This document shows positions 1-40,179 of a stretch of DNA of 40,179 bases, one piece after another. The translations under genes were made by a program, and so were the position numbers. The DNA comes from Caulobacteraceae bacterium (GTDB taxonomy: Bacteria > Pseudomonadota > Alphaproteobacteria > Caulobacterales > Aquidulcibacteraceae): NCBI GenBank assembly GCA_009773335.1, contig WRPF01000034.1, forward strand, positions 1-40,179, written 5' to 3'. The notes beneath the pieces are model-generated. The model saw only the letters and a list, made by a program, of their open reading frames with translations, was not told where the DNA came from and did no database searches. Every line of letters starts with the position of its first letter. The first letter of the stretch is position 1.

Positions 1-288
1 GCGCTGCTGCGCGCGGATGCGGTGGCGATCACGGACGGCGGCGGCGTCAAGCGGGCCGCGCTCAACCCGATCCGCGGCGCCGACAGGGTGGCGCGCTTCT
101 TCATCGGCCTGATGCGCAAGTTCGGCGGCGGCTTCCGTGTCGAGCCGCGCACCATCAACGGCGCGCTCGGGCTGGTGCTGTTCCTGGATGATATGATCGA
201 CCAGACGCTGTCGATTGAATCCGACGGCGAGCGGATCATCGCGATCTACGCCGTGCGCAACCCGGAGAAGCTGGCGCGATTGAGCTAG
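1..288 (+). CDS. ECF41-type RNA polymerase sigma factor, C-terminal part (5' end outside window)
   Basis: Only the last 95 residues are present; the frame is open from base 1. They match the SnoaL-like C-terminal extension that ECF41/SigJ-type sigma factors carry after the sigma-2 and sigma-4 regions. The visible signature is AITDGGGVKRAALNPI followed by GADRVARFFIGL, which corresponds to the conserved DGGG...NPI...G..RVARFL pattern of that domain. In the family this extension contacts the sigma core and modulates promoter opening, replacing a separate anti-sigma factor. The stop codon overlaps the stop end of the convergent minus-strand gene by 4 bases. The DNA-binding regions are not in the window, so the family call rests on the tail alone. 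Confidence 0.75.
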   Translation, partial: ALLRADAVAITDGGGVKRAALNPIRGADRVARFFIGLMRKFGGGFRVEPRTINGALGLVLFLDDMIDQTLSIESDGERIIAIYAVRNPEKLARLS

Positions 289-680
289 GTCACGCGCTCG
301 CGCATGGAGCCCGAAGCTTCCAGGCGCGCGAGGAGGTCGTCCGTCGCGGCCGCAACGGCCTTTTCCCCGAAACGGCGCGCAAGCCTGCGGATCACGGGAA
401 CGAGGCCGGCGGCCGCGATGTCGATGGCGCCGTGGGTTTCCTCGATCACGCCGATAAGCGCGTCGGCCTTGTCGGACGCGGGCCCCTGGATGACCGCGAG
501 GCGTGCGGCGAGTTTCGTCGCGAAATCGGCTTTCGGCACCGGGCGTTTTTTCGGCGGCGCGATTTCCGCCAGCAGCACGGCGTCGCTCTGCGCGCGCACC
601 GCCTTGAACAGGGACTTCATCTCGGCGGGCGTTCGCGTCCGGCGCAGGCTTTTCAGCGTCTTGCGGGTCGCCTCGTCCAT
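285..680 (-). CDS. Small basic hypothetical protein, partner of the TIR-ParA gene
   Basis: A 131-residue protein that I do not recognise. It is mostly predicted helical, with a lysine/arginine-rich N-terminus (MDEATRKTLKSLRRTRTP), a proline-lysine linker near residues 42-50 (PPKKRPVPK), and an alanine-rich helical second half with repeated arginines. No signal peptide or membrane segment is visible. Its ATG lies 4 bases after the stop of the upstream TIR-ParA gene, and the GTGAGG that precedes it contains that stop codon, so the two are probably translationally coupled. The basic character would suit nucleic acid or ParA-partner binding, but that is inference. Its end overlaps the convergent sigma factor gene by 4 bases. 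Confidence 0.65.
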   Translation of the reverse strand: MDEATRKTLKSLRRTRTPAEMKSLFKAVRAQSDAVLLAEIAPPKKRPVPKADFATKLAARLAVIQGPASDKADALIGVIEETHGAIDIAAAGLVPVIRRLARRFGEKAVAAATDDLLARLEASGSMRERVT

Positions 681-684
681 GGCC

Positions 685-1926
685 TCACGCGCCCGCGCGC
701 TTGATGATGTCGATGGCGGCGGACGCGAGGCTTTCCTTCAACATGCGCTGGGCGAACTGCTTCATCGCGGTCAGCGAGATCGGATTGACCACGTAGCGGT
801 CGATCGGCGTCGTGCGCAGGTGCGTGGTGTAAGGGATCGCGGGGCCGAGCAGCGCGGAGCCGAAGAAGGGCGCGGCGGCGATTTCCTCGCGCGTGGCCTG
901 GTCCACATCGTAGCCGCCGCGCGTGCGTGGGCGATCGGCGACGCCATTGAGGAGCACGGAAAATTCGCTCGATTTCAGCGGCCGCCCGCGGATCTGGCGC
1001 GTCACCTGCTCCAGCATGTTGAGGCCGGTGAGCGAGTATTTCTCGGGCCGTACAGGCGCCACGATGTGATCGGACGCGGTGACCGCGCAGCGCGTCAGGA
1101 ACGTCGCGCAGGGGTTCACATCGATGACCACGAGATCGTATTTGGCGCGCAGCTGCGCGACGAGGTCATGGAAGCGCGACAGCGCGTCGGCGCGCTCGCG
1201 CTCCGTGCGGCCGTCCAGCGTGAACTCGAACAGGCGCTCGTCGCCGACCACCAGATCGAAGCGCTGCTTGCCCATGCCGCGGGCGCGGTTGAGCTGCACG
1301 GGCATGCGCGCGAAGTTCTCGCGCGGCGTCGACAGCGGGCCCTTGGCGATGAACACCGAATAGATCGTCATCGCGTCCGCGCGCACGCGGTTGCGCTCCT
1401 CCGGCGGCAGGAAGAACTGCGAGAGATTGTGCTGGGGGTCGAGGTCGATGAAGCACACCGACTTGCCGAGCTCGAGGTGCGCGGCCGCGAACACGTTCGC
1501 CGCAAGCACCGTCTTGCCGACGCCGCCCTTGATGTTGAGCATGGCGATGGTGCGTCCGGCCTCCGCGAAGGCGCGCACGCGGGCGACAATGGCCGAGAGC
1601 ACGGGGTTCGAGAGCCCTTCGCGCGCGTCCAAGCGGTTCTGCAGGTCGAGGACCGGGCGCACGCCCTCCGCGGACACGTCCTTCAGCAGGACCGGCACGA
1701 TGGGTTTGCCGTTGGCGATCGCGAAGGCGAGGTCGCGGGCGGCGGCTTCGTCGGCCTCGGCGCCGGGCGAGATCAGCGCCACGAGGCAGCGGGCGTCGAG
1801 GATGGCCTGCGCGCGATCCACGGCGGTCAGCGTCGCCGGCAGGCCATGCGCCTCCAGCTCGCGGGCGATGTCGCGCGCGGCCGCGGAATCCTCCGCGCCG
1901 TAGGAGAGATATGCGGCGATCGCCAT
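685..1926 (-). CDS. TIR-like domain fused to ParA/MinD-type ATPase
   Basis: A 413-residue fusion. Residues 1-~90 have the TIR/flavodoxin-like layout: a first strand IAAYLSYG followed by an acidic turn, an alpha helix, then CLVALISPGA and PIVPVLL strands. The position expected to hold the catalytic glutamate reads ARDLAFA, so the acid is Asp, and the loop that usually carries WWD is shortened; NADase activity is therefore doubtful. Residues ~125-413 are a ParA-family ATPase with the deviant Walker A KGGVGKT (about 133-139), the FIDLDPQHNLSQFF segment, and a Walker B-like DLVVIDVNP. I chose the ATG at 1924-1926 because it directly precedes the first strand; an upstream TTG would add 7 residues. 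It is the first gene of a two-gene unit. No parB or centromere-like repeats are seen nearby, so plasmid or chromosome partition is not indicated. Confidence 0.75.
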   Translation of the reverse strand: MAIAAYLSYGAEDSAAARDIARELEAHGLPATLTAVDRAQAILDARCLVALISPGAEADEAAARDLAFAIANGKPIVPVLLKDVSAEGVRPVLDLQNRLDAREGLSNPVLSAIVARVRAFAEAGRTIAMLNIKGGVGKTVLAANVFAAAHLELGKSVCFIDLDPQHNLSQFFLPPEERNRVRADAMTIYSVFIAKGPLSTPRENFARMPVQLNRARGMGKQRFDLVVGDERLFEFTLDGRTERERADALSRFHDLVAQLRAKYDLVVIDVNPCATFLTRCAVTASDHIVAPVRPEKYSLTGLNMLEQVTRQIRGRPLKSSEFSVLLNGVADRPRTRGGYDVDQATREEIAAAPFFGSALLGPAIPYTTHLRTTPIDRYVVNPISLTAMKQFAQRMLKESLASAAIDIIKRAGA

Positions 1927-2097
1927 TGCCTGCCCCGGTAAGCCCAAACCTTGCCGTTTCGTTCAGGTGTTTGCAATCGGACGCAACTGTGGGGACATCA
2001 TGGCCGCCGGCAGGGGAGTTCGGCTCGTCGGGGCACGATCTCCCCCTTGCGCCCCGTCCGCTTCCATGGAGCGCATGGTTTCTGCTAAGGAGGGGCC

Positions 2098-3477
2098 ATG
2101 CGTGAAAAATGGTCCCCGAACTCCTGGCGCGCAGCGCCGGCCAAGCACATCCCGAACGACTACCCGGACGCGAGCGCCGTGGCGCGGGTGGAGGCGACGC
2201 TGCGCAACTACCCGCCGCTCGTCTTTGCGGGCGAGGCGCGCAACCTGAAGGCCTCGCTGGGCCGGGTCTCGGCGGGCGAGGCGTTCCTGCTGCAGGGCGG
2301 GGACTGCGCCGAGAGCTTCAAGGAATTCCACCCCGACAACATCCGCGACACCTTCCGCGCCCTCATGCAGATGGCGGTGGTGCTGACGTTCGCGGGCGGC
2401 AAGCCGGTGGTGAAGGTCGGGCGCATCGCCGGCCAGTTCGCCAAGCCGCGCTCCGAGCCGACCGAGACGCAGGACGGCGTGACCCTGCCATCCTACCGCG
2501 GCGACAACATCAACGGCATGGACTTCACGCCGGAAGAACGCATCCCCGATCCAGAACGGCTCATCCGCGCCTACTCGCAGTCCGCCGCCACGCTCAATCT
2601 CATCCGCGCCTTCGCGCAGGGCGGCTACGCGGACCTGCGCAGCGTGCATCGCTGGACGCTGGGCTTCGTCGCCGACAGCCCGGCGGGCGAACGCTACAAG
2701 AAGATCGCCGACAAGATCTCCGAAGCGCTCGAGTTCATGGCCGCGTGCGGCGTGACCCCCGAGACCACGCCGCAGATGAAGCAGGTTGATTTCTATACGT
2801 CCCACGAGGCTTTGCTGCTCGGCTACGAGGAGGCCATGACCCGCGTCGATTCCACGACCGGCGACTGGTACGACACGAGCGCGCACTTCCTCTGGATCGG
2901 CGACCGCACGCGCCAGCTCGACGGCGCGCACGTGGAATTCATGCGCGGCGTGAAGAACCCCATCGGCATGAAGTGCGGGCCCAGCCTCGAGCCGGATGAT
3001 CTCCTGCGCCTCATCGATGCCCTCAATCCCGACAACGAGCCGGGCCGTCTGACGCTCATCGCGCGCTTCGGCGCGGAGAAGGCGGCCGCCGGCCTGCCGC
3101 GCCTCGTGCGCGCGGTGCAGAAGGAAGGCCGCAACGTGGTGTGGTCGTGCGATCCCATGCACGGCAACACGCTGAAGACGCAGTCCGGCTACAAGACGCG
3201 GCCGTTCGACCGCATCCTCGCGGAAGTGCGGACCTTCATGGAAGTGCTGCCTGCCGAAGGCGCCTATCCCGGCGGCGTGCACGTGGAGATGACGGGCGCA
3301 CAGGTGACCGAGTGCCTCGGCGGCGCGTCGGCGGTGACGGAAGAGGATCTCTTCGACCGCTACCACACGCACTGCGATCCGCGCCTCAACGGCGCGCAGG
3401 CGCTGGATCTGGCGTTCCTCGTGGCCGAGGGCCTGCGCAACACGCGCATCGAGGCGCGACGCGCCGCGAACGGGTAG
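2098..3477 (+). CDS. 3-deoxy-7-phosphoheptulonate synthase, class II
   Basis: A class II (plant/mycobacterial-type) DAHP synthase of 459 residues, the usual length. It condenses phosphoenolpyruvate and erythrose 4-phosphate, the first step of the shikimate pathway to aromatic amino acids. Visible family signatures include [11 protein letters not shown] at about 64-74, whose cysteine is a metal ligand in this family, then [14 protein letters not shown], the loop [11 protein letters not shown], and [11 protein letters not shown] in the C-terminal half. The ATG is preceded by a strong AAGGAGG (2087-2093) with 4 bases between. The gene stands alone: the upstream neighbour is divergent, and the convergent lipoprotein gene ends 3 bases after its stop. 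No leader peptide or attenuator was recognised upstream. Confidence 0.95.
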
Positions 3478-3480
3478 GGC

Positions 3481-4722
3481 TCAGCGAACGATTTCGCGCG
3501 GGGGTTCGACCGCTGGCGTCGTCGTCGGTGTTATTGTCGCGGTAGGCGTTGTTTCCGTGGTCGTTGCGGGGTCATTCTCGGCGACCTCCACCGGTTTGGC
3601 TGGTTCCGGTTTCGGCGTTTCGGTGGTCTCGGGCGTCGTGGTCTCGGCGGGCTCCGTCAACTCGCGCGCCGCCTGCCGCATGTCGGTGGCGCGCTGTTTC
3701 AGGGTCTCAGCCTGCCGGATCCAGTAGCTTTTGTCGGTCTCCAGCTGGGCGATCTGGCTCACCAACGCCGCCTTGCGTGCAGCGCTTGTCGTGGCGGCGT
3801 CGCGTTCCGGGGTCAGGTCAGCGATCTGGTTGGAGAGTTGATCGGCGCGCCGTTGCGCCTCGCTGGCCTCGTTGGCGAAGATCGCAGCGCCGTTTTCGAC
3901 CGAACGCGCAGCAAGCCGTGCGCGGGCGGTGGCGGATTCCGTCTCCGGCGTCATGGCGCCTTGCTGGCGCATGATTGCAAGTCCGTTGCGCGAGTCGCAT
4001 CCGCCATAATAGCGCTGCAGGTCGGCGATCGCGAGCGAGAGGTTGTAATCCGCGTACGACTTGCGGAGATTGTTGACGATCTCGGTGCGCTTGGTCGTCA
4101 TCGACGTTTCGATGTGATTGGCGACCACCTCGACGGCCGTGGAGGAAAACACCTCTTTGTCGATCGTGCCCGACATGGACGTCGCAACACCGGACAGGCC
4201 TGAAAAGAGGCGTGAACTTGTCGTGCTCTGGGTGATGGCGCCTGCCGCATCAAGCCCGATCTCGACAATGCCCAGGCCGGTGCGTTGGGTGACCTGCCAG
4301 CCGCGCAGCTGGTTCAGGTACGCGGCGCAATTGGCGTCGGCGCGCGCAAGGACGGTGCCAACGATGGCGTTGCGATAACGTTTTCGGGCGTCCGCGTCCT
4401 TGGTCGCGTCTTCGTTGAAGGGGTGCATCTCGAATTCGAGCGCAGCTTCGTCGGCGCTGGGCAGGGTGAGATGCCTCCATTCATTGCTACGCCAGTCAGG
4501 GCAAATGCCGGCCTCGCCGCGTGTGACGCAAAGCACCTGGCGTACGAGGTCCACGGATGTCGCGCGCGCGCCTGTGCTGCTCTGGTGAATGATCGGTTCG
4601 GCGTCGAAACCCTGTCCGGTAAAAATCCCGCGCGCGCTCTGCATTGTGTCGCTGGGGAGATTGGCGCAGGCGCCGGGCGCCGCGCATGCCACGAGCACTG
4701 CTATCGTCTTGAGACCCTTCAT
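3481..4722 (-). CDS. Coiled-coil lipoprotein of unknown function
   Basis: A 413-residue exported protein. The N-terminus MKGLKTIAVLVAC carries a short hydrophobic stretch and a consensus lipobox LVAC with the cysteine at residue 13, so it is probably a lipoprotein. The body contains a helical region ending in a long coiled coil (roughly residues 265-345, rich in A, Q, R, E with SNQIADLTPERDAA and SQIAQLETDKSYW). The last ~60 residues are a Thr/Pro/Glu-rich low-complexity tail. Cysteines in the middle (VLCVTRG, GICPDW, DANCAAY, GGCDSR) may form disulfides. It ends 3 bases from the convergent DAHP synthase gene. I do not recognise the family; the tail and coiled coil suggest an envelope structural role, which is inference. 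Confidence 0.7.
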   Translation of the reverse strand: MKGLKTIAVLVACAAPGACANLPSDTMQSARGIFTGQGFDAEPIIHQSSTGARATSVDLVRQVLCVTRGEAGICPDWRSNEWRHLTLPSADEAALEFEMHPFNEDATKDADARKRYRNAIVGTVLARADANCAAYLNQLRGWQVTQRTGLGIVEIGLDAAGAITQSTTSSRLFSGLSGVATSMSGTIDKEVFSSTAVEVVANHIETSMTTKRTEIVNNLRKSYADYNLSLAIADLQRYYGGCDSRNGLAIMRQQGAMTPETESATARARLAARSVENGAAIFANEASEAQRRADQLSNQIADLTPERDAATTSAARKAALVSQIAQLETDKSYWIRQAETLKQRATDMRQAARELTEPAETTTPETTETPKPEPAKPVEVAENDPATTTETTPTATITPTTTPAVEPPREIVR

Positions 4723-4746
4723 CGTCGCCCCCTTTGCCAGTGGACT

Positions 4747-4781
4747 CGGGGACCTGTTGCGATGTGATTGTTGCGTCCCCG
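4747..4781. promoter_or_regulatory. Inverted repeat upstream of the lipoprotein gene
   Basis: CGGGGAC at 4747-4753 and GTCCCCG at 4775-4781 form perfect 7-base arms separated by 21 bases. It lies 25-59 bases upstream of the minus-strand lipoprotein start, where it would be either an operator or a 5' leader hairpin. The spacer contains two GTTGCG copies. The rest of the 180-base gap between this gene and the LuxR-type gene shows nothing else I can name. Confidence 0.3.
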
Positions 4782-4902
4782 AAACAAAGCTAGGTCTGTC
4801 GCAAGTTATTCACAAGCGAATTTTTAGCGGGACGGGCGAGCCAGCGCCGGTCTGCTCGCGCCTGCGGCGCATGGCGAACGGCTGGGAGGCCGTGCGGATC
4901 GG

Positions 4903-5592
4903 CTATTTCAGCCTTGCGATGGCCTCCGCGCGCGAGCGCACGCCCAGCGTCCGGTAGATCGCCGCGAGGTGGATCTTCACCGTGCCCTCGGCGAGTTCGA
5001 GCCCGGCCGCGATCTTTCGCGTCGAGGCGCCGGTGAGCAGCAGGTCCACGACCGCCTTCTGGCGCGGCGTGAAGATGTAGTCTTTCCGCACCTCGCTCCC
5101 GGTCGGGTCGACGCGCGCATGCGCGACCCGGCGGTCCGCGATGCGCGGGGTTGCAGCAGGCTGCTGCCGGCCGTCCCGCAAGGCGTGCAGTTCGTTGATC
5201 ATGCCAAGATAGCAATGGATAAGCTCGGGCCTGAGCCCCGCGAGCGAGATTTCGATCAGCGCAGATTCGGTCAGATGGATTGCGTGCGCCACGCGTGTGC
5301 GCGCGATATCGTGCTGCAGGGCGCTTCCCCCGCGTGCGCCGCCGTTGCGGCGCGCGAACCAGTCCGCGCGCAGGCGGTCCATGGGGTCCTCAAGATACAG
5401 GACGCCGTCCTCGTGTGCATGCGCGGCCTCGTACGCATCACGGACGATCGTTGCTTCAGCGTCGAGAATGCCCTCGCCCGATTCATGCAGGGCGGCGGCG
5501 TTCGTCGACCGCACTACAGGGCGGTCAAGCGGCGGCCCGTCTTTGGCGTCTATGTCTGAGGTCTGCAAACTATGTTGCTTGGAGTAGGGCAT
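4903..5592 (-). CDS. LuxR-type HTH transcriptional regulator
   Basis: A 229-residue regulator. The C-terminal ~65 residues are a LuxR/GerE helix-turn-helix: FTPRQKAVVDLLLTGAS, then the recognition region with AEGTVKIHLAAIYRTLGV. The first ~150 residues match no sensor domain that I recognise; they are helical with a charged stretch DPMDRLRADWFARRNGG. There is no receiver domain, so it is not a classical response regulator. I chose the ATG at 5590-5592 because AGGAG sits 6 bases upstream; a start at 5649 is possible but lacks such a site. It lies downstream of, and in the same direction as, the second LuxR-type gene, with a palindrome between them, so the two may form a regulatory relay. Confidence 0.75.
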   Translation of the reverse strand: MPYSKQHSLQTSDIDAKDGPPLDRPVVRSTNAAALHESGEGILDAEATIVRDAYEAAHAHEDGVLYLEDPMDRLRADWFARRNGGARGGSALQHDIARTRVAHAIHLTESALIEISLAGLRPELIHCYLGMINELHALRDGRQQPAATPRIADRRVAHARVDPTGSEVRKDYIFTPRQKAVVDLLLTGASTRKIAAGLELAEGTVKIHLAAIYRTLGVRSRAEAIARLK

Positions 5593-5684
5593 ACATGGCT
5601 CCTGTCCATTGCGTGCTCCAGCGGTTGAGTGATTGGCCGCATTCGCCAACGGCCTGAAGAGGGTACGGCCATATGGGGTGTAGA

Positions 5685-5701
5685 GTTCGGCCTAGCCGAA
5701 C
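5685..5701. promoter_or_regulatory. Palindrome between the two LuxR-type genes
   Basis: GTTCGGC-CTA-GCCGAAC is a perfect 7-base inverted repeat with a 3-base centre. It lies 28 bases past the stop of the upstream LuxR-type gene and about 93 bases before the start of the downstream one. No T-run follows on the minus strand, so an operator is more likely than an intrinsic terminator. Confidence 0.4.
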
Positions 5702-5728
5702 GACATGGGCAAAAGTGCCGGGGTAGAT

Positions 5729-6469
5729 TCAGCGCAGCACGTCGTCGAACGAGATCTGCGAACGATAGAGGGCGCGCACGACAAGTTGCGTTCGCGTCGT
5801 CACTTCATAGCGCTTCATCGCGGCCTGGATGTGCTTGTGCACGGTCTCCTTGCTGATCTCAAGGAGCCGGCCGATTTCCCAGTCGCCCTTGCCGCGCGCC
5901 ACAAGCGTGATGCAATCGAGTTGTCGGGACGTGAGGCCCGGCGGCGCATCTGACGGAAATACATTGGCTTTCGCGATCCTGCGCGTGGCGTCGTAGGCGA
6001 GGGCGCCGAGATATTGCGCGTAGGGAAACATGTGCGTGGGCAGGTCCTCGCCGACACGTACGCCGAACTGGACCGACCCGCAGATATCGTCGACGAGGTT
6101 GGCGGGGACGATGAAGCCTTCGCCGACGCCAAATGCCCGGTAGTCCCATTCGATCTCGCGCTGCTCAGCGGTCGGGTGCGTCATGGCGAGCGCCTGCGAC
6201 CATGAAAATCCTGCAACCCGGCTCCTGCACAACGCCGGCAACGGACTGATCTTCACATACCGTTTTGCAATGGAGAGTTGCTTCAGGCCTTCGGGAATGT
6301 TCGTGATGTTTGCGACATTCGCGGCGAGCGGGTCGCTCACATAGTGCGTCAATGCAAAATAGGTGAAGCCGAGCCGGCTCGTGACCTCGTTCAGGTAAGC
6401 CTCAAGGTCGGTGTAGGAAATTATCGAATTTGAAAGCGCCGCGAAGCGCTCGACTTCTTCCGTTCGCAC
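5729..6469 (-). CDS. LuxR-family regulator with divergent autoinducer-binding domain (LuxR solo)
   Basis: A regulator of about 246 residues with the two-domain LuxR layout: an N-terminal autoinducer-binding domain (LGFTYFALTHYV, RAFGVGEGFIVPAN) and a C-terminal GerE helix-turn-helix (LTSRQLDCITLVARGKG, EISKETVHKHI). Aligned by eye with TraR/LuxR, the residues that contact acyl-homoserine lactone are altered: the segment that normally reads YP..W...Y......DP is here IPEGLKQLSIAKRYVKISP, so the Trp and the Asp are replaced. The later P..W position reads FSW. No luxI homologue lies in the window. The start is uncertain: I chose GTG at 6467-6469 from the domain boundary, with a weak GGATGG upstream; a TTG at 6515-6517 would add 16 residues. 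Confidence 0.75.
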   Translation of the reverse strand: MRTEEVERFAALSNSIISYTDLEAYLNEVTSRLGFTYFALTHYVSDPLAANVANITNIPEGLKQLSIAKRYVKISPLPALCRSRVAGFSWSQALAMTHPTAEQREIEWDYRAFGVGEGFIVPANLVDDICGSVQFGVRVGEDLPTHMFPYAQYLGALAYDATRRIAKANVFPSDAPPGLTSRQLDCITLVARGKGDWEIGRLLEISKETVHKHIQAAMKRYEVTTRTQLVVRALYRSQISFDDVLR

Positions 6470-6546
6470 TTGCAGCCATCCACAAGCAACATTGCGCCGG
6501 GGCCGCCGGCATTCCAAGTAAAAAGCGCGTCAACGCGTCGTGCGCA

Positions 6547-6584
6547 GCCGCCGGCCTGTAGCGCCGGTGCTACAGGCCGGCGGC
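6547..6584. repeat. Perfect 15-bp inverted repeat upstream of the LuxR solo
   Basis: The arms 6547-6561 and 6570-6584 are perfectly complementary over 15 bases around an 8-base loop. The centre includes CCTGTAG...CTACAGG. It lies about 80 bases upstream of the LuxR solo start. It could be a regulator site, an extragenic palindromic element or an RNA hairpin. There is no following T-run in either direction. I saw no second copy in the window. Confidence 0.55.
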
Positions 6585-6589
6585 GCTCC

Positions 6590-7141
6590 GGGCGGTCTTC
6601 CTGGGCGAGGACTGCGGCCCTTGACATAGGATTTAATTCTTCCATGTTGCTCCCGCGCGCCGTTCGCGGGAGGGCTTCGAGGAGCTCCGAAATCTTCAGG
6701 CGGACGGGGCGCGGTCGGCGTGGTCGCCTGCGGGGACGCAAACCGCGGGGTCCGGGGAGGTCGGACTTCCTGCACGTTGCACCGGTAGCGCGCGGTGGAG
6801 CTAAGACAGGCCGCTCCGGCACGTGGGAACCCTGTTCCCGGCGACCGGCCGGACCGTACGTTGCGGAGTAATTCTCCGATCCAGCAACTCCTGCACGCGC
6901 GTCCGGGAATAACGACCGAACGGGGCGCAAGGTCGAGCGTCATGACTACCCGCCGGTCGCAAGGCCGGCCTTATCCGGCGCTTTGCCTTGCGCCCTGCCT
7001 CCCGTCTGCAAGCGGCGACGCCGCGTCCCGCTCCGGACGGCGGCGCGATGAGGCGTGTGCGGATGAAAATGCGAAAAATTCCCGCTGGACAGTGACCGGG
7101 GCGACTGTGCTGATTCGGGACGTCATGCTAAGAGCCAGCCC
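6590..7141. other. Stretch without a convincing gene
   Basis: About 550 bases. Open frames here are arginine- and proline-rich, have no recognisable motif and look like by-products of high GC. A short hairpin GGGAAC-CCT-GTTCCC lies at 6825-6839. The promoters of the divergent LuxR solo and of the SH3-like gene must lie around here, but no clear -35/-10 pair could be assigned. Confidence 0.5.
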
Positions 7142-7810
7142 ATGATCCAGTCCGGGCCCCAGGGAGACATCATCGACCGTGTGGCGGCGCGCGTGCAGCG
7201 CACGCGGACGTGGCTGCATGCCCGCATGGCTCCCGCGGCGCGCTTTGGATCGCCCGCCAACATGAGCGTAGGCGCGGTCGCGGGCGTCGCCGCTTTTGCC
7301 GGGGCCTTGCTCAGCTGGCCCGCCGCGAGCGCTCCGGCGTCGGTTGCGCGCGCGGACTTCGGCCCGGCCGTCGTGGACATGACCCCGATTTCGGCGCCCG
7401 CGCCGGTCGGCGCGCCGCCGCCGCCGCCCCTCCAGCTGGCGCTCGACTACGACGTCGCGTTCTTCTGGCCGAAGACCCCGCAGACTGTCGCCGAACCCGT
7501 CGCCATCCGTGAAGGTCCGGCCGGGTATGCAAAGACGATCCGGTCCGCGCGGCCGGGCGAACGCCTGCGCATCAACGGCCGCGTGGACGACGCGCCCGAT
7601 GGCCCCTGGCTGCGCGTGCGCCTTGAGGACGGCCGCGACGGCTACTTCGCCGCCAGGACGATCGATGTCGGATCCTATCGCCGTCCGCCTGCTGCGGCGC
7701 CGGCGGCGGACGACGCAGCTCCGCTGGAAGGCGAGCCCGGCGTGACTGCCGGCGCGCCGCTGATCGTGGCGGGCCCCACATCGGAACCGGACGGCCCGCC
7801 GTCGTTCTGA
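7142..7810 (+). CDS. Membrane-anchored protein with SH3-like domain
   Basis: A 222-residue hypothetical protein. Residues ~1-38 are basic and cytoplasmic in appearance, ~40-63 form one hydrophobic segment (SVGAVAGVAAFAGALLSW), and a proline-rich linker follows (APPPPPLQLALDYD region). Residues ~118-178 resemble a bacterial SH3 domain: AIREGPAGYAKTIRSARPGE, then an RINGRVDDAPDGPWLRVRLEDGRDGYF segment given here in shortened form as G.WLRVRLEDGR.GYF. Such domains in periplasmic proteins usually bind peptides or cell-wall material. The C-terminal 45 residues are low-complexity Pro/Ala. It probably stands alone: the MATE gene begins 73 bases downstream. The exact function is unknown. Confidence 0.65.
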   Translation: MIQSGPQGDIIDRVAARVQRTRTWLHARMAPAARFGSPANMSVGAVAGVAAFAGALLSWPAASAPASVARADFGPAVVDMTPISAPAPVGAPPPPPLQLALDYDVAFFWPKTPQTVAEPVAIREGPAGYAKTIRSARPGERLRINGRVDDAPDGPWLRVRLEDGRDGYFAARTIDVGSYRRPPAAAPAADDAAPLEGEPGVTAGAPLIVAGPTSEPDGPPSF

Positions 7811-7883
7811 CGTCGCTCACCTACATCATAGTCCCGCGCGACCGCTTTATCCTTGCGGCGCGCCTGCCGGTTAATTTCCCACC

Positions 7884-9221
7884 ATGTCCGATCCTGCACT
7901 CCTGCCGCGGCTCATCCGCCTCGCCGGTCCCGTCGCCATTGCGCGGCTGGGCATCATGGGCATGGGCGTCGCCGACACGATCATCGTCGGTCAGCTCGCG
8001 CCGAGGGAGCTTTCGCACCTTGCGCTGGGCTGGGCGCCGACGGGGCTCTTCCTCGTCGGCGCGATCGGTCTGCTGGTCTCGGTCCAGGTGCTCGGCGCGC
8101 GCGCCATCGGCGAAGGCCGTGCGGCCCACGCAGGCGCGGTCTTGCGGCGCGGCCTCATCATCGCCTGGATTGCCGGCGGGGTATCGGCGGCGCTCATCGC
8201 GCTGTCTGCGACGCCCGCGCTGCTCGCACTCGGCATCAAGCCGGATCTGGCGGCGGCGGCCGGCAAGGTCGCGATGGTGCTGGGGCTCTCCATTCCGCTG
8301 CACCTGACCTTCATCGCGGCGTCGTTCTTCATGGAGGCGATTTCCCGGCCGAACGCCGGCGCTGTTGTCATGTGGCTCGGCAACGCCGTGAACATCGCGC
8401 TGAATCTTGTGCTGGTGTCGGCGTACGGCGCGGTGGGTTCGGCATGGGCGACCGTGGGCGCGCGGGTGTTCCTCGTCGCAGGCCTGCTCGGATGGATCTT
8501 CCTCAAGTTGCGCGACAGCGGCTTCGGAGTCGCGCAACCTGCGCCGTCCTCCGCGCCGGGCTTCGGCGCGATGCTCGCCGTCGGCGCGGCGGCGGCGATC
8601 AGTCAGGTGGCGGAAGCGGGCGCCTTCGGCGGCATGACGGTGATTGCGGGCCGCATCGGCGAAGACGCAGTGGCGTCGTACCAGATCGTGCTCAACCTGC
8701 TGGCCGTCGTGTTCATGATCGCACTGGGCTTCGCGGCGGCGACGCAGGTGCTCGTTTCGGAATCCATCGGCGCAGACCAGAAAGCGCAGGCGACGCGCGC
8801 CGGCTGGCTCGGACTGGGCGTGAACACGCTCGCCATGTTTGCAGCGGCAGTTTTGATCCTGCTCTTCGCGCAGCCGATCGGGCGCGCCTTCAGCGCCGAT
8901 CCCGCGCTGGTGGCGGCGGTGGCCGCGCTCATGCCGATTGCGGCGCTGGTGCTGGCGCCTGACGGCGGGCAGGTGGTGGCGGCGGCGGCGCTGCGCGGGC
9001 GCGGCGACAACTGGTTCCCGACCGCGAGCCACGTCTTCGCCTACGTGATCGTCATGCCGCCGCTCGCGTTTCTTCTCGGCGAGATGCAGGGGCGCGGCGT
9101 GGCGGGCTTGATGGAAGCCATCTTCATCGCCAGCTGCATTTCGGTCGGCGTGCTGGTGGCGCGGTTCGCGTGGCTGACACGCCGGGCGCAGGGTGGTTTC
9201 GCGCAGCCGCGCGAAACCTGA
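7884..9221 (+). CDS. MATE family multidrug exporter
   Basis: A 445-residue integral membrane protein with about 12 hydrophobic segments arranged as two homologous halves, the length and layout of the NorM-type MATE family. These proteins export cationic drugs and other compounds from the cytoplasm in exchange for Na+ or H+. Family features visible are an N-terminal LAGPVAIARLGIMGMGVADT, the early GQLAPRELSHLALG segment, and SQVAEAGAFGGMTVIAG opening the second half. The ATG at 7884 lacks a clear ribosome-binding site. Its end is 13 bases from the convergent minus-strand gene, and no terminator hairpin is visible between them. Confidence 0.9.
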   Translation: MSDPALLPRLIRLAGPVAIARLGIMGMGVADTIIVGQLAPRELSHLALGWAPTGLFLVGAIGLLVSVQVLGARAIGEGRAAHAGAVLRRGLIIAWIAGGVSAALIALSATPALLALGIKPDLAAAAGKVAMVLGLSIPLHLTFIAASFFMEAISRPNAGAVVMWLGNAVNIALNLVLVSAYGAVGSAWATVGARVFLVAGLLGWIFLKLRDSGFGVAQPAPSSAPGFGAMLAVGAAAAISQVAEAGAFGGMTVIAGRIGEDAVASYQIVLNLLAVVFMIALGFAAATQVLVSESIGADQKAQATRAGWLGLGVNTLAMFAAAVLILLFAQPIGRAFSADPALVAAVAALMPIAALVLAPDGGQVVAAAALRGRGDNWFPTASHVFAYVIVMPPLAFLLGEMQGRGVAGLMEAIFIASCISVGVLVARFAWLTRRAQGGFAQPRET

Positions 9222-9234
9222 AGCCTGCGCTCAA

Positions 9235-10125
9235 TCAGACGCCGAGGATCCAGCCTTCTTCCTGCGTGACGGTTTCGACGAGGGAGTCCTGATCCTTCTT
9301 CGGGCCGAACGCTGCCGCCAGTCGGCCCTTCTCGTCGAGCGCTGCGAAATGTTCGGCGGCGGCGCGCACCTGCGCGGCGTCCTTCACTTCGCCTGCGCCG
9401 GGCTTGCCGGCGTGCAGCGTCGGATAGATTTCCGCCGCGACCACGGCCACGCCTTCGAGATCGTCCGGCGTCAGCGGCTTCCAGCCCGTCTCGAACGGCC
9501 AGAGCTTCAGCCCGTCGCCGAGCTTGCTCTTCAGCTTCTTCACGACCGGCAAACCGGTCAGCGCCTGTCCGCCGACGGAGCCCTGATAATAAAGCTTCCA
9601 GATCGGCGAGGGTCCCTTGATCGCCTGCTCCGCCAACCGATATTCGGGCAGGTCTTCGGCGGCGTGATCGCGCGGGCGCTTCACCGCGAGCATGGTCTGC
9701 GCGTCCTTGGCCGGGCAGCCCCAGAACGGAAACGCCTCGCCGGTCATCAGCCGGTTCATCTTCGCGCCGATCTGGAACCGGTTGTTGGTGTTGTCCGGCT
9801 TGTCGCGCATTTCGGATGCGACGAAGTCGATCAGCGCCGACCACGGCGCGCCTTTCAACTTGAGCGCGGCGGCTGTTCCTTTCGGAAAGCCGAGCGGAAA
9901 GTCGAAGCCCAGCAGCACGCGATCGTTGCGCCGTGCGAGATCGGCGAGCGTCTTCTCGATCAGCGCCAGCGCTTCTGCGCGCGTCGACGGGTTGTGTGCT
10001 TCAAACGCCAGCTGGAAGCGGACATTCTTCTTCAGCACCCCGATCCAGATGGAATCGGAGCCGGTCGTCGGTCTGGAGGCGGCGCTCCAGTCGACCATGA
10101 CGTAGGCGTCGAACAGGCGTGACAT
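9235..10125 (-). CDS. DUF429-like predicted RNase H-fold protein
   Basis: A 296-residue soluble protein. The N-terminus DAYVMVDWSAAS followed by DSIWIGVL, and a later RVLLGFDFPLGFPKG, give two beta-strand motifs each bearing acidic residues (VDWS and GFDF). This pattern is typical of the DUF429 group with a ribonuclease H-like fold. Further conserved-looking pieces are NRFQIGAKMNRLM, FPFWGCPA, and a WKLYYQGSVGGQALTG stretch near residue 180. The biochemical role of the family is not established to my knowledge. It stands between a convergent MATE gene (13 bases) and, upstream on the same strand, the oxidoreductase gene, which starts from its own promoter region and ends 26 bases before this one in coordinates; cotranscription in the order oxidoreductase then this gene is possible. 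Confidence 0.6.
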   Translation of the reverse strand: MSRLFDAYVMVDWSAASRPTTGSDSIWIGVLKKNVRFQLAFEAHNPSTRAEALALIEKTLADLARRNDRVLLGFDFPLGFPKGTAAALKLKGAPWSALIDFVASEMRDKPDNTNNRFQIGAKMNRLMTGEAFPFWGCPAKDAQTMLAVKRPRDHAAEDLPEYRLAEQAIKGPSPIWKLYYQGSVGGQALTGLPVVKKLKSKLGDGLKLWPFETGWKPLTPDDLEGVAVVAAEIYPTLHAGKPGAGEVKDAAQVRAAAEHFAALDEKGRLAAAFGPKKDQDSLVETVTQEEGWILGV

Positions 10126-10151
10126 GAAACTCTGGTTCTAGAAGTGAGAAA

Positions 10152-11156
10152 TCAGCTGAGCTTCACAAGCATCTTGCCGGTGTTGGCGCCGGAGAAGAGA
10201 TTGAGGAACGCCTTCGGCGCATTCTCGATGCCGTTCTCCACGGTCTCTTCCCACTTGATCTTTCCCTCGGCGATCCACTGCGTCATGTCGGTCAGGAACT
10301 GCGCGCGCTGGCTCCAGTAGTTCGAGACGATGAAGCCCTGGATCTTCAGGCTCTTGCCGACGACGTAGATGAGGTTTCTCGGGCCGGGCTTCGGCTCGGT
10401 GTCGTTGTATTGTGAGATCATTCCGCACTCGGCGAAGCGCGCGCCCGGACGCGCCACTTCGAGCGCCACTTCAAGATGCTCGCCGCCGACATTGTCGAAA
10501 TAGACGTCGATGCCCTTCGGCGCGGCGGCGCGCACGGCGGCGAGGAGATCGCCGCAGGTCTTGTAGTTCACCACCTCGTCGACGCCGACGCCCTTCAGCC
10601 ATTTGGCCTTGTCGTCGGAGCCGACCGAAGCCACCACCGTGCAGCCCTTGATCTTGGCGATCTGCGCCACGATCGAGCCCACAGCGCCCGCGCCGCCGGA
10701 GACGAACACGGTTTCGCCAGGCTTGGGATCGCCGATGTTCAGGAGGCCGGTGTAGGCGGTCATGCCCGGCATGCCGAGCACGCCGAGATAGGCCTGCGGC
10801 GGGGCGTTGGAGGCGGGCAGTTTCTGCAGCGCGCCGGCGGGGCCCACGAAAGCCTCGCGCCAGCCGAACATCGACTCCACGAGATCGCCCGCCTTGAAGG
10901 CCGGATCGCCGGATGCGACCACCTGGCCGACCGCGCCGCCCTGCAGGGCTTCGCCGATCTGGAAGGGCGGCACATAGCTTTCCCGGTCATACATCCGGCC
11001 GCGCATGTAGGGATCGACGGACATCCACAGGTTCTTGACCAGAACCTCGCCGGGGCCGGGATCGGCCAGCGTCACTGAGGCGACCTCGAAGTTCTCGGCC
11101 TTCGGCGTGCCGACGGGGCGGCTTTTCAGGCGGACTTCACGCGACGTATGGGCCAT
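10152..11156 (-). CDS. NADP-dependent zinc-free medium-chain oxidoreductase (CurA/prostaglandin reductase type)
   Basis: A 334-residue member of the medium-chain dehydrogenase/reductase superfamily, the branch that reduces the double bond of alpha,beta-unsaturated ketones and aldehydes with NADPH. Signatures are LWMSVDPYMRGRM near residue 43, LGMPGMTAYTGLL near 125, and the Rossmann motif VFVSGGAGAVGSIVAQ just after. The catalytic and structural zinc ligands of alcohol dehydrogenases are missing, as expected for this branch. The start at 11154-11156 is supported by GGGAGG five bases upstream and by the MAHTSREVRLKSRP opening that the family shares. It is divergent from gltX, with 115 bases between them. 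The physiological substrate is unknown. Confidence 0.9.
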   Translation of the reverse strand: MAHTSREVRLKSRPVGTPKAENFEVASVTLADPGPGEVLVKNLWMSVDPYMRGRMYDRESYVPPFQIGEALQGGAVGQVVASGDPAFKAGDLVESMFGWREAFVGPAGALQKLPASNAPPQAYLGVLGMPGMTAYTGLLNIGDPKPGETVFVSGGAGAVGSIVAQIAKIKGCTVVASVGSDDKAKWLKGVGVDEVVNYKTCGDLLAAVRAAAPKGIDVYFDNVGGEHLEVALEVARPGARFAECGMISQYNDTEPKPGPRNLIYVVGKSLKIQGFIVSNYWSQRAQFLTDMTQWIAEGKIKWEETVENGIENAPKAFLNLFSGANTGKMLVKLS

Positions 11157-11271
11157 CGGGGCCTCCCTGGCATGCTTTTGGGACTGCTTGTGGATCGTTT
11201 CGACGGATTTGCGCCCATTCACCACGGCGGGCCGCGCTTGTCCAAGGGGCGGCGAGCCGCGATAAGGCGCG

Positions 11272-12609
11272 ATGACTCCCAAATTGCGTTTCGCGCCGAG
11301 CCCCACGGGCCGGCTCCATGTCGGCAATATCCGCACCGCTCTCCTGAACTGGCTGTTCGCACGCCAGCAGGGCGGCCAGATGCTCCTGCGCATCGACGAC
11401 ACCGATCTCGAGCGGTCCACGAAGGCCTTCGAGGAAGGCATCGAGACCGATCTCAGATGGCTTGGCCTCGACTGGGACGAGCGCGCGCAGCAGTCGACGC
11501 GGTTTGCGTCCTATGACGCGGCGGCGGAAAAGCTGAAGGCTGCGGGCCTGCTGTATCCCTGCTACGAGACCGAGGAAGATCTCGAACGCAAACGCCGCAT
11601 CGCGCAGTCGCGCAACAAGCCGCCGGTGTACGATCGCGCGGCGCTGTCGCTGACGGACGCCGACCGCGCGGCGCTCGAAGCGGAAGGGCGCAAGGCGCAC
11701 TGGCGCTACAAGCTTTCGGGCAAGCGCGTGGAATGGACCGACCTCGTGCGCGGGCCGCAGTCGATCGACACGACCTCGCTCTCCGATCCCGTTCTCATCC
11801 GCGCCGACGGCGCCTATCTCTACACGCTGCCGTCGGTCGTCGACGACATCGAGTACAAGATCACCCACATCGTGCGCGGCGAGGATCACGTCACCAACAC
11901 CGGCGTGCAGGCGGAAATCTTCGAAGCGCTCGGCGCAAAGCTGCCGATATTCGGGCACTTTCCGTTGCTCGTCGGCGCAGATGGAGAGGCGCTGTCGAAG
12001 CGGCTCGGTTCGCTGTCCGCGCAGATGCTGCGCGACGACGGCTTCGAGACGGTCGCCATTCTCAGCCACCTCGCGAAACTCGGCACGTCCGATCCCGTGG
12101 AGGCGCGATCCGATTTCGCGACGCTCGCGGCGGAATTTTCCTACGGCAAGATCGGCCGCGCGCCCGCGCGGTTCGATCCCGAAGAGCTGAAGCGCGTCAA
12201 CGCTGCGGTGCTGCACGCCATGCCCTACGACGCCGTGAAGGATCGCCTCGCGGCGTTTGGCGCGGATCTCGGCGAGACGTTCTGGAACACGGTGCGCGCC
12301 AATCTCGTGCTGCTGCCGGACGTCGCGGCGTGGGTGAAGGTGATCGCCGGACCGATCACGCCGGTCATTGCGGATGCAGGGTTTGCGGAAGCCGCGCTGA
12401 GCGTGCTGCCGAAGGGCCCGTACGATGCGACGTCGTGGGGCGCGTTCGTCGACGCGGTGAAGGGCAAGACCGGCGCGAAGGGCAAGGGCCTGTTCATGCC
12501 GCTGCGCCAGGCGCTGACGGCGATGGATCACGGGCCGGAGATGGCGCCGCTGTTTGCGCTCATCGGCGAAGAGAAGGCGCGCGCGCGCCTGAGCGGGCAA
12601 GCGGCGTAA
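11272..12609 (+). CDS. gltX: Glutamyl-tRNA synthetase
   Basis: A 445-residue class I aminoacyl-tRNA synthetase that charges tRNA with glutamate. FAPSPTGRLHVGNIRTA at 7-23 contains the HIGH-type motif as HVGN (16-19), and LLRIDDTDLERS follows. The KMSKS-type loop is GEALSKRLGS near residue 240. The zinc-binding region of some GluRS is replaced by YPCYETEEDLERKR, where only one cysteine remains. At 445 residues it is slightly shorter than many GluRS. Alphaproteobacteria often carry two gltX copies, and one may be non-discriminating and charge tRNA-Gln as well; which one this is cannot be decided here. A TIR-domain gene follows after 5 bases. Confidence 0.93.
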   Translation: MTPKLRFAPSPTGRLHVGNIRTALLNWLFARQQGGQMLLRIDDTDLERSTKAFEEGIETDLRWLGLDWDERAQQSTRFASYDAAAEKLKAAGLLYPCYETEEDLERKRRIAQSRNKPPVYDRAALSLTDADRAALEAEGRKAHWRYKLSGKRVEWTDLVRGPQSIDTTSLSDPVLIRADGAYLYTLPSVVDDIEYKITHIVRGEDHVTNTGVQAEIFEALGAKLPIFGHFPLLVGADGEALSKRLGSLSAQMLRDDGFETVAILSHLAKLGTSDPVEARSDFATLAAEFSYGKIGRAPARFDPEELKRVNAAVLHAMPYDAVKDRLAAFGADLGETFWNTVRANLVLLPDVAAWVKVIAGPITPVIADAGFAEAALSVLPKGPYDATSWGAFVDAVKGKTGAKGKGLFMPLRQALTAMDHGPEMAPLFALIGEEKARARLSGQAA

Positions 12610-12614
12610 GCGCC

Positions 12615-13400
12615 GTGGCCGACGTCTTCATCAGCTACAAGCGCGAGGATCGCGCGTGGGCGGAAGCGGCGTCGGCGAAACTCGTCGAGGCCGGCTGGTC
12701 CACGTGGTGGGACACCTCGCTCGTGGCCGGCGAACGCTTCTCCGATGTGATCGGACGCGAACTCACCGGCGCAAAAGTCGTGGTCGTTCTCTGGTCGAAC
12801 GCGTCGCTCACGTCGAACTGGGTGAAGGCGGAGGCGCAGTACGCGTTCGACGCCGACAAGATCGTCGCCGCGCGCATCGAGGACGTGACGCCGGGCTTTC
12901 CGTTCCAGTCGATCCAGACCTGCGATCTCATCGCCACGCAGCCGCGCTTCGCCGCGCCCGCGCAATGGGCGGCGTTGCTGGAGGGCGTGCGGCGCAAGAC
13001 AGGCGTTTCGGCGAAGCCGGCGATCTCGGTCGCCGATGCGCTCGCGGTCACGCGCGCTGCAAAGGCCGCGATGCGGACGCGCCTCATCGATGTCGCGCGC
13101 GCACGCGATCTCGTCACCTATCAGGAGCTCGCGGCCGAGACGGGCGTGCCCATCGGCGAGGCGCTGTTCGATGCGCTGAATGCGGTGGCCATCGACAACA
13201 GGAAACGCGGCGAGCCGGTGCTGAGCGCACTCGTCGTCGGCAAGGACGGCGCGCCCGGCGACGGCTTCTTCACGCGCCGCTGGATCGAGGTGTCGCCGGA
13301 GGCGCCACACCTCGAGAAGCTCGCGGCGTGGCGCGTGGAATGCGAGCGCGTGTGGGCGCACTGGGAAGAGTGGTCGCTGGACGCGGATATGGCGGGGTAG
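12615..13400 (+). CDS. TIR-domain protein with intact catalytic glutamate and a C-terminal LSALVV/GFF module
   Basis: A 261-residue protein starting at GTG 12615, 5 bases after the gltX stop. Residues 1-~125 are a canonical bacterial TIR domain: VADVFISYKREDRAWAE, then GWSTWWDTSLVAGERF, VVVVLWSNASLTSNWV and KAEAQYAF. The glutamate at 73, three residues after SNWV, matches the NADase catalytic position, so the protein could cleave NAD+ or make signalling nucleotides. Residues ~160-250 hold a second module with VTYQELAAETG, LSALVVGKDG and GDGFFTRRW, a pattern I have seen attached to restriction-like or defence-like proteins of unknown role. The GC content resembles the host, unlike the adjacent reverse transcriptase operon. 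The position after gltX suggests cotranscription with a housekeeping gene. A defence role is inference. Confidence 0.85.
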   Translation: MADVFISYKREDRAWAEAASAKLVEAGWSTWWDTSLVAGERFSDVIGRELTGAKVVVVLWSNASLTSNWVKAEAQYAFDADKIVAARIEDVTPGFPFQSIQTCDLIATQPRFAAPAQWAALLEGVRRKTGVSAKPAISVADALAVTRAAKAAMRTRLIDVARARDLVTYQELAAETGVPIGEALFDALNAVAIDNRKRGEPVLSALVVGKDGAPGDGFFTRRWIEVSPEAPHLEKLAAWRVECERVWAHWEEWSLDADMAG

Positions 13401-13435
13401 CGTTCGCTCCGCTGGTCATCGCTGCGATCAACACC

Positions 13436-14395
13436 TTACTTCGAGTTAGAGCGGACACGTTTGTCCCGTTTTTGTCGAATTACATTCATCCTCCTAGCGA
13501 TTTTTTGTCCCCACTCGCGCTGCGTACCCAGAATGTGAAGCTGTCCGCCAAGGCGGCTCAATAGGCGATTTGCTTTTGCCTCATACTCGCTCGGATCAAC
13601 GCTGTTTCTCAATGCGGCTTCAAGATCGCGGATTGCTAGGTTCGAGGAATTGGCCGGATGGAGTTCACCGCATCTCACCACGACGCCGGTGACTGTGGAG
13701 TCACGGTTAGTCGTCACGAACGCGATATCGTGGGTCTTGTATCCGTGTGAGGCGATTATCTCGCGAACTTGCACGAGCAGTGCGCCAGGCACCTCGGCGC
13801 CCGAAATTGTCAGGTTGTCGACCCACAAGGACATTTTCGTGCCGAACGCTAGGCACGCGTTGTCGATTTGATCGAACATTTTTCGATGCGCCAGCATCAC
13901 CAAAACCGGTGTTGCTGGAGCGCCATACAAAACTCGTCCTTCAAAAGTGAGCAGTTCGGTGATGAGGCCGGCAACATCTGGATGCATCGAAAACTCTTCG
14001 CGGAAGAACCGCGCGATGTATCGTCTCGAAACCGACGGATAAAATTTTCGCAGATCCAGCGTTAGGATTTGTTTGGCGTCAACGTGGACCGCCGCATTCT
14101 CGCGTTGCCCGCGACCACGTCTGGGGCTTGCGACATAATCTGGGAGCCGAATCTTGCTTAGCTGATACTTTAGCGCTTCATTCACCGAGCGCAGTGGGCC
14201 GCGCGGATAGCATAGTGGACGGGCCTTTCCGTCTATCTCGCGAACCTCTGCCACCACGAATGACTTCTTGTATTTTATGAGCCCCTTTAGCTGGGGAAGT
14301 GGCCTTCGCAGGAGATTGGCCAGCTTTTTTTGAGTTAGGCGCTGCGCCAAAGGCGATCGCGTCAACGCATATCGCTCATGCGTCCGCTTTGTCAT
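13436..14395 (-). CDS. Retron-type reverse transcriptase with WVDN active-site variant
   Basis: A 319-residue reverse transcriptase. The retron-specific motif NAxxH is present as NAAVH (100-104), just before the first catalytic aspartate in LTLDLRKFYPSVS (D114). The motif before the active site, GAPTSP in typical retrons, is YGAPATPVLVMLAH (157-170). The YxDD box reads WVDN (191-194), so the first aspartate is kept and the second is Asn. The second retron hallmark VTG is at 235-237 (TVTGVVV). These features place it among retron reverse transcriptases, but in a divergent branch. The C-terminal ~80 residues are basic and likely bind the template RNA. I chose the ATG at 14393-14395, with AGGA 9 bases upstream; a TTG would add 3 residues. 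It overlaps the upstream HTH gene by 20 bases. GC is clearly lower than in flanking genes. Confidence 0.88.
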   Translation of the reverse strand: MTKRTHERYALTRSPLAQRLTQKKLANLLRRPLPQLKGLIKYKKSFVVAEVREIDGKARPLCYPRGPLRSVNEALKYQLSKIRLPDYVASPRRGRGQRENAAVHVDAKQILTLDLRKFYPSVSRRYIARFFREEFSMHPDVAGLITELLTFEGRVLYGAPATPVLVMLAHRKMFDQIDNACLAFGTKMSLWVDNLTISGAEVPGALLVQVREIIASHGYKTHDIAFVTTNRDSTVTGVVVRCGELHPANSSNLAIRDLEAALRNSVDPSEYEAKANRLLSRLGGQLHILGTQREWGQKIARRMNVIRQKRDKRVRSNSK

Positions 14396-14699
14396 TCGGC
14401 GCAATCCTGTCGAGAAATTCCAATACTCTCTTCGCGACTATCGTCTTGCCGCGAGACGGATTCGGAATGCTCTCAAGCTCTTCGGCGAAAAAAACGAGAT
14501 TCGACATCTTCACTTTCAACGCATCCGAATAGCGTTCAAGCAAATCCATCGATACCGACTTAGATGCGCTCTCAACTTCTGACACTACCGATTGCGAAAC
14601 ACCCAAGCGCTCAGCCATTTCTGCTTGGTTAAATCCCCAATATAGTCGTGCCAGTCGCAATGCCTCATTTATCAATGGGCGCTTTGCTGCCTTAGTCAT
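14376..14699 (-). CDS. Cro/cI (XRE)-type HTH protein of the retron operon
   Basis: A 107-residue protein. Residues ~14-68 form a lambda-repressor-like helix-turn-helix: LARLYWGFNQAEMAERLGV, then SQSVVSEVESASKSVSMD as the recognition part, then LERYSDALKV. The C-terminal ~35 residues are a short tail without a recognised domain. It overlaps the reverse transcriptase start by 20 bases, so the two are very probably cotranslated. HTH proteins accompany some retron types and may act as effector, regulator or antitoxin-like partner; the order small ORF, HTH, reverse transcriptase suggests it also controls the operon. The 31-base AT-rich palindrome upstream (15112-15142) is a candidate binding site. 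Confidence 0.85.
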   Translation of the reverse strand: MTKAAKRPLINEALRLARLYWGFNQAEMAERLGVSQSVVSEVESASKSVSMDLLERYSDALKVKMSNLVFFAEELESIPNPSRGKTIVAKRVLEFLDRIAPNDKADA

Positions 14700-14729
14700 G
14701 GCTGCCTGCCCACTAGAAGGGGTCGCCGC

Positions 14730-14861
14730 CTAGCTGTCGTCTCCAGAGTTGAAGACGCGAATAAGCCAGACAACCAACCGCGCAACGAGGACGGCGAATA
14801 CGAAGATTCGACGCCTCCACGACGGTCTGTGGCGCTGCTGGTGGTTGGGATCGTTGTCCAT
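14730..14861 (-). CDS. 43-residue single-helix membrane protein, first gene of the retron operon
   Basis: A short open frame of 43 residues, ATG at 14859-14861 and TAG at 14730-14732. The N-terminus is polar and basic (MDNDPNHQQRHRPSWRRR), followed by one strongly hydrophobic stretch of about 16 residues (IFVFAVLVARLVVWLI) and a short polar tail RVFNSGDDS. The positive-inside rule predicts the N-terminus in the cytoplasm. It ends 30 bases before the HTH gene on the same strand. There is only a weak purine stretch (GAGAG) as ribosome-binding site. The shape is that of a small membrane toxin or membrane-acting effector, as found in some retron and toxin-antitoxin systems, but no sequence family is recognised and it could be a chance frame. 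Confidence 0.5.
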   Translation of the reverse strand: MDNDPNHQQRHRPSWRRRIFVFAVLVARLVVWLIRVFNSGDDS

Positions 14862-14874
14862 ACGTTGAGGCTCT

Positions 14875-15111
14875 CATTCCCGCCGAAGTGCCGGCGCCTG
14901 AAGGAAGGAGAGGGGTCGATCAGCAGCAGTTTTACCCCTAATAGGCCGCGCCCGGCCTGAGGGCGCGGCACCGAGGCACCGACATCCCTGCACACGCGGA
15001 CGGTGGTCGAGAAGCTAAGCTTCTCACAGGGCTCAAGGCCCCAGTATGCGTCAGGTACGAATTGGACTTCCACAACGACTCAAGCCTAGGCGATTCTTCG
15101 CCGCTCAGCAA
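14875..15111 (-). ncRNA. Candidate retron non-coding RNA (msr-msd) region: hairpin-rich leader
   Basis: About 240 bases upstream of the retron-like operon contain no convincing gene but a series of perfect inverted repeats: 15089-15102 (5-base stem, 4-base loop), 15009-15025 (7-base stem, loop TAA), 14945-14969 (9-base stem, 7-base loop) and 14881-14896 (5-base stem, 6-base loop). Retron ncRNAs lie upstream of the reverse transcriptase operon and fold into several short msr hairpins plus a long msd hairpin. The location and fold fit, but I could not find a convincing pair of long flanking a1/a2 repeats or the branching guanosine, so the ends are arbitrary. The strand is assigned from the operon. 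Confidence 0.4.
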
Positions 15112-15142
15112 GATAAAATATCGCGTATAGCGATATTTTATC
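15112..15142. promoter_or_regulatory. 31-bp AT-rich palindrome, candidate operator/promoter of the retron operon
   Basis: GATAAAATATCGC at 15112-15124 and its exact complement at 15130-15142 flank a 5-base centre. The AT content is striking in this genome. On the minus strand the left arm contains TAAAAT, 5 of 6 matches to a -10 box, although no good -35 could be assigned. The position, just upstream of the hairpin-rich leader, fits a promoter overlapped by an operator for the HTH protein. Confidence 0.5.
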
Positions 15143-15260
15143 GGCGATCAGAAAGAGTGACGCGCACACACGCCGTTTCGCGGACTGTGAGAGGAAGCCT
15201 CACCTGCGACGGTTCTCGTTGCCTCGCCGCCCCTCAAACCTCTCCAAAATGTCACTTGAG

Positions 15261-15281
15261 AAAAGAGAACAAAAAGAGAAC
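15261..15281 (+). repeat. Two tandem copies of AAAAGAGAAC
   Basis: AAAAGAGAAC occurs at 15261-15270 and 15272-15281, an 11-base period, so both copies face the same side of the helix. They end 3 bases before the ATG of the possible small membrane protein at 15284. The purine-rich copy next to the ATG could double as a ribosome-binding site; the repeat could also be a regulator site. Confidence 0.4.
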
Positions 15282-15283
15282 GA

Positions 15284-15622
15284 ATGCTGCTGGTTTTGAC
15301 GGAGGCAGATGTGCTCGCGTTTCTTGTGGTGTTGGGACTGGCGGTCGGAGGGCTCCTGCTTTGGCGGGCGGCGCCGGCGCGTCCGGGCGGCGCCGGGGAG
15401 GCGGGTGCGTCGCATGGGACGCGGTTGAGCGCCCGCCGTCGGAAGACCTCGCGCGACGCCGTCCGGCGGTCCCAAATACATGTGTCGCGCGCGCCGGGCC
15501 CGTTGTGTGAGCGGGTCCATGGATATGTCCGGGGAGTCACGCAGCGTGCGGGGGTCTTGCGCCTGTCCCGCAGTCTTGCGCGTGCGCCCGATCCTTCGAG
15601 GTATTCGCCCGCGCGCTGTTGA
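15284..15622 (+). CDS. Possible small membrane protein (doubtful)
   Basis: A 112-residue open frame. Only the first ~30 residues look protein-like: MLLVLTEADVLAFLVVLGLA and a following GLLLWR make one membrane segment. The rest is arginine-, proline- and serine-rich (LSARRRKTSRDAVRRSQ and similar) with codon use unlike real genes here. It may be a genuine short gene whose frame is open by chance beyond the helix, a degraded gene, or no gene at all. AAGAGAAC directly before the ATG could serve for ribosome binding. No family was recognised. Confidence 0.3.
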   Translation: MLLVLTEADVLAFLVVLGLAVGGLLLWRAAPARPGGAGEAGASHGTRLSARRRKTSRDAVRRSQIHVSRAPGPLCERVHGYVRGVTQRAGVLRLSRSLARAPDPSRYSPARC

Positions 15623-15711
15623 GCCGCGCGTCTCTCGCCAGCGCTGACCTGCCCGACGTGGCGTCGTTTTTCCAGAAACGGTTCCGCGGGAGATCCCGCA
15701 TGCGCTGTTTG

Positions 15712-15740
15712 GGTGACACACACATTCGGTGTGTGTCACC
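15712..15740. repeat. Perfect 12-bp hairpin with ATTCG loop
   Basis: GGTGACACACAC at 15712-15723 and GTGTGTGTCACC at 15729-15740 are exact complements around ATTCG. It lies between the doubtful plus-strand frame and the end of the minus-strand lipoprotein gene (38 bases past its stop). It may act as a bidirectional terminator or transcript stabiliser, although no T-run follows. The nearby GCGGGA-GA-TCCCGC adds a second small inverted repeat. Confidence 0.5.
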
Positions 15741-15777
15741 GATCTCCGAGGACCGCGCCGCCGACGCGGGCTGACGG

Positions 15778-16719
15778 CTATTTCAGGCGGCCTTCGTCCG
15801 GGAACCAGACGAGCGAACGACGCTGACAGCGCTCGGTCTCGCACGGCTCGATGATCCGCATGCGCGGTTTACCTGACGAAAAATCGAAATCGTAGTCCTG
15901 CGCCGACGTGCTGGAGTAGATTTTCGACCACGCGCCCCCCGGCGTTGAAGGCGCCGCGAAGACGATTGTTCCGCACGTATCTGCATGGCAGACCGGGGTT
16001 CTCGGCGCATTCTCGGCGAGGCACGCCGCGAAACGCCCGTCAAAGACGACCTCGCGGCGGCCATCCTCGTTGAGATCCGGCACGGTGGAGACCGCGCCAG
16101 ACGCGTCGCCGCCGCCGCGCATTTTCGCGCAGGCGGACTCAAATCGCTCGACGGTTGAACTGATCTCGATCGGCGCAGCTTCCAGGTCGAACGGCAGGGC
16201 CTGCATCAACGGACCGACATAGTGATCCGGCTTCCCGAAGATCGAGGCCGCGTGGAAGCCGCCCGGCTGGTCGGCCGCCCCACTCCATTCGAAAGCGTAG
16301 GCGCACGCGTCAGCGCCGGTGCGGCCGCAATGTACGCCGTGCAGTTGCGTGGCCAGCCATGTGCGATTGGCTCCGGTCTCGATGCTGTGCCCGAGGGCCT
16401 GGATGTCGAAAGCCAGGCGATATGGCGCGGCGCCGATCTTCACCCATACCTGCAGCGGGCAACCGCCCGTGCCGCAATAGCGCTGTGACGGCGCGGCGCT
16501 GTAGTCGACGATGATGTCAGGCGCCGCCTGCGAGGTGAGGTCTGCGGTCGCGAACAGGCCCTTCGCGCGCATCGCGGCGTCAACGTCGAGGCCGCCCTGG
16601 GCCGCGCGCGCCGCCACGGCGTCGCGCACTTCCTGCGGCGCAACGAACGCCGGCGCGCAGCTGGCGACGACGAGGGCCAGTGCGACGAGAGAAAAGCGAC
16701 CGAGGCGGGCGGAGTGCAT
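15778..16719 (-). CDS. Lipoprotein of unknown function
   Basis: A 313-residue exported protein. MHSARLGRFSLVALALVVAS followed by C gives a signal peptide with a lipobox (VASC, cysteine at 21). The mature part has many cysteines in pairs (YCGTGGCPLQV, HCGRTGADACAY, CHADTCGT, CETERCQRRS), which suggests periplasmic disulfides. A segment TVPDLNEDGRREVVFDG resembles the DxNxDGxxE calcium-binding turn of FG-GAP/VCBS-type repeats. The start at 16717-16719 is chosen because the signal peptide begins there. It begins 20 bases after the FkbM methyltransferase gene on the same strand, so the two are likely cotranscribed. I do not recognise the family. Confidence 0.75.
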   Translation of the reverse strand: MHSARLGRFSLVALALVVASCAPAFVAPQEVRDAVAARAAQGGLDVDAAMRAKGLFATADLTSQAAPDIIVDYSAAPSQRYCGTGGCPLQVWVKIGAAPYRLAFDIQALGHSIETGANRTWLATQLHGVHCGRTGADACAYAFEWSGAADQPGGFHAASIFGKPDHYVGPLMQALPFDLEAAPIEISSTVERFESACAKMRGGGDASGAVSTVPDLNEDGRREVVFDGRFAACLAENAPRTPVCHADTCGTIVFAAPSTPGGAWSKIYSSTSAQDYDFDFSSGKPRMRIIEPCETERCQRRSLVWFPDEGRLK

Positions 16720-16738
16720 GCCGCAACCCCTCGGTGAT

Positions 16739-17473
16739 TCAGGCGCCGCCCGCAACGAAGAGATAGTCGCTGTCGCCCGCAAACCCGTCGACGTCGGAGA
16801 ATGTTGCGTCGAGGTTGAGCTTTCTGGCCCGGTAGCCGATGGCCGAAAGCAGGTCGAAGATATCGGCGCTGGTCGAGCCCGCGCGCGCAAGGCTCGATTC
16901 CACGATCTCGAGGAAGAGCGTCGGCTTGAAACGGGCGAGGGCGCCTTGCCCGCCCTGCAGCATGCGCGCCTCCCAGCCTTCGACATCGGCCTTCAGGAAG
17001 TCGAGGCGCGCGAGTTTCCTGTCCTCCGCGAAGGAATCCAGGGTGCGCACCTCGATCGTCTCCACGCGCATGGGGCGCTTGTCGTCGTCCGTGCCGAGGT
17101 GTGCGAGACCGAATCCCACTTCCGCGCGCCCGCGTTTGAGGGGGGTCGACATCGTGAACGAGCCCGGCGCATCGGAAAGTCCATACGGCTCGATGGTCAC
17201 ATGCTTCATGCCGTTCCAGCCGAGCGTGTGCGGCAGAACCGACAGCGCATAACTCGACGGCTCGAAGGCATAGACGTGGCCCTGCGGCGCCAGCCGCGCG
17301 AAGATCTTGGCGAACTGGCCGGCGTGCGCGCCGACGTCGGCGATCACCGCGTCTTTCGCGATCATTGGCGCAAACAGGCGTTCCAGTTCAGGATGGTGGT
17401 TCTGCGTCGCCGCCTTGAAGACATGCGCGATCCAGCCAAGGCGCTGGCGGAAGGTAAGATCGAGTTCGGACAT
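16739..17473 (-). CDS. FkbM family methyltransferase
   Basis: A 244-residue SAM-dependent methyltransferase. The SAM-binding motif I is VIADVGAHAGQFAKIFARL (about 43-61), followed by HVYAFEPSSYAL and the FkbM-specific DFLKADVEGWEARMLQG around 155-171. FkbM proteins methylate hydroxyls on sugars, polyketides or other small molecules; the substrate cannot be read from the sequence. No signal peptide is present, so it acts in the cytoplasm. It is upstream of, and 20 bases from, the lipoprotein gene, and about 58 bases downstream of the LOG gene on the same strand, so all three could form one unit. Confidence 0.88.
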   Translation of the reverse strand: MSELDLTFRQRLGWIAHVFKAATQNHHPELERLFAPMIAKDAVIADVGAHAGQFAKIFARLAPQGHVYAFEPSSYALSVLPHTLGWNGMKHVTIEPYGLSDAPGSFTMSTPLKRGRAEVGFGLAHLGTDDDKRPMRVETIEVRTLDSFAEDRKLARLDFLKADVEGWEARMLQGGQGALARFKPTLFLEIVESSLARAGSTSADIFDLLSAIGYRARKLNLDATFSDVDGFAGDSDYLFVAGGA

Positions 17474-17531
17474 GCCCGCCGCCCCGGCTGAAGAGGCGCG
17501 GTCATTACCGGGCGGCGGCGGCGGCGTCCAG

Positions 17532-18086
17532 CTAGGCCGCGATCCGCTGCTCGATCGCCTCGAAGGCCCCCTCGACGCTGTTGGCCGCCAGCAGCACGTC
17601 GTTGAACGACGGCGGGGTCAGGTTGGCGTCGATGGTATGCTGCATCAGGTGGAACAGGGGGTCCCAGAAGCCGTCTTCGCAGAGGAAGACCAGCGGCTTC
17701 GTATGGAGGTCGAGCCGGCGCCACGAAAGCATCTCGATGGCCTCCTCCAGCGTCCCGATGCCGCCGGGCAGGACGATGAAGGCGTCGCTTTCGTTGAACA
17801 TGATGAGCTTGCGCTCGTGCATGGTGTCCACCATCCGGTGCGGCACGTCCTCGTAGGTGATTTCCCGGCGCGCCAGAAATTTGGGCATGACGCCGAGCAC
17901 CTCGCCGCCGCCCTTGTGGCAGGCCTCGGCGGCGCGACCCATAAGGCCGACGCGACCGCCGCCATAGACCAATCGCATGCCGCGCAAGGCGATAGCCTGG
18001 CCCACGCGGGTCGCCAGGTCGAGATATTCGGGTTTCGTCGTGTTCGAGGAACCGCAGTAGACGCAGACGGACTGAATCGCTTTCAT
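17532..18086 (-). CDS. LOG family nucleoside 5'-monophosphate phosphoribohydrolase
   Basis: A 184-residue protein of the LOG (Lonely Guy) family with the TIGR00730 pattern. It shows SVCVYCGSS at 6-14, VYGGGRVGLMG at 40-50, and the hallmark PGGIGTLEE at 107-115 with the preceding ERKLIMF. Family members release the base from AMP-like or cytokinin nucleotides; many bacterial copies are probably nucleotide-salvage enzymes. I chose the ATG at 18084-18086 because the conserved core begins immediately after it; a GTG at 18102-18104 would add 6 residues. It is divergent from the ABC exporter gene, with 105 bases between them. Confidence 0.88.
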   Translation of the reverse strand: MKAIQSVCVYCGSSNTTKPEYLDLATRVGQAIALRGMRLVYGGGRVGLMGRAAEACHKGGGEVLGVMPKFLARREITYEDVPHRMVDTMHERKLIMFNESDAFIVLPGGIGTLEEAIEMLSWRRLDLHTKPLVFLCEDGFWDPLFHLMQHTIDANLTPPSFNDVLLAANSVEGAFEAIEQRIAA

Positions 18087-18191
18087 CCGGTCACTATAGC
18101 CCACACCTCGGCCGGGGGCTCAAAGGGCCATGCCGCGGCGAAAGGATGGCGCGTTGCGGGTGTGCGTCCGCAGGCCTACCTGTCCGGAGAC

Positions 18192-20030
18192 ATGCGTCCA
18201 TCCCCCAAACCCGCCGCCGATCCCGCCGCCGTGCGGCCGGAACAGTCCGACACCGCCAGCATCAGGGACGCCATAGGGCGCATCCTGAGGCTCGTCGGCG
18301 GGCTCGCCGCGCCGAGTGTGAAGCTGCGGATCGGCGCGGCCCTCGCGCTGACGCTGTTCGGCAAGGTCATTGCGGTCTTCGCGCCGCTGGTGCTCGCCGA
18401 CGGCATCAACAGGCTCTCGAAGGGGGATGCCGGCGGGACGCTGCCGATGTTCGTCGGGCTTGTGGGGTTCTGGGCGGCGCTGCGTTTCGCATCGACGGCC
18501 GGCCCGCAGATCCGCGACGCGATCTTCTCGCCGGTCAGCGAGGAGGCGCAGCGGCGCGCAGGCGCTGCCGTGTTCGCCCACGTCCACAGCCTGTCGGTGC
18601 GCTTCCATCAGTCCAAGCGCACGGGCTCGCTCTACCGCACCATCGAACGCGGCGTGCGCGCCATCGACTTCCTGTTGCGCTTCCTCGGCTTCAACATCGC
18701 GCCGACGGTGATCGAGCTCGCGCTCGCCGCAGGCGTGCTGTCATGGAAGTACGGACCGGTGTTCGCCGTGATCGCGGCGGTGACGGTCGTCATCTACGCC
18801 GTCATCACCTTCCGCATTACCAACTGGCGTCTGAAGTACCGTCGCGAGATGAACGAGCGCGACAGCGAGGCGGCGGGCAGGGCCGTGGATTCACTTCTCA
18901 ACTTCGAGACCGTGAAATCCTTCGCCGCAGAAGACCGCGAGAGCGCACGCTTCGACGGGGCGCTCGCGAGCTATGCGAAAGCCGCCGTGCAGGCCAACAC
19001 CTCGCTCGTGGCGCTCAACATGGCGCAGGGTTTCATCATGAACGTGGGGCTTGCGGCCATGGTCGCCGGCGCCGGAATGCTGGTGGCGGGCGGAAGGATG
19101 GGCGCGGGCGATGTCACCGCCGTCATCCTCATCATGCTCAATCTCTATGCGCCGTTGAACATCCTCGGCATGGCGTACCGGGAGATCAAGCAGTCCTCCA
19201 TCGACATGGAGAAGATGTTTGCGCTTCTGGACGAGAAGCCGGATGTAGCCGACGCGCCCGGAGCGGAGAAACTCCGGACGCGCGAAGGCGAGGTGCGGTT
19301 CGACGCCGTCGGGTTCTTCCACGAAGGCCGCGATCAGGGGCTGGCGAATGTCAGCTTCACCGCGCCGGCCGGTCGCACGACCGCGATCGTAGGCCCCAGC
19401 GGGGCGGGCAAGTCGACGGTGCTGAAACTGATCTTCCGTTTCTACGACCCGTCATCCGGCCGCGTACTGGTCGATGGGCAGGATCTGACGACCGTGACGC
19501 AGAAATCCCTGCGCGAAGCGCTCGGGCTAGTGCCCCAGGACGTGGTGCTCTTCAACGACACGATCCGCTTCAACATCTCCTACGGCCGGCCGGACGCCAC
19601 GCAGGACGAGTTGAACGAGGCGGCCCGGCGCGCGCAGCTTCTGGAGTTCATCGAACGGCTGCCGCAGGGCTGGGAGACGCGTGTCGGCGAGCGTGGGTTG
19701 AAACTCTCCGGCGGCGAGAAGCAGCGCGTCGGCATTGCGCGGGTGATCCTCAAGGACCCCCGGATCCTCATCCTCGACGAGGCGACGTCATCGCTCGACA
19801 GCAGGACCGAGGCCGAAGTGCAGGCCGCGCTCGAGGAGGCCTCGCGCGGCCGCACGACCATCGTCGTGGCGCACCGGCTCTCCACGATCGCCGACGCCGA
19901 CAAGATCGTCGTGCTCAAGGATGGCCGGGTCGTTGAAGAGGGCGCCCACGCGCAGCTCGTCGCGCGTGATGGCGAATACGCAGAGTTGTGGCGAAGGCAG
20001 GCCGAGGAGCCGCAGGGCGTCGCGGCGTAA
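18192..20030 (+). CDS. ABC exporter, fused membrane and ATPase domains (Atm1/MsbA-like)
   Basis: A 612-residue half-transporter. After an ~40-residue polar N-terminus come six membrane segments (residues ~50-340) and then the ATPase domain: Walker A GPSGAGKST at about 401, Q-loop LVPQDVVLF, signature LSGGEKQR at about 506, Walker B ILILDEATSSLD near 525 and the H-loop VVAHRLST near 560. It acts as a homodimer in the inner membrane. The ATPase-domain wording and the FLLRFLGFNIAPTVIEL membrane segment recall the Atm1 (iron-sulfur/glutathione/heavy-metal) group; the substrate is not proven. The ATG has GGAG 2 bases upstream. A mosaic palindromic repeat begins 12 bases after the stop. Confidence 0.9.
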   Translation: MRPSPKPAADPAAVRPEQSDTASIRDAIGRILRLVGGLAAPSVKLRIGAALALTLFGKVIAVFAPLVLADGINRLSKGDAGGTLPMFVGLVGFWAALRFASTAGPQIRDAIFSPVSEEAQRRAGAAVFAHVHSLSVRFHQSKRTGSLYRTIERGVRAIDFLLRFLGFNIAPTVIELALAAGVLSWKYGPVFAVIAAVTVVIYAVITFRITNWRLKYRREMNERDSEAAGRAVDSLLNFETVKSFAAEDRESARFDGALASYAKAAVQANTSLVALNMAQGFIMNVGLAAMVAGAGMLVAGGRMGAGDVTAVILIMLNLYAPLNILGMAYREIKQSSIDMEKMFALLDEKPDVADAPGAEKLRTREGEVRFDAVGFFHEGRDQGLANVSFTAPAGRTTAIVGPSGAGKSTVLKLIFRFYDPSSGRVLVDGQDLTTVTQKSLREALGLVPQDVVLFNDTIRFNISYGRPDATQDELNEAARRAQLLEFIERLPQGWETRVGERGLKLSGGEKQRVGIARVILKDPRILILDEATSSLDSRTEAEVQAALEEASRGRTTIVVAHRLSTIADADKIVVLKDGRVVEEGAHAQLVARDGEYAELWRRQAEEPQGVAA

Positions 20031-20041
20031 GGTCCGGTCGG

Positions 20042-20148
20042 TCTAGAGCCTTTTCCGATCCGATTGAATCGGACCGGGGCTCTAGCTTGTTGTTTGAACG
20101 CATTTTCTGGCGACGAACCGGCGTCCACTTCGTCGGAAAATGCTCTAG
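20042..20148. repeat. Mosaic palindromic intergenic repeat
   Basis: Two adjoining imperfect palindromes. The first runs from CTAGAGCC (20043) to GGCTCTAG (20084) with CCGATCCGATT facing GAATCGGACCGG. The second has GCATTTTC..CGACGAA at about 20099-20116 facing TTCGTCGGAAAATGC at about 20128-20143. The unit begins with CTAGAGC and ends with GCTCTAG. It resembles the mosaic intergenic elements scattered in many alphaproteobacterial genomes, such as RIME elements of rhizobia. It is the only copy seen in this window. Its right end reads into the neighbouring gene and supplies that gene's stop codon. Confidence 0.75.
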
Positions 20149-20537
20149 CGATCCAGATCGGGCGCTGTCAGCGCCGTGACCCGCAGCGTCTCGTCCGCAG
20201 ATGCGCGCCAGTCCGTGCGGGCCGAGTAGAAGGCGCAGCCGCGGCTCCGTGGGCTCAGCGCGCCGGAAACTGGCGTGGTCCGCGTAGCGAGCACAACGCC
20301 CTGGGCATCCAGACGCTCCAGACGGATTGCGACGGGTCGCAACGCCGACTGCGAGGTTCGGCATACGCCGCCGCGCAGGTTCAGGCCCTGTGCGCCTTCG
20401 CTCAAGACTGGGGGGGCGAGAACAAAGCCGCGCGCGGCGCGAGTCTCCACGGCCGGAGACGGCGCGAGGGCGAAGGCAGCGCCGGCGCACGTCGCAAACG
20501 CCGCGACGGCGAGGAGCGGGACAAAGGCGGGCTTCAT
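20145..20537 (-). CDS. Secreted hypothetical protein
   Basis: A 130-residue protein. MKPAFVPLLAVAAFATCAGA followed by AFALAPSP gives a signal peptide with probable cleavage after ALA near residue 25. The mature ~105 residues look beta-rich (RPVAIRLERLDAQGVVLATR, then TTPVSGALSPRSRGCAFYS) and contain two cysteines that could pair. This pattern is loosely like FxLYD-type beta-sandwich domains. The ATG at 20535-20537 fits the signal peptide. The stop TAG (20145-20147) lies in the terminal CTAG of the palindromic repeat, so the C-terminus may have been set by the insertion of that element. Divergent from the porin gene. Function unknown. Confidence 0.6.
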   Translation of the reverse strand: MKPAFVPLLAVAAFATCAGAAFALAPSPAVETRAARGFVLAPPVLSEGAQGLNLRGGVCRTSQSALRPVAIRLERLDAQGVVLATRTTPVSGALSPRSRGCAFYSARTDWRASADETLRVTALTAPDLDR

Positions 20538-20718
20538 GGCGTCAATCCTGAACACGGCACGGACATCCCTGTTAGACGCAAGCTTCAGGCCGCGACCCAA
20601 TACGGGCCGAAAAGTGCCGGCTTTATGCACTGCTTAATGAACATGACCGATTGGTACACCAACTTCTGCGGGTGGTCCGTCCGCGCGCAGGCGGGCCCGT
20701 TTCTTTTCGGAGTCGCTG

Positions 20719-21942
20719 GTGGATTTCATTGCGAATGCCTGCACGGCTACGAAGCGCGGCGGCGTGCAGGGCGCGCTGGGGCAAGTCCTCGCGCTGGCCG
20801 CGGGCGTTGCGGGGGCGTCAACCGAGGCCGGCGCGGCGGAGGGCGCCGAGTGGTCGTTCGTCTATCAGGGCGACCTTGTGTCCTCCTGGAGCGATGTGGT
20901 CGACGGGCGCGCACGGGCGCTCGACAGCGCACACATCACGCTCGACCTCGATCTTGAACGTCTGGCGGGCTGGCGCGGGTTCAGCGTGCATGCGGACGTC
21001 AACCCCTCTTCAGGCGCTGCGCCCACGGACGACGCGTTGACCATGCAGGGCGTCGACAACATCGAGGTCGGGCGACAGCGCACGCGCCTCTATGAGTTCT
21101 GGAGCGAGTTCGCCGGCCCGAAAGGCCGTGCATCCATCCGGCTTGGCCTGCAGGAGCTGAATGCGGAATTCTACGCGACGGACTCCTCGAGCTTGCTGAT
21201 CAACCCCTCCTTTGGCCCGGGGCCGGAGATCGCAGCCACAGGGTCGAATGGTCCCTCGACCTATCCCTCGACGGCGCTGGCGCTGCGCGCGCGGTTTGCG
21301 CTGACCGAGGCTGTCGAGGTGCTTGCGGGCGTCTTCAACGCCAAGGCCGGATCGCCCGGCGATCCCGGCGGCGTGGACACCAGTTTCGACGAAGGCGTCC
21401 TTGAAATCGGACAGATCGCCTGGCGCGGCAAGACATCCATGTACGCCGGCGCGTGGGGCTATTCTCGCAAGCAAGATGACATTCGCGACGCCGATCTCAC
21501 GGGTGACCCCGTCAAGCGACGGTCCTATGGCGGTTACGCCGCCGTGGAGCACGCATTCTGGACCGACGAGGACGCCGTGCGCCGGCCCACGCTGTTCCTG
21601 CGCGCGGGTGTCTCCGAGGGCGACACTACATCGATCAAAGCCGGCATTCAGACAGGCATCCTGATAGACCGACCGCTTGCTGCGCGTGAGGACAGCGCAT
21701 TCTCCTTCGGTCTCGCGCATGCGCACACGACCCGGAAACAGCAAGCGAACGATCGCGACGCGAGTATCGACACCGCGCGCGGCGAGACTGTTTTGGAAGT
21801 GGCCTACTCCGATCGCCTGACGCCCTGGCTCACGGTCCAGCCTGACCTTCAGATTGCCTTCGATCCCGGCGCGGATCGCGCGCGCGACACCGCATTCACA
21901 GCCGCGGTCCGGCTGACGATCGAGCCCTGGGCGCGACGGTAA
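20719..21942 (+). CDS. OprB-like carbohydrate-selective porin
   Basis: A 407-residue outer-membrane protein. After an N-terminal export signal with a hydrophobic part (GQVLALAAGVAGASTEAGAA, cleavage near residue 39), the mature part alternates polar and hydrophobic residues as in a beta barrel. OprB-family features are the opening YQGDLVSSWSDV, LYEFWSEFAGPKGRASIRLG, LNAEFYATDSSSLLINPSFG, and YGGYAAVEHAFWTDE in the C-terminal half. The family forms channels for sugars. The GTG start at 20719 has GGAG 6 bases upstream. It does not end in the aromatic residue that many barrels have. It stands alone between a divergent secreted protein and a convergent RND operon. Confidence 0.8.
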   Translation: MDFIANACTATKRGGVQGALGQVLALAAGVAGASTEAGAAEGAEWSFVYQGDLVSSWSDVVDGRARALDSAHITLDLDLERLAGWRGFSVHADVNPSSGAAPTDDALTMQGVDNIEVGRQRTRLYEFWSEFAGPKGRASIRLGLQELNAEFYATDSSSLLINPSFGPGPEIAATGSNGPSTYPSTALALRARFALTEAVEVLAGVFNAKAGSPGDPGGVDTSFDEGVLEIGQIAWRGKTSMYAGAWGYSRKQDDIRDADLTGDPVKRRSYGGYAAVEHAFWTDEDAVRRPTLFLRAGVSEGDTTSIKAGIQTGILIDRPLAAREDSAFSFGLAHAHTTRKQQANDRDASIDTARGETVLEVAYSDRLTPWLTVQPDLQIAFDPGADRARDTAFTAAVRLTIEPWARR

Positions 21943-22075
21943 CCCGCATCTTGTTGAAGGTGCGCAGACACGAAGCGCAATGAAATGACTGCGACCCGCC
22001 CCGGCGTGGGCGCCGAGGTGTTCATGGCCAGACGACCCTCAAGGAAAGAACTGGCGGGAATTGTGAGCGCGACCG

Positions 22076-25000
22076 TCAGGCGGCCCCGGCTTCTGCGTCT
22101 TCCTTGTCCTTCGGCGCGAGCAGCAGGTACATCGCCGGCGTCACGATCCGCGCCATGAGCGTCGACGAGATCAGTCCGCCGATGATGACGAGGGCCAGCG
22201 GCGAGTAAAGCGGCGACGATTCCAGAACCAGCGGGATCATGCCGCCGATCGCGGTCGCCGAGGTGAGCAGCACTGGCAGGAAGCGTATCTCGCCAGCGCG
22301 CTCGACCGCTTCTTTCAGCGACACGCCTTCCTTGCGCAGCTTGTTGGTGAAATCGACCAGCAGGATCGAGTTCTTGATCTCGATGCCGATGAGCGCGACG
22401 AAGCCGATGACGGCGATGAACGATAGCGAATAGCCGCTCAGGAAAAGCGAGATCAGCCCGCCCATGATGCCGAACGGTATGACAAAGGCGACCACAGTCA
22501 TCTGCGCAAAGGTGCCGAACTCGAGCAACAGGACTGCGAGCACGCCGAACGTGGCGATGAGCACTGCCGCCCCGAGGCCTGAGAAGCTCTCGCTCGCCGC
22601 CTGCGCCTGACCGCCGAAGGAAATCCGGTAGCCCGGAGGCGGTTTCAGCGCTGCGATCTGCGTTGCGACATCCTGCGTGACGCGCGAAGTGAGGAACCCC
22701 GGTGCAGCGCTGGCGGTGATGGTGACGACGCGCTCGCGCTGGAAACGTTCGATCTGTGTCGGACCCGACTTGAAACCTGGATCGGCGATCTCGGAGAGCG
22801 GCAGCGCGCCGCCCTGGGCGTTCCAGATGAACACCTTGCGCAGGTCGTCCACGGGGGAGGCCGTCTCGCCGGGCAACCGCACACGCACCGGATAGGCGTC
22901 TCCGGTGGGGTCCCTGAAGTTCGCGACCGATGCGCCGCCAAGCGCTACGCGCAGCGTCTGATCGACCGCACCCGCCGGCACGCCGAGCAGGGACGCCTTG
23001 GTCTGGTCGATCCGCAGGTCAAGGTCGACGGTGCGCGCAGCAAAGGGGTTCTTCACGTCCATCGAGCCGGGAGTCGCCTGCACGATCTTCTCGACCTGCT
23101 CGGCGAGCGCGGTGAGCGTCGCCAGATCCTTGCCGGTCACGCGCACGGCGATGGGGGCGTCGACCGGCGGGCCGTTTTCGAAGCGGCGCAGCGTGATGCG
23201 CGCGCCGGGATACTTGCGGAACGCCTCGCGGATTTCCTCGACGGCTTTCGGGCCCTTGCGGGAATCCCATTCCTCGAAGCTGGCGTAGATCTGACCAATG
23301 TGCGCCTGCGCGCGGACCTGGAAGACGTTGTAGTAGACCTGCGGGTTGCCGTAGCCGGTGTTCGCGAAACGCCACGCGATGTCCTTGCGGACAGCGAGCA
23401 CCTGATCGGCGAAGCGCACGGCCTTGTCTGTCTCCGAAAGTGCAGCGCCCTGCGGCAACTCGATATCAGCCATGAAGTAGGGGCTGTCGTTCTCGGGGAA
23501 GAGCGAAAAGCCGATCTTCGGCACGAGGCCGAAGCTGGCGATGGCGATGGCGAGCGAGACGATCACCGTGCGGCGCGGCGCCGAGAGCGCGAAATGCAGG
23601 AGCGGGCGATACACGGTGTGGATGAAACCCATCACGGTATCGAGGAAGAAGTTGGAATGGCCCGCCTCGGTGCGCGGCAGCACGCGGCCGGCAAGGAACG
23701 GGATGATCGTCAATGAGACGACGAGCGACGCCGCGATCGTGCACAGCACGGCCACTGGAAAGGATCGGATGAACTCGCCGGAGCCTTCAGGCAGGGCGAG
23801 GATGGGCAGGAATGCGAAGATGAGCGTCGCCGTGCAGCCGATCACCGCGACGTCGATCTCCTGGACGCCCTTTATGGCGGCGTCCCGCGGGGACAGCCCT
23901 TCGCGCAGCCGCCGCGAGATGTTCTCCACGACGACAATGGAATCGTCGACGAGGAGCCCGAGCGCCACCACGAAGCCGGAGATCGAGAGCTGGTTCAGCG
24001 AGTATCCGAGGTGCTGGACCGCCAGCACGCCGATCGCCAACGAGAGCGGGATCGACACCATCACAACGGCCGCGGCCCGGTATCCGAGGGGAAGTAGCGT
24101 CACCAGCACGAGCAGGATCGCGATCAGAAAGTCGCGGCCCAGGTTTTTCAGGCGGTGCGCGACCGTCACCGACTGGTCGAACCCGGTTTCGAGCGTGATC
24201 TCCGGCGGGAGCGTTTCGCGGAACGAGCCGAGGCCTGCATGGATGCCGTTGCGGACATCGAACACCGTGGCGCCGAGTTCGCCCCGGGCAGTGACGAACA
24301 CGGCGCGCTTGCCGTTGTAGCGGGTGATGTGCCGCGGCTCGTCGTTGGCCCAGGCGACATCGGCGACGTCGTCCACCGTCAGGGCGCGGCCGTCGGCGGA
24401 TCGCAGCGGCGTGGCGCGGATCTCGTCGAGGCTGTCGAAGGCGCCGGTCGCCTGCACGTTGAAGCGCCGCCCGCCCGACTCCACCGGCCCCACCGGCGTA
24501 TCGGCGCCTTCCTTCTGCAGCGCGTCGGCGACAGCCATCGGCGACATGCGCTGCGTCGCCATGGTGTCGAGGTCGAGCGCAACGCGCACTTCCGATGCGG
24601 GCGCGCCCCAGATCTCGGCCTCCTGCACGCCGGGCGCGCGCTCGATCTGGTCGCGCAGGTCGCGTGCGGCCGCCTCCATCTGGCGCATGGGCGCTGTATC
24701 GCTGACGAGCGCCATCTGCACGACGGCGGCGTTGGCGGTGTTGGCGCGCAGCGTCCGGATTTCGACGACGCCGGCCGGGAGGCTCGCGCGCGCCACATTC
24801 AGTTCGCGCACGAACTCGTCGTACTTGCGTTGGGGATCGGAGCCCCAGACGAACTCCACGTTCACCGACGCGGCGCCGGGCCCTGCGAAGGACTCGATCT
24901 CCTTCACATCCTCGATGCGGTTGAACGCCTGTTCGAGCGGGATCGCCACGAGCTTTTCCATCTGCTCGGCGTCGGCGCCCGGAAGCACGACAGTCACCGC

Positions 25001-25138
25001 AGCGATGGGGAACTGTGCGATCGGATCCTCGGACTTCGGGATGCTCAGCACCGCGCTGAAACCGAGCGCGATGAGCAGACTGAAGACGACCAGAGAGAAC
25101 TGCCAGCTGTCGACGAAGAACCGGACGATCGCGCGCAT
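22076..25138 (-). CDS. RND efflux transporter, inner-membrane permease
   Basis: A 1020-residue AcrB-type permease of usual length with 12 membrane segments and two large periplasmic loops (about residues 35-330 and 555-860). The proton-relay aspartates are visible in LVDDSIVVVENISRR near residue 397. The N-terminus MRAIVRFFVDSWQFSLVV and the IPKSEDP that follows are typical of the less studied RND branch found next to HlyD-type lipoproteins rather than of AcrB itself. It forms a trimer that drives export of hydrophobic compounds by proton uptake, together with the adaptor encoded directly upstream. The start ATG overlaps the adaptor stop by one base (TGATG). No outer-membrane channel gene lies beside it; the TolC gene at 30.5 kb could serve. 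Confidence 0.95.
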   Translation of the reverse strand: MRAIVRFFVDSWQFSLVVFSLLIALGFSAVLSIPKSEDPIAQFPIAAVTVVLPGADAEQMEKLVAIPLEQAFNRIEDVKEIESFAGPGAASVNVEFVWGSDPQRKYDEFVRELNVARASLPAGVVEIRTLRANTANAAVVQMALVSDTAPMRQMEAAARDLRDQIERAPGVQEAEIWGAPASEVRVALDLDTMATQRMSPMAVADALQKEGADTPVGPVESGGRRFNVQATGAFDSLDEIRATPLRSADGRALTVDDVADVAWANDEPRHITRYNGKRAVFVTARGELGATVFDVRNGIHAGLGSFRETLPPEITLETGFDQSVTVAHRLKNLGRDFLIAILLVLVTLLPLGYRAAAVVMVSIPLSLAIGVLAVQHLGYSLNQLSISGFVVALGLLVDDSIVVVENISRRLREGLSPRDAAIKGVQEIDVAVIGCTATLIFAFLPILALPEGSGEFIRSFPVAVLCTIAASLVVSLTIIPFLAGRVLPRTEAGHSNFFLDTVMGFIHTVYRPLLHFALSAPRRTVIVSLAIAIASFGLVPKIGFSLFPENDSPYFMADIELPQGAALSETDKAVRFADQVLAVRKDIAWRFANTGYGNPQVYYNVFQVRAQAHIGQIYASFEEWDSRKGPKAVEEIREAFRKYPGARITLRRFENGPPVDAPIAVRVTGKDLATLTALAEQVEKIVQATPGSMDVKNPFAARTVDLDLRIDQTKASLLGVPAGAVDQTLRVALGGASVANFRDPTGDAYPVRVRLPGETASPVDDLRKVFIWNAQGGALPLSEIADPGFKSGPTQIERFQRERVVTITASAAPGFLTSRVTQDVATQIAALKPPPGYRISFGGQAQAASESFSGLGAAVLIATFGVLAVLLLEFGTFAQMTVVAFVIPFGIMGGLISLFLSGYSLSFIAVIGFVALIGIEIKNSILLVDFTNKLRKEGVSLKEAVERAGEIRFLPVLLTSATAIGGMIPLVLESSPLYSPLALVIIGGLISSTLMARIVTPAMYLLLAPKDKEDAEAGAA

Positions 25139-26232
25139 CAGGGCGCCGCCTTCGTCGCGGGCGCCGGGATCGCGGGAGATTCGGAAACGGAAACGGAGAC
25201 GGACTGGCCGTCGCGGACGTACGCGGCGCCGGAGGAGACGACCCGTTCGCCGGGTTCGAGGCCGCCGACAATGAGCACGCTGTCACGATCAAGGCCCGCC
25301 GTCTGCACCGCGCGGCGGTGGGCGATATTCTGTGCGTCGACAACGAGCACCACGCCCTGGTCGGCGCGCGCGTCGAGGAGCGCAAGCGTCGGCGCCCGGA
25401 TGGGGCCTGCTTCCCCGTCACCGCCGGAGGCGGCGATGTCGGCCTCCGCCACAAGTCCGCTGCGCAAGCCGTCGATTGGCGTCACCGCGATCTCGACATC
25501 GAAGCCGCCGGTCGCCGCGTCGCTCTTGGCGGAGACCCGCGTGACCCTTCCCGTACGGGTTTCGCCGGGCAGGCCGGTGATGCGGATCGTGGCGGCGTCG
25601 CCGGTCTTGATGCGGGCGGCGTCTGACGCGGCGATGCCCGCCCTGACGATGAGCCCTGAATTGACTTCCCCGAGGGTCAGCACGGGCTGACCCGGGCTTA
25701 CGTTCTGGTTGGGATCGGCGGAACGACGCAGAATGACGCCCGACGAGGGGGCGATGATGACGCCCTGCGAGCGGTTGAAGCCTGTGGACTGGCGCGCTGC
25801 GCGGGCGCGGTCGACAGAAAGTTGCGCGTCGTCGAGACGCGCCTGGGCGACCAGGCCCTTCTCATGCAGGGTCTGCGCGCGCGCGAGCTGGCTCTCCGCA
25901 GTGCGCAGCGCGGCGTCCGCCTCGGCGAAATTCGCGGAATACTCGGTGAGGTTGAGGCTCGCGAGCGACTGACCGGCGCTGACCCGGTCGCCTTCGTCCA
26001 CATTCAGACGGGCGATGACGCCCGGGACCTTGAAGGACAAGGCGGTTTCCCGCTGGTAGGCGACGAGCCCGCTGGCGCGCACAGTCCCTGCGGCTCCGTC
26101 CCTGGAGACGGCGACGACAGTTACTTGAGGGGGGGCGGCGGCCTTGGCGGCGTCCTTGTCAGCGCCCTTGCCGCACCCCGCGAGGACGAGGGCGCAGATC
26201 GCGACGATCCGGAGTGGCGCCGATCGAAACAT
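25138..26232 (-). CDS. RND efflux periplasmic adaptor (membrane fusion) lipoprotein
   Basis: A 364-residue adaptor. The N-terminus MFRSAPLRIVAICALVLAGC ends in a lipobox (LAGC, cysteine at 20), so it is lipid-anchored to the inner membrane. Then come the barrel-sandwich half FKVPGVIARLNVDEGDRVSAG at about 68-88 (lipoyl-like), an alpha-hairpin region (about 100-160, rich in A, Q, R), the second lipoyl half IIAPSSGVILRRSADPNQNV, and a beta-barrel domain with GLPGETRTGRVTRV. It joins the permease to an outer-membrane channel. It is the promoter-proximal gene of the pair and overlaps the permease gene by one base. No regulator gene is adjacent. Confidence 0.93.
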   Translation of the reverse strand: MFRSAPLRIVAICALVLAGCGKGADKDAAKAAAPPQVTVVAVSRDGAAGTVRASGLVAYQRETALSFKVPGVIARLNVDEGDRVSAGQSLASLNLTEYSANFAEADAALRTAESQLARAQTLHEKGLVAQARLDDAQLSVDRARAARQSTGFNRSQGVIIAPSSGVILRRSADPNQNVSPGQPVLTLGEVNSGLIVRAGIAASDAARIKTGDAATIRITGLPGETRTGRVTRVSAKSDAATGGFDVEIAVTPIDGLRSGLVAEADIAASGGDGEAGPIRAPTLALLDARADQGVVLVVDAQNIAHRRAVQTAGLDRDSVLIVGGLEPGERVVSSGAAYVRDGQSVSVSVSESPAIPAPATKAAP

Positions 26233-26337
26233 GCCTTGTAGTCCCCCGTCGATTTCTTCGAACGGAGCGAACCTAGCGCATTCTCTGAAGATTGGAAGAA
26301 CGATTCAGCCGTCAGAAGGTTAATGCGGCCGGTAATG

Positions 26338-26463
26338 TCAGCCAGCAGCGGCGATCAGCGCGGCGGCGGTCAGCACGGCTGCGGCCAGCACCGCCAGCGC
26401 GAGCACGATCACGCGCCGCCGGACGGACCATTCATAGGGACGCGGGAGATGGTCGGACGACAT
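26338..26463 (-). CDS. Possible 41-residue membrane protein
   Basis: A short frame from ATG 26461-26463. The N-terminus MSSDHLPRPYEWSVRRR is polar with three arginines just before an alanine/leucine/valine helix (VIVLALAVLAAAVLTAAA). This is a plausible single-span protein with N-in topology. No clear ribosome-binding site is seen, and the composition is partly what high GC gives by chance. It is divergent from the tryptophan dioxygenase gene and 105 bases upstream, in coordinates beyond the start, of the RND adaptor on the same strand. Confidence 0.4.
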   Translation of the reverse strand: MSSDHLPRPYEWSVRRRVIVLALAVLAAAVLTAAALIAAAG

Positions 26464-26560
26464 GGACGCGAGGGAACCGGCGGCCGACGCCGACGGCCAG
26501 CCCGCCGAATGCCGCTGTGGCGAATCGTCCGATGCGCGCGGCCGTGCTAATCGCGCGGCC

Positions 26561-27352
26561 ATGACAGACTCAATCACCTACGGACAGTACCTGGCGCTTG
26601 ATGCGCTGCTTGGCTGCCAGCATCCGCTCAGTGCGCGCCATGACGAGATGTTGTTCGTCGTCATGCACCAGACCAAGGAGCTCTGGCTCAAGCAGATCAT
26701 CCACGAGGTGACGCTTGCGCGCACGCTGATCGCCGCCGGAGATGTGGAGCCCGCTTACAAGAGTCTCGCGCGGGTCTCGCGGATCCAGACGGTGATGACG
26801 CTGTCGTGGGACGTGCTGACGACGATGACGCCGGCCGACTACATGAGTTTTCGCGAGGGCCTTGGGACGAGTTCCGGATTCCAGTCCCACCAGTTCCGCA
26901 CTCTTGAGTACCTGCTCGGCCTGAAGGACGGCGCCTTCCTGAAATTCCAGGATGAAGGATCGCAGGCGCGCGCTATGATGGCGGCGGCCCTGCAGGAACC
27001 GAGTCTCTATGATGTCGCCCTCGCGCGCCTCGCAGCCGCCGGTTTCGACCTACCCGACGCGGTGCTCAAGCGCGACCACGCCCAGCCCTATGTCGCCTCC
27101 GCCGCCGTCGAGGATGCGTGGCTTGCGGTCTATCGCGACACCGAAACCTATTGGGATCTCTACGAACTGGCTGAAAAGCTCGTCGATCTCGACGATGGGT
27201 TCCTCACCTGGCGGCACAAGCATGTGCTGACCGTGGAACGCATCATCGGCAGGAAACGCGGCACGGGGGGGACGGACGGCGTCGGCTATCTCACGAAAAC
27301 GCTGGAACGGCGTTGCTTCCCAGAGCTTTGGTCGGTGCGCACGCGGCTATGA
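26561..27352 (+). CDS. kynA: Tryptophan 2,3-dioxygenase
   Basis: A 263-residue heme enzyme that opens the indole ring of tryptophan to N-formylkynurenine, the first step of the kynurenine pathway. MTDSITYGQYLALDALLGCQ opens the family core. HQTKELWLKQIIHE near 36-49 holds the substrate-binding histidine, and TSSGFQSHQFRTLEYLLGL is the strongest family block. The heme-ligand histidine is in LTWRHKHVLTVERIIG, followed by RKRGTGGTDGVGYL, which closes the active site. The length is typical of bacterial enzymes. I chose the ATG at 26561 because the conserved core starts at once. The stop overlaps the next gene by 4 bases (ATGA), so both are translated together. Confidence 0.95.
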   Translation: MTDSITYGQYLALDALLGCQHPLSARHDEMLFVVMHQTKELWLKQIIHEVTLARTLIAAGDVEPAYKSLARVSRIQTVMTLSWDVLTTMTPADYMSFREGLGTSSGFQSHQFRTLEYLLGLKDGAFLKFQDEGSQARAMMAAALQEPSLYDVALARLAAAGFDLPDAVLKRDHAQPYVASAAVEDAWLAVYRDTETYWDLYELAEKLVDLDDGFLTWRHKHVLTVERIIGRKRGTGGTDGVGYLTKTLERRCFPELWSVRTRL

Positions 27353-28509
27353 GCTGGAAGCGCCTCTTCTCCTGCGCGCTCGCTGCAGATACGGACCGCC
27401 TGCATGTCGCCGCGCATAGCCACCACCTGTGGCCCGATGCAGCGCGCGAAGGGCACATGCGCGCATTCGATGACGCCGCGCGGCTGGCGGACCTGAAGTG
27501 GCCGCACATCTTCGAAACGGTCTATCCGGAGGCGTGCGCCCACATCGCGCGCGAGCTTGAGCTGCCGCGCGCGGACACGATCGCGGTGTCGAGCAACACG
27601 CACGATTTCCTGCTGCGTATCGTCTCCGCCTGGCCGCAGCGACGCGTCCGCATCCTTTCGACAGACGGCGAGTTTCACTCCTTTCGCCGCCAGACGGCGC
27701 GCTGGGCCGAAGACGCCGACATCACGGTGGAGCGCGTGCCGCTGGAGCCCTTCGACACATTCGCCGACCGGTTCGCAAAGCGCGCGCGCAGCGGCGAACA
27801 CGACATCATCTTCGTCAGCCACGTCTTTTTCCGCACGGGGCGCGCATTCGATCAGGCGTTCGATCTGGCGGAAATTGCACGGCCGGAGGGCCCCTGGGTC
27901 GTCATCGATGGCTACCATGGCTTCATGGCGCTGCCGACGAAGCTGGGCGCGGCCGCGGACTGCGTTTTCTATCTCGCTGGCGGCTACAAGTATGCGATGG
28001 CGGGCGAGGGCATGTGCTTCCTGCACGCGCCGGCGGGCTTTGCGCTGCGCCCGGCGATCACCGGCTGGTTCGCCGAGTTCGGCGCGCTGGCGGGGACTCC
28101 CGGCGCGGTCGGCTATGGCGAGGACGGCAGCCGCTTTCTCGGCGCGACGTTCGACGCGAGCGCGCTCTATCGCTTCAACGCCGTCAGGGAAATGCTCGAG
28201 GTAGAGGGGCTCGACACGGCGACAATTCATGACCACGCCGTCGCGCGCATGGCCGACCTCGAATACGCTATCGATGAGGGCGCCGCAGGGCGACTGGGCG
28301 AGGCGGAAATCCTGAACCCGTCGGGCAGGGGGCGGCGCGCGCGTTTCCTTGCGCTGCGCCACCCGGAGGCGCGCGCGTGGCAGGCGACGCTGGAGCGGCA
28401 GAACGTCATCGCCGATGCGCGCGATGACGTTCTGCGCATCGGCTTTGCACTCTATCACGACGCCGAGGATGTGGCGGCATTGTGCGCGGTGTGTCGCCGG
28501 TCACTGTAA
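27349..28509 (+). CDS. Kynureninase-like PLP enzyme (aminotransferase class V fold)
   Basis: A 386-residue PLP-dependent enzyme. The putative PLP lysine is K214 in AGGYKYAMAGEG, and the ring-pairing aspartate lies in WVVIDGYHGFM (D187). Together with VAAHSHHLWPDAAREG near the N-terminus and SSNTHDFLLR near 81-90, this fits a fold type I, class V aminotransferase-like enzyme. Because it overlaps kynA by 4 bases, the most likely role is cleavage of kynurenine to anthranilate and alanine. It is not a close match to the best known kynureninases, so another kynurenine-handling or related class V activity is possible. No kynurenine formamidase gene is adjacent. Confidence 0.75.
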   Translation: MSWKRLFSCALAADTDRLHVAAHSHHLWPDAAREGHMRAFDDAARLADLKWPHIFETVYPEACAHIARELELPRADTIAVSSNTHDFLLRIVSAWPQRRVRILSTDGEFHSFRRQTARWAEDADITVERVPLEPFDTFADRFAKRARSGEHDIIFVSHVFFRTGRAFDQAFDLAEIARPEGPWVVIDGYHGFMALPTKLGAAADCVFYLAGGYKYAMAGEGMCFLHAPAGFALRPAITGWFAEFGALAGTPGAVGYGEDGSRFLGATFDASALYRFNAVREMLEVEGLDTATIHDHAVARMADLEYAIDEGAAGRLGEAEILNPSGRGRRARFLALRHPEARAWQATLERQNVIADARDDVLRIGFALYHDAEDVAALCAVCRRSL

Positions 28510-28538
28510 CGAGGGCGCGATCGTGGCGTTCTGGAGGC

Positions 28539-29021
28539 ATGACAAATGTCTGGAACCCGTCGCCCTCCGTTGAACATCTGCCGGAAAGCGTGCGCCTTGC
28601 GATCAACGCCGTGGCGCCTGCCTTCGCCGCCATGACGATCAACGCCATGCTGATGCTGGGCGGCGGCGGCGCCGATCTGCCGGTGTTCGAGGCGGGGCCG
28701 CCCCCGTGGGCGTCCGCCATCATCTGGATCGTCATGCTCGTCATGCTGGGCGTGGCGCGGTTCGATCTGTCCTGCGCGGACGCGGCGGAGACCTTTGCGA
28801 TCGACACATTGCTGGTGGCCACGATCATCTACCCATTCAGCGCTCAGGCGTTCGATGCGCACTGGATGGCGGCGAACACGCTGACCGTGCTGGCGATTGC
28901 TGCGATGTCGGTGGTTGCTGCGTTTCCGCAATCCCGCCGCGCCGCGGGGTTCGTCGCGCCTGCGGTCGCCTGGCTGGGCTGGTCGAGCTGGGCCGCCATC
29001 GCCCAGGTCGCAGCGGCCTGA
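28539..29021 (+). CDS. TspO/MBR-like membrane protein
   Basis: A 160-residue protein with about five membrane segments, the size and layout of TspO (tryptophan-rich sensory protein, peripheral benzodiazepine receptor homologue). The family's PP.W.....W motif between helices 1 and 2 appears as FEAGPPPWASAIIWIVMLVM. The C-terminal helix PAVAWLGWSSWAAIAQVAA mirrors the W..fA..LN block, but without the Asn. TspO proteins bind porphyrins and act in stress responses. The ATG at 28539 has GGAGG only one base upstream, a short spacing. It follows the kynureninase gene by 29 bases and may be cotranscribed. The match is by pattern only; divergence is considerable. Confidence 0.6.
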   Translation: MTNVWNPSPSVEHLPESVRLAINAVAPAFAAMTINAMLMLGGGGADLPVFEAGPPPWASAIIWIVMLVMLGVARFDLSCADAAETFAIDTLLVATIIYPFSAQAFDAHWMAANTLTVLAIAAMSVVAAFPQSRRAAGFVAPAVAWLGWSSWAAIAQVAAA

Positions 29022-29121
29022 TCCTGCCCGCTCCGCAACGTCTCAAGGCTGCGCGCCCATAACTTCAGCGGTTGTGCGAGGGGGGGGGCGTGGCCTGCTG
29101 GCCGCAGAACCGAATGCGAAA

Positions 29122-29196
29122 TGGCTCCCCGGGTAGGATTCGAACCTACGACCAGTCGATTAACAGTCGACTGCTCTACCACTGAGCTACCGAGGA
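29122..29196 (-). tRNA. tRNA-Asn (GTT)
   Basis: Read on the minus strand, a complete cloverleaf starts with TCCTCGG paired to CCGGGGA, with D arm GCTC..GAGC, anticodon arm TCGACTGTTAATCGA giving anticodon GTT, T arm with GGTTCGAATCC, discriminator G and an encoded CCA (29122-29124). It reads asparagine codons. No intron. Confidence 0.97.
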
Positions 29197-29329
29197 ACAA
29201 CGCGTTGCGTCGGGGGGTGTCTATCAAGATCGGCGACGGTCCGAAAGGGGGGAAGCGAAGCCCTTCGACATCTATGTCACATTTGGCCGGACCCGCGCCG
29301 GCCCAAACAAATGGGGGCCAAAGAAATGC

Positions 29330-29350
29330 GGGGGCCCGCAAGGGGCCCCC
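29330..29350 (-). terminator. Probable terminator downstream of tRNA-Cys
   Basis: GGGGGCCC at 29330-29337 pairs with GGGCCCCC at 29343-29350 around a 5-base loop. On the minus strand it is followed by GCATTTCTTT, a weak T-rich tract. It lies 116 bases downstream of the minus-strand tRNA-Cys and upstream of tRNA-Asn. The rest of the 269-base gap between the two tRNAs shows no gene. Confidence 0.5.
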
Positions 29351-29465
29351 GAAAGGCGTTGGGTATGGTGGGGTGTCTCCAAGGGAAGACACGCTACATC
29401 TAGGGAATGGAGGTAAAAATTTCGTTAACACCAACGCTCCCTTAAGGGATGTGGTGAACGGGACG

Positions 29466-29539
29466 TGGAGGCCTCGCCCGGAATCGAACCGGGGTGCGCG
29501 GATTTGCAGTCCGCTGCGTCACCACTCCGCCACGAGGCC
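29466..29539 (-). tRNA. tRNA-Cys (GCA)
   Basis: On the minus strand the acceptor GGCCTCG pairs with CGAGGCC; the anticodon loop CTGCAAAT gives anticodon GCA, the T arm has GGTTCGATTCC, the discriminator is T as expected for cysteine tRNA, and CCA is encoded (29466-29468). Confidence 0.97.
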
Positions 29540-29706
29540 AGCCAGATGCAACGCCCGGATATCCGGGTCGTCGACGGTGAGCCGGGGGAGATAGCAAGCC
29601 GGGACCGCGAAGTCACGCGGCGCGCGCGACATCGCGACATAAGGGCGGCTTGTGAGGGGCGCCCGGCGCGCGTATCAGCCGGTCACGATTCCACGAAGGA
29701 TGCGTC

Positions 29707-30357
29707 ATGGACTTCGCGCACGCGCGCTATCTCATGGTCGAGACCCAGGTCCGTCCCAGCGACGTGACGGACCTTTCCATCCTCGCCGCCATGCGCGCCA
29801 TACCGCGCGAGGCGTTCGCGCCGGCGGCGCTGAAGCAGGTCGCGTACGCCGACCGGGAACTGGAAGTGGCGCCCGGGCGCGCGCTCATGCGGCCGCGCGA
29901 TCTCGGCAAGCTCATCCAGGCGCTGGCGCCGAGGCCCGGCGCGCGCGCGCTTGAGATCGCCGGCGCCACGGGGTACGGCGCGGCGGTGCTCGCGAAGTGC
30001 GGCGCGCAGACAACCCTCCTCGAGCCGGATCCGGACCTCAATTTCGCGGCCGTGGCGGCGCTTGGGGCGTGCGGCGTCGACAATGTGGACACTGCGTCCA
30101 CCGACATCACGGCCGGCTGGGCCGACGCCGCCCCCTACGACATCATCATGCTCAACGGCTCCGCCGAGACGGTGCCGGAAGCGTGGCTGGCGCAGCTCGC
30201 CGAGGGCGGTCGGCTGGGCGTCATCGTCCGGTCCGGGGCCGCGGGCCATGCGCGGCTTTACACCAGGTCCGGCGGCGTGACGGCGTTCCGGGTCCTGTTC
30301 GACGCCGCCCCGCCGGTGGCGCCGGGCCTCGCAGCCAGACCGCAGTTTGCATTCTGA
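29707..30357 (+). CDS. Protein-L-isoaspartate O-methyltransferase family protein
   Basis: A 216-residue SAM-dependent methyltransferase of the PCMT family, which in its best known members repairs isoaspartyl residues in damaged proteins. The N-terminal ARYLMVETQVRPSDVTD and IPREAFAP are typical of the alphaproteobacterial version found upstream of tolC. The usual motif I LEIG.GTGY is here ALEIAGATGYGAAVL (near residues 80-94), and the post-motif LEPDPDL follows. Because the first glycine is changed and the C-terminal part is short, the repair activity is not certain. AAGGA lies 7 bases upstream of the ATG. It is the first gene of the pcm-tolC-popZ-valS block. Confidence 0.85.
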   Translation: MDFAHARYLMVETQVRPSDVTDLSILAAMRAIPREAFAPAALKQVAYADRELEVAPGRALMRPRDLGKLIQALAPRPGARALEIAGATGYGAAVLAKCGAQTTLLEPDPDLNFAAVAALGACGVDNVDTASTDITAGWADAAPYDIIMLNGSAETVPEAWLAQLAEGGRLGVIVRSGAAGHARLYTRSGGVTAFRVLFDAAPPVAPGLAARPQFAF

Positions 30358-30450
30358 TATCCGAATCGCGACACCTGCTCCTTCGGTCGGAGTTCGTGTC
30401 CGGCGTGCAAGGCGGTGACCTCCATCGCATGGCGCTGCATGGTATGGCGA

Positions 30451-30474
30451 CTGAACGCTCGCTATATTGTTCAG
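30451..30474. promoter_or_regulatory. Palindromic site overlapping a -10-like box before tolC
   Basis: CTGAAC at 30451-30456 and GTTCAG at 30469-30474 are exact inverted repeats separated by 12 bases; the spacer ends with TATATT, a good -10 hexamer. It lies 54 bases upstream of the tolC ATG. The layout suits a repressor operator on the tolC promoter. No matching -35 was assigned. Confidence 0.4.
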
Positions 30475-30527
30475 GAATTGCCCCGTGAGCGCCGTGGGGC
30501 CGGCATCAGAACGAGGCTCGTCGACCC

Positions 30528-31892
30528 ATGAGATTGTTCCTTACAGCTGCTCTTGCGGCGCTCGCGCCGGCATCGGCGTTTGCGGACACGCTCGGTGATG
30601 CGCTGGCGTCGGCCTACAAGACCAACCCGACGCTGGACGGCGCGCGTCAGGTGACCCGCCAGGCCGACGAAGGCTTCGCGCAGGCGCGCGCGGGCTTCCT
30701 GCCGCAGGTGGGAATCACGGGCTCCTACGGCACGCAGCTGCGCATCACGGAAACGGAGACGATCTTCGGCACGCAGCGCTCCAAGAACACCTCCGAGCCG
30801 CAGAACGCCACCATCACCGCGACGCAATCGCTGTTTGAGGGCGGGCGTCGCCTTGCGCAGATCGGTCAGGCGAACGCGCAGATCGAGAGCGCCCAGGAAG
30901 GGCTGCGCTCGACCGAGCAGCAGGTGCTGCTGCAGGTCATCGCGGTCTATGTGGACGTGCGGCGTGACGAGGAGGTCGTGCGCATCCGCGAGAACAACGT
31001 GACGCTGCTTGAGCGTCAGTTGCAGGCGGCGAAGGACCGCTTCGAGGTCGGCGAGATCACCCGCACCGACGTGGCGCAGGCGCAGGCGCGGCTGTCCGGC
31101 GCACAGGCGGGCCTTGCCGGCGCGCGTTCCGATCTCGCGGCGTCGCGCGCGGAATACACGCGTATCGTAGGGCAGGCGCCGGGTATGCTTGAGGTCGCTC
31201 CGCCGGTCGCCGGACTGCCGGACAACCTGGATGACGCGGTGACAATCGCGCTCGATCTCAATCCCGATCTGCTGCGCTTCAAGCAGAACGAACGCGCGGC
31301 GCGCCAGCAGGTGCGGATCGAACGCGCCGACCTGTTGCCGCAGATTTCCGTGTTCGGGCGCATGGCGCGCGATATCGAACCATCCGGGCCGGGCATCGAG
31401 CAGGAAAGTCAGGTCGCCGCGGCCCAGGTGTCGATTCCTCTCTTTGAAGGTGGTTTCGCGCGTTCGCGCACGCGTTCGGCGCGGGTCGGCGTCCTGCGTG
31501 CACAGGCGCAGACCGAGGAAGTGCGGCGTAGCGTCGTCAGCCAGACCACATCTGCGTGGAACGACTATGCCGCCGCGCAGCGGGTGATCGAGGCGTCGAA
31601 AGAGCAGTTCCGCGCCAACGAACTCGCGCTTGAAGGCGTCGAGCAGGAGCAACAGGTCGGCCTGCGCACGACGCTCGATGTGCTCAATGCGCAGCAGGAG
31701 TTGCTGGATTCGCAGTTGAGCGTGATCCGCGCGGAACGCGACGCCTATGTCGCCGCGCACGGATTGCTGCTGTCCATCGGCAAGCTGGACGCCCGGTCGC
31801 TCAATGTTAACGCGCCGTTATACGATCCCGACGATCATCGCAGGGCGGTGCGCTGGACGATTCTCTCCACGCGCCCTGCGGACGATCGCTAG
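30528..31892 (+). CDS. tolC: TolC family outer-membrane channel protein
   Basis: A 454-residue outer-membrane efflux protein. MRLFLTAALAALAPASAFA is a signal peptide with cleavage after AFA. The mature part holds two homologous halves (about 20-220 and 230-430), each with long helices, with recurrent patterns such as LGDALASAYKTNPTLDGAR and DNLDDAVTIALDLNPDLL. Near the end, LNVNAPLYDPDDH matches the family's closing YDP segment. It forms a trimeric duct for type I secretion and RND efflux, and could serve the RND pump at 22-26 kb, which has no channel gene of its own. It follows pcm by 170 bases and precedes popZ by 75. Confidence 0.93.
   Translation: MRLFLTAALAALAPASAFADTLGDALASAYKTNPTLDGARQVTRQADEGFAQARAGFLPQVGITGSYGTQLRITETETIFGTQRSKNTSEPQNATITATQSLFEGGRRLAQIGQANAQIESAQEGLRSTEQQVLLQVIAVYVDVRRDEEVVRIRENNVTLLERQLQAAKDRFEVGEITRTDVAQAQARLSGAQAGLAGARSDLAASRAEYTRIVGQAPGMLEVAPPVAGLPDNLDDAVTIALDLNPDLLRFKQNERAARQQVRIERADLLPQISVFGRMARDIEPSGPGIEQESQVAAAQVSIPLFEGGFARSRTRSARVGVLRAQAQTEEVRRSVVSQTTSAWNDYAAAQRVIEASKEQFRANELALEGVEQEQQVGLRTTLDVLNAQQELLDSQLSVIRAERDAYVAAHGLLLSIGKLDARSLNVNAPLYDPDDHRRAVRWTILSTRPADDR
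31807..31821. promoter_or_regulatory. Possible CtrA-like site upstream of popZ
   Basis: TTAA at 31807-31810 and TTAT at 31818-31821 are separated by 7 bases, one mismatch from the CtrA consensus TTAA-N7-TTAA. It lies about 147 bases upstream of popZ but inside the end of tolC, where it encodes LNVNAPLY, so protein constraint alone may explain it. Confidence 0.2.
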
Positions 31893-31967
31893 AGTAGTCG
31901 TCTGCGGGGATGTGGCGAGACCGAAACGGCGCTTTCGCGTTGCGACGACTCTGTTCACGGATGCCCC

Positions 31968-32390
31968 ATGGCGCTTCAAGATCCCCAAGCCGAACCCTCC
32001 ATGGAGGAAATTCTCGCGTCGATCCGGCGCATTATTTCCGAGGACGAGGCAGCCCCCGCGGCCGCTCCGGTTCTTGAACTGAGCACGCCTGCGGCCGAGG
32101 CGCCGCTGGCGGCGCCCGAGCCGCCGCCCGCGCGTGCTGCGCCTCCGCCGGCAGAGCCGCGCCAGTCCGAAGCCATCGTTTCCCAGCCCGTCGTCACCCA
32201 GGCCGCGGGCTCGTTCACGCGTCTTGCCGGCTCCCTGCGGTTGACAGACACCCATGGCCAGACGGTCGAGGGCGTCGTGCGTGAACTGCTGCAGCCCATG
32301 CTACGAGAGTGGCTTGAGCAGAACCTGCCCGCGCTCGTGGAGGCGAAGGTCGAGGCCGAACTGGACCGCATTTCGCGGCTGGCCCGCTGA
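31968..32390 (+). CDS. popZ: Polar organising protein PopZ (DUF2497)
   Basis: A 140-residue protein with the three PopZ parts in order. The N-terminal helix PSMEEILASIRRIISEDE (about 10-27) recruits client proteins, a proline/alanine/glutamate-rich linker spans about 28-85 (here shorter than in Caulobacter crescentus), and the C-terminal helical oligomerisation region contains VRELLQPMLREWLEQNLPAL and VEAKVEAELDRISRLAR. PopZ assembles a matrix at the cell pole that holds the ParB-bound chromosome origin and signalling proteins. The position between tolC and valS is the same as in Caulobacter-type genomes. A clear terminator follows. Confidence 0.92.
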   Translation: MALQDPQAEPSMEEILASIRRIISEDEAAPAAAPVLELSTPAAEAPLAAPEPPPARAAPPPAEPRQSEAIVSQPVVTQAAGSFTRLAGSLRLTDTHGQTVEGVVRELLQPMLREWLEQNLPALVEAKVEAELDRISRLAR

Positions 32391-32415
32391 CATTTCCCGT
32401 TTGCTCCATCGTCTG

Positions 32416-32446
32416 GGCCCCGGCGTGAGTCGGGGCCTTTTCTTTT
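32416..32446 (+). terminator. Rho-independent terminator after popZ
   Basis: GGCCCCG (32416-32422) pairs with CGGGGCC (32431-32437) around an 8-base loop and is followed by TTTTCTTTT. It lies 26 bases past the popZ stop and should separate tolC/popZ transcription from valS. Confidence 0.85.
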
Positions 32447-32532
32447 GCCGGCTAGGCGCCCGGGGTGCGGCTGCGGCGAAGTAGGTTGCGAAAGCAGTCG
32501 CGCTGCAGCGCAGCGGACGCTATCAATCCCCC

Positions 32533-35259
32533 ATGCTCGACACGACATTCGATCCGAAATCCGCCGAGCCGCGGATATACTCGCTCTGGGAACGATCGGG
32601 CGCGTTCGCGCCTTCGAAGGCTGCGGACGCCGACCCCTATTGCATCGTCATCCCGCCGCCGAACGTCACCGGCACGCTGCACATCGGCCACGCGCTCAAC
32701 AATACCCTGCAGGATGTGCTCATCCGGTTCGAGCGGATGCGCGGCAAGGCGGCGCTCTGGCAGCCGGGGCTGGACCACGCCGGCATCGCCACGCAGATGG
32801 TCGTCGAGCGCCAGCTTGCCGAACAGGGCAACGCCGACCGGCGCACGCTCGGGCGCGAGGAATTCGTCAGCCGCGTCTGGGCGTGGAAGGACGAATCCGG
32901 CGGGCAGATCCTCAAGCAGCTGAAGCGGCTGGGATGCTCCGCAGACTGGAGCCGTGAGCGCTTCACCATGGACGAGGGCCTCTCGGCCGCCGTGCGCAAG
33001 GTGTTCGTGCAGCTGCACAAGGAAGGGCTGATCTACCGCGACAAGCGGCTGGTGAACTGGGATCCGCATTTCGAGACCGCGATCTCCGATCTCGAAGTGG
33101 AGAACCGCGACGTCAATGGCACGATGTGGAAGATCGCCTATCCGCTGGAAGACGGATCGGGTGAGATTGTCGTCGCCACGACGCGTCCTGAAACCATGCT
33201 CGGTGATACTGCGGTCGCGGTGAACCCGAAGGACGAACGCTACACTGCGTGGATCGGCAAGAAGGTGAAGTTGCCGCTCACCGGCCGCCTCATCCCGATC
33301 ATCGCCGACGACTACGCCGATCCCGAAGCGGGCACGGGCGCGGTGAAGATCACGCCGGCGCACGACTTCAACGATTTCAAGGTTGCGCAGCGCAACGGTC
33401 TGTTGCGCATCAACATTCTAGATAGCCAAGCACGCATTCTCCAAAAGCAGCAGACCTTCAATGCGCTAGGGGACTTGGGTCTCGAAGACAAAGCTATCGA
33501 TGAGCAGAATTTTATTCCCGAACACCTTCGCGGCCTCGACCGTTTCAAGGCGCGCGAGAAGGTGCTCGCCGATCTCGAAGAACTTGGCCTGCGGCGCGGC
33601 GAGGACGCCATCAAGCACACGCAGCCGCACGGCGACCGCTCCGGCGTTGTCATCGAGCCGTGGCTGACGGATCAGTGGTATGTGGACGCGCCGACGCTCG
33701 CGATCCCGGCCATCAAGGCTGTGGAAGAGGGGCGTACCGTCTTCACGCCGAAGCAGTGGGAAAAGACTTACTACGAGTGGATGCGCAACATCGAGCCGTG
33801 GTGCGTGTCGCGCCAGCTCTGGTGGGGCCACCGCATTCCGGCGTGGTACGGACCGGACGGCGTGATCTTCGTCGAGGAGACCGAAGCCGCGGCCCTCAAG
33901 GCCGCGCAAGCGCACTACGGCAAGAAGACCGCGCTGACGCAGGACGAGGACGTCCTCGACACGTGGTTCTCGTCGGGCCTGTGGCCGTTCTCGACGCTCG
34001 GCTGGCCGAACGAAACGGCGGAGCTGAAGAAATTCTACCCGACCTCCACGCTCGTCACCGCCTTCGACATCATCTTCTTCTGGGTCGCCCGGATGATGAT
34101 GATGGGGCTGCACTTCATGAAGGAAGTCCCGTTCAAGGACGTCTACATCCACGCGCTCGTCCGCGATGCGAGCGGCGCGAAGATGTCGAAGTCGAAGGGC
34201 AACGTGCTCGATCCGCTGACGCTGGTGGACAAGTTTGGCGCCGATGCGCTGCGCTTCACGCTGGCGGCGATGGCCGCGCAGGGCCGCGACATCAAGCTGT
34301 CGGAGCCACGCATCGAGGGCTACCGCAACTTCGGCACCAAGCTCTGGAACGCGGCGCGCTTCTGCCAGATGAACGAATGCGCGTGGTGGGAGCCGTTCGA
34401 TCCCGCCGAGACGAAGCAGACCGTCAACCGCTGGATCGTGGGAGAGACCGCGCGCACGGCGGCCATCGTGACGAAGGAGCTCGAAGCCTTCCGCTTCAAT
34501 GAGGCGGCGAACGCGCTCTACCGCTTCGTCTGGAACGTCTATTGCGACTGGTACCTCGAACTCGTGAAGCCCTTGCTCATGGGCGAGGACGACAAGGCGA
34601 AGGTCGAGACGCGCCGCACCGCCGCGTGGGTGTTCGACCGCATGCTGATGCTGCTGCACCCGTTCATGCCGTTCATGACGGAAGAACTCTGGACGCGCCT
34701 CTCCGAAAGCGGCCCCAAGCGCGACAACATGCTCGCCGTGCAGACATGGCCCGTGCTGCCGGACGCGCTCATCGACGCGCACGCGGATGCGGAGATCGAC
34801 TGGATCATCCGGCTCGTCTCGGAAACGCGCGCGCTGCGCGCGGAAATGAACGTGCCGCCGGCCGCGCGCGTGCCGTTGCTGCTGGTCGGCGCGACAAACG
34901 AGAGTGCTGCGCGCCTCGAACGCTATCAGGACCTGATCGATCGCCTCGCGCGGCTCGAATACTCCACCAGCGCCGAGGCGCCGCCGACGGGGTCGGTGAC
35001 GTTCGTGCTTGATGAAGCCACCGTGGCGCTGCCGCTCGACGGCATCGTCGATTTCGCGGCGGAGGTGGTTCGGCTCGGCAAGGAGATCGCACGTCTCGAC
35101 GGCGAAGCGCAGAAGATCCGCGCCAAGCTCGCCAACGCGCAGTTCATCGAACGCGCGCCGGAAGAGGTCGTGGAGGAACAGCGCGAACGTCTCGGGGACG
35201 CGGAAACCACCAGCGCCAAGCTCTCGGCGGCGCTTGAAAGGCTGAAAGCGGCGACGTGA
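32533..35259 (+). CDS. valS: Valyl-tRNA synthetase
   Basis: A 908-residue class I synthetase. [20 protein letters not shown] holds the HIGH motif at 49-52; [15 protein letters not shown] lies near 551; the CP1 editing domain, which hydrolyses Thr-tRNA, spans about 190-350 ([12 protein letters not shown] near 218-229). The anticodon-binding and C-terminal coiled-coil domains follow ([19 protein letters not shown] at the end). Residues about 295-331 carry a patch of unusual codon use and greater length than usual. No ribosome-binding site is evident at the ATG. The stop overlaps the glycosyltransferase start by 4 bases. Confidence 0.95.
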
Positions 35260-36476
35260 AGATCCTCTTCGTCCACAACAACTTTCCCGCCCAGTTCGTG
35301 CATCTGGCGCCGGCGCTGAAAGCCCGTGGACATGAGGTATTCGCCATCGGCTCGCACACCGCGCGCGCGGTGGAGGGCATTGCGCTGTCCACGTACAAGC
35401 TCAATCGCGGCACTACGAAGGACATCCTCCCCCTCGCCGTGCGCTACGAGGCCGACTGCATGCGCGGCGCAGCGACTGCACAGGTGGCGGATGCGCTGAA
35501 GCAGAAAGGGCTCACGCCCGATCTCGTCGTCGCGCACAACGGCTGGGGCGAGACGCTGTTCCTTGACGATGTATGGCCGGGCGTGAAGCAGCTGCTCTAC
35601 GCGGAGTTCTTCACCGGCCCGCGCGATCTCGACGTGGGCTTCGATCCAGAATTCGGCGCCATGGACCTCGGACGCTCGATCCGCGTGCGTGCGAAGAACG
35701 GCGCGCTGGCGCTCTCGATGCTTGCAGCGACCCGCGCCGTCGCGCCGACCGCGTTCCAGCGCGACACGTTTCCTGAGGACATCCGCCAGCGCATCGAGGT
35801 GATCCACGACGGCATCGACACCGCAAGCGCAGCACCACGCGCGGACGCGCGCCTCGCGATACCGGGGACTGATCTGGTGTTCCGGCCAGGCGACGAGGTC
35901 ATCACCAACATCAACCGCCATCTGGAGCCGTTGCGCGGGCTGCACGTCTTCCTGCGCGCCCTGCCGCGCGTCCTCGCCGAACGCCCGAACGCACATGTCG
36001 TGATCATTGGCGATACCGATGGCGTCGCCTATGGCGCGCCGCCGCCTGCGGGACGTACGTGGAAGGACATCTATCTCTCCGAACTCGAAGGCCGCCTCGA
36101 TCTCTCGCGCGTGCATTTCCTCGGCCGCGTGCCGCGCCGGACCTATCTCGATGCGCTCGCGGTCTCGGCGGCGCATGTCTATCTGACCTATCCGTTCGTG
36201 TTGTCGTGGTCGCTGCTGGAGGCGATGAGCGCGGGTTGCCTCGTCATCGCATCGGACACCGCGCCGGTGCGCGAAGCCGTGCAGCATGAGTGCAACGGGC
36301 TGATGGTGGACTTTTTCGATGTCGAGGCGCTTTCGGGGCGCCTTGTCGACGCGCTCGCAGCGCCGGACCGCTACCGCGCCATGCGCGCGCAGGCGCGTGC
36401 GGATGCACTTGCGCGCTATGATCTTTCAACTGTCTGTCTGCCGCGCATGGTGACGCTGGCGGAGAGCATGACCTGA
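35256..36476 (+). CDS. Family 4-type glycosyltransferase
   Basis: A 406-residue GT-B fold glycosyltransferase. The N-terminal half begins [20 protein letters not shown] with a Rossmann-like start and contains [13 protein letters not shown]. The C-terminal half has the sugar-nucleotide site with [20 protein letters not shown] followed by [16 protein letters not shown], the E-x7-E-type motif of GT4 enzymes, and [16 protein letters not shown] before it. It transfers a sugar from an activated donor to an envelope or polysaccharide acceptor; donor and acceptor are unknown. No membrane segment, so it is cytoplasmic or peripheral. It starts at GTG, which overlaps the valS stop by 4 bases (GTGA), making a translationally coupled pair. 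Confidence 0.85.
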
Positions 36477-36487
36477 CTATCGCCCTT

Positions 36488-36504
36488 CTCCCCCGCAGGG
36501 GGAG
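36488..36504. repeat. CTCCCCC-GCA-GGGGGAG hairpin
   Basis: A 7-base perfect inverted repeat lies 12 bases after the glycosyltransferase stop. It resembles common intergenic palindromes of the type CTTCTCCCCC...GGGGGAG seen in many alphaproteobacteria. It could stabilise or end the upstream transcript; no T-run follows. Confidence 0.5.
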
Positions 36505-36539
36505 GGCTCACGAAGACGCTGCTGCCTGGAGTGGATCGG

Positions 36540-38261
36540 ATGACGACGCGTTGGGATAAATCGAAGCTGCCTTCCCGCCACACGACAGTGGGGCCTGAGC
36601 GCGCGCCGCACCGGTCCTACTACTACGCGATGGGGCTCGGCACGAAGGAGATCGAGCAGCCGTTCGTCGGCGTCGCGTCCTGCTGGAACGAAGCGGCGCC
36701 GTGCAACACCGCACTCATGCGGCAGGCGCACGCGGTCAGCGCCGGGGTGAAGGAAGCGGGCGCCACGCCGCGCGAATTCTGCACCATCACCGTCACCGAC
36801 GGCATCGCCATGGGCCACGAAGGCATGCGCTCCTCGCTCGCCTCGCGCGAGGTGATCGCCGACAGCGTGGAGCTGTCCATGCGCGGGCACTCCTACGATG
36901 CGCTCGTGGGTCTTGCGGGTTGCGACAAGTCGCTGCCGGGCATGATGATGGCCATGTTGCGCCTCAACGTGCCGAGCGTATTTCTCTACGGCGGCTCGAT
37001 CCTGCCGGGCGTGTGGCGCGGCAAGGAGGTCAATGTCCGCGACCTTTTTGAAGGCGTTGGCTCGCACGCGGCGGGGAAGATGTCGCTCGAAGATCTCTGC
37101 GATCTCGAGAAGCACGCGTGTCCGGGCGACGGCGCGTGCGGCGGCCAATACACCGCCAATACGATGGCGTGCGTGAGCGAGGCGATCGGTCTTGCGCTGC
37201 CGCTCTCATCGGCGCTGCCGGCGCCGTACGAAACGCGCGACGCGTATGCGGCCGCGAGCGGGCGTGCGGTGGTGAGCCTCATCGAGAAGAACATCCGCCC
37301 GCGCGACATCTGCACGCGCGAGGCTTTCGAGAACGCCGCGATCGTCGTGGCGGCCACGGGCGGGTCCACGAACGGTGGCTTGCACCTGCCGGCGATGGCG
37401 CATGAGGCAGGGGTGAGGTTCACGCTCGCCGACATGGCCGAGGTGTTCAAGAAAACGCCGTGGCTCGTCGATCTACAGCCGGGCGGCAAGTACGTCGCCA
37501 AGCATTTCGGCGAAGCGGGCGGCGTGCCGGCGCTGCTGCGCGTGCTGCTCGATGCGGGCCTGCTGCACGGCGACGTGATGACCGTCACTGGCAAGACGCT
37601 GCGCGAAAACATCGAGGGCGTTGCGTTGCGCGCCGATCAGGATGTGATCCGGCCGATGACCAACGCGCTGTCGCCGAACGGCGGCGTGGTTGGCCTGTGG
37701 GGCTCGCTCGCGCCGGAGGGCGCCATCGTCAAGATCGCCGGCATGGAGACGATCGCGTTCCGCGGTCCCGCGCGCGTGTTCGACGGCGAGGATGCGTGCT
37801 TCGCGGCTGTGTCGAAGGGTGAATACAAGGAAGGCGAAGTGCTCGTCATCCGCTACGAGGGCCCGCGCGGCGGACCGGGCATGCGCGAGATGCTGTCGAC
37901 GACGGCCGCACTCTACGGCCAGGGCATGGGCGACAAGGTGGCGCTGATCACGGACGGGCGCTTCTCCGGCGCAACGCGCGGTTTCTGCGTCGGCCACGTG
38001 GGGCCGGAAGCACAGGCGGGTGGGCCCATCGCGCTCGTGCGCGACGGCGACGTGATCGCCATCGACGCCGCAACGGGACGCATCGATCTTGAAGTCAGCG
38101 ACGGCGAACTTGCCGAACGCAAGAAGGCGTGGGCGCCGCACAAGACCAGCTACGGCTCCGGCGCGCTCTGGAAATACGCCCAGCAGGTGGGGCCCGCGCA
38201 CCTCGGCGCGGTGACGCATCCGGGCTTCGCGGGAGAGACGCACGTGTATGCGGACATCTGA
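36540..38261 (+). CDS. ilvD: Dihydroxy-acid dehydratase
   Basis: A 573-residue IlvD/Edd-family enzyme that dehydrates 2,3-dihydroxy acids in valine, leucine and isoleucine synthesis. Iron-sulfur cysteines are visible in VASCWNEAAPCN, VGLAGCDKSLPGM and HACPGDGACGGQYTANTMA. Other family blocks are TVTDGIAMGHEGMRSSLAS, ATGGSTNGGLHLPA and ITDGRFSGATRGFCVGHV. I chose the ATG at 36540, which has GGAG 8 bases upstream; a GTG at 36531 would add 3 residues. IlvD and the sugar-acid dehydratases share these motifs, so a sugar-acid substrate is a minor alternative. It stands alone with a LysE gene 9 bases downstream. Confidence 0.92.
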   Translation: MTTRWDKSKLPSRHTTVGPERAPHRSYYYAMGLGTKEIEQPFVGVASCWNEAAPCNTALMRQAHAVSAGVKEAGATPREFCTITVTDGIAMGHEGMRSSLASREVIADSVELSMRGHSYDALVGLAGCDKSLPGMMMAMLRLNVPSVFLYGGSILPGVWRGKEVNVRDLFEGVGSHAAGKMSLEDLCDLEKHACPGDGACGGQYTANTMACVSEAIGLALPLSSALPAPYETRDAYAAASGRAVVSLIEKNIRPRDICTREAFENAAIVVAATGGSTNGGLHLPAMAHEAGVRFTLADMAEVFKKTPWLVDLQPGGKYVAKHFGEAGGVPALLRVLLDAGLLHGDVMTVTGKTLRENIEGVALRADQDVIRPMTNALSPNGGVVGLWGSLAPEGAIVKIAGMETIAFRGPARVFDGEDACFAAVSKGEYKEGEVLVIRYEGPRGGPGMREMLSTTAALYGQGMGDKVALITDGRFSGATRGFCVGHVGPEAQAGGPIALVRDGDVIAIDAATGRIDLEVSDGELAERKKAWAPHKTSYGSGALWKYAQQVGPAHLGAVTHPGFAGETHVYADI

Positions 38262-38270
38262 GCGGGCCGG

Positions 38271-38915
38271 GTGATTCCGCACGTCGCATGGCCCGTCGAT
38301 CCAGGCGCATTCTGGCCGTTTCTCGTGGCGGTCGCGTTTGTCGAACTGACGCCGGGACCGAACATGGCCTGGCTCGCGGCGCTGACGGTCGCTGAAGGAC
38401 GCGTGGCGGGCCTGCGCGCCGTGGCGGGCGTGACGCTGGGACTCACGATTTACATGCTGGCGTCCGTTGTCGGCGTGACCGGCGTGATCGCCGCCGCGCC
38501 AGACGTCTACGCGGCGCTGCGGCTGGCGGGCGTGGCGTATCTCCTGTGGCTTGCGTTCGAGGCTTGGCGCGGCGCGGGCGACATCGCGGCAGGCAGCGGC
38601 GATGGGGCGGCGCCGTTCCGCCGGGGCCTGATCGCGAACCTCCTCAACCCGAAGGCGGCCGTGTTCTACGTAACGCTGCTGCCCGGCTTCATCGCGCCAG
38701 ACCACGGGGCGTTCTGGTCGCAGGCGTTGATCCTCGGCGCGGCGCACATCAGTGTCAGCGTCGCCATTCACGCAGGCATCGTGTTGCTGGCCGATCGCAT
38801 GGCGCGATATCTCGGCGTCACGACGCCGTCGCCGCGCACGATCGCGCTGCGCCGCGCGCTCGCAATTGGCATCGGCCTCGTGGCCGTCTGGCTCTGGTGG
38901 GAGACGAGAGCGTGA
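38271..38915 (+). CDS. LysE/RhtB family amino acid exporter
   Basis: A 214-residue membrane protein with about six hydrophobic segments. The family hallmark is VELTPGPNMAWLAALTVAEG at about 24-43, followed by GVTLGLTIYMLASVVGV and, in the middle, GLIANLLNPKAAVFYVTLLP, where the LNPK motif is diagnostic. Such proteins export amino acids or related compounds; the particular substrate is not known. It starts at GTG 38271, 9 bases after the ilvD stop, and its stop overlaps the start of the next gene by 4 bases (GTGA), so ilvD, this gene and the DUF3137 gene may be one transcript. A link with branched-chain amino acid export is inference. Confidence 0.9.
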   Translation: MIPHVAWPVDPGAFWPFLVAVAFVELTPGPNMAWLAALTVAEGRVAGLRAVAGVTLGLTIYMLASVVGVTGVIAAAPDVYAALRLAGVAYLLWLAFEAWRGAGDIAAGSGDGAAPFRRGLIANLLNPKAAVFYVTLLPGFIAPDHGAFWSQALILGAAHISVSVAIHAGIVLLADRMARYLGVTTPSPRTIALRRALAIGIGLVAVWLWWETRA

Positions 38916-39892
38916 GCAAGGAAACACTCGATCTCGCGCACATGACCGACGCGCAGTTCGACGCGCTGTACAAGGAGCGCATCGAGCCGTTGTTCGTGGA
39001 AGGCGAGGCGGTGCGCACGGCGGCGGTCGCCATGTTCAAGAAGCGCATGACGATCGGCGCGCCGGTCGCGCTCGGACTCGGCGTGCTTGTGCTCGCGATC
39101 TTTCAGGAGGGTGTCGCCGGCCTCATCGTCGCCGCCATCGCGGGCGCCGTTGCATTCACCCTGGCCTACATGCCGCTGCAGCGGCTTTCCGAACGGATGA
39201 AAACGGGTTCGCTCACCCTGATCACCGAGGCGATCGGCGTGACCTATGGCGGTGACAACGCAACGCCGCCCGCGCTGCCCCGCTTCCGCGACCTCGACCT
39301 GCTTCCCGGTCACGACCGCTCGCACTTCGAGGATTTTTTCCACGGCGAACGGCAGGGCTGCGCCTTCGATCTCTGCGAGGCGAAACTCGAGGATGAAAGC
39401 CGCACCAAGAACGGCAAGACCTACGTCACCGTCTTCCGCGGGCAGATGATCCGCATGGCGTTTCCGAAGAAGTTCCACGGCGTGACGGTGGTGAAGCGCG
39501 ACGCGGGCGTCTTCAATGGCTTGCGTGCATTCGGCGAACTGAAGCGCGTGGGTCTTGGCGATTCAACTTTCGAGAAGGCGTTCGAGGTTTATTCCAACGA
39601 TCAGGTCGAGGCGCGTTATCTGGTGCATCCGGTGTTCATGGAGCGCCTGATCCACCTTGAGCAGGCGTTCAACGGCCGCCGAATCCGCTGCGGATTCCAG
39701 GACGGCGACCTGCTGCTGGCGGTTGAAGGCGACGACAAGTTCGAGATTGGCGACATGTTCAGGACGCTCGACGATCCCGCGCGGGCGCGCAGGATCGTCG
39801 GCGAGATCGCGGAAGTCATGAAGCTGATGGACGCCGTGCTGACCGCCGAAATGGGGCCACTGGTCGCGCGGCGCGACCCCGGGGCCGGGTAG
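38912..39892 (+). CDS. DUF3137 membrane protein
   Basis: A 326-residue protein. Residues ~1-45 are a charged cytoplasmic part (HMTDAQFDALYKERIEPLF), followed by two neighbouring hydrophobic segments (about 46-85: PVALGLGVLVLAIFQEGV, then LIVAAIAGAVAFTLAYMPL). The remaining ~235 residues are soluble, with HSHFEDFFHGERQG-like and KTYVTVFRGQMIRMAFPKKF segments that match the DUF3137 family. The family's function is unknown to me. The start is the GTG at 38912, which overlaps the LysE stop. A terminator-like hairpin begins at its stop codon. Confidence 0.8.
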   Translation: MSKETLDLAHMTDAQFDALYKERIEPLFVEGEAVRTAAVAMFKKRMTIGAPVALGLGVLVLAIFQEGVAGLIVAAIAGAVAFTLAYMPLQRLSERMKTGSLTLITEAIGVTYGGDNATPPALPRFRDLDLLPGHDRSHFEDFFHGERQGCAFDLCEAKLEDESRTKNGKTYVTVFRGQMIRMAFPKKFHGVTVVKRDAGVFNGLRAFGELKRVGLGDSTFEKAFEVYSNDQVEARYLVHPVFMERLIHLEQAFNGRRIRCGFQDGDLLLAVEGDDKFEIGDMFRTLDDPARARRIVGEIAEVMKLMDAVLTAEMGPLVARRDPGAG

Positions 39893-39920
39893 CGGCCTGG
39901 TCGTCCGCCGCAGTTTTTTT
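39892..39920 (+). terminator. Terminator-like hairpin after the DUF3137 gene
   Basis: GCGGC (39892-39896) pairs with GCCGC (39907-39911) around a 10-base loop, followed by AG and seven T. The stem is short, but the T-run is the longest in this GC-rich neighbourhood. Confidence 0.5.
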
Positions 39921-39988
39921 GCCGCTGGCCCCCTGAGGGTGTATCATTCTGTCGCATTCACGCTGGGGCGAACGCGGAGACCGCCATC

Positions 39989-40179
39989 ATGAAACGCGCC
40001 GGACATTTCGCTTTGGCAAGGTTGCTCGCCGCCGCAGCCGCGCTGGTGGCGGCCCTTGTTGTTGCGCCGCAACATGAAGCCCGCGCGTATTCCGGCGGCG
40101 GCGCGTCGGGCGGCGGCGGAAGTGTGCCGGCGCCGAGCGGTCGCGGGACTGACCCCGCGCGCGCCTATCAGGAGGGCGT
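39989..40179 (+). CDS. Secreted protein, N-terminal part (3' end outside window)
   Basis: The first 63 residues are visible. MKRAGHFALARLLAAAAALV followed by AALVVAPQHEARA is a signal peptide, with probable cleavage after ARA near residue 33. The mature start is glycine-rich (YSGGGASGGGGSVPAPSG), then GTDPARAYQEG, which resembles the lead-in DPARAY.EG of alphaproteobacterial secreted TPR proteins. The main part lies beyond the window, so the family is only suggested. Confidence 0.6.
   Translation, partial: MKRAGHFALARLLAAAAALVAALVVAPQHEARAYSGGGASGGGGSVPAPSGRGTDPARAYQEG

Follow-up and report, generated by a model that had tools for sequence, protein, structure and literature searches.

What does a TIR-like domain do at the head of a ParA-type ATPase, in a protein whose gene is followed by that of a small basic protein? 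Bacterial TIR domains have been studied mostly as NAD+-consuming immune or toxic enzymes, and a conserved chromosomal family that retains the TIR domain, with a drifting catalytic residue, is a natural setting in which to test whether this domain can have a role that is structural only. The window, by which we mean the whole stretch of DNA analysed, takes up bases 1 to 40,179 of a contig of 43,265 bases in a 4.0 Mb genome. The TIR-ParA fusion is called P1 and the 131-aa small basic protein P2; f1 stands for the family of the window, f2 for a sister family of the same order and g14 for one f1 genus. Genomes are given G numbers, loci or stretches read L numbers, and contigs C numbers.

A TIR-ParA fusion and its small basic neighbour

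The first-pass annotation had described a fusion followed, 4 bases later, by a basic protein of 131 residues, and both open reading frames were located as described (Table 1), with the 4-base gap lying between the P1 stop codon (685-687) and the P2 ATG (from 680). P1 starts with the ATG at 1926; an alternative start at an upstream in-frame TTG (1947) is possible but unlikely. The existence of full-length orthologues at 50-87% identity excludes a chance origin of the P1 ORF. At gathering scores, Rfam identified two tRNAs only in the window, and the repeats found around the P1 and P2 genes look like GC-rich coding noise.

Table 1. Position of the gene pair, its domains and key residues, and its divergent neighbour in the window.
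Feature	Coordinates	Strand	Basis or remark
TIR-ParA fusion P1, 413 aa	685..1926	-	Pfam TIR_2 + AAA_31; full-length orthologues 50-87% identical
TIR domain, residues 5-121	1564..1914	-	Pfam TIR_2; profile match to canonical TIRs; model element order; alignment columns
ParA-type ATPase domain, residues 123-413	688..1560	-	Pfam; Soj/ParA superposition; invariant motifs
Walker A KGGVGKT, residues 133-139	1510-1530	-	Within ParA domain
Asp65 at catalytic Glu column	1732-1734	-	Alignment columns
P2, 131-aa basic helical protein, proposed ATPase partner	285..680	-	Directly downstream of fusion in 29/30 f1 genomes
Class-II DAHP synthase, divergent neighbour	2098..3477	+	Pfam DAHP_synth_2 1.4e-213; marker of the ancestral site, no claimed part of the system

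The C-terminal part of P1 matched Pfam AAA_31 (residues 125-314; 7.3e-25), and the deviant Walker A motif with its signature lysine and the Walker A' and Walker B aspartates are all present. Residues K133, G134, G135, G137, K138, T139, D161, D163 and D269 were invariant in 14 diverged sequences. This part of the model superposed on Soj/ParA structures with Z values of 25-26 and an rmsd of 2.5-2.7 over 234-250 aligned residues, the best Soj match being 9a6n_A (Z 26.3, rmsd 2.6, 249 residues aligned). The ParA domain noted at first sight, with its KGGVGKT motif (residues 133-139), is indeed there, and it is complete.

Residues 6-96 of P1 matched Pfam TIR_2 (E 7.8e-8; 33.3 bits, the cut-off being 28). 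In an AlphaFold model of P1 built on a 27-row alignment (mean pLDDT 83.7, pTM 0.85), DSSP placed alternating strands and helices along residues 5-121 in the order of a TIR fold, followed by the ParA fold, a comparison of element order only. Compared with six TIR domains of a more canonical kind, one stand-alone and five taken from paralogous or relocated copies, a profile of 12 orthologue TIR parts (out of 27) gave a probability of 99.3 and an E value of 6e-21. The assignment of the N-terminus to the TIR domains rests on Pfam, on the predicted order of elements and on this profile comparison; searches with the whole model neither support nor exclude a TIR fold, because the matches listed were ParA/MinD-type chains. 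The TIR-like N-terminus originally claimed is thus sustained, and the structure prediction by which it was to be checked, obtained here within the model of the whole P1, gave a strand-helix order that fits a TIR fold. TIR_2 scored above its cut-off in two of the three f2 proteins scanned (the one from L044 remained below it, at 22.1 bits), and reached 52-73 bits in the five paralogous or relocated copies.

P2 of the window has a pI of 10.3 and produced no match in Pfam, NCBIfam, PADLOC or PHROGs; no ParB or HTH domain was matched in the domain searches. Its model is all-helical, with a pLDDT of 80 but a pTM of 0.49, and the N-terminus is predicted to be helical, not disordered. The first 30 residues carry a net charge of +6 in the window, and of +3 to +8 in all the 26 sequences compared, against a background of 281 ORFs with a mean of +0.84 (sd 3.16), 12% of which reach +5 or more. 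This N-terminal charge is weak evidence, given that many P2 members are basic along most of their length, that the 26 sequences are relatives of one another and that +5 or more is attained by 12% of the background. A fold search with the P2 model against the PDB returned 0 matches at E <= 0.001, and in a second fold comparison Z was at most 5.0, below the chance level for helical models. Death-fold chains (pyrin, DED, CARD and a bacterial death-like domain) recurred in 12 of the first 14 rows of the latter, with Z values of 3.2-4.9 that are below noise and among chains that Foldseek itself had picked; a death-fold-like C-terminal helical half of the modelled P2 is a lead only.

Several other genes of the window deserve mention. 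A reverse transcriptase is encoded at 13436-14699 on the minus strand (PADLOC RT_VI 1.8e-58, PHROG polymerase 3e-45, Pfam RVT_1 6.6e-7), overlapped upstream by the gene of a 107-aa HTH protein (HTH_3 2.2e-9), and the two together look like a type VI retron by their domain matches; no Rfam RNA was found at gathering score at the reverse transcriptase. Right after the glutamyl-tRNA synthetase gene, a stand-alone TIR protein (TIR_2 9.4e-22, WxxxE intact by eye) is encoded at 12612-13400 on the plus strand, hidden inside a longer ORF (11733-13400), and a similar protein is encoded at L006 (3-776, minus strand). Two LuxR-type regulators lie in a row on the minus strand, at 4903-5649 and 5729-6517, the second one with an autoinducer-binding domain.

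A TIR domain kept while its catalytic residue drifts

According to PMC11374754, the glutamate of the WxxxE motif in the C-helix is important for an active TIR NADase. Judged by this residue, P1 of the window does not qualify as such an enzyme, since Ala61 stands for the tryptophan and Asp65 for the glutamate. Both sequence anomalies noticed in the first-pass annotation are real: the alignment columns confirm an aspartate at the position of the catalytic glutamate, which is lost in the genus of the window, and the WWD loop is shortened by a deletion of 9 residues after residue 38 with respect to most relatives. The closest relative has the same deletion, and the next-closest one lacks 7 residues.

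The catalytic column of the 27 f1 sequences contains 22 Glu, 3 Asp, 1 His and 1 Ala. The glutamate is kept in all 21 g14 orthologues, 19 of which have both the Trp and the Glu of WxxxE; outside g14, Glu is found in 1 of 6 f1 sequences and Trp in none of the 6. The f2 sequences have 8 Asp and 4 Gln at this column (Glu in 0/12), and the residue is Glu in 5/5 aligned paralogous or relocated TIR-ParA copies. The suggestion that no signal is made agrees with the loss of the catalytic glutamate in the window's genus, but may not extend to g14 (21/21) or to the five aligned copies, which retain it.

The two halves of the fusion also differ in constraint, with a mean pairwise identity within f1 of 76% for the ParA half and 50% for the TIR half. 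For the comparison of the window with its nearest relative, dN/dS was 0.31 for the TIR domain, 0.08 for ParA, 0.25 for P2 and 0.10 for the DAHP synthase; with the next relative, the values were 0.49 (TIR), 0.23 (ParA) and 0.41 (P2). The dN/dS values of 0.31 and 0.49 indicate a loose but persisting constraint on the TIR domain in the window's genus. On sequence grounds, the simplest reading is that catalysis would have been lost repeatedly while the TIR domain was retained, and it is possible that the g14 TIR domain is still catalytic, as its motif would suggest.

Distribution, chromosomal site and inheritance

The fusion was found in 30 of the 60 f1 genomes, a count that includes G044 (at a contig end), G053 (with an internal stop) and G013 (a 32%-identical copy at another site), and excludes G047, where a paralogue alone is present. 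A P2 profile had matches in 29 of 298 genomes of the order, all 29 within the 30 f1 genomes with a fusion; coordinate comparison located P2 directly beside the fusion in 29/29 and, among the 298 genomes, never without it. The sole f1 fusion genome without P2 is G044, in which the fusion is cut off by the end of the contig. The two genes overlap by 4 bases at 24 of the 26 loci read. Of the other two loci, one shows a 4-base gap like that of the window; at the second (L013), a diverged P2 was missed by the ORF rule and found by the profile. The coupling of the small protein suspected from the window alone thus extends to f1, where P2 is the constant companion of the fusion (29/30). At G053:C8:228702-229793 the fusion is broken by an internal TGA and was matched in three pieces, with a full-length small protein downstream; this interruption may be either decay or a sequencing error.

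Searching the order at 1e-25 yielded a relative of the fusion in 72 of 299 genomes (31 from f1 and 41 from f2) and none in the other families drawn. At 1e-60, the fusion was detected in 65 of 105 f2 genomes, and it is ~30% identical to that of the window. No P2 match was obtained outside f1 among the 298 genomes of the order, so P2 is not needed everywhere, as f2 keeps the fusion without it; in the f2 stretches L040-L051 the fusion is retained and the small protein absent. Draws from the class and the phylum (385 and 398 genomes) contained no TIR-ParA outside the order at strict thresholds, one other hit (G711) involving the ParA part only; these wide searches used thresholds of 1e-25 and 1e-45 and covered only the window's phylum, so TIR-ParA fusions may exist elsewhere. 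A pattern-based search for relatives recovered only 4 close ones. No description of a TIR-ParA fusion was found in the literature searched, which takes in few subscription papers; the 'para' passages found in PMC2292703 concern paraMORC and not ParA.

In all 8 f1 stretches with long flanks, the fusion lies beside a class-II DAHP synthase gene on the opposite strand, separated from it by nothing (4/8), by doubtful short ORFs (2/8) or by one gene of ~440 aa (2/8). The ~440-aa genes, at L008 6586-7917 and L057 8182-9501, belong to one cluster. The f2 fusion directly adjoins the DAHP synthase gene in 11 of 12 stretches; in the twelfth, the automated ORF call placed a spurious long frame over the synthase site. 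In the f2 stretch L044, a glutathione-reductase-like gene converges on the fusion from the other side and is followed by rpiA and a GlmU-like gene; the same gene clusters are met again in 11 of the 12 f2 stretches, and P2 has no space there. A MATE gene is found near the fusion in 10/12 f2 stretches and in the window. The distances of the fusion and of the DAHP synthase agree across 19 loci (r 0.938, a value attained by 0 of 2000 permutations; some automated frames over-long), as they do within f1 (0.81, 8 loci) and f2 (0.91, 11 loci), an agreement which points to a chromosomal gene passed on vertically. The unit has long been fixed in the chromosome, at a site shared by two families.

Mobile elements told the same story for each type of record. 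None of 72,556 plasmid records covers 80% of the window's fusion, and with a paralogue as query a single plasmid record reached 81%, from residue 81 on, which is ParA only. Among phages, 14 records matched, none of them over 80% and one through the TIR part only. In the best 80 of 246 viral-contig relatives, the match never begins before residue 106 and so takes in ParA only; a phage or viral origin of the fusion was rejected, as these best 80 relatives are without the TIR part.

A second or sole, more canonical TIR-ParA is encoded elsewhere in 5 of the 60 f1 genomes (G033, G047, G048, G050 and G058), in 5/5 cases with a small ORF of its own that overlaps its end or lies just downstream. Four of these small proteins (L052-L055) gave a profile that aligned with that of P2 (hhalign probability 96, E 3.8e-9, 14% identity), and by this weak link of four sequences a module made of a TIR-ParA plus a small helical protein seems to recur. 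The paralogues of G047 and G058 (L053 and L054) are near a 1-deoxyxylulose-5-phosphate synthase gene, identified by Pfam for the L054 copy and by clustering for the L053 copy, and near three genes that resemble flgB, flgC and fliE by the look of their sequences.

Possible functions and known relatives

The reading that we favour, with middling confidence, is that P1 and P2 form a chromosomal, vertically inherited switch of the ParA/MinD type for positioning or assembly, with P2 as dedicated partner and the TIR domain as interaction domain; the pair would probably be a housekeeping device and not an antiviral weapon. The ATPase would dimerise on ATP and bind a matrix, most likely the nucleoid. 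P2 would be its cognate partner, the basic N-terminus touching the ATP dimer and stimulating its release as McdB, ParB and MinE do. In the window's genus, where NAD+ cleavage would no longer be its task, the TIR-like domain would mediate contacts between proteins, by self-assembly or by binding a cargo, and the outcome would be the placement or the timed assembly of a cell component. According to PMC10241942 and PMC12204374, partners of ParA/MinD ATPases bind the ATP dimer via a positively charged N-terminus and link it to a cargo. P2 fits such a role because it lies beside the ATPase in all f1 fusion genomes in which this stretch is assembled, is basic over its first 30 residues and is predicted to be helical. 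The annotated neighbours at the fusion's site are ordinary genes and suggest no cargo. We infer, in line with the first-pass annotation, that the TIR part serves assembly or sensing and the ATPase acts as the switch.

The main rivals of a positioning or assembly switch are a structural use of the ATPase and a defence effector. In the former case, rather unlikely in our opinion, P1 would be, like BcsQ or FleN, a subunit with a structural or regulatory task in a complex for secretion, the envelope or transcription, with P2 as a fixed subunit (as BcsR is the small partner of BcsQ) and no gradient or transport. BcsQ, FleN and FlhG were indeed among the structural matches (Z 19-21, rmsd 2.9-3.4) and share the ATPase fold common to all of these proteins, but Soj/ParA matched better (Z 25-26), and no secretion, cellulose or flagellar gene is found among the annotated neighbours of the copies at the DAHP synthase site. 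A defence role of P1/P2 is unlikely too. It would imply that the ParA part senses infection, that the TIR domain then cleaves NAD+ or makes a signal, and that P2 is an adaptor or antidote. The TIR fold itself, the intact WxxxE of 19/21 g14 sequences, the glutamate of the five aligned paralogous or relocated copies, the patchy occurrence of paralogues (5/60 genomes), which resembles that of accessory genes, the weak PADLOC TIR-domain similarity of the three paralogues scanned, and the retron-like reverse transcriptase and stand-alone TIR gene at 11-13 kb in the window all speak in its favour. Yet the catalytic glutamate is absent in the window's genus and in 12/12 f2 sequences, the locus is a fixed housekeeping one where the fusion distances track those of the DAHP synthase, and no full-length copy was seen on phages, plasmids or the best 80 of the 246 viral-contig relatives. 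PADLOC gave no match of weight for the pair, P1 hitting only non-TIR models (E 0.0064 and 0.016) and P2 none, and the stand-alone TIR gene was seen in only 1 of the 24 other stretches read, that of the close relative L006.

The association with the divergent DAHP synthase, kept in f1 and f2, could also mean that the pair regulates aromatic amino-acid synthesis, which we deem very improbable: other neighbours are kept as well (MATE; in f2, the glutathione-reductase-like gene, rpiA and the GlmU-like gene), as fits general synteny, the ~440-aa gene separates the fusion from the synthase in 2 of 8 f1 stretches, no promoter-like site was seen between the genes (a weak test for this clade), and five relocated or paralogous stretches are without the synthase. 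A system for plasmid or chromosome partition, to which the ParA homology and the basic partner might point, is more improbable still. With up to 3 mismatches allowed, the window has no 16-mer resembling what we take to be the parS consensus, the strongest ParB match of the genome is found elsewhere, on contig C10, with a further ParA-like match close by, P2 matches neither a ParB nor an HTH domain, and coverage of the fusion stays below 80% in every plasmid record. The lack of a partition site and of ParB noted in the first-pass annotation is accordingly confirmed, a tie to plasmid partition finds no backing in the 72,556 plasmid records, and plasmid partition was rejected for want of an adjacent ParB or parS and of any plasmid-borne fusion. 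A bolder version of the positioning or assembly switch is quite unlikely: the TIR domain would have been fused to ParA in the common ancestor of the two families and lost its enzymatic residues several times, to become an assembly-only module with a death-fold-like half in its partner. If true, it would represent a prokaryotic module of a TIR and a death-like adaptor devoted to spatial organisation, not immunity.

As to known systems, the TIR sequence of one paralogue matches the chains Tir and AbTIR of bacterial TIR NADases (8e-5 and 1.5e-4), and a g14 TIR weakly matches that of SARM1 (0.08), but P1 differs from the AbTir and SARM1 NADases by the replacement of the catalytic Glu by Asp in the window's genus and by its absence from the 12 f2 sequences. 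With ThsB of Thoeris it shares the TIR fold, and relatives gave weak ThsB_TIR hits, below or just above the cut-off; the window protein has no PADLOC ThsB match, and the window pair did not match the known defence TIR models (Thoeris/CBASS). TadZ/CpaE proteins likewise have their ParA/MinD domain preceded by an N-terminal alpha/beta domain, but that of P1 is a TIR domain by Pfam, and 3fkq, which we take to be TadZ, ranked 31 in the Foldseek search with the P1 model and superposed poorly (rmsd 12.4, TMq 0.35). Soj/ParA of ParABS systems has the same ATPase fold and motifs, the differences being the extra TIR domain, the lack of ParB and parS in the window and a two-gene unit away from the ParB contig.

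The McdA/McdB system resembles P1/P2 in that a ParA-type ATPase has a dedicated small partner, with an N-terminus that is basic and helical like that of McdB (PMC12204374), and differs in that the ATPase has here a TIR domain at its N-terminus and no carboxysome gene is among the genes annotated. A dedicated adjacent candidate partner with a basic N-terminus, the charge being weak evidence, was found in f1 and not in f2, and only by analogy might P1/P2 work like McdAB. Many ParA/MinD ATPases are described as 'orphans' without an identified partner (PMC10241942), and P1/P2 is a further ParA-type system, one for which a candidate partner is identified.
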